Below are positions 1 through 39,305 of a DNA stretch of 39,305 nt, piece after piece. The notes beneath the pieces are model-generated. The model searched no databases and had not been told where the DNA came from. It saw nothing but the letters and a program-made list of their open reading frames with translations. Within the stretch, counting starts at the first letter, position 1, and each line of letters starts with the position of its first letter. Position numbers and translations under genes: made by a program. Source of the DNA: Patescibacteria group bacterium (lineage in GTDB: Bacteria; Patescibacteriota; Patescibacteriia; UBA1558; UBA10009); the NCBI GenBank assembly GCA_018817315.1, contig JAHITV010000010.1, forward strand, positions 1-39,305, in the 5' to 3' direction.

Positions 1-1
1 A

Positions 2-1894
2 GAAAGAATTATTGATGAACTTTACAAAAATATTAAAGGGATAAGATATAATTTTAATGATATTCCAGCAGATATTTTTGGTAGAATATATGAGCAGTAT
101 TTAAGTGCTATACAACAAGAATCGGCTTTGGTAAAAAGTAAAAGAAAATCTCAAGGTATTTTTTACACCCCCCGTTTCGTAGTGGATTATATAACAAAAA
201 ATACTGTTGGTTACAAATTAACACAATCAGCAAGCGAATTAAGGGAACTTAAAGTATTAGATCCGGCTTGCGGCTCTGGTTCTTTTTTAATCTCAACTTT
301 TTTAATTCTTGATGATTATTTGAGGCAATTACAAAATCGTTCAAATAAAAATATTAATGAACAAAAAGCGCCATTAAGTAATTATATAAGAAGACTACCA
401 ATATTAAAGAATAATATTTTTGGTGTAGATTTAGATGAAAAAGCCGTGGAAATTGCGCAATTGAATCTGATGCTTAAGGTCTTAGAAGGTGAAAATTTAT
501 TGCCAGATTTAGAAGAAAATATTAAGCAGGGTAATTCTTTAATTTTTGGAACTGCAAAAGAACTTAAAAAATTTTATGGCGATAGATACAAGGACAAGTC
601 GCCATTTATTTGGCAGGAAAAGTTTAAAGAGGTGTTTAATAGAAAAAATCCCGGTTTTGATATTATCATCGGTAATCCACCATGGGGAGCGAATATTGAT
701 GAGGATATAGAGTATTTGGAAAAATATTATCCTGATTCTACTAAGCAGTATAAGGATATTTATAAGGTTTTCATTGATAAATCTTTGCAGTTGTTAAGAA
801 ACGGCGGTTTACTTGGTTTTATTGTGCCAAATACTTTTCTTTTTCAGCCGCGCTATAAAGACATTCGTCAGCTGCTTTTAAAGTTTAAACTATTAAAGAT
901 AGTTAATTTAGGAGAAAGGATTTTCGAGGGCGTGGAAGCGCCGTGTTGTATTTTTATTGTCCAAAAAGCCAGTTTAGCTAATAACATTATTGAAGTACTG
1001 GATTTATCTCAATATAAAACTAATGATATTAAAGAAAAATTGTTAAAAAATTTAAATTACGTAAAAATTAAACAAGATGACTATCTAAACACTCCTGATA
1101 ATATTTTCTCTGCCTTGATAAAAAAGAAAAAAGAAGATGAATTGCCACTTGATGAAATTATGGATTGCCGGGACGCTGGTATTAAATACCAAAGAATTAA
1201 TGTGGGTTTACAAAGAAAAGGCGATAATGATTTATATGATAGATTATTTTATACGGGCAAAATTAAAAATGTCAATGATAAGCAATATATTATTGGGAAA
1301 GATGTTAATAGATATAAGTTAGAACCACAAGAACAAAGATATCTAAGACACAATTTTAAAAATTTATTACAACAAAATGAGATTGTATATTTTAATGAGA
1401 AATATTTAAATCATAAAGAAAAAGTTGTATGGCGACAGACAAGTGATATATTACGAGCGACTATTATTAATAAAATATGGTTTGCCAATACATTACAAGT
1501 TGCAATATTAAAAAACGAATGGAAAAATAAAATTGATATTTATTATTTACTTGCTTTGCTAAATTCCAAATATTTGAATTATCTGTATATTCAGAATGTC
1601 AGAGAAACAGGACGAGTTTTCCCGCAGGTAAAATTAGGTAAAGTTAAAATACTGCCAATTAAGTTAGCATCAAAAAGCCAGCAGAAGGTTTTATCTGATT
1701 TAGCAAAAAGGATGTTAGAATTGGATAAACAGCTTTTAGGAATACAGAATGATGATATTCAACATCCTGAAGAAGAAAGAGAAATTAATAATCAACTTAA
1801 TAAAACCGATTCTGAAATTGACCAAAAGGTTTATGGATTGTATGGTTTGACTGATAAGGAGATTGAGATAGTGGAGAATTCTTATAACAAATAG
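2..1894 (+). CDS. Adenine-specific DNA methylase / type IIG-like restriction-modification enzyme, 5' partial
   Basis: The frame is open to the left edge with no stop, so the TTG at 128 is not the true start: codons from base 2 encode a stretch containing FGRIYEQYLS, typical of the region before the methylase core in Eco57I/TaqI-like enzymes. After it come a YTP motif, motif I (DPACGSGSF, about residue 45 counted from base 128), the N6-adenine motif IV NPPW (about residue 183), and a C-terminal TaqI-like target-recognition region (RVFPQVKLGKVKILPI). The protein should transfer methyl from SAM to adenine in a specific DNA site. Whether it also cuts DNA depends on the missing N-terminus. The NYN gene follows 3 bp after its stop. 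Confidence 0.85.
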   Translation, partial: ERIIDELYKNIKGIRYNFNDIPADIFGRIYEQYLSAIQQESALVKSKRKSQGIFYTPRFVVDYITKNTVGYKLTQSASELRELKVLDPACGSGSFLISTFLILDDYLRQLQNRSNKNINEQKAPLSNYIRRLPILKNNIFGVDLDEKAVEIAQLNLMLKVLEGENLLPDLEENIKQGNSLIFGTAKELKKFYGDRYKDKSPFIWQEKFKEVFNRKNPGFDIIIGNPPWGANIDEDIEYLEKYYPDSTKQYKDIYKVFIDKSLQLLRNGGLLGFIVPNTFLFQPRYKDIRQLLLKFKLLKIVNLGERIFEGVEAPCCIFIVQKASLANNIIEVLDLSQYKTNDIKEKLLKNLNYVKIKQDDYLNTPDNIFSALIKKKKEDELPLDEIMDCRDAGIKYQRINVGLQRKGDNDLYDRLFYTGKIKNVNDKQYIIGKDVNRYKLEPQEQRYLRHNFKNLLQQNEIVYFNEKYLNHKEKVVWRQTSDILRATIINKIWFANTLQVAILKNEWKNKIDIYYLLALLNSKYLNYLYIQNVRETGRVFPQVKLGKVKILPIKLASKSQQKVLSDLAKRMLELDKQLLGIQNDDIQHPEEEREINNQLNKTDSEIDQKVYGLYGLTDKEIEIVENSYNK

Positions 1895-1897
1895 CTT

Positions 1898-2566
1898 ATG
1901 GATTTAGAAGAATTTAAAACTAAAGTGATTAAAGAGAAATTTGGTATAAATTCAGAACAATTTTTTAATATTTATACATTTGTTGATTTTGGGAATGTTA
2001 GACATTGGGCTAAAGAGTTTTGGCCGATGGAAAATAAATACAGAATTTGTGTAGAGATAGATATAGAAAAATTAGGAAAAATTTGTGAATGTATAAAGTC
2101 CCAAAAGAGATTTTTCTACTATGGCTATTATCCTAAAAGAGATGATTTAGATTGGAATCATCCACTTAATTTAAAATATAGAAAATCTATTGCTAGAGTT
2201 AATAAAGCAAAGGAGTCAGGTTTTAAAAAACGTACAAAAGAGATAAAAATGATTCCTCATTATGATGAGGGTGGTAAATTTATTGGTAAGATGCCAAAAT
2301 GTAATTTTGACGTAGAGATCACGATGGATATGTTGATGAAGATAAATAAATATGATTCGGTTATGTTGTTATCTGGTGATAGTGATTTTGGTGGATTATT
2401 GAGTTATCTAAAAAGTAAAGGTAAAAAGATTATTATAGTTTGTACCAGAAATTACATGAGCACAGAGTTAGAATCAGTTAAAGATAAATTTATACCAGCT
2501 GAATTATTGAAGGATTTTCTAAGATTTGAAAATAAAAACACTCCGCCTGTTAAGGCGGAGGAATAA
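1898..2566 (+). CDS. NYN-domain (LabA/DUF88-like) putative RNase
   Basis: This 222-aa protein has the acidic pattern of NYN/PIN-like nucleases: FVDFGNVRHW near residue 27, an aspartate in FDVEITMDMLM near residue 140, and LLSGDSDFGGLL near residue 157, followed by the hydrophobic strand KKIIIVC. The family folds like PIN nucleases and is expected to cut RNA with a metal ion. It starts 3 bp after the methylase stop, so the two are probably cotranscribed and translationally coupled. That pairing suggests a restriction or RNA-targeting role, which is inference. Its last codons run through a GC-rich hairpin, so the C-terminal tail is probably set by a repeat. Confidence 0.8.
   Translation: MDLEEFKTKVIKEKFGINSEQFFNIYTFVDFGNVRHWAKEFWPMENKYRICVEIDIEKLGKICECIKSQKRFFYYGYYPKRDDLDWNHPLNLKYRKSIARVNKAKESGFKKRTKEIKMIPHYDEGGKFIGKMPKCNFDVEITMDMLMKINKYDSVMLLSGDSDFGGLLSYLKSKGKKIIIVCTRNYMSTELESVKDKFIPAELLKDFLRFENKNTPPVKAEE
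2541..2560. repeat. GC-rich mini-palindrome overlapping the end of the NYN gene
   Basis: CTCCGCC at 2541-2547 pairs with GGCGGAG at 2554-2560 across a 6-nt loop. No T-run follows, so it is not a standard terminator. It encodes the C-terminal tail of the NYN protein and resembles the GC-rich palindromes at 10380, 21449, 27163 and 30367. Confidence 0.7.
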
Positions 2567-2647
2567 ATACGATCCTATTATCCTATAGGTGAGGGTAGCT
2601 TTCGCTACAAATATACAATATCATAATTCAAAGCGGTTTGTCAATAG

Positions 2648-2656
2648 TTATCCACA
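2648..2656 (+). promoter_or_regulatory. Perfect DnaA-box consensus TTATCCACA
   Basis: The nonamer lies 12 bp before the hydrogenase start codon, in a 102-bp gap with no SD sequence and no clear -35/-10 pair. Exact copies of the consensus also occur (reverse orientation) at 30716, 35915, 36793 and 37819. DnaA binding here is inferred from sequence only. Confidence 0.45.
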
Positions 2657-2668
2657 ATCATTAAATAT

Positions 2669-3919
2669 ATGAAAATACAAATAAATCATTTAGCCAAAAT
2701 GGAGGGGCATGCCAGTTTTATTGGTGCTTTGGAAAACGGCGATGTTCGTCAGGCAAAAATCATTACCGAAGAAGGCGTGCGTTTGGTTGAAGGATGTTTA
2801 CAGGGAAAATCAATGTATGATGCCCATGTGATTACCATGAGAATTTGCGGTATTTGTCCGATAGTGCATAATTTAACGTCCATTAAAGCCATGGAAGACA
2901 TTCTAGGCGCAAAAGTCAGTCAGCAAACAGTTAAACTAAGAAAATTAATGGAACTGGCGCAATTGATTCATTCTCATGCCATGCATTTGTATTTTTTGTC
3001 TTTACCTGATTTTTTGGATTATAATGATACTGTTAAGATGATTAAAAAATATCCTAAAGAAGCGCAGATCGCTTTGCGATTAAGAGAGTTCGGTAATTTA
3101 TTGAATGAAGCAATTGGAGGTAGAGCTATTCATCCGTTAAATAACTGGCTGGGCGGTTTTAAAGTCTTGCCTGATATCAAAGAGCTTAGAAACATCCAGT
3201 CGCAAACAGAAAAAACTTTAAGTGAAGCAATTAAGCTGGCTAACTTTTTTGCTAAGTTAAAATATCCAAAGTTTGAAAGAAAAACTGAATTTGTTTCACT
3301 TTATCATCCCAAAGAATATGCCATTTACGACGGTCAGCTCATAACTTCAATAGGTAAAAAATACACTCCTCAAAAATTTTATCAAAAAATGCAGGAAGTT
3401 GAAGAAAAAGGAGCAATGGCTAAAAGAGCTTTATGGTTTGATACTCATTTTATGGTTGGTGCTTTAGCCAGAGTTAACAATCACGGTCATCAGTTAAATA
3501 ACGAAGCCAAAAAGATTTGGCAAAAAGTTCATGGCAAGAAAAAAGTTTATAACACTTTTTATAATGTTTTAGCCCAGGCCGTGGAAGTAGTACACTGCGT
3601 GGAAGAAGTTCAAAAGATTTTAAAAGCTTTAAGATTAAAAGAGGAAAAAATAAAAGATTTTAAGATTAAACCAGGTCAGGGTCTGGCAGTAGTAGAAGCG
3701 CCGCGCGGCGTTTTATTCCATCAATACGAAATTAATAAACAAGGCAGAATTGTTAAAGCCAATGTTATTACACCCACCGTGATGTTTTTAGGGAATCTTG
3801 AGGATGATTTAGCTGAATATTTGCCTAAAATCAAAGCCATGTCAGAAAAGAAACGTCGTAATTATCTTAGAATGTTGATTAGAGCTTATGATCCTTGTAT
3901 TTCATGTGCAACACATTAG
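2669..3919 (+). CDS. [NiFe] hydrogenase large (catalytic) subunit, cytosolic group 3b-like
   Basis: The 416-aa protein has both nickel-binding cysteine motifs: L1 RICGICPIVH near residues 57-66 and L2 DPCISCATH at the C-terminus. It should carry the NiFe(CN)2CO centre and catalyse reversible hydrogen oxidation, coupled in group 3b enzymes to NADP(H) and polysulfide. The stop codon follows directly after the last L2 histidine, so the C-terminal peptide usually removed by a maturation protease is absent. No small subunit or diaphorase gene lies next to it: upstream is the methylase-NYN pair, and downstream a hypA-like gene. Group 3b is my best fit from MEGHASF and the overall length; a group 3d or 4 relative is less likely. 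Confidence 0.88.
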   Translation: MKIQINHLAKMEGHASFIGALENGDVRQAKIITEEGVRLVEGCLQGKSMYDAHVITMRICGICPIVHNLTSIKAMEDILGAKVSQQTVKLRKLMELAQLIHSHAMHLYFLSLPDFLDYNDTVKMIKKYPKEAQIALRLREFGNLLNEAIGGRAIHPLNNWLGGFKVLPDIKELRNIQSQTEKTLSEAIKLANFFAKLKYPKFERKTEFVSLYHPKEYAIYDGQLITSIGKKYTPQKFYQKMQEVEEKGAMAKRALWFDTHFMVGALARVNNHGHQLNNEAKKIWQKVHGKKKVYNTFYNVLAQAVEVVHCVEEVQKILKALRLKEEKIKDFKIKPGQGLAVVEAPRGVLFHQYEINKQGRIVKANVITPTVMFLGNLEDDLAEYLPKIKAMSEKKRRNYLRMLIRAYDPCISCATH

Positions 3920-3922
3920 TTA

Positions 3923-3980
3923 TAGTAATCAGTAACTGGTAACTAATACCTAAACCTCTAGTTACTGATTACTAGTTACC
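3923..3980. repeat. Long inverted repeat between hydrogenase and hypA genes
   Basis: A 14-bp arm TAGTAATCAGTAAC (3923-3936) is exactly complementary to GTTACTGATTACTA (3961-3974). A second arm pair, GGTAACTA (3939-3946) and TAGTTACC (3973-3980), overlaps it and offers an alternative fold. No T-run follows. It may shape RNA stability between the two genes or be a mobile palindromic repeat. Confidence 0.7.
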
Positions 3981-3994
3981 GATTACCAAAAATT

Positions 3995-4249
3995 ATGCAC
4001 GATATTCACGAAGCCAATCGTATTGCTCAAATAATTATTGAGTATCTTAGAAAAAATAGTTTAAAGAAACTGACTGCTATTGAAATTGAACTGGGAACTA
4101 TTATTGAACACGGCGAAGATGTTCTGCCGGAAAATCTGGATTTTAATTTAAAAATGATACTTAAAGATTATCTGGATGAGAACACTGAAATCAAAATAAA
4201 AAAAACCAAGGGAGATTCCTGGAAACTGGTTTCTATTGAGGGAGAATAA
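3995..4249 (+). CDS. hypA: HypA-like nickel chaperone lacking the zinc domain
   Basis: HypA delivers nickel to the hydrogenase large subunit through an N-terminal Met-His-Glu site. This protein starts MHDIHEAN and continues with the HypA helix-strand pattern (IAQIIIEYLRKNSLKKLTAIEIELG), so the nickel-binding His2 is kept. It is 84 aa against about 110-115 for the family, and it contains no cysteine: the four-Cys zinc segment is gone and the terminal strand WKLVSIEGE, which follows that segment in HypA, is joined on directly. Its place just after the hydrogenase gene supports the role. The pgk start is 11 bp downstream. Confidence 0.75.
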   Translation: MHDIHEANRIAQIIIEYLRKNSLKKLTAIEIELGTIIEHGEDVLPENLDFNLKMILKDYLDENTEIKIKKTKGDSWKLVSIEGE

Positions 4250-4260
4250 TCAAGATAAAA

Positions 4261-5430
4261 ATGAAATTAAAAACAATCAAACAGGTTAAAAATCTAAAAA
4301 ATAAAAAAGTGCTGTTGCGCGTAGGTTTTGATACACCTTTGGATGAAAAAGGAATGATTATTGATGATTTTAGAATTAAACAGGGTTTGGAAACAATTAA
4401 ATATTTATTAGCCAAAGGCGCAGGTATTATTTTAATTAATAAAATGGGCAGACCAAAAGGTAAAGTAGTGGCTAAACTTTCTAATAAAGCAGTGGCTAAG
4501 AGATTATCACAATTATTAAAGGTGAAAGTTATACAATTACCAAAAGTTGTCGGTTTTAAAAATTCTGTCATTATCAAAAATTTAAAAAAAGGACAAATAG
4601 TAATGCTGGAAAATGTTCGTTTTCACCATGGTGAGCAAAGTAATGATAAAAATTTTGCTAAACAATTGGCTGGTTTAGGAGATATTTATGTTAATGATGC
4701 TTTTTCTGTTTGTCATAGAGAAGCTGCTTCAATTACTGCTATTACAGATTATTTGCCAGCTTACGCCGGTTTGTTATTGGCAAAAGAAGTGGAAATTTTA
4801 AGTCAGGTTTTAAAAAGTAAAGTTAAGCCAAAAATAGCTATTATTGGCGGAGCAAAACTGGAAACTAAAGTAAAAGTCATTAAAAATTTATTGAAGAAAA
4901 CGGATCAGGTGTTGCTTGGCGGTGCAGTAGCCAACAATTTTATCAAAGCCAGGGGATATAATATTGGAAAGTCTCTTTATGACAAAGATTATTTATCTCA
5001 AGCAAAAAAAATGCTTGGTCAAAAGTTAATCATTCCTCAAGATGTGGTTACAACAACTTCTATTTCTACTAAAATTTCAATTCAGGTTAAACAGCTAGAC
5101 AAAATTAATAAGAATGATTATATTTTAGATATCGGACCAAAGACAATTAATAATTATTTTAAATTTTTAAAGAAAGCAAGGATTGTTATTTGGAACGGTC
5201 CTCTTGGTTATTTTGAAATTAAAGAATTTAAAAAAGCTTCAGAAAAAATCAGCAGATTTTTAGCGCAGTCTTCGGCTAAAACTATTATCGGAGGAGGGGA
5301 AACAATACAGTTAGTCAATGATTTGGCTTTAAGTAAAAAATTTACCTTTATCTCAACCGGGGGAGGAGCAATGCTGGAATTTTTGGAAGGTAAAGTGTTG
5401 CCAGGATTAAAACCGTTAATTAGAAATTAA
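4261..5430 (+). CDS. pgk: Phosphoglycerate kinase, divergent
   Basis: The enzyme transfers phosphate from 1,3-bisphosphoglycerate to ADP in glycolysis. Visible landmarks are GRPKG (residues 63-67), LENVRFHHGE, NDAFSVCHREAAS, GGAKLETK, WNGPLGYFE and GGGET near residue 343; 389 aa is normal. Several usual substrate contacts differ: the RVDFNVP motif reads RVGFDTP (Asp to Gly22, Asn to Asp24), the His of the usual SHLGRPKG is Lys61, and the usual GGGD is GGGE. The arginines of the triose-phosphate pocket appear kept. It lies in a run with hypA, eno and gpmI, and the ATG at 4261 has no SD sequence. Confidence 0.93.
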   Translation: MKLKTIKQVKNLKNKKVLLRVGFDTPLDEKGMIIDDFRIKQGLETIKYLLAKGAGIILINKMGRPKGKVVAKLSNKAVAKRLSQLLKVKVIQLPKVVGFKNSVIIKNLKKGQIVMLENVRFHHGEQSNDKNFAKQLAGLGDIYVNDAFSVCHREAASITAITDYLPAYAGLLLAKEVEILSQVLKSKVKPKIAIIGGAKLETKVKVIKNLLKKTDQVLLGGAVANNFIKARGYNIGKSLYDKDYLSQAKKMLGQKLIIPQDVVTTTSISTKISIQVKQLDKINKNDYILDIGPKTINNYFKFLKKARIVIWNGPLGYFEIKEFKKASEKISRFLAQSSAKTIIGGGETIQLVNDLALSKKFTFISTGGGAMLEFLEGKVLPGLKPLIRN

Positions 5431-5472
5431 TTATCCTTACACGAATTTTTTATAAACAATAATCAATATTCT

Positions 5473-6753
5473 ATGTCACAAAAAATTGAAAAAATTTATG
5501 CCCGTGAAATTTTAGATTCCCGCGGTAATCCAACATTAGAGGTGACCGTCACTACTAAAAAAGGAATTGTTGGCAAAGCTAGTGTTCCTTCTGGTGCTTC
5601 TATTGGCGTTCATGAAGCTTTGGAATTAAGAGATGGTGATTTGCAACGTTATGGCGGTAAAGGTGTTTTAAAAGCTGTTCTTAATGTTAATGAAACCATT
5701 AGCAAAGTTTTAAAAGGTCAATCAGTTGATCAGCTGGCTATCATTGATCAGAGATTAATTGAATTAGACGGTACGGAAAATAAATCAAAACTGGGAGCTA
5801 ATACCATGATCGGCGTTTCTTTGGCTTGTGCTAGAGCTGGAGCTTTAGCACATAAAGCGCCTTTATATAAATTTATAAATCAGTTTTATAAATTTAGAAT
5901 TAAACAGTATAAAATGCCGGTGACTTTGGCAAATCTGATAAACGGCGGCAGGCATTCTGATTCTAATTTGGATATTCAGGAGTTTTGGGTAGTTCCTGAA
6001 GGAATCAAAAGTTTTTCCGAAGGGACACGTGCTATTTCTGAAGTTCATCATGAATTAGGGAAGATTTTGGTCCGTCAGGGTTATGACAGCGATATTGGTG
6101 ATGAAGGCGGTTATGCTCCAGATTTAACTTCTAATGAAGAAGCTTTACAGTTGATTTTAAAAGCTATAAGTGGTGCCGGCTACAATGTGGCGCAGGATAT
6201 TTCTTTAGGTATTGATGCTGGCTCTTCAACCTTTTTTAATAGCAGCGAACATAAGTATAATTTAGATTTGGACAAATTAAGTTTAACCAGTGATGAAATG
6301 ATTAATTTTTATCTTAAATGGTTGTCGCTTTATCCTTTGACAGTTATAGAAGATCCTTTAGCAGAAGATGACTGGGAGGGTTGGCATAAATTAAGCGATC
6401 AATTGGCAGTTAATCATCCTAATTTATTGTTGGTAGGGGATGATCTTTTTACCACTAATATCAAAAGATTGCAGAGAGGTATTGATGAAAAAATTGCTAA
6501 CGGAATTATTATTAAACCAAATCAGATAGGCACTTTAAGCGAAACTATAAGTTGCATAAAATTAGCCCAGGAAAATAATTATAAAATTATTGTCTCTCAT
6601 CGCAGTGGTGGTACAGAGGATACTTTTATTTCTGATCTGGCTGTAGCTGTTGGCGCACCTTTTGTTAAAATTGGCGCTACTTCAAGATCTGACAGGGTAG
6701 CAAAATACAACAGGTTAATGGAAATAGAAGGAGAATTAAAAACTCAAAAGTAG
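5473..6753 (+). CDS. eno: Enolase
   Basis: Converts 2-phosphoglycerate to phosphoenolpyruvate. The 426-aa length is typical. The N-terminus has AREILDSRGNPTLEV and GASIGVHEALELRD. The metal and catalytic segments are visible in order: GIDAGSS, VIEDPLAEDDW, LLVGDDLFTTN, KPNQIGTLSET, VSHRSGGTED and GATSRSDRVAKYNRL, including the catalytic lysine (IIKPNQ). It follows pgk by 42 bp on the same strand, without an SD sequence. Its 3' end converges on a minus-strand hypothetical gene. Confidence 0.97.
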   Translation: MSQKIEKIYAREILDSRGNPTLEVTVTTKKGIVGKASVPSGASIGVHEALELRDGDLQRYGGKGVLKAVLNVNETISKVLKGQSVDQLAIIDQRLIELDGTENKSKLGANTMIGVSLACARAGALAHKAPLYKFINQFYKFRIKQYKMPVTLANLINGGRHSDSNLDIQEFWVVPEGIKSFSEGTRAISEVHHELGKILVRQGYDSDIGDEGGYAPDLTSNEEALQLILKAISGAGYNVAQDISLGIDAGSSTFFNSSEHKYNLDLDKLSLTSDEMINFYLKWLSLYPLTVIEDPLAEDDWEGWHKLSDQLAVNHPNLLLVGDDLFTTNIKRLQRGIDEKIANGIIIKPNQIGTLSETISCIKLAQENNYKIIVSHRSGGTEDTFISDLAVAVGAPFVKIGATSRSDRVAKYNRLMEIEGELKTQK

Positions 6754-6764
6754 GAAGTTAGCGG

Positions 6765-6794
6765 AAAAAAAGAAGGCCTTTAATTTCGGGCCTT
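6765..6794 (-). terminator. Rho-independent terminator of the minus-strand gene 6780-7127
   Basis: Read on the minus strand, AAGGCC (6794-6789) pairs with GGCCTT (6778-6773) and is followed by a run of seven T (6771-6765). The gene's TAA lies inside the loop. There is no matching T-run in the plus direction, so it does not serve enolase. Confidence 0.7.
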
Positions 6795-7127
6795 GCTTGC
6801 TCTTGATTTTTCCAGAGCATTTCTTACTCTGGCACGAGCAATTATTTGCAGCGCTTCCCTTTGTTGTTCAGGGGGTATGGATTCAAAATTTGTTCCAATA
6901 AGAGGATCAAAGTTTATTTCCTCATCGAGATTAAAGATGAATTCTGTTCCGTCATTAATTCCTTCTGGTAGCTCTGGGAGTAAAGTGCCATGAGCAATTA
7001 CAGAATTTGAATCTTCAGGGATTTCACAGAGCATTATCATTAGTGTAGGATTTAGTTCATCAAAAGATTTCTTACCTACACCAACACCACTTTTGCTGCA
7101 TTTCAAAACAAGAAATTTTTTAGTCAT
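6780..7127 (-). CDS. Hypothetical acidic protein, 115 aa
   Basis: I do not recognise the family. The protein is soluble, with no membrane segment, and opens with KKFLVLKCSKSGVGVGKKSF, a strand-rich start. An acidic middle (FNLDEEINFDPL) is followed by an amphipathic helix (PPEQQREALQIIARARVRNALEKS). The start is supported by AGAGG about 9 bases upstream on the minus strand, and the gene has its own terminator. It sits alone between eno and gpmI in the opposite orientation, so it is a separate transcription unit inside the glycolytic run. Confidence 0.65.
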   Translation of the reverse strand: MTKKFLVLKCSKSGVGVGKKSFDELNPTLMIMLCEIPEDSNSVIAHGTLLPELPEGINDGTEFIFNLDEEINFDPLIGTNFESIPPEQQREALQIIARARVRNALEKSRASKARN

Positions 7128-7141
7128 CCTGAAAACCTCTT

Positions 7142-7158
7142 CTTTTCTTTGAGAAAAG
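7142..7158. repeat. Perfect small inverted repeat between divergent genes
   Basis: CTTTTCT (7142-7148) and AGAAAAG (7152-7158) form a 7-bp stem with a 3-nt loop. It lies between the start of the minus-strand hypothetical gene and the putative gpmI promoter, in the 5' leader of the former. It may be an operator or an mRNA hairpin. Confidence 0.45.
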
Positions 7159-7159
7159 A

Positions 7160-7168
7160 TGATACAAT
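7160..7168 (+). promoter_or_regulatory. Extended -10 promoter candidate for the gpmI pair
   Basis: TG-A-TACAAT fits an extended -10 element (TGnTATAAT with one mismatch). No good -35 is seen 17 bp upstream. Transcription would begin near 7175, giving a leader of about 30 nt. Confidence 0.4.
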
Positions 7169-7204
7169 GTTCTAAAGATTAATTTATAAATCATTTTTTA
7201 AAAT

Positions 7205-8779
7205 ATGTCAAATACCAAATTTCCAGGTCCGTTGGTTTTAGTAATTTTGGATGGCTGGGGGATTTCTCCTTATACAGAAGGTAATGCTGTTAAGCTTGCT
7301 AGAACGCCAGTCATGGATGAATTATATGAAAGGTATCCTAATACTTTATTAATTGCTTCAGGTAAAAAAGTAGGTTTGCCTCATAATCAAAGGGGAAATT
7401 CCGAAGCAGGCCATATGAATTTAGGTGCAGGGCGTATCGCTGAACAGGACGTGGTACAAATTACCAGGGCAATCAAAGATGGTACCTTTTTTAAAAACTC
7501 GGCTTTTAATTCAGTTATTAATCATGTTAAAAGTCATAATTCGCAATTACATTTAATAGGGCTTTTAACCGGCAAACAAAGCGCTCATACTGAAATGACT
7601 CATTTATATACTCTTTTAGATTTGCTTGATAAAAGAGGGGTGAGAAAAGTTTTTTTACATTTTTTCACTGATGGCCGTGATGCTCCTCAACGTGAAGCTT
7701 TAAAGTTTCTTAAAAGAGTAACAGAACATTTTAAAGCTAAAGAAAAAATTGCCACTATTTGTGGACGTTTTTATAGTATGGATAGGAATAAAATTTGGGA
7801 AAGAACAGAAGCTGCTTATGATCTTTTGACTTTAGGCAAAGGTTTTAAGGTGAAAAATGAAAAAGAAGCAGTTCTTAATGCTTATAATCGCAACGAAACA
7901 GACGAATTTATTCAACCAACAGTCATTACCGCTGAAGGTGAGCCAATTGCCACTATCAATGATAATGATGGTATTATTTTTTATAATCTGCGGTCTGATA
8001 GAGCCAGACAATTAACCAAAGCTTTAATTCAAAAGGATTTTAATCAGAGAAATCCAGGAAGTTTTATCAGAAAAAAAACTTTTAAAAATATTAGTTTTGC
8101 GGTAATGACTGATTTTGGTCCGGATTTGGGAGATGTTTTAACTGCTTTTCCTAGTCGTGATTTAACTGCTACCCTGCCTATGGTAATGAAAGATTATAAA
8201 CAGTTGTATATTTCAGAAACCGAAAAATACGCCCATGTAACTTATTTTTTTAACGGTGGGTATGCTGATCCAGTGGCTGGCGAAAGAAGAAGACTTATTC
8301 CTTCTCCTAAAGCGATTTCTTATGCTGAAGTCCCGGCAATGTCAGCTTATGAAGTTACTGATTCTTTATTGTTGGATTTACAACATGAGGGTACACAGTT
8401 TACAGTGGTAAATTTATGTAATCCTGATATGATCGGTCATACCGGAGTTTTAAAAGCGGGTATTAAAGCGGTGGAGGTTTGCGATGATTGTGTAGGAAGA
8501 ATAGTTAAGCAAGTATTGAAAAATAAAGGAGTAGTAATAATTACCGCAGATCATGGTAATGTGGAGGAAATGATTGATATAGAAAATGGTGAAATTGATA
8601 CTAGACATTCTATTTACCCTGTACCTTTTATTTTAGTTTCTAATCAATATAAAAAAGTTAGACTGTATGGCGGTAGCTTGAGTGATGTGGCGCCGACAAT
8701 TCTGGAGATTTTTGGTATAGAAAAACCTTTGGAAATGAGCGGTAATTCTCTAATAGAAAATAAGTCAATAGTTAATTAA
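7205..8779 (+). CDS. gpmI: 2,3-bisphosphoglycerate-independent phosphoglycerate mutase, copy 1
   Basis: Interconverts 3- and 2-phosphoglycerate through a phosphoserine intermediate and two Mn ions. The 524-aa length is normal. Metal and active-site landmarks are visible: ILDGWG, GNSEAGHMNLGAGR (nucleophile Ser66), DGRD, the arginine motif RSDRAR, ETEKYAHVTYFFNGG, DMIGHTG and ITADHGN. The substrate-binding loop, usually SDGGVHSH, reads LTGKQSAHTEMTH here, with one extra residue relative to the next gene. That is the main difference between the two copies. Copy 2 begins 11 bp after its stop. Confidence 0.93.
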   Translation: MSNTKFPGPLVLVILDGWGISPYTEGNAVKLARTPVMDELYERYPNTLLIASGKKVGLPHNQRGNSEAGHMNLGAGRIAEQDVVQITRAIKDGTFFKNSAFNSVINHVKSHNSQLHLIGLLTGKQSAHTEMTHLYTLLDLLDKRGVRKVFLHFFTDGRDAPQREALKFLKRVTEHFKAKEKIATICGRFYSMDRNKIWERTEAAYDLLTLGKGFKVKNEKEAVLNAYNRNETDEFIQPTVITAEGEPIATINDNDGIIFYNLRSDRARQLTKALIQKDFNQRNPGSFIRKKTFKNISFAVMTDFGPDLGDVLTAFPSRDLTATLPMVMKDYKQLYISETEKYAHVTYFFNGGYADPVAGERRRLIPSPKAISYAEVPAMSAYEVTDSLLLDLQHEGTQFTVVNLCNPDMIGHTGVLKAGIKAVEVCDDCVGRIVKQVLKNKGVVIITADHGNVEEMIDIENGEIDTRHSIYPVPFILVSNQYKKVRLYGGSLSDVAPTILEIFGIEKPLEMSGNSLIENKSIVN

Positions 8780-8790
8780 TTATTATAAAT

Positions 8791-10362
8791 ATGCGTTCAA
8801 AACCTGTTGTTTTAATCATTTTAGATGGTTGGGGGGTAGCCAGGCCTTCCCAGGCAAATGCCATATCTTTAGCCAGAAAGCCAAATTTTAATGGTTGGCT
8901 TAATACTTATCCCTCTATGATTTTGCAATCAGCTGGTGAAGCAGTAGGTTTGTCTTGGGGAGAAATGGGTAATTCAGAGGTGGGTCATCTTTCTTTGGGT
9001 TCAGGCAGGATTATTTTCCAGAATTTACCGCGCATTACCAGAGCGATTTCTGATGGTACTTTTTTTAAAAATCCTGCTTTTTTACGTGCTTGTCAGCAGG
9101 TTAAAAAAAGGGGAAGTTCTTTACATTTGATGGGATTGGTAAGCCCTGGCGGAGTGCACAGTTATAATGAACATTTATATGCTTTAATGGAATTAGCTAG
9201 AGATCAAAAAATAAATGATATTTATCTTCATGTATTTTTAGATGGCAGAGATACGGAATTTAACAGTGGCTTAAGATATGTTCAGGAGTTGCAGAAAAAA
9301 CTGGAACAAATTGGCGTAGGTAAAATCGCTACTATTTCCGGACGTTTTTATGCGATGGACCGAGATAATCATTGGGAAAGAATAGAAAAAGCTTATTTGG
9401 CCATGGTAGAAGGAAAAGCGCAAGATTCTTTTGACCATCCTGTAAAAGCCATTGAAAGCTCATATAATAACAAAATTTATGATGAAGAGTTTTTACCGGT
9501 AGTTATTACCGAAAATAATAAGCCAGTCGCCACGGTTAAGGATGGCGACAGTGTGATCTTTTTTAATTTCAGATCTGATCGTGCCAGAGAACTTACTAAA
9601 GCTTTTGTTTTACCTGGTTTTGAAAAATTTCCTAGAGCCGCTTATTTGAAGAATTTATATTTTGCCACTATGACAGAATATGAAAAGGATTTACCGGTAA
9701 CTATTGCTTTTCCTACAGAAAAGGTGACAGTGCCTTTGGCTTCGGTAATTAGCGAAGCAGGTTTAAAACAGTTACATATCGCCGAAACCGAAAAATACGC
9801 TCATGTAACTTTTTTCTTTAATGGCGGTCGGGAGGTTACTTTGGCGGGTGAGGACAGGGTTATTATTCCTTCACCCAGAATTTCTTCTTATGATCAAAAG
9901 CCAGAAATGAGTGCTCCAGAAATTACTCAAAGGGTTATTAAGGAAATTAATAATAATCAATATGATTTTATAGTGATGAATTATGCTAATCCGGATATGG
10001 TAGGTCATACCGGAAATCTTCAGGCCACAGTTTATGCCATAGAAGTTTTAGATAATTTAATAGGACAGGTAGTTAATGCTGTTTTGGCCTGTAGTGGAGT
10101 GGTAATGATTACTGCTGATCATGGTAATGCAGAGGATCTGTATAATTTACAAACTGGTGAGATTAATAAAGAACATAGTAAGAATCCAGTTCCTCTTTTG
10201 ATTATTGGCAAGCAGTTTCAAAATATGACAGCGGTGGGATCAGCCGGTAAGGATTTGTATCAAATGACTGCTTCAGGAATTTTAGCTGATGTAGCGCCAA
10301 CCATTTTAAAAATTATGGGACTTAAAAGACCACAAGAGATGACTGGTCGCTCACTTATTTAA
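8791..10362 (+). CDS. gpmI: 2,3-bisphosphoglycerate-independent phosphoglycerate mutase, copy 2
   Basis: A second complete 523-aa member of the same family, in tandem and probably cotranscribed with copy 1. It has IILDGWG, GNSEVGHLSLGSGR (Ser62), the more canonical substrate loop SPGGVHSYNEH, DGRD, RSDRAR, ETEKYAHVTFFFNGG, DMVGHTG and ITADHGN. All catalytic positions I can place are kept in both copies, so neither looks decayed. The sequences differ throughout, which argues for an old duplication or separate acquisition. Its canonical loop makes copy 2 the likelier housekeeping mutase. Confidence 0.93.
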   Translation: MRSKPVVLIILDGWGVARPSQANAISLARKPNFNGWLNTYPSMILQSAGEAVGLSWGEMGNSEVGHLSLGSGRIIFQNLPRITRAISDGTFFKNPAFLRACQQVKKRGSSLHLMGLVSPGGVHSYNEHLYALMELARDQKINDIYLHVFLDGRDTEFNSGLRYVQELQKKLEQIGVGKIATISGRFYAMDRDNHWERIEKAYLAMVEGKAQDSFDHPVKAIESSYNNKIYDEEFLPVVITENNKPVATVKDGDSVIFFNFRSDRARELTKAFVLPGFEKFPRAAYLKNLYFATMTEYEKDLPVTIAFPTEKVTVPLASVISEAGLKQLHIAETEKYAHVTFFFNGGREVTLAGEDRVIIPSPRISSYDQKPEMSAPEITQRVIKEINNNQYDFIVMNYANPDMVGHTGNLQATVYAIEVLDNLIGQVVNAVLACSGVVMITADHGNAEDLYNLQTGEINKEHSKNPVPLLIIGKQFQNMTAVGSAGKDLYQMTASGILADVAPTILKIMGLKRPQEMTGRSLI

Positions 10363-10365
10363 ATC

Positions 10366-10515
10366 CTAAATCCTAATATCCCCGCTTGCCGGCGGGTAGG
10401 TAAATCCTAAACAGTATCAAAATTATAATTTCAAATGTCCGAAATTTGTTTTGATATTTGGATTTTGGTCATTTGGATTTGTTTAGGTATTAGTATTTAG
10501 AAATTAGAATTTTTA
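10366..10515. repeat. Imperfect palindromic intergenic repeat, copy A
   Basis: The 157-bp gap before mutM is filled by an AT-rich imperfect palindrome. Its left half has TAAATCCTAAACA and AATTTCAAATGTCC; its right half has TTGTTTTGATATTTGGATTT and GGATTTGTTTAGG. A GC-rich mini-palindrome (CCCGC-TTGCC-GGCGGG, about 10381-10396) is nested at the left end. Related copies occur at 32402-32574 and 35936-36042. No gene is seen. Confidence 0.7.
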
Positions 10516-10519
10516 AAAG

Positions 10520-11380
10520 ATGCCAGAGCTTCCCGAGGTTCAAATAGTTGTTAATCATCTTGCTTTAAAATTAAAGGGCAAGATTTTTTGCGCTGGCCAG
10601 ATTTTAACCAAAAAAATGGTTAGCCGTAATTTTGCCCGAGAGATTAAAAATCAAAAAGTAAAGAGCGTTAAAAGGAGGGGTAAAATGATTATTATGGAAT
10701 TGGCTTCTGGAAAATTTTTGCTTATTCATTTAAAAATGACTGGTCAGCTGATTTTTGTTGATAAAAAAGGTCACCCTTCTGGCGGGGGACATCCTATTAC
10801 TTCATCTGATTTTAACTTGAGTCAGGTAAACAAATTTACCCGTTTAATCTTGGAATTAAAAGATGGTAGTAGATTATTATTTCATGATCTGAGGAAATTT
10901 GGCTGGATGAAAATTGTTGATCAAAAGGGATTAGCTTTAATTGATAAAAAATTTGGCAAAGAGCCACTGAGCAAAAATTTCACCTCAAATTATTTTAAGC
11001 AGCTTCTCAAAAAACGTCCTAACTTAAAAATTAAACAATTTTTAATGATGCAGGAATTAATTGCTGGTATTGGTAATATTTATGCTGATGAAAGTTTATT
11101 TAAAGCTAAAATCAGTCCCTTAAGGATTATTAAGTCTCTTAAGTCAAAAGAAATAGAAAATTTACACAGCTCAATTATCACCATTTTAAAGAAAGCAATT
11201 AAACTTGGCGGAACATCAGTTAACACCTTTGTCCATCCTACAGGAAAAAGAGGTAATTTTGTAGCCAAATTAAAGGTGTATCAAAGAGGCGGTAAAAAAT
11301 GCTTAGGTTGTGGTCAAATCCTAAAAAAGACCAAGATAAATGGTCGGGGAACAGTTTATTGTAGCAAATGTCAGAAATAA
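10520..11380 (+). CDS. mutM: Formamidopyrimidine-DNA glycosylase (Fpg/MutM)
   Basis: Removes oxidised purines such as 8-oxoguanine and nicks the abasic site. The start is fixed by MPELPEVQ: the proline after Met is the catalytic amine and the next Glu is also catalytic, so the ATG at 10520 must be right. Other landmarks are LIHLKMTGQL, DLRKFGWM, the helix-two-turn-helix segment with AGIGNIYADESLF, and a C-terminal zinc finger with CLGC and CSKC. The 286-aa length is slightly above the usual 270-280, with a Gly/Pro-rich insertion (KGHPSGGGHP) near residue 90. It has no SD sequence. Confidence 0.95.
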   Translation: MPELPEVQIVVNHLALKLKGKIFCAGQILTKKMVSRNFAREIKNQKVKSVKRRGKMIIMELASGKFLLIHLKMTGQLIFVDKKGHPSGGGHPITSSDFNLSQVNKFTRLILELKDGSRLLFHDLRKFGWMKIVDQKGLALIDKKFGKEPLSKNFTSNYFKQLLKKRPNLKIKQFLMMQELIAGIGNIYADESLFKAKISPLRIIKSLKSKEIENLHSSIITILKKAIKLGGTSVNTFVHPTGKRGNFVAKLKVYQRGGKKCLGCGQILKKTKINGRGTVYCSKCQK

Positions 11381-11387
11381 CTATAAA

Positions 11388-11801
11388 TTAAAAGAAGAGA
11401 AGGGTTAGAGCTATACCAAGAATTACACCTACTAAAAGTTGCAGCCAGGTGTGTCCGATTCTTTCTTCTAACACCGGATATTTAAACTCTTCTTCATCAG
11501 GCAGATCTTTTATTAATTTATTTAAAATTTTGGCGTGAGTGGTGAGGTATCCTCTTAAACCTATGGCATCTTTTAAAATAATACTGGCTAAGATTAAACT
11601 AAGAGCAAAAGGAATACTAAAACCCTGTAGCAGATAAATAGAGGTAGAAACCGAGGCAACTAAAGCGGCATGGGAAGAGGGTATGCCACCATAACCAACA
11701 GCTTTGGACCAAGAAAATCTTTTTTTAGCAAGATCTATCAATAATTTAAAGCTGTGAACTAATAAAGAAATAAGGATTGGCAGGATTAAGACTTTATACA
11801 T
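11388..11801 (-). CDS. Divergent PAP2-family membrane protein (DUF212/YuiD-like)
   Basis: A 137-aa integral membrane protein with about four hydrophobic segments. The family signature is clear: GYGGIPSSHAALVASV near residue 37, a central DAIGLRGYLTTHAKILN, and EERIGHTWLQLLVGVILG near the end. The family is distantly related to PAP2 phosphatases and is thought to act on lipid phosphates, but the substrate is unknown. It is divergent from uppP, separated by 57 bp, so a shared lipid-carrier function is plausible. It converges with mutM with only 7 bp between the stops. Confidence 0.85.
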   Translation of the reverse strand: MYKVLILPILISLLVHSFKLLIDLAKKRFSWSKAVGYGGIPSSHAALVASVSTSIYLLQGFSIPFALSLILASIILKDAIGLRGYLTTHAKILNKLIKDLPDEEEFKYPVLEERIGHTWLQLLVGVILGIALTLLFF

Positions 11802-11807
11802 AAATTT

Positions 11808-11837
11808 TTGCTTAAATGTTTATACTTATAGTATAAT
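11808..11837 (+). promoter_or_regulatory. Promoter candidate for uppP
   Basis: TTGCTT (11808-11813) and a perfect TATAAT (11832-11837) are separated by 18 bp, giving a leader of about 15 nt before the uppP ATG. The -10 overlaps a palindromic stretch (TTATACTTATAGTATAA), so the opposite-strand gene at 11801 may use the same region. Confidence 0.5.
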
Positions 11838-11858
11838 TTAAATATCATAAATTACAAG

Positions 11859-12668
11859 ATGGGTTATTTAGTTACAATTTTTTATGCAATTGTTCAATCA
11901 ATAACTGAATTTTTGCCTATTTCCAGTTCAGGCCATTTGGTGATTTTCCATCAGTTTATTCCTTTAACATTGGTTGATCATTTAACCTTTGATGTAATTT
12001 TACATGCCGGCACTTTACTTTCTTTAATTATTTATTTTTGGCGTGATATTGTCCGGTTGTTTTTGGGATTTTGGCAAAGTTTACGAAATTGGAATTTTCG
12101 TTATGATCATCAACAACGTTTGCCTTGGCTGATAATTTTGGGAAATTTGCCGGCGATTATAGTGGGATTTTTTCTTGATAATTTTTGGGAAAATGCTTTT
12201 CGTTCAGTTTATTGGGTTATTTTAATGCTGATTATCGGCGCTATTTTATTTATAGTCTTTGAAAAAATCAGTAAAAGGAATAGAGAGCTAAATACCATGA
12301 ATATTAAAGATGCTTTGTTAATAGGAGTGGCTCAAATTTTAGCTTTTATTCCTGGAACTTCACGTTCAGGTATAACCATAGTGGCAGGACTGGGAAGTAA
12401 TTTTAAACGAGAAGAAGCAGCCAAGTTTTCTTTTTTATTGGCCATACCTGTAATCTTTGGTGCGACAATTAAAAAGATTATTCAGTTATCTTCAACTAGT
12501 CTTTCCATAGATTCCTTGTTAATTTTTATTTTAGGGGCAGTGGTTTCTGCTGTAGTTGGTTATTTAGTTATAAAATTTTTATTAAGATTTTTACAAAGAC
12601 ATTCTTTAACCACCTTTGCTATTTATAGATTTATTTTAGCGATTATTTTAATTCTTATTTTTATTTAA
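11859..12668 (+). CDS. uppP: Undecaprenyl-diphosphatase
   Basis: Dephosphorylates undecaprenyl diphosphate to recycle the lipid carrier for peptidoglycan and other surface polymers, and gives bacitracin tolerance. The two family motifs are intact: QSITEFLPISSSGHL near residues 13-27 and FIPGTSRSGITI near residue 165. The 269-aa length and the multiple membrane segments fit BacA/UppP. It is followed on the same strand by pcm (51 bp), manC and mltG. Confidence 0.96.
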   Translation: MGYLVTIFYAIVQSITEFLPISSSGHLVIFHQFIPLTLVDHLTFDVILHAGTLLSLIIYFWRDIVRLFLGFWQSLRNWNFRYDHQQRLPWLIILGNLPAIIVGFFLDNFWENAFRSVYWVILMLIIGAILFIVFEKISKRNRELNTMNIKDALLIGVAQILAFIPGTSRSGITIVAGLGSNFKREEAAKFSFLLAIPVIFGATIKKIIQLSSTSLSIDSLLIFILGAVVSAVVGYLVIKFLLRFLQRHSLTTFAIYRFILAIILILIFI

Positions 12669-12719
12669 TGGAGTCGTTTAAATATCAGATAATAAGTTTT
12701 TTCTTGTTGAGATTTAAAT

Positions 12720-13346
12720 ATGCAAAATAACGAATCACTCATAAATTTATTAATAAATCAGGGTTATTTACAATCTCCAGAAATTATTCAAGCTTTTAAA
12801 AAAGTTGACCGTCTTGATTTTATTAAGCCAGAAATGTTTAACGAAGCTTATGAAAATCATCCTTTGCCTATTGGCAATGGACAAACTATTTCCCAGCCAG
12901 CAACAGTGGCTTTGATGTTGGAATTACTACAAGTTAAGAAAGGGGATAAGGTTTTGGATGTTGGCAGTGGCTCTGGCTGGCAAATAGCTTTATTGGCAGA
13001 GCTTGCAGGGAAAAGAGGTAAAGTTATTGGTTTAGAAGTAAAAGATGAATTAATAGAATTTGCCAAAGAGAATTTATTAAAGTATCAATACCAAAATATT
13101 AAAATCATTAAAGGTGATGGTTGGCAGGGTTTGTCAAAGCAGGCTCCTTTTGATAAAATTATTGTAGCTGCGGCCGCCAATGAAATACCTTTAGCACTAA
13201 AAATTCAATTAAAAGTCGGCGGCCGTTTGGTTATTCCCGTCGGCGGAGGAATACAGGATATAGTAGTTATAGATAAACTTTCCCAGAATAAATTTCAGCA
13301 GCAAAATTTTCCGGGTTTTGTTTTTGTGCCGTTAATAAAAGATTAG
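12720..13346 (+). CDS. pcm: Protein-L-isoaspartate O-methyltransferase
   Basis: Repairs isoaspartyl residues in aged proteins using SAM. It has the substrate-binding segment NHPLPIGNGQTISQP, the SAM motif KVLDVGSGSGWQIALLA, an acidic residue in VIGLEVKDELIEFA, and the post-motif FDKIIVAAAANEIP. The 208-aa length is normal. The TAG stop is followed almost directly by manC, so the two are probably coupled. Confidence 0.93.
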   Translation: MQNNESLINLLINQGYLQSPEIIQAFKKVDRLDFIKPEMFNEAYENHPLPIGNGQTISQPATVALMLELLQVKKGDKVLDVGSGSGWQIALLAELAGKRGKVIGLEVKDELIEFAKENLLKYQYQNIKIIKGDGWQGLSKQAPFDKIIVAAAANEIPLALKIQLKVGGRLVIPVGGGIQDIVVIDKLSQNKFQQQNFPGFVFVPLIKD

Positions 13347-13373
13347 TTGACGGTTTATAGATATTTTTATAGT

Positions 13374-14432
13374 ATGAAAATTCTTATTTTAGCCGGAGGA
13401 TCTGGCACCAGATTATGGCCTGCTTCCCGGGCTAATTCACCAAAACAAATAATTCCTTTAATCAATCAAAAAACTTTGTTACAGGATACTTATACTCGCT
13501 TTAAAAAAGGTTTTAAAGCAGAGGATATTTTTATTTCCCTTAATGTCAGCCAACGTCAGCTAGTAAAAAAGCAATTACCTAAACTTAAAGACAGTCAACT
13601 TATTATTGAGCCAGTTAGTAAAAATACAGCAGCGGCTATTGGTTTGGCCTGCGTTACTTTGGCTAAAAAAAATCCTAAGGAGATTGTAGTCACTATTAAT
13701 TCTGATCATTTTATTGAAAGAGAAAAAGAATATTTAAGAATAATCAAATTAGCTGGGAAAATGGTAAGTCGTTATCCTGATCAGTTGGTTTTAATCGGAC
13801 TTAAACCAACTTATACTGAAACAGGTTATGGCTATATAAAGCTGGGTAAACAGTTAAAAGGTTGGGGTAAGGATAATTTTTTTAAGGTTGAAAGTTTTAA
13901 GGAGAAGCCGGATTTAAAAACAGTCCGTAGATATTTTAAAAGTCATCTTTATCTTTGGAATCCTGCTTATTTTACTTTTCGGGTTGATACCATGCTTTCT
14001 TTATTTAAAAAGTATTTGCCTGATCAATATAAAATTCTTATGGCTATTAAAAAATCACCAGGCAAAATAAAGGAATATTTTCCTAAAATTAAGCCTATTA
14101 GTATTGATTATGGCATTATGGAAAAAGCCACGAATTTACACTGTCTTAAAGCTAATTTTTGCTGGGCAGATATTGGTCACTGGCGAACAGTTTATGAGGT
14201 TTTAGGCAGTAAATCAAAAAATAATCTAATTAAAGGCAAATATTTAGGTTTAGATAGCAAGGATAATTTAATTTATAGCTTAACGGGTAAATTAATTACC
14301 ACAGTCGGCATTACAAATTCTATTATTGTAGATACTGATGATGCTTTACTGTTATGTTCAAAGGATAAGGCACAGGACGTTAAAAAAATTGTAGAGAATT
14401 TAAAAAAGAAAGGTTTAAAACAATATTTATAA
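13374..14432 (+). CDS. manC: Mannose-1-phosphate guanylyltransferase
   Basis: Makes GDP-mannose from mannose-1-phosphate and GTP for surface glycans. I choose the ATG at 13374 because the protein then begins MKILILAGGSGTRLWPAS, the nucleotidyltransferase signature at its usual place; a TTG at 13347 would only add a nine-residue tail. Other family segments are EPVSKNTAAAIGLA, VTINSDHFI, VESFKEKPD and FCWADIGHW. At 352 aa it is the single-domain form, without the isomerase domain of long ManC/AlgA. mltG starts 14 bp downstream. Confidence 0.93.
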   Translation: MKILILAGGSGTRLWPASRANSPKQIIPLINQKTLLQDTYTRFKKGFKAEDIFISLNVSQRQLVKKQLPKLKDSQLIIEPVSKNTAAAIGLACVTLAKKNPKEIVVTINSDHFIEREKEYLRIIKLAGKMVSRYPDQLVLIGLKPTYTETGYGYIKLGKQLKGWGKDNFFKVESFKEKPDLKTVRRYFKSHLYLWNPAYFTFRVDTMLSLFKKYLPDQYKILMAIKKSPGKIKEYFPKIKPISIDYGIMEKATNLHCLKANFCWADIGHWRTVYEVLGSKSKNNLIKGKYLGLDSKDNLIYSLTGKLITTVGITNSIIVDTDDALLLCSKDKAQDVKKIVENLKKKGLKQYL

Positions 14433-14446
14433 TCCAGATAAATTAG

Positions 14447-15454
14447 ATGAAGAATATAATCAGGAAAATAATATTAATTTTAATAATAGTTATTGTCGGC
14501 GGATGGTTGTGGTATACTTTTCAGATTGCTATGCCGCTTTCACAAGATAATAAAGTAAAACAGTTTGAAATAAAAAGCGGCAGCGGAGTTAATCAAATCA
14601 GCCAACAGTTGTATGATCAAGGATTAATTAGAAGTAAATTTTATTTTGAGCTTCATGTTTGGTTAAATAAACTGCAAAGAAATTTTATCCGCGGGACCTT
14701 CTCCCTTTCGCCTTCCATGAATATTAAAGATATTGTAGCAACTTTAACGGATGCTGTAGTAGCAGAAAAGAAAATTACTATTATTGAAGGGTGGAATCTG
14801 GATGAAATTGCTGACTATCTTGAAAAAGAGGGTTTAATTAAGCCAGAAGAATTTTTATCACAAGTTAAAAGAGAATCATCTTATTGGACAAAGCAATATG
14901 CTTTTCTTAAAGATAAACCAGCTAACAGCAGTTTAGAGGGTTATTTATTTCCAGATACTTATCGTGTTTTTAAGAATTCTTCAGCTAGTGATATAGTTGA
15001 AAAAATGCTGGATAATTTTAATCAAAAATTAAATCAAGAATGGCGAACAGAAATTATCAACCAAGGGAAATCAATTTATGAGGTGTTAACTTTAGCTTCT
15101 ATTATTGAAAAAGAAGTAGCCAGTGAAGATATGAGTAAGATAGCTGACGTATTTTTGAAACGTTTAAAAGAAAATATTCCTTTACAGTCAGATGCTACTA
15201 TTAATTACATTACTAAAAAAGGAAAAGTTCAGCCATCACTTGCTGATCTAAAAATTGACCATCTTTACAATACTTATATGTATAAAGGATTGCCGCCCGG
15301 ACCGATTGCCAATCCTGGTTTAAATGCCATAGAGGCGGTAATTTATCCCACTACTAATTCTTATTATTATTTTTTAACCACCAAAGAAGGAGAAGTGATT
15401 TACTCAAAAACTTTTGCAGAACATTCAGAGAATAAGAAAAAGTATTTAGATTAA
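14447..15454 (+). CDS. mltG: Endolytic murein transglycosylase MltG
   Basis: Cuts nascent glycan strands and so ends peptidoglycan polymerisation. A single N-terminal membrane anchor (about residues 6-25) is followed by a LysM-like region and the YceG/MltG catalytic domain with LASIIEKEVA (catalytic glutamate, about residue 220), LQSDATINY and YNTYMYKGLPPGPIANPG. The 335-aa length is typical. It lies between manC and a small membrane ORF, and belongs functionally with uppP as a cell-wall gene. Confidence 0.95.
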   Translation: MKNIIRKIILILIIVIVGGWLWYTFQIAMPLSQDNKVKQFEIKSGSGVNQISQQLYDQGLIRSKFYFELHVWLNKLQRNFIRGTFSLSPSMNIKDIVATLTDAVVAEKKITIIEGWNLDEIADYLEKEGLIKPEEFLSQVKRESSYWTKQYAFLKDKPANSSLEGYLFPDTYRVFKNSSASDIVEKMLDNFNQKLNQEWRTEIINQGKSIYEVLTLASIIEKEVASEDMSKIADVFLKRLKENIPLQSDATINYITKKGKVQPSLADLKIDHLYNTYMYKGLPPGPIANPGLNAIEAVIYPTTNSYYYFLTTKEGEVIYSKTFAEHSENKKKYLD

Positions 15455-15476
15455 GGTAATAATTAGTTTGATCAAT

Positions 15477-15647
15477 ATGTTAAAAGTACTTAAAGGAAAG
15501 ATTTCACCAATTTTAGCATTTTTGCTAATTTTAATTTTTGGTTATTTTTCTATTACTTTAATGCAAACAGTTTTTGAAGAATTTGCTCATAATGAAATGT
15601 TAATAAAGAAGTATGAGGCAGAGATTATTGCTAACTCTGATTTTTAA
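15477..15647 (+). CDS. Small single-pass membrane protein, 56 aa
   Basis: The ORF runs from ATG at 15477 to TAA at 15645-15647. It has a basic N-terminus (MLKVLKGKIS), one hydrophobic segment (PILAFLLILIFGYFSI, about residues 11-26) and an acidic, helix-prone tail, so an N-in single-pass topology is likely. It starts 22 bp after mltG on the same strand and shares the low-GC codon use of its neighbours. The shape recalls small divisome or envelope peptides, but I recognise no family. Confidence 0.55.
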   Translation: MLKVLKGKISPILAFLLILIFGYFSITLMQTVFEEFAHNEMLIKKYEAEIIANSDF

Positions 15648-15649
15648 AC

Positions 15650-15723
15650 TAGCCCTGAGCTTGTCCTATCCGAGTTTGGACTTCGGCTGAGCTCAGTCGA
15701 AGCCTCGAGGTAGTCGAAGGGGG
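15650..15723. repeat. Palindromic repeat of the CCCTGAGC...GTCGAAGGG type
   Basis: Contains CCCTGAGCTTGTCCTATCC, GACTTCGGCTGAGCTCAGTC and GTAGTCGAAGGGGG, which pair in part with each other. Related words occur at 30464-30487 (CCCTGAGTGTAGTTGAAGGG), 32432-32454, and downstream of the tRNA-like gene at 27257-27320. It ends just before the rplJ -35 box. Confidence 0.65.
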
Positions 15724-15751
15724 TTGACTAATTTTTGAGCTTTGCTATAAT
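15724..15751 (+). promoter_or_regulatory. Sigma-70-type promoter of rplJL
   Basis: TTGACT (15724-15729), a 16-bp spacer, then TATAAT (15746-15751) preceded by TGC, which makes an extended -10. The start site would be near 15758, right at the 5' edge of the leader RNA. It is one of the strongest promoters in the window. Confidence 0.8.
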
Positions 15752-15757
15752 TTTTTT

Positions 15758-15916
15758 ATATTTACCACAGACAGCAGGTTCTGCTTATGAATCAATTCAA
15801 GCAGAGTAATTAGTAAAATAGCCAATTTTGGCTAAAAACTTGCCTGCCGAGGTAATCATTATATTAATTTAGTCTGTGGTAAGCCACAGATTTTATTTAT
15901 ATTTAACATAAGGTTT
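15758..15916 (+). ncRNA. Ribosomal protein L10 leader (autoregulatory 5' UTR)
   Basis: The leader folds as expected for an L10 leader. The closing stem is ACCACAGAC (15764-15772) with GTCTGTGGT (15872-15880), 9 bp perfect. An inner stem is GCAGG (15774-15778) with CCTGC (15843-15847). Local hairpins are TCTGCTT/AAGCAGA (15780-15786/15799-15805) and TAGCC/GGCTA (15819-15834). The conserved word GCCTGCCGAGGT follows. L10 with L12 binds such leaders to control the operon. The 3' strand of the closing stem is shared with a terminator hairpin. Confidence 0.8.
15873..15900 (+). terminator. Attenuator-like terminator inside the L10 leader
   Basis: TCTGTGG (15873-15879) pairs with CCACAGA (15884-15890) over a TAAG loop, followed by TTTTATTTAT. 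The left arm is the same sequence that closes the leader stem with 15764-15772, so stem and terminator are mutually exclusive. Confidence 0.7.
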
Positions 15917-16444
15917 ATGCCTAAAAAAAAGACAAGAAAAGAAGAAGAAGTTAAGCGATTAACTGATTGTTTTAAAGAAGCAAAGTCCGTTGTTTTTACT
16001 AATTTTGACGGTTTGACTGTGGCGGAAAGCGAAGAGCTTAGGGAAAAACTGCGGCAAAAACAGGTGATTTTTCGGGTATCTAAAAAAACTTTACTTAAGA
16101 AAGCTTTAGCTAAAATAGAATCTAAAGATATTGAACTTGATAATTTACGGGGCAATGTGGCAGTTGCTTTTGCTACAGAGGATGAAGTAGCTCCAGCTAG
16201 AGTTTTAGCTAATTTTGCTAAAGACCACGAAAGACTGCATTTGAATTTTGGTATTTTGGAAGGAAAATTAATTACCTTGGAAAAAATAAAAGAATTGGCT
16301 CTTTTGCCTTCTAAAATAGAATTGATTGCCAAAACTGTAGCAACAATCAAAGCTCCGCTTTCTGGGTTAGCTAATGTTTTCGCCGGAAATTTAAGAGGAT
16401 TGGTAAATGTTTTTAATGCCATTAAAGATAAAAAACAGTCTTAA
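15917..16444 (+). CDS. rplJ: 50S ribosomal protein L10 (uL10)
   Basis: Forms the base of the ribosomal stalk that recruits translation factors. The N-terminal half has the L10 pattern (YxNF-like VFTNFDGLTVAESEELREKLR, then FRVSKKTLLKKAL), and the C-terminal helix that carries L7/L12 dimers follows (APLSGLANVFAGNLRGLVNVFNAIKD). The 175-aa length is normal. It lies directly upstream of rplL and behind the L10 leader. Confidence 0.95.
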   Translation: MPKKKTRKEEEVKRLTDCFKEAKSVVFTNFDGLTVAESEELREKLRQKQVIFRVSKKTLLKKALAKIESKDIELDNLRGNVAVAFATEDEVAPARVLANFAKDHERLHLNFGILEGKLITLEKIKELALLPSKIELIAKTVATIKAPLSGLANVFAGNLRGLVNVFNAIKDKKQS

Positions 16445-16473
16445 TATATTATTAATTAATTAAATTAAAATTT

Positions 16474-16887
16474 ATGACAGAAGAAAAAAAAGAAACTTCT
16501 AAAGTAGAAGTTCCGGCAAAATTTAAATCTATTATTGAAGAGATTGAAAAAATGTCGGTGTTAGACTTGGCAGAATTGGTTAAAATTTTGGAAGAAAAAT
16601 TCGGAGTTTCTGCTGCGGCACCAGTGGCGGCAGTGGCAGCTGCACCAGCTGGCGAAGCAGAAGCTAAAGAAGAAAAAACCAGTTTTGATATTGAGTTAAT
16701 TTCCAGCGGCGAAAATAAAATCAATACTATCAAAGCGCTTCGTGAAGTAACTCAACTTGGTTTAAAGGAAGCTAAGGATTTAGTGGACGGTGCACCTAAA
16801 GTAGTTAAAGAAGGTGTTTCTAAAGAGGATGCCGAAACTATCAAAAAGAAGTTAGAAGAAGCTGGCGCTAAAGTTACTTTAAAATAA
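16474..16887 (+). CDS. rplL: 50S ribosomal protein L7/L12 (bL12)
   Basis: Stalk protein that binds EF-Tu and EF-G. It has the N-terminal dimerisation helix pair ([19 protein letters not shown]), an Ala-rich hinge (about residues 48-66) and the conserved C-terminal domain ([20 protein letters not shown], then [14 protein letters not shown]). At 137 aa it is a little longer than the usual 120-130 because of about 10 extra N-terminal residues. It is separated from rplJ by 29 AT-only bases without an SD sequence. Confidence 0.95.
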
Positions 16888-16896
16888 AGTTATTTA

Positions 16897-16931
16897 AAAA
16901 ACAGGGAAACATTCTTAATAACCCTGTTTTT
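16897..16931. terminator. Bidirectional Rho-independent terminator after rplL
   Basis: AAAAACAGGG (16897-16906) pairs with CCCTGTTTTT (16922-16931) across a 15-nt loop. T-runs exist in both readings, so it can end rplJL and also the convergent minus-strand gene at 16948. Confidence 0.85.
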
Positions 16932-16947
16932 TGATTGGTAATTTAAA

Positions 16948-19053
16948 TTATAGGATTGATACAACAAAAAGATTGTTTCCGTTTAAAAGATATGCCTTTT
17001 TTTCTTTTTCTTTGATAATAATATCTTTTAGATTATCAAATTTATCAGAGTAATATTGGCCTATAAGTTCTCCTTCTTTATTTAAAATAATAAACCTTTT
17101 GTTAGTAGGATCTAAAAGATAAATGTTGTTCAATTCAGTGTCAGTATAAATTTTTGTAGCAGAAGTAAGTGTAGGTTCTACTATAATTTCCGGAAAGTCG
17201 GTTTTTTTGCCTGAAGCAAAACGTAAAATTTGACCATTATCTAAAAGTATATATAAATAGCCGTCGACTGCCAGTGAAACCCCCTGATTAATATTGGTCT
17301 TATCAGTTATCCATTTTTTAAGAGCCACAAAACCAACAGAGCTTTGAGTAAAGCGGTAGACCTGACTACTGTCTTTGTCTAAAATATACATTTTATCCAG
17401 ATAAAAATCCAGATCATCTATTTGTTTTAAATCAGCAGGAAGAGTAATAGGAATTTCTTTGCTTTGGTTTTCTTCCAACGAATAAAATTTATGTTCAGCA
17501 GTGTGACCAACGATTTGTTTGGCTCTTGGCCAAAAGCGGAGATTAAAAAGCATCAACTCAAAATCATTAAAAGTTTTTGTTTCCTTGTTTTCTAAATTAA
17601 CTGTAAATAGTTGGTTAGTTGAACCAAAGGCATAAAGGAGCTGGTTATTAATGGCAATTTGCTGAATTTGGGTAGCAGGATCAAGCTGTACGAAATCAAC
17701 TAAAACGGAAGGTTCAGTAATGTTAGTAATCTTCCAAACTTTTTCGGAAAATGTTTGCACTTTGGCAATTATTTCTTCATTTCTGGCCTGTCGTTTTTTA
17801 GTGTTAGTCGGTAATTCTTTTAAGATTTCCCTGATCTCGGTTAATAGTTGTTTAGCTCTAAAAGTGTCATTATAAATAAGTGAAGCTTCAATACCGTTTT
17901 GTTTATTTTCTATTTCTCCTAAAAGTTGCTGATATTTTTCTTCACTTTTCATCAAAGATTGTCGGCGAGTTTGCCAGATAAGATTTTGAGTTAATAACAG
18001 TAAAATAATAACCGTGATAATAACCAGGAACTTATTGATTTTGGAAAGCTTTTTATATTTTTCACTGATATTAACTACCAGACTTTTGAATCCCTCTTTT
18101 AGTTTAGTTGGGGAGCTAAGGTAGGGTAGTATATTTTTAAATTTGTTTTTACTTAATTCTCCGAATTTTTTCACTTTATAAGGTGAGGGTAAAATAAGAT
18201 AGATTTTTTCCAAGAATTTTTTCCGACTAAAAGAAAAGACCAAGGTTTTTTTCTTTATCCGTTCCCTGATTGATTCAAAAAAGGAAGGAGGGGTTAGAAT
18301 TTTTTCCGTTTCTTTTTCAACGGTTAAAAGTTGATCTAAAGAATTTTTTGAAGTAACAGGAGCGCTTAATTTAGTTGGTAATATTTTTTCACTTTCCTCT
18401 ATTTCTATTAGTTTTTTGCCGGCCTGTAAAACTATAAAGAAAAATGAAACTTCCGGTGGGGTTGACTGAAGAATATTATTCAAATGTGCGACAGCGCTTT
18501 TAGGCGGTAAGGTGGAAATAGTTTTTTTAATTTTTTCTAAAGAAATATAATTAATAAGACTTTCTGTGGTAAGGAGAATTTTATCTTCTGGTTTTATTTC
18601 TCCGCTTAGAGTGTAGGAGAAAATTTTATTTTCCGCCTCTTCTGTTCTAGTATTTATATCTTTGATTAAAGTAGGTTTAATTAAGAAAATTTTAATTTTT
18701 CCGAAAGCAGAAAAATAAAGATGGCCGTCTGTGAGAACAGCTACCAGACAATGAAGTCTTTCTAGCCATCTTTTCGGGTTAGGTATGAATTGAGGAATAT
18801 TTTCATTTAAGTAATGTAAAACTTTTTCTAAAATTTTTTCACCGGCAGCCAGGTGCGCCTCTTCCAATGCTTGATAGGCGTGGGAGATAAACTGTTCAAT
18901 AAAAGAATAATCTTCCTGTTTGTTGGAATCTATTTCTATGATAATTATCAGCTGAACCTCTGGATTTTCTGAAGACGGCTGAATTAAAATTTCACCGGCC
19001 TTTTGACTGTGATGGGAATCATGAATCATCAGATGCGCTATTTTAGAAATCAT
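16948..19053 (-). CDS. PP2C-like N-domain, one membrane segment and extracellular propeller-like C-domain
   Basis: A 701-aa protein in three parts. Residues 1-210 resemble the strand pattern of PPM/PP2C phosphatases (HLMIHDSHHSQKAGEILIQ, LVAVLTDGHLYFSAFGKIKI, KPEDKILLTTESLINYI), but I cannot find the usual metal-binding aspartate motif, so activity is doubtful. After a basic linker there is one membrane segment at about residues 341-360. A coiled-coil stretch and repeated strands typical of a beta-propeller (for example LYAFGSTNQLFTVNLENK, LYILLDNGQILRFASGK) follow outside. It may be a sensor or scaffold in the envelope. It is divergent from the winged-helix gene; a TATAAT on the minus strand (19087-19082) may be its -10. 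Confidence 0.6.
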   Translation of the reverse strand: MISKIAHLMIHDSHHSQKAGEILIQPSSENPEVQLIIIIEIDSNKQEDYSFIEQFISHAYQALEEAHLAAGEKILEKVLHYLNENIPQFIPNPKRWLERLHCLVAVLTDGHLYFSAFGKIKIFLIKPTLIKDINTRTEEAENKIFSYTLSGEIKPEDKILLTTESLINYISLEKIKKTISTLPPKSAVAHLNNILQSTPPEVSFFFIVLQAGKKLIEIEESEKILPTKLSAPVTSKNSLDQLLTVEKETEKILTPPSFFESIRERIKKKTLVFSFSRKKFLEKIYLILPSPYKVKKFGELSKNKFKNILPYLSSPTKLKEGFKSLVVNISEKYKKLSKINKFLVIITVIILLLLTQNLIWQTRRQSLMKSEEKYQQLLGEIENKQNGIEASLIYNDTFRAKQLLTEIREILKELPTNTKKRQARNEEIIAKVQTFSEKVWKITNITEPSVLVDFVQLDPATQIQQIAINNQLLYAFGSTNQLFTVNLENKETKTFNDFELMLFNLRFWPRAKQIVGHTAEHKFYSLEENQSKEIPITLPADLKQIDDLDFYLDKMYILDKDSSQVYRFTQSSVGFVALKKWITDKTNINQGVSLAVDGYLYILLDNGQILRFASGKKTDFPEIIVEPTLTSATKIYTDTELNNIYLLDPTNKRFIILNKEGELIGQYYSDKFDNLKDIIIKEKEKKAYLLNGNNLFVVSIL

Positions 19054-19169
19054 AATTTACTTGTCAGAAAGTTATAGAATGATTATACTATATTTAGACT
19101 TTTTAGTATACATGAATAAATCCCGCATTTTTCTTCGGAATATTTGGGAAAGACAGGGGACAATAATCA

Positions 19170-19730
19170 ATGCTTGAACAATTATTTGGTTCACGTACAC
19201 GGACAAAACTTTTGCATCTTTTTTTGGAAAATAAAGAGCAGTCTTTTTTTGTAAGAGAAATCTGCCGCGCTATTAATGAGAGAATAAATTCAGTAAGAAG
19301 AGAACTACAAAATTTAGAAAAATTCGGTTTAATTATTTCTAAAACGGTGGAGCAAAAAAGATTTTATAAAATTGATGGTAATTTTCCTATTGTCAGTGAA
19401 TTACAGTTATTGTTTGATAAATCAAAGATTTTAATTGAAAAGATGATTAGCCAGAAAGCTTTAAAGCTGGAAGGATTAAAATATTTTGCTTTAACCGGTC
19501 AGTTTACTAAGGAAGAAGATATTCCTACTGATGTTTTACTGGTTGGTAAGATCCCCAGAGAAGCATTGGAAAAATTCATTAAAGGAATAGAAAAGACTTA
19601 TGGTCGTCATATTCGCTACACTTATTTTACCACCCAAGAGTTTAATTTACGTAAAGATTTAACTGATAAATTTCTTTATTCCATAATTAACGGTCAAAAA
19701 ATTGTTTTAGTAAATAAAATAGGTATCTGA
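19170..19730 (+). CDS. Winged-helix (ArsR-like) regulator with nucleotidyltransferase-like C-domain
   Basis: Residues 1-75 form a winged helix: GSRTRTKLLHLFLENKEQSF, recognition-helix region INSVRRELQNLEKFGLI and a wing EQKRFYKID. Residues 90-186 look like a degenerate nucleotidyltransferase fold (LKYFALTGQF, TDVLLVGKIPREALEKFI) without a clear GS/DxD active site. This domain pair is frequent in CPR genomes; its targets are unknown. A 21-codon ORF (ATG 19112 to TGA 19177) overlaps the start and could act as a leader peptide, but this is weak. It is divergent from the PP2C-like gene, which is a candidate target. Confidence 0.7.
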   Translation: MLEQLFGSRTRTKLLHLFLENKEQSFFVREICRAINERINSVRRELQNLEKFGLIISKTVEQKRFYKIDGNFPIVSELQLLFDKSKILIEKMISQKALKLEGLKYFALTGQFTKEEDIPTDVLLVGKIPREALEKFIKGIEKTYGRHIRYTYFTTQEFNLRKDLTDKFLYSIINGQKIVLVNKIGI

Positions 19731-19766
19731 TTGGGATTTTTTGTAGGGAGGATTTTAAGATAAATT

Positions 19767-20948
19767 ATGCAAAAACAGGTGAGTTTTAAGAATTCTAAAG
19801 GCCAACGTTTGGTTGGTGTTTTAAATATTCCCCCAGGTAAGGGGCCTTTTCCGGGGGTTATTTTAGTGCATGGTTTTAGTACTGGTTATGAAATCAATCA
19901 TATTGTCAATCAAGCCGCCCAAAAATTTTATAAAGCTGACTTTATTACTTTAAGATTTAATTTTTCTTCTTATCCACCAAGCAGCGGAACTTACCAGCAA
20001 TGTTTAATTAACCAATTTGTCAGCGATCTTAAAAAAGCTTTGGATTTTTTAAAAAAACAGCCCAAAGTTTCCAAAAATCGGATCGGCCTGGCTGGACATA
20101 GTTTAGGCGGATATGATGTTTTAATGGCAGCAGTGCAATTTCAAGGACAGTTTAGGCCCTTAGTAACTTTTGCCAGCGTTTATGATTTTGAATCAGTTTT
20201 AAAAAATTATTTTAAGGCAGGAAAAATAAATGAGATAGAAAAAGACTTTTGGATAGTTAACGGCAAGAAAGTCACAACCAAATTTATGAAAGGCAAATTT
20301 TTTAATCCAACTGATAATATTTTTAAAAGGATTAGCTGTCCAACTTTATTGATTCATGGAACTAAGGATCAGCTGGTACCGTTTATTTCAGCTAAGAAAA
20401 TTTTTAATTTATTAGAATGTCCCAAAGAGTTGAAAATGATAAAAAATAGTAGTCATAGTTTTAAGTCTGAAATTTTTACTAAACAGGCGGTCAGTGCCGC
20501 TTTAAGATGGTTTAATAAATATTTAAAGAAAAGGAAAGAGAAAGTAGTTAGTTGTTATGTAGAATATCAAGGAAAAATTTTATTACTTAAACGAAGTAAC
20601 AGGGTAGGGAACTATAAAAATTGTTGGTCAGCTGTAGGTGGTTATCTGGAAGAAGGAGAAATTAGTTTAAAAGCAGCTAAGCGGGAGATAAGGGAAGAAC
20701 TAAATGTTAAAGTCACTTCCAAAAATCATTATAAAGTTGGTAAGCCCTATATTTTTGATGATAAAAAAAATGATTTACTCTTACATCTTCATCCTGTTTT
20801 GTTCAGTTTAAAAAGAAAACCCAAAATTAAAATAGATTGGGAGCATACTGCTTATCAGTGGGTTAGTCTAAAGGATATTTTTAAATATAAAAAAATTAAT
20901 CCTCATTTAAAACTAGATTTAATTAATTTGGGTTTGATTAAAAAATGA
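19767..20948 (+). CDS. Alpha/beta hydrolase fused to a Nudix hydrolase
   Basis: Residues 1-255 are an alpha/beta hydrolase of the dienelactone-hydrolase/esterase type: oxyanion region VILVHGFS, nucleophile elbow AGHSLGG (Ser112), Asp in HGTKDQLVP (about residue 201) and His in NSSHSF (about 230). Residues 265-393 are a Nudix domain with GGYLEEGEISLKAAKREIRE continuing EELNV, a full Nudix box except that the last Gly is Asn. The reading frame is continuous and the linker (KKRKEK) is short, so this is a true fusion rather than two genes. The substrates are unknown. It overlaps tsaB by 4 bp (ATGA). Confidence 0.88.
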   Translation: MQKQVSFKNSKGQRLVGVLNIPPGKGPFPGVILVHGFSTGYEINHIVNQAAQKFYKADFITLRFNFSSYPPSSGTYQQCLINQFVSDLKKALDFLKKQPKVSKNRIGLAGHSLGGYDVLMAAVQFQGQFRPLVTFASVYDFESVLKNYFKAGKINEIEKDFWIVNGKKVTTKFMKGKFFNPTDNIFKRISCPTLLIHGTKDQLVPFISAKKIFNLLECPKELKMIKNSSHSFKSEIFTKQAVSAALRWFNKYLKKRKEKVVSCYVEYQGKILLLKRSNRVGNYKNCWSAVGGYLEEGEISLKAAKREIREELNVKVTSKNHYKVGKPYIFDDKKNDLLLHLHPVLFSLKRKPKIKIDWEHTAYQWVSLKDIFKYKKINPHLKLDLINLGLIKK

Positions 20949-21361
20949 TTTTATTAATTAACAGCTCACAAACTGATTTAATTCAACTTAAGCTTATTTC
21001 AGAAAATAAAATAGTTGATCAATCAGAAAACAGAGAAAAGTTCAGACAATCAGAATTATTATTAGGAATGATTGATAAGTTGCTGCAAAAAAATAAGGTC
21101 AGTTTAAAATCACTGAAATGTTTAGCTGTGGTTTCTGGTCCTGGTGCTTTTAGCGCTTTACGTTTGGGCGTGGCTACAGCCAATGCTATGGCTTGGACAT
21201 TAAGTGTTCCTGTTATTGAATTAAGCGTCAGTCAAGCAAATAGTCATTCATTATTTAAGATTATCAATCAAAAATCAAAGAAAATTAAAGTTTTTAAATC
21301 GATTATTCCTAAATACGGCAAAGAACCGAATATTACTGTAGCGAAGAAATCAAATAACTAA
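20945..21361 (+). CDS. tsaB: TsaB-like protein for tRNA threonylcarbamoyladenosine synthesis, short form
   Basis: TsaB is an inactive Kae1/TsaD paralogue that supports t6A37 formation with TsaD and TsaE. The N-terminal ASKHA half is clear: ILLINSSQTD at the start and VVSGPGAFSALRLGVATANA at about residues 62-81. At 138 aa it lacks much of the second half of the about 220-230-aa bacterial protein, and ends with IIPKYGKEPNITVAKK, a tail like that seen in full-length proteins. It keeps the dimer-forming N-domain. Translation is coupled to the hydrolase-Nudix gene by a 4-bp overlap. Confidence 0.8.
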   Translation: MILLINSSQTDLIQLKLISENKIVDQSENREKFRQSELLLGMIDKLLQKNKVSLKSLKCLAVVSGPGAFSALRLGVATANAMAWTLSVPVIELSVSQANSHSLFKIINQKSKKIKVFKSIIPKYGKEPNITVAKKSNN

Positions 21362-21374
21362 AATAATTTACAAG

Positions 21375-21400
21375 ACAGTTAGTTTCTAAACTGTTTTTTT
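21375..21400 (+). terminator. Rho-independent terminator after tsaB
   Basis: ACAGTT (21375-21380) pairs with AACTGT (21389-21394), followed by T7 in total to 21400. The stem is short but in the right place, 14 bp after the tsaB stop. Confidence 0.6.
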
Positions 21401-21445
21401 ATCTGCTTCTTTTCATAAATATTAGAAAATGTCATAACTTATCCT

Positions 21446-21477
21446 CAACCCGCCGATTCGGCGGGGGGTTGTTTTTT
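21446..21477 (+). terminator. GC-rich hairpin with T-run upstream of mraZ
   Basis: CAACCCGCC and GGCGGGGGGTTG flank a GATTC loop and are followed by T6 (21472-21477). It fits a second terminator between tsaB and the mraZ promoter. It is also one of the GC-rich mini-palindromes of the window, and its T-run overlaps the candidate mraZ -35. Confidence 0.6.
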
Positions 21478-21497
21478 GGAGTTAGGTGGTGTATAAT
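21469..21497 (+). promoter_or_regulatory. Promoter of the mraZ cluster
   Basis: TTGTTT (21469-21474), a 17-bp spacer, then TATAAT (21492-21497). The start would be near 21504, leaving a leader of almost 100 nt before mraZ. A GTGG box lies inside the spacer and three lie just after the start site. Confidence 0.6.
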
Positions 21498-21552
21498 TGT
21501 AATATAGTGGTATAAAGTGGATAAATGTGGGGATAAACCATAGATAATGTGG
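21486..21552 (+). promoter_or_regulatory. MraZ operator: five helically phased GTGG boxes
   Basis: GTGG occurs at 21486, 21507, 21517, 21527 and 21549, at distances of 21, 10, 10 and 22 bp. All five therefore lie on about the same face of the helix. The three central boxes are in near-identical 10-bp units (ATAGTGGT, AAAGTGGA, AATGTGGG). MraZ is known to bind tandem GTGG-type repeats before its own gene, and the position here would repress transcription. Confidence 0.75.
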
Positions 21553-21601
21553 ATATCCAAAGATATTTAAAGACTAATTAAGCGTTATTTCTTTAAATTT
21601 T

Positions 21602-22033
21602 ATGTTTATTGGCGAATATAGTCATACATTGGATGAGAAGAACAGATTAGCTATTCCAGCTAAATTTAGGGCAATTTTAGCCAAAGGGGCAGTAGTGACC
21701 AAAGGTTTAGATCATTGCCTTTTTTTATACACCAAAGAAGCATGGAATGAATTAGCTAAAAAACTTGCTCAACTGCCGGTTAGTCAGGCCAATACCAGAG
21801 CTTTTTCCCGTTTGATGTTGGCTGGAGCCATGGATGTTGCTTTAGATAAACAGGGGAGAATAGTTTTACCTGATTATTTAAAGAAGTACGCTTCCTTGCA
21901 TAAGAAATTAATCATTACCGGTTTAATGAACCGTTTAGAAATTTGGGACGCTGAACTTTGGGGGAAATATAAATCAAATACAGAAAAATCCAGCGAAGAC
22001 ATTGCCGAAGCTTTGGGCGAACTGGCAGTTTAA
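21602..22033 (+). CDS. mraZ: Transcriptional regulator MraZ
   Basis: A 143-aa double SpoVT/AbrB-like protein that forms rings and controls the division and cell-wall cluster. The first half is MFIGEYSHTLDEKNRLAIPA, with DEKNR in place of the usual DxKGR; the second half keeps DKQGRIVLP. Such proteins bind the repeated GTGG boxes found just upstream. It is first in the run mraZ-rsmH-ftsL-ftsI-murF and starts without an SD sequence. Confidence 0.95.
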   Translation: MFIGEYSHTLDEKNRLAIPAKFRAILAKGAVVTKGLDHCLFLYTKEAWNELAKKLAQLPVSQANTRAFSRLMLAGAMDVALDKQGRIVLPDYLKKYASLHKKLIITGLMNRLEIWDAELWGKYKSNTEKSSEDIAEALGELAV

Positions 22034-22047
22034 TAAAAAAGTTAATA

Positions 22048-22986
22048 ATGGAATATTTTCATCAGCCGGTTTTAGTCTCAGAAGTTATTGATTTTTTGAA
22101 CCCTCGTTCCAATCAAAATGTCATTGATGCGACAATCGGTGGCGGCGGACATGCAGAAACAATTTTAAAAAAAACAGCGCCCAATGGACATCTTCTGGGT
22201 TTGGATAGAGATCCTAGAGCCATTACTGCTGCTTCTAAAAATTTAAAAAAATTTAATTCAAGAGTTACTCTAATCTGTGATTCCTATAAAAACATAAACA
22301 AAATAATAAATGAACAAAGATCTTTTATACACTATCATCATCTTTTACTTGATCTGGGTTTATCGTCAGCTCAGGTGGCGCCTGATGAACCGCGAGGTTT
22401 TTCTTTTCAATCTCAAGAAGCGCTAGATATGCGCTTTGGTCCCCAAAGTGATCTGACAGCGGAAAAAATTATAAATCAGTGGAAAGAATTAGATTTAATA
22501 AATATTTTCCAAAATTACGGCGAGGAAAGATTCGCCAGACAAATTGCCAAAAATATAGGGCTTTACCGGAAGGATAAACCAATTAAAACTGCCGGAGATT
22601 TAGTTAAGTTGATTATGAGGGTTTATGGAGGGAAGCGGGGCAAGATACATCCAGCCACTAAAATTTTTCAGGCCTTAAGAATTGCCGTTAACGACGAGCT
22701 TAATGTTTTAAAAAGCTCCTTGCCCGAGATGTTAGATATTTTGCCAGTGGGAGGAAGAATGGCCGTGATTAGTTATCATTCATTGGAGGATAGAATTGTA
22801 AAATTTTTTTTCAAAGAGGAAGCAAAGGATTGTTTATGCCCCAAAGAAATTCCTGTTTGTCAATGTCATCATCAGGCCGGTTTAAAGATTTTAACCAAAA
22901 AAGTTATTAAACCCAGTCTTTCAGAAATTAAAGAAAACCCGCGCAGTCGTAGTGCAAAATTAAGAGTAGTTGAAAAAATAGTTTAA
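22048..22986 (+). CDS. rsmH: 16S rRNA (cytosine-1402-N4)-methyltransferase
   Basis: Methylates N4 of C1402 in the ribosomal P site using SAM. Landmarks are HQPVLVSEVIDFL at the start, DATIGGGGHAETIL (SAM site, about residues 27-40), LLDLGLSSAQ, RGFSFQ, LDMRFG, KIFQALRIAVNDEL and ISYHSLEDRIVK. The 312-aa length is typical. Its place directly after mraZ is the usual order. Confidence 0.96.
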   Translation: MEYFHQPVLVSEVIDFLNPRSNQNVIDATIGGGGHAETILKKTAPNGHLLGLDRDPRAITAASKNLKKFNSRVTLICDSYKNINKIINEQRSFIHYHHLLLDLGLSSAQVAPDEPRGFSFQSQEALDMRFGPQSDLTAEKIINQWKELDLINIFQNYGEERFARQIAKNIGLYRKDKPIKTAGDLVKLIMRVYGGKRGKIHPATKIFQALRIAVNDELNVLKSSLPEMLDILPVGGRMAVISYHSLEDRIVKFFFKEEAKDCLCPKEIPVCQCHHQAGLKILTKKVIKPSLSEIKENPRSRSAKLRVVEKIV

Positions 22987-23040
22987 ATAATAATTAAGAA
23001 ATCAAGCTAAGCTTGATAAAAAATAAAAATAAAAACAAAT

Positions 23041-23397
23041 ATGATTAAATCAAAAGTTTATCCAAGATTATTTGCTCCCACTAATCAACCGACAGCCACC
23101 ACTAAATTCATGACTTTAATCAGTAATTACAAGATCATCATTTTTTGTTTGAGTATTATAAGTCTTTTATCTTATTTAGTGATTGTCAACAGAACCAACA
23201 CGATGGGTTATGAAATCGCTGAAATGGAACTTAGGATCAATAATCTAAAGGAACAGCATCGAGATTTAGAAAGTAAAGCTACCGAACTGCAGTCTATGCA
23301 GAGAATTAAATCAGTTAGTAATTCTGTGCTAAGTATGGTAGAAGCAGAAAATTTTGACTATATTTTGCCGGAACAAACATCTGTGGCTGTTAAGTAG
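23041..23397 (+). CDS. ftsL: FtsL-like septal membrane protein
   Basis: A 118-aa bitopic protein: basic N-terminus, one membrane segment (IIIFCLSIISLLSYLVIV, about residues 31-48), then a coiled coil (EMELRINNLKEQHRDLESKA). FtsL/FtsB-type proteins form the divisome core that activates FtsWI. The sequence is poorly conserved, so the name depends mainly on topology and its place between rsmH and ftsI. Confidence 0.7.
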   Translation: MIKSKVYPRLFAPTNQPTATTKFMTLISNYKIIIFCLSIISLLSYLVIVNRTNTMGYEIAEMELRINNLKEQHRDLESKATELQSMQRIKSVSNSVLSMVEAENFDYILPEQTSVAVK

Positions 23398-23425
23398 GGT
23401 TGATATAATTATTTATATTTAAAAA

Positions 23426-25192
23426 ATGTATAAGAGATCAGCGTCTCGTCAAAATTTTAATATAAAGGCTGATCGTTTGACTATTTTAAGTGCAGCCTTT
23501 TTTTTATTGACTGCTTTGATTGTTGTCAAATTACTTAAATTACAGGTTATTGACCACTCTCTTTATTTAGATATTGCTCAACAACAGCATTTTGCCACCG
23601 ATGAATTAATGCCGGAACGGGGTGGAATATTTATTCATGATTATCAGTCTGGCCAAGAGAAACTATATCCTGTGGCTTTGAATCGCAAAAATTATCTGGT
23701 TTATGCTGTGCCTAATGAGGTTGATGATGCGGCAAATTATGCCAAAATACTTGCTCCAGTTTTAGAAATGGAAGGAGAGGTTTTATTTGATCGTCTTTTT
23801 AAAGAGAATGATATTTATGAACCTTTAAAACATCATCTTGATGAAGAAAAAAGGCAGGAAATTGAGGACCTGAATCTTGATGGTATCCGTTTTGAAGAGG
23901 AAGTTGTTCGTTATTATCCTGAAGAAAATATTGGCAGTCATGTTTTAGGTTTTGTTGGTTATGATGGTGATAGATTAATTGGTCGTTACGGTGTTGAGGG
24001 TTATTGGGAGGAAGAGCTGGCCGGGCAAAAAGGTTCTTTTCTTTTTGAACGTGATGCTTCAGGGAGGCTTATTCCCATTGCTCAAAGGATTAAAGCGGAA
24101 GAAAAAAATGGTACAGATATTATTTTAACTTTGGATCGTTCAATTCAATTCACGGCCTGTTCTGCTTTGCAGACAACTGTTTTAAGGCACGGCGCCGACA
24201 ACGGCTCAGTGATTATTATTAATCCTGCAACCGGTGCGATTTTGGCCATGTGCAATTATCCTGATTTTGATCCCAATAAATACAACGAAGTAGAAGATAT
24301 TTCCGTTTATAATAATCTGGCTATTTTTGAAGCATATGAACCAGGTTCTATTATGAAGGGCATTACTATGGCTATGGCTTTGGATACGGGTAAGGTTACG
24401 CCAGCCACCACTTACGAGGATACTGGCAGTGTGGAAATCAGCGGTTACACCATTAGAAATTCTGATGAACAAGCTCATGGCATAAAAACCATGACCGAAG
24501 TTTTGGAAGAATCTTTAAATACTGGCGCGATTTTTGTCGCGCGAACCGTCGGTCAAGAATTATTTCAGCAGTATTATAAAAATTTCGGTTTTGGGCAGTT
24601 AACCAATATTCAAACAGAAACAGAAAACCCAGGAGATATAAAATCTTTAGGTTATCCTAATGAGATTTTTATGGCCACTGCCTCCTTTGGGCAGGGCATT
24701 ACCGTAACTCCTTTACAGATTACCGCCGCTTTTAGTGCCATTGCTAATAAAGGAAAGTTAATGAAGCCGTATATTGTTGATGAAATACGTTATCCAGACG
24801 GAAAAGTTGAAAAAATCAAACCACAGTTTATCAGACAAGTAGTAACCCAGCAAACAGCCATTACTTTGTCTGCCATGTTGGCATCAGTTGTTAAATATGG
24901 CCATGCTCAACAAGCAGGAGTTCCAGGTTATTACATTGCCGGCAAAACCGGTACTGCTCAAGTGGCTGATCCTTATACTGGCGGGTATTCTGCTGATAAA
25001 ACTATTCATTCCTTTGTGGGTTTTGCGCCAGTTGACAATCCTCGTTATGTGATGTTAATTAAACTTGATCATCCTAGAGGAGTACGTTTTGCTGCCTCAT
25101 CTGTTGCTCCTTTATTTGGTGAACTTTCTCAATTTTTATTAAACTATTTTCATGTACCGCCTTCATATAAAATAAATGATTCTGATAAATGA
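23426..25192 (+). CDS. ftsI: Class B penicillin-binding protein (septal transpeptidase FtsI/PBP3-like)
   Basis: Cross-links peptidoglycan at the septum. After a cytoplasmic start there is one membrane anchor (about residues 20-40). The pedimer domain follows, then the transpeptidase domain with the SxxK nucleophile in YEPGSIMKG (about residue 308), the SxN motif in ESLNTG (about 361) and KTG in AGKTGTAQ (about 506). The 588-aa length is normal and there is no PASTA domain. The TGA stop overlaps the murF ATG (ATGA), so the two are translationally coupled. Confidence 0.95.
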   Translation: MYKRSASRQNFNIKADRLTILSAAFFLLTALIVVKLLKLQVIDHSLYLDIAQQQHFATDELMPERGGIFIHDYQSGQEKLYPVALNRKNYLVYAVPNEVDDAANYAKILAPVLEMEGEVLFDRLFKENDIYEPLKHHLDEEKRQEIEDLNLDGIRFEEEVVRYYPEENIGSHVLGFVGYDGDRLIGRYGVEGYWEEELAGQKGSFLFERDASGRLIPIAQRIKAEEKNGTDIILTLDRSIQFTACSALQTTVLRHGADNGSVIIINPATGAILAMCNYPDFDPNKYNEVEDISVYNNLAIFEAYEPGSIMKGITMAMALDTGKVTPATTYEDTGSVEISGYTIRNSDEQAHGIKTMTEVLEESLNTGAIFVARTVGQELFQQYYKNFGFGQLTNIQTETENPGDIKSLGYPNEIFMATASFGQGITVTPLQITAAFSAIANKGKLMKPYIVDEIRYPDGKVEKIKPQFIRQVVTQQTAITLSAMLASVVKYGHAQQAGVPGYYIAGKTGTAQVADPYTGGYSADKTIHSFVGFAPVDNPRYVMLIKLDHPRGVRFAASSVAPLFGELSQFLLNYFHVPPSYKINDSDK

Positions 25193-26472
25193 AAAGTATC
25201 CTCTTTAAAATTTTAAAAATACTGGCAGGCAAGGTGATAAAAAAATACCGGCCGTTAATTATCGGTATTACCGGCAGTGTGGGCAAAACCAGTACCAAGG
25301 AAGCTATCTTTGTTGTCCTTAAAAAAAGATTTAAGGTGCGAAAAAATTTAAAAAACTATAATAATGAAATTGGCGTGCCTTTAACAATCTTAGGATGTGA
25401 AAGCGGCGGACGTTCTTTGCTGGGATGGTTTAAAATTTTTTCTCAGGGAATATCTTTGATTTTTAAAAAGGATCCCGACTATCCGGAAATGCTGGTGTTG
25501 GAAATGGGCGCTGATAAACAGGGTGACATTGAATATTTGATAAAATTTATTCCTTGCGATATCGGAGTAGTCACAGCCATAAGTGAAGTTCATCTGGAAT
25601 CTTTTATTTCTTTAGAAAATATTATTAAAGAAAAACAGAAAATCATTATTCACCTTAAAGAAAGTCACTTAGCTATTTTAAATGCTGATGATCATAATGT
25701 TTTGGGTATGCGTACATTAACCAAAGCTAAAATAGTTACTTTTGGTTTTGCCGAAAATTCAGATTTTAAAGCTGAAGATATAAAGATCAGTTATCGGGAT
25801 GATAATGTTGGCACAAGTTTTAAATTATATACTCAAGGAAAAGTCTTACCGGTATTTTTAAATAGTGCTTTGGGTTCAATGCAAGTTAAAGCGGTTTTAG
25901 CAGCGATAGCTGTAGCCAGTCATTTAAAAATTAATCTTTTGGATATTATTGAAGATTTAAAATATTATAAAGCTCCTCCAGGCAGAACTAATTTACTTAA
26001 AGGAGTAAAGAACACTTTAATAATTGACGATACTTATAATGCTTCGCCTTTGGCTTGTAAAAAAGCTTTGGATATTTTAGATGAAGTCATAGCTGCTCCA
26101 GCTGCTCAAAAGATTGCTGTTTTTGGCGAAATGCTGGAGCTTGGCAGTTTTACTGAACAGGGCCATCAGCAAGTTGGTAAAAAAGCTGCGCAGATAAATG
26201 TGGATATACTTGTGGCGGTAGGAGAAAGAGCCAGAGACATTTTAAGAGGAGCTATAGGTATTGGTTATCCTACAGAAAAAACTTTTTATTTTGACAATAA
26301 TCATTCAGCTGGAATTTTTATTCAGGATAGATTAAGAGAAGGGGATTTAATCTTGATTAAAGGTTCACAGGGTGCTAGGATGGAGCAGATTGTCAAGGAA
26401 TTAATGGCTGATCCATTAAGAGCAGATAAATTGTTGGTTAGACAAGGACCGGAATGGAGTAATAATTATTGA
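25189..26472 (+). CDS. murF: UDP-N-acetylmuramoyl-tripeptide--D-alanyl-D-alanine ligase
   Basis: Adds D-Ala-D-Ala to the muramyl tripeptide with ATP. The Mur-ligase landmarks are the P-loop IGITGSVGKTSTKE (about residues 26-37), NYNNEIGVPLT, LVLEMGADKQGDIEYL, the carbamylated-lysine region near IIKEKQKII, NADDHNV, and DDTYNASPLACKKAL in the C-domain. The match to MurF is better than to MurE because of the NNEIGVP and DTYNASP words. At 427 aa the N-terminal domain is short. No murE or mraY follows: the cluster stops here. Confidence 0.93.
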   Translation: MKSILFKILKILAGKVIKKYRPLIIGITGSVGKTSTKEAIFVVLKKRFKVRKNLKNYNNEIGVPLTILGCESGGRSLLGWFKIFSQGISLIFKKDPDYPEMLVLEMGADKQGDIEYLIKFIPCDIGVVTAISEVHLESFISLENIIKEKQKIIIHLKESHLAILNADDHNVLGMRTLTKAKIVTFGFAENSDFKAEDIKISYRDDNVGTSFKLYTQGKVLPVFLNSALGSMQVKAVLAAIAVASHLKINLLDIIEDLKYYKAPPGRTNLLKGVKNTLIIDDTYNASPLACKKALDILDEVIAAPAAQKIAVFGEMLELGSFTEQGHQQVGKKAAQINVDILVAVGERARDILRGAIGIGYPTEKTFYFDNNHSAGIFIQDRLREGDLILIKGSQGARMEQIVKELMADPLRADKLLVRQGPEWSNNY

Positions 26473-26612
26473 TTATTGGTTATAGTTTATTGATTATTGA
26501 TTTTTATTTTTAATAGCCAAAGGGGACTAGGCTTTTATTGAATTAAAGTATTGGAAATCAGCTGCTGGAAGAAGAAAATTAAAAAAGTATTTTAAAAGAT
26601 TACAGTAATTTC

Positions 26613-26687
26613 GGTCCCTTCGTCTAGTGGTTAGGACGCCAGGTTCTCATCCTGGTAACAGGGGTTCAATTCCCCTAGGGACTACCA
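26613..26687 (+). tRNA. tRNA-Glu (CTC)
   Basis: A complete cloverleaf: acceptor GGTCCCT with AGGGACT (G-U at the first pair), D-arm GTC-TAGTGGTTAG-GAC, anticodon stem CCAGG/CCTGG with loop TTCTCAT (anticodon CTC, U33 present), and T-arm AGGGG-TTCAATT-CCCCT. The 3' CCA is encoded. It lies between murF and an accessory block. The 140 bp before it hold no gene that I can see. Confidence 0.95.
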
Positions 26688-26756
26688 ATTCAACAACTGT
26701 TGCAATTAGCTGTTATTTCTTATAAAATGTAGAAAACTATTAAGTAAATTAAATTT

Positions 26757-27107
26757 ATGCAATTAGAAAAAGAAAAAATTTTAGAAGTTTCCAATCAAGA
26801 TTTATGGGAGGGATTACCTGAACAAATACAAGGGTTAGCAAAAGGTTACCGTAGTTTCAATGGAGAAGAGATTTATTCTACTAAAGCTGAAGCAGAAAAA
26901 AATCTTGATAAGGAGAAGGATTTTGAGGTGGTAATGAAAAGTGTAATCATAACTTTTGAAGATGAGAAAAAATTAATATTAGACCTTGGTGTTGGTGATA
27001 ATTTAGAAGACAAAGAGATACGATCAATTATAGAAAAAGAGGAAAATATTGTAGACGCTGAAGTAGGATGGACAATAATCTCTGATGAATTCAGGGGCAT
27101 TACATAA
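26757..27107 (+). CDS. Hypothetical acidic protein, 116 aa
   Basis: Not recognised. It is soluble and highly charged (many Glu and Lys), with no membrane segment or cysteine. The middle holds a strand pair (VVMKSVIITFEDEKKLILDLG) and a helix (DKEIRSIIEKEENI). Base composition fits the neighbours. It sits between tRNA-Glu and the broken tRNA-like gene, with no SD sequence, in what appears to be an accessory spot next to tRNA genes. Confidence 0.55.
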   Translation: MQLEKEKILEVSNQDLWEGLPEQIQGLAKGYRSFNGEEIYSTKAEAEKNLDKEKDFEVVMKSVIITFEDEKKLILDLGVGDNLEDKEIRSIIEKEENIVDAEVGWTIISDEFRGIT

Positions 27108-27140
27108 TTCGGGGATTAGCACAATCTGTTATGTTTAGTT

Positions 27141-27255
27141 CGGGAACTGGCCTAATGGCTAACCTGCCCGACTCGCCTACGGCGGAGCCGTGGCAGGCGG
27201 GGGCGCACGCTTCGGGTGCGTGAAAATCCGGGTTCGAGTCCCGGGTTCCCGACCA
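27141..27255 (+). tRNA. tRNA-like gene interrupted by a palindrome; isotype cannot be assigned (possible pseudo-tRNA)
   Basis: The acceptor stem CGGGAAC (27141-27147) pairs perfectly with GTTCCCG (27245-27251). The T-arm CCGGG-TTCGAGT-CCCGG is perfect, and the discriminator A plus encoded CCA follow. The 5' D-arm half GCCTAATGGCTA is present with the conserved GG. A GC-rich palindrome follows (27163-27197) where the D-stem 3' strand and anticodon arm should be. The next hairpin, CGCAC-GCTTCGG-GTGCG (27204-27220), looks like a class II variable arm: it has C rather than U at position 33 if read as an anticodon loop. AGGC at 27195-27198 could still close the D-stem. The total is 115 nt. Confidence 0.6.
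27163..27200. repeat. GC-rich palindromic element inside the tRNA-like gene
   Basis: Outer arms CCTGCC (27163-27168) and GGCAGG (27192-27197) enclose CTCGCC-TAC-GGCGGAG, a second stem with one bulged base. It is strikingly GC-rich against the AT-rich background and shares the CCGCC/GGCGG theme of the other mini-palindromes. Confidence 0.75.
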
Positions 27256-27256
27256 C

Positions 27257-27320
27257 CTTTCGGTAAGCTCAAGGTGAGTCTTGAGCGCAACCGAAAGTGT
27301 CCCGAGTCTACCGAGGGACA
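27257..27320. repeat. Two nested hairpins after the tRNA-like gene
   Basis: First hairpin: CTTTCGGT/ACCGAAAG outer arms with inner GCTCAAG/CTTGAGC. Second hairpin: TGTCCC/GGGACA around GAGTCTACCGA. Both resemble degenerate forms of the CCCTGAG...GTCGAAGGG repeat at 15650. Confidence 0.65.
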
Positions 27321-27342
27321 AATAAATCAATTATATAAAAAT

Positions 27343-27378
27343 AAAAAAAGCCCTAGCAAACTGACGCTAGGGTTTTTT
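27343..27378. terminator. Bidirectional Rho-independent terminator
   Basis: CCCTAGC (27351-27357) pairs with GCTAGGG (27366-27372). T6 follows on the plus strand, and A7 precedes it, giving a T-run on the minus strand. It can end the tRNA-like transcript and the minus-strand gene at 27402. Confidence 0.85.
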
Positions 27379-27401
27379 GTTGTCTTTGGTAGATTGTCAT
27401 G

Positions 27402-27827
27402 TTACCGCAGGAGTATGATTTTTCTGGCCATAGAGATTGGGGGACCAGAATCTAAATTACATCGGAGTTGTACAAAGTATAAGCCTGAAGGGGGTTCATT
27501 GGTACCATCCCAATTAGTGACATTCCAGGTAGTGGAATAAAAGCCGGGTGGTAGTGCCCTATTTTCTTCCAGAGATGTTACTTCATTGCCAAGGATGTCA
27601 AATATTTTTACAGAAACACGTGCGTTTTCTCCTACATCAAACAGGATTTCAGTGGTTGAGTTAAAGGGATTAGGATACGCTGGATGAAGTGCAAATTTAA
27701 CTGTTGCCTGCAGTGGCGATGATGATACCTTGGAACTGTCAGCTACAGCACTGTTGTTTGACAGCAAGATCACGATGACAATCACCAAAAGTTGTTTGGT
27801 ACAAAAGACTTTTTTCAATGACATCAT
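27402..27827 (-). CDS. Exported protein consisting of a FlgD/T9SS-type C-terminal sorting domain
   Basis: A signal peptide (basic start, hydrophobic LLVIVIVILLSNNSAVADS) leads into a short linker and one beta-sandwich domain with AYPNPFNSTTEILFDV, VSVKIFDILGNEVTSL, PPGFYSTTWNVTNWDGTN and PPSGLYFVQL. This is the pattern of the FlgD Ig-like/type A sorting domain of the type IX secretion system, normal at the C-terminus of large secreted proteins of Bacteroidota and relatives. Here it makes up the whole 141-aa mature protein. The start has a perfect AGGAGGG six bases upstream, unlike the core genes. Composition and family point to horizontal transfer. Confidence 0.78.
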   Translation of the reverse strand: MMSLKKVFCTKQLLVIVIVILLSNNSAVADSSKVSSSPLQATVKFALHPAYPNPFNSTTEILFDVGENARVSVKIFDILGNEVTSLEENRALPPGFYSTTWNVTNWDGTNEPPSGLYFVQLRCNLDSGPPISMARKIILLR

Positions 27828-27925
27828 ATACTACCCTCCTCGTAGGTTTGATGATGAATTTTTTAAGAACGCATATTCCCTCCTCTACTTAAATTTTATA
27901 ATGCGATTTAGGATATGTCAAAAAT

Positions 27926-28309
27926 TTAAGTGGCCTTTTTCAAAATATCTGGTATCATCTCATCTGTTATTTTCCTAACAGATATTGTTTTCTTGCCTTC
28001 CATGACTGCTTTGCAAAAACGATGAACTCCATCAAGAATTTTCCAGGAACCTCTAAAGAAATAAATTCCTATTGGATATTCCAACTGGGCGTTTTTGATC
28101 TTTTTATAATGACTGGGTTCTTTCTCTGGAAAGTTAATCAGCTCTCTTAGAGTAAGGTTCCAGTCATCTGTACCTTCTTTCTCTAAATAGGCGATGTCCA
28201 GATTAAATTCAAGTTCTGTAATTGGCATCTCTTCGGATGGGATATCTAATTTCCAGATTTTTGGATATTCATAAACAAAACCGAAATCTATTTCTTTGGG
28301 TTTAGACAT
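27926..28309 (-). CDS. ParB/sulfiredoxin-fold hypothetical protein
   Basis: A 127-aa soluble protein. The C-terminal third carries GSWKILDGVHRFCKAVMEGKK then ISVRKI, which matches the ParB/Srx pattern of a strand, DGxHR and a helix, followed by a strand. That motif binds nucleotide or phosphate in ParB-like CTPases and sulfiredoxin. The N-terminal half (EYPKIWKLDIP) gives no family. It is the second of four minus-strand genes between 27402 and 29591; its role is unknown. Confidence 0.65.
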   Translation of the reverse strand: MSKPKEIDFGFVYEYPKIWKLDIPSEEMPITELEFNLDIAYLEKEGTDDWNLTLRELINFPEKEPSHYKKIKNAQLEYPIGIYFFRGSWKILDGVHRFCKAVMEGKKTISVRKITDEMIPDILKKAT

Positions 28310-28393
28310 AATTGCTGCTTAAATTATTTAACTTGATAATATCTATATTTTATTTAATAATTTATATATAAATGATCTATAAGACCTTTATTT

Positions 28394-29023
28394 TTATGGG
28401 TTAATATCTTTGTATTTTTTTACCAGATTGATTCCTTTTAATATGTATTCATCAAAATTTTTTCTTTTTAGGAATATAGTTTTCAGCTTTTTTTGAAGGT
28501 CAATAATTTGTGGGTAATTATGATTAGTATAATATCCAGAATAGTCCCAAGGCCAAAATTTTTTCGCGGTTTTTGTTAGTGAGGTTAGTGCGAATGTTGC
28601 AATTTCTGCCAAAGCCCACACTTGGACATCTGTTAAATTGTGGTCGGAATAGTGCCGTTGATAAATTTCAAAATAGTGTGAAAGTATTAGTTCGTGGGCA
28701 GTGATACGTCTTTGGCTATATGGATTTTCTTTCCACCCCCGAATAATCCTTGGTTCATAGCCCCAATTGGATATGCCTTGATTAGCAATAGAGATTATGC
28801 AATAGTAAGTTGGATAGAACCATCTATAACCAGTTTCTTTTTCTATATAGCAAGAAAATTTTTGGCCGATTTCATTCCACGCTTTTTGGTATTCTACTTG
28901 AGTATATTTTAGATACTTTAAACTATGTTTATAAATATCGTCAAAATTCTTATAAACTACGGGAGAACTCATGTTCACAAATTGTTTATCGTATTTTTTA
29001 TCGATTATGTATTTTAGTTTCAT
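28394..29023 (-). CDS. Hypothetical protein with HE...H metal-site-like motif
   Basis: A 209-aa soluble protein rich in Tyr and Trp. Near residue 109 it has ITAHELILSHYFEIYQRHY, and about 20 residues on QVWALAEIATFAL. A His-Glu helix followed by a second Glu helix resembles gluzincin-type metallopeptidases, but the spacing (H-E-x4-H) is not the standard HExxH, so catalysis is uncertain. It lacks a signal peptide. It lies in the minus-strand accessory block, with 84 AT-rich bases to the next gene. Confidence 0.5.
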   Translation of the reverse strand: MKLKYIIDKKYDKQFVNMSSPVVYKNFDDIYKHSLKYLKYTQVEYQKAWNEIGQKFSCYIEKETGYRWFYPTYYCIISIANQGISNWGYEPRIIRGWKENPYSQRRITAHELILSHYFEIYQRHYSDHNLTDVQVWALAEIATFALTSLTKTAKKFWPWDYSGYYTNHNYPQIIDLQKKLKTIFLKRKNFDEYILKGINLVKKYKDINP

Positions 29024-29126
29024 GAATAAAAGTAATCCTAAATAATAATTTTTTAATAAAGATAAAAATTTTATTTATTCAGCATAGCCAGATACGCGGT
29101 GTTAGGCGATGTAATATAAATATTTT

Positions 29127-29591
29127 TTATCTAAGCTCATCAAGATACCTAGAAAATTCATCCCAAATAATATCTAAAAATTTTTCATCAAATTTTTGGA
29201 AGTTTTCTTTATCAATTATTTCAAATCGTAATGTATAATCTTTTGGTCCTCCGTCGCGATCAATTTTTTCCAAAACTATATTAACGGTTTCATTACCGAT
29301 TCTTTGATTAATTTTAGTGGTTAATTCTGTAATTTTTTCTTTGAATAGTTCTTGAAAATTTTCATCTTGTTCACTTTGTATGCCATCTTCAACATAGCTT
29401 AAATAAGGTTCTTTTAATGTTTTTGCATGCCCATAACAGCTTTCCCGAGGAGTAATCGGCAGTGAAAAAAATTTTTCAAGAATTGGGATTATATCTTTAT
29501 CAATTTCTTCTGACTTTAAAGATTGCCGTAACATTTCTAAGTTATCTCTATCTTTAGTAAAAGATTCTTTTGGTTTAATTTTTTCCTTCAT
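29127..29591 (-). CDS. Hypothetical protein, 154 aa
   Basis: Soluble, charged, family not recognised. A conserved-looking core reads LPITPRESCYGHAKTLKEPYLSYVED, with Cys-Tyr-Gly-His that could bind a ligand; strands (VNIVLEKIDRDGG, YTLRFEII) and a C-terminal helix follow. TTAGGCGA (29103-29110, plus strand) and TCGCCTAA (29611-29618) lie as an inverted pair just outside the gene, recalling integron cassette boundaries, but there is no integrase in the window. Confidence 0.5.
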   Translation of the reverse strand: MKEKIKPKESFTKDRDNLEMLRQSLKSEEIDKDIIPILEKFFSLPITPRESCYGHAKTLKEPYLSYVEDGIQSEQDENFQELFKEKITELTTKINQRIGNETVNIVLEKIDRDGGPKDYTLRFEIIDKENFQKFDEKFLDIIWDEFSRYLDELR

Positions 29592-29703
29592 AAAGAATAT
29601 TTAAATTATTTCGCCTAATAGTGTGTTTATGCATCTATTGACAGTTTAGCTAAGGTAAGGCAAATTGTAAATAACTAATTATCAATCTAAATTAAAAAAA
29701 TTT

Positions 29704-29973
29704 ATGGAAAGCACAAAAAAATTTACTAATGCCGAAGCTAAACAAATTGGCGAAGAGCTGGGCATTGATTGGAGCAAGTTTGATATAGAACAGTTTAGAA
29801 TGGGATTAGATGTAGAATTAGAACATGGCCTTCATGATCCCCAAACAAATGTTACTGATGATGATCCTTTAATAACAGGCAAAATTGCTTTGGCGCATCT
29901 TAATGAATTCCCGGATTATTACACCAGACTTTTAAAGATGGAAAAAGAAGCAGAAAATTTTTTCAAAAATTAG
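29704..29973 (+). CDS. DUF5661-family protein
   Basis: An 89-aa soluble protein with the strongly conserved pattern of this family: FTNAEAKQIGEELGIDWSKF, then FRMGLDVELEHG, NVTDDDPLITGKIALAHLNE and FPDYYTRLLKME. The His/Glu/Asp content (ELEHG, AHLNEFPDYY) suggests a metal or small-ligand site. No function is known. The family occurs widely in CPR and archaeal genomes and in phages. It is followed by a separate promoter and a DUF378 gene. Confidence 0.85.
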   Translation: MESTKKFTNAEAKQIGEELGIDWSKFDIEQFRMGLDVELEHGLHDPQTNVTDDDPLITGKIALAHLNEFPDYYTRLLKMEKEAENFFKN

Positions 29974-29996
29974 TCATATTGTTTCCCATAAAAATG

Positions 29997-30005
29997 TGAT
30001 ATACT
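29997..30005 (+). promoter_or_regulatory. Extended -10 promoter candidate for the DUF378 gene
   Basis: TG-A-TATACT is an extended -10 with one mismatch, of the same design as the one before gpmI. There is no good -35 at normal spacing. The start would be near 30012, about 47 nt before the ATG. Confidence 0.4.
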
Positions 30006-30058
30006 TAATAAGTAAAGGTCGTAGATCTAATTAATCTTAACTTTGGAAGGGTATAAAT

Positions 30059-30265
30059 ATGAAGAAGTTAAGTGGTCTAGACTGGCTAGCATTAATTTTG
30101 ATAATTATTGGAGGTATTAATTGGGGATTAGTTGGATTATTCAACTTTGACCTAATAGCTGCAATTTTTGGAGATATGAGCGCGCTTTCTCGCATTATTT
30201 ACACTTTAGTAGGTCTTAGCGGTGTGTATATATTAGCAGCTTCCAATAAATTGACCAGAAAATAA
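30059..30265 (+). CDS. DUF378-family small membrane protein
   Basis: A 68-aa protein with two membrane segments: LDWLALILIIIGGINWGLVGLF, with the family's GxxNWGLVG motif, and IIYTLVGLSGVYILA. It has a GGAAGGG sequence 8 bases before the ATG, which is stronger than at the core genes. The function of the family is unknown; it is often expressed with stress or surface genes. About 280 bp without a clear gene follow it. Confidence 0.85.
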   Translation: MKKLSGLDWLALILIIIGGINWGLVGLFNFDLIAAIFGDMSALSRIIYTLVGLSGVYILAASNKLTRK

Positions 30266-30362
30266 AAATTTTTATTAAATCTAAAAAGGAGTTGCTCAAT
30301 TTTGAAATATAAACTTAAGAAGTGAGCATATTTTAGTTTAGTTAACGGTTTATACTATGACC

Positions 30363-30487
30363 TCTCGCCTCGCTGCCCGCCTTGCCGCGAGGCAGGAAGC
30401 TTTGGCGAAGCAGGTTAGGTTATAGTTACCTTAAAAATAAAAGTATTTATAAACCATTATCCGACCCTGAGTGTAGTTGAAGGGGGG
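30363..30487. repeat. Cluster of palindromic repeats
   Basis: GCCTCGC (30367-30373) pairs with GCGAGGC (30387-30393) around TGCCCGCCTTGCC. CCCTGAGTGTAGTTGAAGGG lies at about 30466-30485. A 22-codon ORF in the first part is made of the repeat and is not taken as a gene. The 30266-30520 gap holds nothing else that I can support. Confidence 0.65.
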
Positions 30488-30546
30488 GAGGGATTATCAC
30501 GGAAATGTATTATTAATTATAAGGAGGGGAGTTTACTGGCATAACC

Positions 30547-30657
30547 ATGGCTTCTGAACAAATCAAGGAATTATTACTAAAGAAGATGGATGACGTATCT
30601 TCAGATTATACTAAAGAGATTTCAGATTCTTTTCCCAAAAAGGAAGAAGAGGAGTAA
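30547..30657 (+). CDS. Small charged peptide, 36 aa (uncertain)
   Basis: ATG at 30547 to TAA at 30655-30657 encodes a helix-prone peptide that begins MASEQIKELLLKKMDD and ends in an acidic run (KKEEEE). A very strong AAGGAGGGG lies at 30521-30529, but 17 bases before the ATG, which is too far for a normal site; no closer in-frame start is seen. A 42-bp palindrome follows 17 bp after the stop. I recognise no family. Confidence 0.4.
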   Translation: MASEQIKELLLKKMDDVSSDYTKEISDSFPKKEEEE

Positions 30658-30674
30658 TTTTATAAGCTTTAATG

Positions 30675-30716
30675 AATTAAGGGAGGGTGCGAATTAATTC
30701 GCACCCTCCCTTAATT
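30675..30716. repeat. Perfect 42-bp palindrome
   Basis: Each 21-nt arm (30675-30695 and 30696-30716) is the exact reverse complement of the other, with core GGGAGGGTGCG and CGCACCCTCCC and no spacer. The right end continues into a perfect DnaA-box consensus (TGTGGATAA, 30716-30724). No T-run follows on the plus strand. Confidence 0.85.
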
Positions 30717-30721
30717 GTGGA

Positions 30722-30753
30722 TAAAAAAACCGGCCTAGTCAGACTAGGTCGGT
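30722..30753 (-). terminator. Rho-independent terminator of the minus-strand gene 30790-31041
   Basis: Read on the minus strand, an 11-bp stem (30753-30743 with 30739-30729, one G-U-type pair) with a 3-nt loop is followed by T7 (30728-30722). It is placed 37 bp after the gene's stop. Confidence 0.85.
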
Positions 30754-30789
30754 GGAATAAGGATTAGTGATTTTAGTACACACAATACG

Positions 30790-31041
30790 TTAGCCAGTAC
30801 CAGTAAGAGATACTGGATTTTGTTGGCTAACAGCACGTCGGTGCCTTTTTTTGGGAATAGTATCGTGCCAGTATAGCCCTCCAAAAAACATTATTACGGC
30901 AATTGTCCCGCCAATCAAAATGGCTGTCGTAGAAAGCGATTCTGAACTGCCGATGAGGAGTAAGGCGATAATTCCGATCCCCAGCAGAAAGTTTGAGCAA
31001 ATACGCTCCCACACTTTTAAGTAAGAACTTAATGAGCTCAT
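30790..31041 (-). CDS. Small membrane protein, 83 aa
   Basis: Two membrane segments (FLLGIGIIALLLIG and TTAILIGGTIAVIMFFGGLYW) and a basic C-terminal tail (KKRHRRA). Family not recognised. It has the clearest expression signals in the window: a consensus promoter, an AGGAGGG sequence five bases before the ATG and its own terminator. It is therefore a well-expressed single-gene unit. The general shape recalls small envelope or stress proteins. Confidence 0.75.
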   Translation of the reverse strand: MSSLSSYLKVWERICSNFLLGIGIIALLLIGSSESLSTTAILIGGTIAVIMFFGGLYWHDTIPKKRHRRAVSQQNPVSLTGTG

Positions 31042-31090
31042 ATACCCTCCTTAAACCAGCTAATTATGTTTTGTACTTAATGATAAAAAA

Positions 31091-31119
31091 ATTATAACGC
31101 TTTTTTTATTTCTTGTCAA
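31091..31119 (-). promoter_or_regulatory. Perfect consensus sigma-70 promoter for the 83-aa membrane protein
   Basis: On the minus strand, TTGACA (31119-31114), an exact 17-bp spacer and TATAAT (31096-31091). The start would be near 31084, about 43 nt before the ATG. Confidence 0.9.
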
Positions 31120-31153
31120 GTATTAGATAATTCACTTTTTTGTTAAGATAATC

Positions 31154-32401
31154 ATGATGAATGATTTATTTGATCAAAATTTAAAAAAGGACCTGCCTTT
31201 GGCAGAAAGATTAAGACCTTTGGATTTATCCGGTTTTGTGGGTCAAATACATTTGGTGGGACCTAATACAATTTTACGTAAAGCCATTGAATTAGATAAT
31301 CTTCCCTCAATGATTTTTTGGGGTCCTCCTGGTTGCGGTAAAACAACTTTAGCCAGAATTATTGCTAAAAAAACCAAAGCAGTTTTTGTTCAATTAAGCG
31401 CCGTGGCCGGTTCAATTAGTCAGCTTAAGGAAATAATTTCTGCTGCCAGAGAAAGAAAAAAATTCCATCAGCAAAAAACCATTTTATTTGTGGATGAGAT
31501 TCATCGTTTTAATAAAACTCAACAAGCAACTTTTTTGCCGGTAATTGAAGACGGCACTATTATCCTGATTGGCGCTACTACAGAAAATCCTTCTTTTGAG
31601 GTAATTGCTCCTTTACTTTCCCGTGCTCAGGTATTTATCTTAAATACTTTGGAGACAAAAGATCTTGCCAAAATTTTACAACTTGCTTTAGTGTCTGATT
31701 ATGGTCTTAAAGCAAAAAAAGTAAAAATAGATGACGAAGTTATTAATTATTTATCATTAATGTCAGCTGGTGATGCCAGAGTTGCTTTAAATGCTTTAGA
31801 GCTGGCTGTAAAAACGACAAAATCTGATAAAGATGGTATAATTGAGGTGTCTAAAGAGATAGTACAAGAATCTTTGCAAAAGACGCATCTGCTTTATGAT
31901 AAAGCTGGTGAAGAACATTACAATATTATTTCTGCTTTACATAAAAGTATGCGCGGTTCAGATGCTGATGCCAGTTTGTATTGGTTAGGTAGAATGTTGG
32001 AGGCGGGTGAAGATCCTTTGTATATTGCCAGACGTCTTATTCGTTTTGCTTCCGAAGATATTGGCGTGGCTGATCCTCAAGCTCTAAATCAGGCAGTAGC
32101 AGCTTATCAGGCCTGTCACTTTATTGGTTTGCCAGAATGTAAATTAAATTTGGCTCAAGCTGTGGTTTATTTAGCTTGCGCTCCTAAAAGCAATAAACTG
32201 TATTCAGCTTACCAAGCTGTTTTAAAAGACATTAAAGATTTACCTAGTTATCCTGTACCTCTTCATTTAAGAAACGCTCCTACAGAATTAATGAAAGAAA
32301 TCGGCTACGGTAAAGATTATAAATACAATCCTGATTATAATGAACCAGTTGAACAAGATTATTCCCCCCCAGAATTAAAAGGTAAAAAATACCTTGATTA
32401 A
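31154..32401 (+). CDS. rarA: Replication-associated recombination protein A (RarA/MgsA AAA+ ATPase)
   Basis: Acts at stalled replication forks. Landmarks are PLAERLRPLDLSGFVGQ, Walker A GPPGCGKT (residues 57-64), Walker B FVDEIHRFNK (about 112-121), sensor 1 IGATTENPSFEV, and the C-terminal tetramer domain with HKSMRGSDADASLYWLGRML and RRLIRFASEDIGVADP. The 415-aa length is typical. The start could be the ATG at 31154 or the next codon. Confidence 0.96.
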   Translation: MMNDLFDQNLKKDLPLAERLRPLDLSGFVGQIHLVGPNTILRKAIELDNLPSMIFWGPPGCGKTTLARIIAKKTKAVFVQLSAVAGSISQLKEIISAARERKKFHQQKTILFVDEIHRFNKTQQATFLPVIEDGTIILIGATTENPSFEVIAPLLSRAQVFILNTLETKDLAKILQLALVSDYGLKAKKVKIDDEVINYLSLMSAGDARVALNALELAVKTTKSDKDGIIEVSKEIVQESLQKTHLLYDKAGEEHYNIISALHKSMRGSDADASLYWLGRMLEAGEDPLYIARRLIRFASEDIGVADPQALNQAVAAYQACHFIGLPECKLNLAQAVVYLACAPKSNKLYSAYQAVLKDIKDLPSYPVPLHLRNAPTELMKEIGYGKDYKYNPDYNEPVEQDYSPPELKGKKYLD

Positions 32402-32574
32402 TAAATCCTAAGCACGAATTTCTAAATCCCATTCGGCCTGAGCTCACGGCCGAAGGCTAAACAAATTCAAATTACCAAATGATCAAATTTTTAAAACTTT
32501 TTGAACATTAGAAAATTTGAATTTAGGTAATTGTTTAGAACATTAGGATTTAGAATTTATAATTTAATTTTTTT
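32402..32574. repeat. Imperfect palindromic intergenic repeat, copy B
   Basis: The whole gap after rarA is repeat. The left half has AAATCCTAAGCACGAATTTC and AAACAAATTCAAATTACC; the right half has GAATTTAGGTAATTGTTTAG and TTAGGATTTAGAATTT, largely complementary. A GC hairpin (TTCGGCC 32432-32438 with GGCCGAA 32448-32454) is nested inside. Relatives lie at 10366 and 35936. Confidence 0.7.
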
Positions 32575-32898
32575 ATGCATCCTGATAAGTGGCAAGAGAT
32601 AAAAGAGAAAATAAAAAATAGTATGGAAGTTTTGGATGAAAGAACAGAGAGCAATGAAGAAAGAAAAGAATCAACAGAAATCATTGAATTTAAGAGTCCT
32701 TTGGGTAAAATGAAATTAGAATGGGTTACCAGACCCAAGCTTTTGGATAAAAAGACACATTTTAGCCGACGTATAGGGGGCGAAGTAAAGGTTGATTATG
32801 TTTATGCCGATAATGAATTCACTCATACTTTAAAGATTTATCAGGAAGATGGAAGCGAAGATTGGCAGGAAATGAAGTCAGATAAATGGAGTTTTTAA
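32575..32898 (+). CDS. Hypothetical CPR-type protein, 107 aa
   Basis: A soluble charged protein. It starts MHPDKWQEIKEKIKNSMEVL and then has a Glu-rich linker and a strand-rich core (IIEFKSPLGKMKLEWVTRPK, KVDYVYADNEFTHTLKIY) that ends DWQEMKSDKWSF. The PLGKMKLEW and DKKTHFSRRIG words look conserved, but I know no function. It is first in a run of five co-oriented genes reaching to 35758. Confidence 0.65.
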   Translation: MHPDKWQEIKEKIKNSMEVLDERTESNEERKESTEIIEFKSPLGKMKLEWVTRPKLLDKKTHFSRRIGGEVKVDYVYADNEFTHTLKIYQEDGSEDWQEMKSDKWSF

Positions 32899-32917
32899 TA
32901 GTTTAAAATATATTTAT

Positions 32918-33241
32918 ATGGAGAAAAAAATTGGAACACAAATTTTAAAATACAGCATTGGCGGAGCAATTTTGGAAATTATTTACTGTGTTTTAGTTGC
33001 TTTGTTTATGCTTAGTATGGAAAACATTGCTGATAAACCAGGAGGAATTTTGACAATTGTAGCCATGTTGCTCCTTTTAGTGTTTAGTGCTGCTTTATCA
33101 GGATTTTTGATTTTTGGCTATCCTTTATATTTAGTTACTCAAAAAGAGTACCGTTTAGCAATTATTAGTTTAGTAATTAGTTTGGTTACTTTAATGATAG
33201 GCGCTTTAATCATAGTTTCCTTAATCATGTTGTTTAGATAG
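32918..33241 (+). CDS. Membrane protein, 107 aa, three hydrophobic segments
   Basis: Hydrophobic segments lie at about residues 12-32, 45-68 and 78-103, joined by short loops. There is no recognised motif. It starts 19 bp after the previous gene, without an SD sequence, and probably belongs to the same transcript. A small helper subunit for the neighbouring envelope proteins is possible but unproven. Confidence 0.6.
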   Translation: MEKKIGTQILKYSIGGAILEIIYCVLVALFMLSMENIADKPGGILTIVAMLLLLVFSAALSGFLIFGYPLYLVTQKEYRLAIISLVISLVTLMIGALIIVSLIMLFR

Positions 33242-33278
33242 ATTTTTTAAGTAATTCAATATTTAAAATATAATTATT

Positions 33279-33710
33279 ATGAATTTTGGAAGGATATTAC
33301 TTTTTGCTTTTTTGCTTTATTATTCCACCATAGTTTTAACTGTTAGTTCGGCAGTGGTCAGCGCTGACTCTAATTTTATAATTCAAACAAAGCCAAATCA
33401 GGAATTATATTTAAGGCAGCATCAGTTAAAAACAGAATATCAGCAAAGTTTAAAAACTTTATTGGAAAATTATAGTCATGAGGAAGGCAAGCAGCAGTCC
33501 ATGCAAAAATTTGAGGATGATTTATTGGTTTTAATGGTGCCGGTTGAATTTCGGAATTTACATTTTCAATTAGTTGGAGCAATTAATAAATTCAAGGAAG
33601 GTGATCTTGCTTCTTTGGATGAAACCAGTTTGATTTTAGAAAAGATAGTAAAAAAATATAGTTGGCTATCTTCTGAACTATCGCTTTTTATCATCAATAA
33701 TTTTTATTAA
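33279..33710 (+). CDS. Exported or anchored hypothetical protein, 143 aa
   Basis: An N-terminal signal or anchor (ILLFAFLLYYSTIVLTVSSA, then AVVSAD, a plausible cleavage site) is followed by an all-helical region of about 110 residues (LRQHQLKTEYQQSLKTLLEN, LVGAINKFKEGDLASLDE). No family is recognised. It lies between two membrane-protein genes and likely faces the cell surface. Confidence 0.6.
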   Translation: MNFGRILLFAFLLYYSTIVLTVSSAVVSADSNFIIQTKPNQELYLRQHQLKTEYQQSLKTLLENYSHEEGKQQSMQKFEDDLLVLMVPVEFRNLHFQLVGAINKFKEGDLASLDETSLILEKIVKKYSWLSSELSLFIINNFY

Positions 33711-33726
33711 GTTTAAATAACTTTTA

Positions 33727-34491
33727 ATGTTATATTATCGCCTTTTTAGTTATTTAATTGTACTTCTTTTAGCTTTTTTATTAAGTCTTTTATTTTGGAA
33801 AGAAACGTTGATATATGGGATTTTAGTTAGCAGTTGTTTGCTTGCTTTTTGGGGTATTTGGTTTTTGGTAGATAGAAAAGTTGAAACTAAAAAAGAAAAG
33901 TTTTTTTATTCTTTTTTTGGTTTTTTAATAATTTTTAGCGCTATTTTTCTTTTCATTTTTATAGAGAATATTTTCTTAAAAATAGTGCTGGCAGTTACCG
34001 CTATTTCTTTATTTTTTTATTATATTGATCAATTATTCACTCAATATTTTAAAAAGATGGTTGTTGGCTTGGAAAAATTATGGGTGTTTTTTCGCTTAAG
34101 CCAAATTTTTATAATATTTTTATTGGCTTCTTCCTTTTTTGGTTTAACAGCTTTTTTATACACTCCAGTTTTTTGGCTGGCTTTAATTCTTCCAGTGCTA
34201 ATACTGGTCTTGGGTTGGTATAATAATTATGGCAGTTGGGATGTTAAAATTAAAGCTTTTTATTTTAAATTAATTATTGCTTTATTGATTGGTGAATTAT
34301 TTGTGGTTATTTCTTTTTTACCTTTGATTTATTATTTAAAGGGCATGTTGCTGGTTATTTTTTATTTTTTTATTAATGAGTCAATTAATTGGCACTTTAG
34401 CAAAGAACGTCAGGCGAAACAGTTAGCCACTTATCTATTAATAAGTATTATTCTGATTTTGTTGATTCTGGGGACAGCCACTTGGTTTTAG
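33727..34491 (+). CDS. Polytopic membrane protein, 254 aa
   Basis: About eight hydrophobic segments, rich in Phe, Leu and Ile, with short charged loops (DRKVETKKEK, NESINWHFSKERQAKQ). No catalytic motif is visible. It starts 16 bp after the exported protein and ends 40 bp before the HtrA-like gene, so all may act together at the membrane. The function is unknown. Confidence 0.65.
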   Translation: MLYYRLFSYLIVLLLAFLLSLLFWKETLIYGILVSSCLLAFWGIWFLVDRKVETKKEKFFYSFFGFLIIFSAIFLFIFIENIFLKIVLAVTAISLFFYYIDQLFTQYFKKMVVGLEKLWVFFRLSQIFIIFLLASSFFGLTAFLYTPVFWLALILPVLILVLGWYNNYGSWDVKIKAFYFKLIIALLIGELFVVISFLPLIYYLKGMLLVIFYFFINESINWHFSKERQAKQLATYLLISIILILLILGTATWF

Positions 34492-34531
34492 GATCTTGGA
34501 AATAATGAGAAATTAGTTTATAATATAAGAT

Positions 34532-35758
34532 ATGGACAAAAACCCAAAGAAAAAGAAAGAAAAAAAAGAAATTATAGCTAAAATTTATCAACAGTCATTT
34601 ACCTCACCTACAAAAAGCAGTGGCGTAAGTAGTAAGGTATTCTTTTTTTATTTAATTGTTTCTATAATTGCCGGTTTTTTAGCCGGTTTTGTGCAGGATT
34701 TATGGTTTAGCGATTATAATCAGATTATTGTGCCTACCATTAATACTAATGAAACCAAAGAGGTTTTAGACCTTAATTTTTTACTTGAGGAAGATGATAA
34801 GGTTTTTAATCAAGCTTTAATGCAGCTTAGAAGCCAGGTAGTTGGTTTTTATAAGAGAAGAAGCAAAGATAATATTTTAGATTCTCTTTATTTAGAAAAG
34901 GACTTTTTAGGCAGTGGTTTAGCCGTTACCAGCGACGGTTGGCTAATGACTCATCAAAGCGTTGTCAAAGAAGAGGATTATGTAATTATCACTCCTGATA
35001 AAGAGATTCTTGAACCTGTAAAAACAGTTATTGATCCTTTCAGTCAAACAGTGTTAGTTAAGGTTTTGAGTCAAAATTTATCTCCGGTAAGATTTGCTGA
35101 TTTGGATGCAATAAAGCCTACAGATCCGTTACTGGTAGCCAGATATTCTATGCAAAATCATGGTTCAGATCTTACTAAGACTTTGATTCAAAAATTCGCT
35201 TATCATGATCAAAGCCAGGGTAGCGATTTTTTACTGTCCACTGAACAGATAGATCATTATTTAAAAATTTCTTCCACCTTAGATGCTGTTTATAATGGCG
35301 GCTTTTTACTTAATGAACACATGGAAGTAATTGGTATGCTTTTTGATTCTGGAAAAGAGCAGATTCGTTTGGCTGTTCCCAGTTATTATTTAAACTCTAC
35401 TGTTAATAATTTTCTGGAAAGTTCCGAAGAAGTAATTCGTAGTTTTTTGGGGGTGCGTTATGTTGATTTAAGCGAAGCTTTGGGTTTAAGCGATAAAATT
35501 ACTGAAGGTCAAAGTAAGGGAGCAGTGCTTTTAGGGGATAGTGAAAATGATATTTTAGCTGTTATTGATAAAAGTCCGGCAGCTGTTGCCGGCCTTGAGG
35601 CAGGGGATGTTATTTTAAAAGTTAATAATGAGGATGTTGATGAGAAAAATTCTTTAACTAAATTGATCAATGATTACACTCCTGGTCAGGAATTAACTTT
35701 AACTATTAGTAGGGCAGGGGAAGGTCAGGAAATAAAGGTTATTTTAGGGGAACTGTAA
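34532..35758 (+). CDS. HtrA/DegP-like PDZ protein with lost catalytic triad (pseudoprotease)
   Basis: A basic cytoplasmic start, one membrane anchor (about residues 33-53), a trypsin-like domain and a C-terminal PDZ domain (about 300-408, GLEAGDVILKVNNEDV). Aligned by eye to DegS, the His motif TNxHV reads THQSVV (about 139-144), the Asp motif DxxxDLAVL reads DPFSQTVLV (about 167-175), and GNSGG reads VYNGG (about 252-256). His, Asp and Ser are thus Ser, Gln and Asn. The fold markers GSGLAVTSDGWLMT and EVIGM are kept. It should bind peptides or partners but not cut. It is last in the 32575-35758 run. Confidence 0.82.
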   Translation: MDKNPKKKKEKKEIIAKIYQQSFTSPTKSSGVSSKVFFFYLIVSIIAGFLAGFVQDLWFSDYNQIIVPTINTNETKEVLDLNFLLEEDDKVFNQALMQLRSQVVGFYKRRSKDNILDSLYLEKDFLGSGLAVTSDGWLMTHQSVVKEEDYVIITPDKEILEPVKTVIDPFSQTVLVKVLSQNLSPVRFADLDAIKPTDPLLVARYSMQNHGSDLTKTLIQKFAYHDQSQGSDFLLSTEQIDHYLKISSTLDAVYNGGFLLNEHMEVIGMLFDSGKEQIRLAVPSYYLNSTVNNFLESSEEVIRSFLGVRYVDLSEALGLSDKITEGQSKGAVLLGDSENDILAVIDKSPAAVAGLEAGDVILKVNNEDVDEKNSLTKLINDYTPGQELTLTISRAGEGQEIKVILGEL

Positions 35759-35861
35759 TTATTGGCTATAAGGTTAATTAGTTATTAGATTAAAATCTTT
35801 ACTTTATTAAGTGGAGATTTTTTGTTTTAAAAAATGATAATTTATCTCAATACTTTAATAA

Positions 35862-35890
35862 TTGTACTTTCGGTTTATTTTCGGTATAAT
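35862..35890 (+). promoter_or_regulatory. Promoter upstream of lexA
   Basis: TTGTAC (35862-35867), a 17-bp spacer and TATAAT (35885-35890). The start would be near 35897, leaving a 150-nt leader that contains a DnaA box and a palindromic repeat. Confidence 0.6.
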
Positions 35891-35914
35891 AATAGTAAAG
35901 GGAAATATTGTTTC

Positions 35915-35923
35915 TGTGGATAA
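35915..35923 (-). promoter_or_regulatory. Perfect DnaA-box consensus in the lexA leader
   Basis: TGTGGATAA, the reverse complement of TTATCCACA, about 18 bp after the predicted lexA start site. This is a position where a bound protein could block transcription. Confidence 0.45.
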
Positions 35924-35935
35924 CTTATACATATT

Positions 35936-36042
35936 TAAATCCTAAACAACATTAAAATTCTAATTTCAAATGTTTAAAACTATTTTGATATTTGAATTTC
36001 GGTCATTAGAATTTGTTTAGGGTTTAGTATTTAATAAAAAAG
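35936..36042. repeat. Imperfect palindromic intergenic repeat, copy C
   Basis: The left half TTTAAATCCTAAACAACATT and AATTTCAAATG mirrors the right half GAATTTGTTTAGGGTTTAG. It matches copy A (10366-10515) in order and wording, including AATTCTAATTTCAAATGT-type and TTTTGATATTTG segments. It fills the lexA leader. Confidence 0.7.
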
Positions 36043-36045
36043 TTT

Positions 36046-36663
36046 ATGAACAAATTATCAAAACGTCAAAAGGAAATTATAGATTTTGTTGTAGAATATA
36101 TCCAGAAAAATAGTTATTCTCCTAGTTATATGGAAATTGCTGCACATTTTAGCATTTCCTCGCCAGCCACTGTTCACCAGCATATTAAGGGTTTACAGGA
36201 GAAAGGCTATTTAAAAGCCAATTTTAATCAAAAAAGAGCTTTAGAGCCTGTATTTTTATCAAATTACCGTGACGCTATTGCTGTTGATCTGCCTTTAGTT
36301 GGTTTAATTACTGCTGGTGAGCCAATTGAAGCAGTTGAGGATAAAGAAGCAATGGCTGTACCTGCTGATTTTGTAGCTAATGCTGAAAATTCCTATATTT
36401 TAAAAGTAAAAGGTCAATCCATGATTGAGGAAGGTATTTGGGATGGTGATTATGTTATTGTGGAGAGAAATTATAGTCCTAAAAATGGCGATGTGGTTGT
36501 GGCTTTACTTGACAATGCTTATGCTACTTTAAAGAAATTTTATCGTGAAAAGAATCGCATTCGTTTACAGCCAGCCAATTCTACTATGAAGCCGATTTAT
36601 TCCAAAAATCCCTTAATTCAAGGGATTGTTAGAGCAATTATTAGAAAATTTAGTATTGTTTGA
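36046..36663 (+). CDS. lexA: LexA repressor
   Basis: SOS regulator that cleaves itself with RecA. The N-terminal winged helix is KRQKEIIDFVVEYIQKNSYS, with the recognition region SPATVHQHIKGLQEKGYL. The cleavage site is Ala90-Gly91 (ITAGEP). The Ser-Lys dyad is Ser125 (KGQSMIEEGI) and Lys163 (ATLKKFY). The 205-aa length is typical. I see no GAAC-N4-GTTC operator in the leader. It converges with the small HTH gene. Confidence 0.95.
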   Translation: MNKLSKRQKEIIDFVVEYIQKNSYSPSYMEIAAHFSISSPATVHQHIKGLQEKGYLKANFNQKRALEPVFLSNYRDAIAVDLPLVGLITAGEPIEAVEDKEAMAVPADFVANAENSYILKVKGQSMIEEGIWDGDYVIVERNYSPKNGDVVVALLDNAYATLKKFYREKNRIRLQPANSTMKPIYSKNPLIQGIVRAIIRKFSIV

Positions 36664-36681
36664 CTTTATACAAATATAAGA

Positions 36682-37005
36682 TTATTTTTCAGGCTTAAAA
36701 TAATCATTTCTTAATTTATCAATAAGTTCTGGATTAGGGCTGTATTTACGGTTTTTAATTTTCCATTTTTCTACGAATTTTCCTATTCCTTCTGTGGATA
36801 AAATATTTTTTCTTCTGGTTGATAGTTGTGACCATCTAAGAACACTTTCAAAATTTATTTTATATCTATTTTTAACTACAATATATCTTATTTCCTGATT
36901 TTTTATTGCTTGTCTTATTGTTTTTGTGGAAACGCCAAATAATCTGGAAGCTTCACTTATAGAAACTCTAATTGGCAGTAGTGGTTTTTTATTATCATTA
37001 TTCAT
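36682..37005 (-). CDS. Helix-turn-helix (MerR/excisionase-like) DNA-binding protein
   Basis: A 107-aa basic protein with the pattern ISEASRLFGVSTKTIRQAIK then NQEIRYIVVKNRYKINFESV, a MerR/Xis-type winged helix (residues about 14-60) that ends before a basic tail. The targets are unknown. It converges with lexA with an 18-bp gap. A perfect DnaA-box consensus lies within its coding sequence (36793-36801), probably by codon chance. Confidence 0.7.
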   Translation of the reverse strand: MNNDNKKPLLPIRVSISEASRLFGVSTKTIRQAIKNQEIRYIVVKNRYKINFESVLRWSQLSTRRKNILSTEGIGKFVEKWKIKNRKYSPNPELIDKLRNDYFKPEK

Positions 37006-37261
37006 TATTTATATTTTAACATATTATACACTATTCTATAACTAATTTATGTTTTTAATAAACTAAATAAATTATTTTAGTATTTAATTCCAGAATAATG
37101 TATACTTTATAAAATAAATCTATACCCGCTGATTTAGTGGGCTGGATAAACATTTTTAAAATTATTGAACAATAAATCATTTTATAAGTCAAATTAGTAA
37201 AAAGAATAGAAAATTTAATAATATAAAATATTTATCTTGGATTTATATAGTAGTCCTATTT

Positions 37262-37318
37262 TTTTGCTAAAAATAAGCAAAATAATATATAGACAAAAAT
37301 ATTAAAATATTTTATAAT
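37262..37318 (+). promoter_or_regulatory. Promoter and upstream inverted repeat for the ECF sigma operon
   Basis: TAGACA (37290-37295), a 17-bp spacer and TATAAT (37313-37318) lie about 40 bp before the sigma gene. Just upstream, TTTTGCT (37262-37268) and AGCAAAA (37276-37282) form a 7-bp inverted repeat suited to an operator. The rest of the 37006-37357 gap is AT-rich, with a short CCCGCT/AGTGGG hairpin near 37128-37146 and no gene. Confidence 0.6.
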
Positions 37319-37357
37319 AATCGCTGTAACATTTTAAAGATTATTTCGTCTAATTTA

Positions 37358-37894
37358 ATGAGTAACGATAATAAATATTCAGAGAAATTACTGATTTTTA
37401 GGGCTATAAACGGTGAACCTGAAGCGTTTGGTTCCTTATTTGATTTATATAGTAGAAGAATTTACCGCTATATTTATTTTAAAGTATCAAATGAACAATT
37501 AGCAGAAGATTTAGCTAGCCAGGCATTTTTGAAAGTTTGGGAATATATATATAAAGGAAAAAGGATTAAAAATTTTAAGTCATTCATTTATCAAACAGCC
37601 AGGAATTTAGTCATTGATTATTACCGGAGCAGAGAAAAAAAAGAATTGCCTCTTATATATATAAGTGAAGAATTAGTGGATGAAATAAAAGTAGATCCTG
37701 ATCAGGAAATTGACAGAGAAGCGTTGAAAAAATTATTGAATACTTTAAATACTGATCAAAAGGAAATAATCATTCTACGTTACATTGAAGAAATGACTAT
37801 TAGAGAAATATCTAATATTGTGGATAAGTCTACTGGTCATGTCAGAGTACTTATCCACCGGGCCTTAAAAGATTTACGTAAATATATAAAATAA
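37358..37894 (+). CDS. ECF-type RNA polymerase sigma factor
   Basis: A 178-aa protein. Region 2 is AFGSLFDLYSRRIYRYIYFK, then EQLAEDLASQAFLKVWEYI (the -10-binding part); region 4 is LNTDQKEIIILRYIEEMTIR, with a helix-turn-helix in EISNIVDKSTGHVRVLIHRA. There is no region 3, as expected for ECF factors. It should direct RNA polymerase to a small regulon; its promoter words are not known. The TAA stop shares a base with the start of the next gene (TAATG), so the two are coupled. Confidence 0.9.
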   Translation: MSNDNKYSEKLLIFRAINGEPEAFGSLFDLYSRRIYRYIYFKVSNEQLAEDLASQAFLKVWEYIYKGKRIKNFKSFIYQTARNLVIDYYRSREKKELPLIYISEELVDEIKVDPDQEIDREALKKLLNTLNTDQKEIIILRYIEEMTIREISNIVDKSTGHVRVLIHRALKDLRKYIK

Positions 37895-39123
37895 TGTCAG
37901 AAAGATTAATAAAACAATTTAAAAAACTGGAAGAAATAGAGCCCTCTGGAGAATGGATTAATTCCACCAGGGATTTTTTTGTAAATACAGTGAAAAAGGA
38001 CACTATTGTTTATCGTACTTCTTGGACTTATAATTTTAAAATATTTTGGTTGGCGGGACAGAGGAAATTAATGCCTGTTGCTGGTAGAATTACAGCCCTT
38101 GCTTTAGTGATTGTAGTAATTGGTGGTACAGGAATAGCAGCTGAAGCTGAATATGTGCCAACCAAGCCTTTGTATAAAGTTAAACAAACCATTGAAAAAG
38201 TGGAGTTAGTTTTAGCTACTTCGTCTAAACAAGAGACTGAAATATATTTAAAACATGCTAAAAAAAGAGTGGGTGAAGCGTTAAAACTTGCTCAAAAAGA
38301 CACTTCTAGTATTAAAAGTATTAAAGATAAAGAAAAGAATATTAATACAGTGGTAACTAAACTGAAACAGGATTTAACAGCAGCAGGAGTTTCTCTGGAT
38401 ATTGTTAAACAAGATGAAGAAAACATTGATACTGCTAAAGATTTAGCTAAAAAAATAACTGAAAATGTTAAGGATACAGTAGTAATTTTAGATCAGGTAA
38501 TTAAGGAAGCAGAAATAAAAGCAGTTGATAATACTGTAACTGAAGTAATAGCTGCTAGCGAAGAGGTGGAAAACAGCGCTATTGAATTATTGGTTACTCA
38601 AGGTAAAGATAAGGATAATATAATTTCTGAACAAAATCTTTCTGCAGAGGAAAAAGAGATTTTAGTTGGGGATAAAATAGAAAGAATAGCTGAAAAAATA
38701 GAAAAAATAAAAGATGAATTAAACCAGTATCAGTTTAATAGTGGAGATTTAGCTAATTTAAGCGGAGATTTATCAGCAACATCCACAATTGTTGTTTTAG
38801 AAGATGAGAAAATTCAAGAATTAGAAGAAAAGTTAAAGAGTGCTCAAATTTCTTTGGATGAAGCAAGAAAATTATTAGAAAGTGATTTATATATAGAATC
38901 TATGGATAAAATGAAGGAAAGCAATCAACTGGTTGGTGAAGTAGACCAGGTAATCAGCAGGATTAACGGTACAACCAGTAGTGTGGAAAATAAAGAAATA
39001 GACAGTAATCAAGCCACCTCAACTAATCAATTATTGGATAATGATCCAGCATCAGCAGAGATTTCAGAAGAAAATCAACCTTTTTCTGTTGGTGTAGATG
39101 ATTCTGTAGAAATCACTGAATAA
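37894..39123 (+). CDS. DUF5667 membrane protein, likely sigma-factor partner
   Basis: A 409-aa protein. The N-terminal cytoplasmic part of about 65 residues is followed by one membrane segment (ITALALVIVVIGGTGIAAEA, about residues 69-88). A DUF5667 domain follows (YVPTKPLYKVKQTIEKVELV, then long helices such as IYLKHAKKRVGEALKLAQ), with a long helical, Glu/Lys-rich outer region and an acidic tail. This layout behind an ECF sigma gene fits a membrane anti-sigma factor, although no zinc-finger motif is present. An SD-like AAGGAGG overlaps the region right after its stop. Confidence 0.8.
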   Translation: MSERLIKQFKKLEEIEPSGEWINSTRDFFVNTVKKDTIVYRTSWTYNFKIFWLAGQRKLMPVAGRITALALVIVVIGGTGIAAEAEYVPTKPLYKVKQTIEKVELVLATSSKQETEIYLKHAKKRVGEALKLAQKDTSSIKSIKDKEKNINTVVTKLKQDLTAAGVSLDIVKQDEENIDTAKDLAKKITENVKDTVVILDQVIKEAEIKAVDNTVTEVIAASEEVENSAIELLVTQGKDKDNIISEQNLSAEEKEILVGDKIERIAEKIEKIKDELNQYQFNSGDLANLSGDLSATSTIVVLEDEKIQELEEKLKSAQISLDEARKLLESDLYIESMDKMKESNQLVGEVDQVISRINGTTSSVENKEIDSNQATSTNQLLDNDPASAEISEENQPFSVGVDDSVEITE

Positions 39124-39305
39124 AGGAGGTTCATTAAAATTATCCCCGTTAAAAGCGGGTAGAGTACATTTTTAGTTTTTGACACCGCGTCGCGGCAAGC
39201 CCCAATGCTTGGCATTGGGGAAGGATAGCGACCCGTAATCTTTCGCAAAAGCTCTCGTATGATATTATCTAGGCATGACAGCCATTATTCACTCCAGCCA
39301 TGCCA
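39124..39305. other. Non-coding right end with hairpins
   Basis: No gene is seen. AAGGAGG (39124-39130) directly follows the DUF5667 stop but leads to no ATG/GTG/TTG start at normal spacing. Hairpins: CCCG-TTAAAAG-CGGG near 39145-39159; CCGCG-T-CGCGG near 39185-39195; CCCCAATGC (39200-39208) with GCATTGGGG (39212-39220), 9 bp perfect. TTGACA (39179-39184) has no -10 at normal spacing. A structured RNA or repeat that continues past the window is possible. Confidence 0.4.

Follow-up and report, generated by a model that had tools for sequence, protein, structure and literature searches.

Within the window (the whole 39-kb stretch of DNA analyzed, i.e., contig C41 of the host genome), positions 27141–27255 of the plus strand hold a tRNA-Pro(CGG) gene in which the D-arm alone is interrupted, by a 39-nt GC-rich palindrome. 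We favor, with a probability of roughly 0.65, the reading that a mobile palindrome recently inserted into a non-essential tRNA-Pro(CGG) gene, abolishing or impairing the tRNA; the mobility of the palindrome, the recency of the insertion and the loss or impairment of function are the elements of this reading that we infer. That the locus is more than a chance resemblance follows from the presence of the uninterrupted gene in seven other genomes and from the recurrence of D-loop insertion, for which the reversed control was zero.

Structure of the interrupted tRNA-Pro(CGG) gene

Read 5′ to 3′, the 115-nt gene (encoded CCA included) runs CGGGAAC-TG-GCCT-AATGGCTAA-(39-nt palindrome)-GGC-G-CACGC-TTCGGGT-GCGTG-AAAAT-CCGGG-TTCGAGT-CCCGG-GTTCCCG-A-CCA, an identity that draws on the sequence itself, ARAGORN, in silico excision and alignment. 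The 5′ acceptor strand CGGGAAC (27141–27147) forms 7 of 7 pairs with GTTCCCG (27245–27251), which is followed by A73 and CCA up to 27255, and the T-arm CCGGG-TTCGAGT-CCCGG (27228–27244) closes with 5 bp. The features that define the tRNA family (RF00005)—a 7-bp acceptor stem, a T-arm with TTCRA and a 3′ CCA—are thus present, and the earlier note, made from the letters alone, had both the exact extent of this real feature and its perfect ends right. Its statement that no proper anticodon arm exists does not hold: 27206–27222 (CACGC-TTCGGGT-GCGTG) is a standard arm, with a 5-bp stem, the 7-nt loop TTCGGGT, U33 and G37 in place, and the anticodon CGG at 27213–27215, as ARAGORN, excision and alignment agree. 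What had been taken for a class II-like variable arm is this same anticodon arm; a class II arm is accordingly rejected, and the true variable loop, from alignment, is the short class I loop AAAAT (27223–27227).

The D-arm, by contrast with these helices, is discontinuous. Alignment to intact relatives places the 5′ D-stem strand GCC(T) and the D-loop AATGGCTAA at 27150–27162, and excision and alignment place the 3′ strand GGC at 27202–27204; between the D-loop and this 3′ strand lies the palindrome (27163–27201, ends uncertain by about 1 nt), confirming the GC-rich palindrome that had been noticed in the D region. Excision of 27163–27201 in silico yields a canonical 76-nt tRNA-Pro(CGG) by ARAGORN, and this excised tRNA aligns without conflict to the uninterrupted tRNA-Pro(CGG) of seven other genomes (G012, G075, G050, G054, G005, G037 and G058).

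Run on the window, ARAGORN names tRNA-Pro(CGG) correctly and places it at 27183–27255 with a false 5′ half, whereas the Rfam tRNA model scores 23.0 bits in the wrong register, below its 29-bit gathering cut-off because of the insert. Interrupted genes of this sort are therefore misread by tRNA finders, with the 5′ half wrong in one program and the gene missed by the other. In the lowest-energy fold (−59.4 kcal/mol) the acceptor, anticodon and T stems are kept and the palindrome forms an extra arm, while a fold with the cloverleaf and D-stem enforced reaches −53.0 kcal/mol. The uninterrupted tRNA is predicted to form the same alternative D-hairpin, so folding does not decide tRNA function, and the folding z-score of 27142–27258 (−1.75) is unremarkable.

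Upstream, on the plus strand, an intact tRNA-Glu(CTC) follows murF (26613–26687; ARAGORN and Rfam), in a place conserved in relatives. Directly 3′ of the interrupted gene is a second palindrome (CTTTCGGT..GCTCAAG..CTTGAGC..ACCGAAAG, 27257–27297), and a plus-strand hairpin with a T run (27345–27378) resembles an intrinsic terminator by consensus match. No GIY-YIG ORF lies near the tRNA-Pro, and no integrated element is apparent next to it. Elsewhere in the window we observed a perfect 42-nt palindrome, AATTAAGGGAGGGTGCGAATT/AATTCGCACCCTCCCTTAATT (30675–30716), a ribosomal protein L10 leader (RF00557, 49.2 bits; 15747–15906), and, on the minus strand at 27402–27827, a protein of 141 aa whose Por secretion tail domain (PF18962, E 3.1e-7) is unexpected for the group.

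A palindrome type that recurs in tRNA genes

The insert is of a repeated type, as the earlier note had supposed. The host genome (1.05 Mb in 54 contigs, 92% complete) contains 23 matches to CCYGCC..GGCRGG vs 1 in the reversed control, a minority of them inside tRNA sequences, and 53 relatives contain 1184 in total vs 267 in the reversed control. Palindromes at other sites in other genera match the 39-nt insert itself at 90–93% identity. Some of these lie inside tRNAs, namely in the D-loop of a tRNA-Lys (G077), in the T-loop of a tRNA in G006 and in the D-arm of a tRNA in G040, and this spread in and beyond tRNA genes, together with the uninterrupted relatives, bears out the proposal of a tRNA struck by repeat insertion.

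A D-loop pattern in which CCYGCC..GGCRGG is flanked by GGTA and GAGC has 24 matches in 20 of 381 same-class genomes vs 0 in the reversed control; being fixed to one site, it yields counts that show recurrence rather than an unbiased site preference. At most of these sites the palindrome occupies the D-loop of a 5′ tRNA piece, after which a tRNA of the same isotype often follows intact, and the truncated copies are often accompanied by a small GIY-YIG endonuclease ORF. In a wider set spanning all bacteria, 49 of 97 distinct sites are tRNA-like upstream (a lower bound, as some initiator-tRNA sites were scored non-tRNA); within 900 nt, 16 of these have a GIY-YIG ORF and 28 a 5′ tRNA copy that is uninterrupted and nearly identical. 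A looser palindrome-to-T-loop pattern returned 60 matches, many of them not tRNAs on inspection, with a reversed control that was not empty. The general D-loop pattern matches nine viral contigs; a search of viral contigs for the tRNA-Pro insertion junction itself found no match. Two side observations concern the arrangement of such pieces: in G247 (L081, also L118) a 20-nt palindrome occurs twice in tandem in a single tRNA D-loop upstream of a GIY-YIG ORF, and truncated 5′ tRNA pieces end in a CCCGCACC-like motif just ahead of an intact tRNA in L065 (G067) and at C51:23424 and C53:8560 of the host genome (G000).

The host genome offers several further cases. On C25 (~39560–40097; L006) the tRNA/GIY-YIG arrangement is seen in full: a tRNA-Arg(TCT) copy that lacks its 3′ acceptor strand bears a palindrome in its D-loop and another hairpin in its anticodon loop, and after it come first a GIY-YIG ORF (Pfam E 3.8e-13) and then the intact tRNA-Arg(TCT). 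On C53 (8508–8575; L051), a tRNA-Cys 5′ fragment with the D-loop palindrome ACCAGCTAAGCTGGT sits just upstream of an intact tRNA-Cys and shows a CAAG repeat resembling a target-site duplication. On C51 (67324–67600; L043), the first of three tandem tRNAs without encoded CCA, which may belong to a mobile element, carries the 20-nt D-loop palindrome CCTGCCTGCCGGCAGGCAGG. The same contig has, at 85260–85334, a tRNA-Arg-like sequence that pairs perfectly in its acceptor but has the hairpin GTCCCGCAAATGTGGGAC in place of a T-arm and adjoins an intact tRNA-Arg(GCG).

Six small GIY-YIG ORFs (on C25, C53, C51 with two, C23 and C16) lie 12–133 bp from a tRNA, the adjoining tRNAs being Arg-tct, Cys, Arg-gcg, Ser-tga, Trp and Leu-tag. 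The host total is seven by our local model and nine by Pfam, and adjacency of six of the nine has a chance probability of ~1e-7 under a simple model. A hand count in six other genomes put at least 14 of 38 small GIY-YIG matches within ~260 bp of a listed tRNA, and across 53 genomes the number of GIY-YIG matches and the palindrome excess rise together (rho 0.40, p 0.003, uncorrected for phylogeny). The window copy is unusual in this company: its helices other than the D-arm and its CCA are intact, it is the sole CGG copy found in the 92%-complete assembly, and no GIY-YIG ORF is nearby.

Probable dispensability of the tRNA and proposed course of the insertion

By ARAGORN, the host genome has 40 tRNA genes, the window tRNA-Pro included. 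Pro(GGG) is present. A look at which isotypes are lacking showed no Pro(TGG), Phe, Gly(GCC/TCC) or Leu(TAA) in the assembly, a gap in keeping with its being 92% complete. A second tRNA-Pro(CGG) copy was not found in this assembly, leaving the window gene as the only one, and CCG codons number 5.9 per 1000 in the long ORFs of the genome. Strong matches to tRNA-Pro(CGG) are absent from the same-family genomes G001–G003 (93–96% complete). Family members G001, G003 and G004 retain tRNA-Glu next to murF, yet no tRNA-Pro was found beside them, so these family members do not supply the same locus in uninterrupted form. The tRNA-Pro(CGG) isotype is probably dispensable, judging from the sequenced relatives, because same-family genomes seem to be without it.

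We propose that such a dispensable gene was interrupted fairly recently, when a mobile GC-rich palindrome of ~39 nt, one of a broad family that appears to land recurrently in tRNA genes and tRNA fragments of Patescibacteria (CPR), would have entered the D-loop on its 3′ side. Recency is suggested by the fact that nothing else in the tRNA has decayed, i.e., by the state of the gene rather than by a pre-insertion version of the locus. The 115-nt transcript would then be a non-working or impaired tRNA, since the hairpin falls between the D-loop and the 3′ D-stem strand, where the core and elbow of a tRNA pack. CCG codons would be read by tRNA-Pro(UGG), presumably encoded in the unassembled part of the genome, although the 92%-complete assembly did not yield that tRNA. 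Two observations run counter to inactivation: the remaining helices are perfect, as are the T-loop, U33/G37, A73 and CCA, so that the gene gives no sign of decay, and the acceptor, anticodon and T stems survive in the predicted fold with the palindrome as an extra arm.

Alternative readings

The strongest alternative, which we hold to be improbable but worth serious weight, is that the tRNA still works, with the palindrome stacking as a side arm in the D-loop and the ribosome tolerating the protrusion. RNase P and ProRS would, on this account, recognize the intact acceptor/T half and the anticodon. The acceptor (7/7), anticodon arm (5/5), T-arm (5/5) and encoded CCA are indeed all kept, as are A73, G72, G35 and G36, the elements by which a bacterial ProRS is expected to identify its tRNA. 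The gene is the only one with a CGG anticodon that turned up in the assembly, CCG codons are common (5.9 per 1000), and a terminator-like site lies downstream. A Cytophagales MAG (L135, minus strand) moreover carries a tRNA-Gly(CCC) that stands alone and is whole apart from a 42-nt palindrome in its D-loop, and palindrome insertion into tRNA may therefore not be limited to Patescibacteria. This tRNA-Gly, the window gene and the host C51 tRNA are the cleanest whole palindrome-bearing tRNAs that have no intact copy of their own beside them, and they keep a working tRNA with an extra arm in contention. Against it, most other tRNA sequences with such palindromes are degenerate or stand beside an intact copy of the same isotype, the insert occupies the site of tRNA core contacts, same-family genomes seem to manage without tRNA-Pro(CGG), and the Rfam tRNA model falls under its cut-off.

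A working tRNA is also part of a broader and more speculative reading, to which we assign a distinctly lower likelihood, namely that Patescibacteria harbor GIY-YIG homing elements that parasitize tRNA genes alongside palindromes that enter tRNA loops. Small GIY-YIG elements would cut tRNA genes and rebuild them, short palindromes in D-loops (and other tRNA loops) would make a gene resistant to cutting, and the window gene would represent a resistant allele, interrupted yet still working with its D-loop hairpin.

That the insert is removed after transcription to give a 76-nt tRNA, a version of the earlier note's interrupted tRNA that is processed, is very improbable. Exact excision of 39 nt does restore a canonical tRNA, but any clean insertion would give the same result; no group I intron or other Rfam family matches the site above cut-off, so these families are rejected there, and at 39 nt the insert falls far below the length of a group I or II intron. 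The tRNA splicing endonuclease of archaea and eukaryotes is missing from bacteria, in which no enzyme that splices such an insert is known. Scarcely any weight falls on the idea that a tRNA-like RNA has been retained for some other role, in which the hairpin would be the functional part. Phage- or virus-type tRNA-like RNAs with other roles exist, and perfect tRNA ends around a remodeled D-arm would suit one; the anticodon arm, however, is also perfect and matches the tRNA-Pro(CGG) of relatives, which a repurposed RNA would not need, and no relative was found that keeps the same insert in this tRNA-Pro. Our analysis yielded no positive evidence for this very doubtful idea. An assembly artifact at a repeat is equally unlikely, even in a draft of 54 contigs: the long palindrome occurs once in the genome and thus offers no repeat to mis-join, the site is internal to the 39-kb contig with both tRNA halves fitting one tRNA exactly, and insertions of this kind appear at a similar place in tRNAs of independently assembled genomes.

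Comparison with known systems

A search of open-licence papers turned up no report of palindromes in CPR tRNA D-loops and no description of recurrent D-loop palindromes next to GIY-YIG genes, so the pattern of recurrent insertion is apparently undescribed. It offers a tractable case of selfish DNA in the tRNA genes of minimal genomes and a test of whether tRNA tolerates an extra D-loop arm. The nearest systems each share part of this pattern.

REP elements are moved by RAYT (Y1) transposases and are mostly extragenic. The palindromes studied here are likewise short, GC-rich and dispersed, and the host genome has Y1_Tnp matches, but 22 of 53 relatives have no Y1_Tnp match and hold 0–86 palindromes each, and the correlation between palindromes and Y1_Tnp is weak (rho 0.30). 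Because palindromes abound in some relatives that lack Y1_Tnp, REP/RAYT is rejected as the mover. Rickettsia palindromic elements, scattered as short palindromes through a reduced genome and entering its genes, are known for in-frame insertion into protein genes. The present insert resembles them as a short dispersed palindrome inside a gene of a reduced bacterial genome, and differs in its target (a tRNA), in the unrelated phylum, and probably in length and sequence.

SegB of phage T4 is a free-standing GIY-YIG homing endonuclease located between tRNA-Arg and tRNA-Ile (PMC2988022). GIY-YIG genes among tRNA genes are similarly found at six tRNAs of the host genome, whereas the window tRNA-Pro has none, and a palindrome inside a tRNA is not described for SegB in the part of that source consulted. 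An endonuclease ORF at an interrupted tRNA, the SegB-like arrangement, is seen at the host tRNA-Arg(TCT) and not at tRNA-Pro. Integrated elements leave tRNA gene fragments that tRNA finders easily misannotate (PMC9897764), and partial tRNA copies beside intact tRNAs recall these; the window gene, unlike such fragments, is whole except for its insert and has no integrated element visible beside it.

The closest parallel lies in the rRNA genes of CPR bacteria, which carry short insertions (<200 bp) without intron features, mostly at the tops or bases of stem-loops, some non-intron insertions carrying GIY-YIG ORFs (PMC11270868). The bacterial group is the same, and both there and here a short non-intron insert lies in a structural RNA gene. 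The gene hit is a tRNA here and an rRNA there, the insert here is a bare 39-nt palindrome, and the text of that study mentions neither tRNA, palindromes nor hairpins. Palindrome insertion into structural RNA genes is therefore a kind of event already known; what is apparently new is the tRNA as its target.
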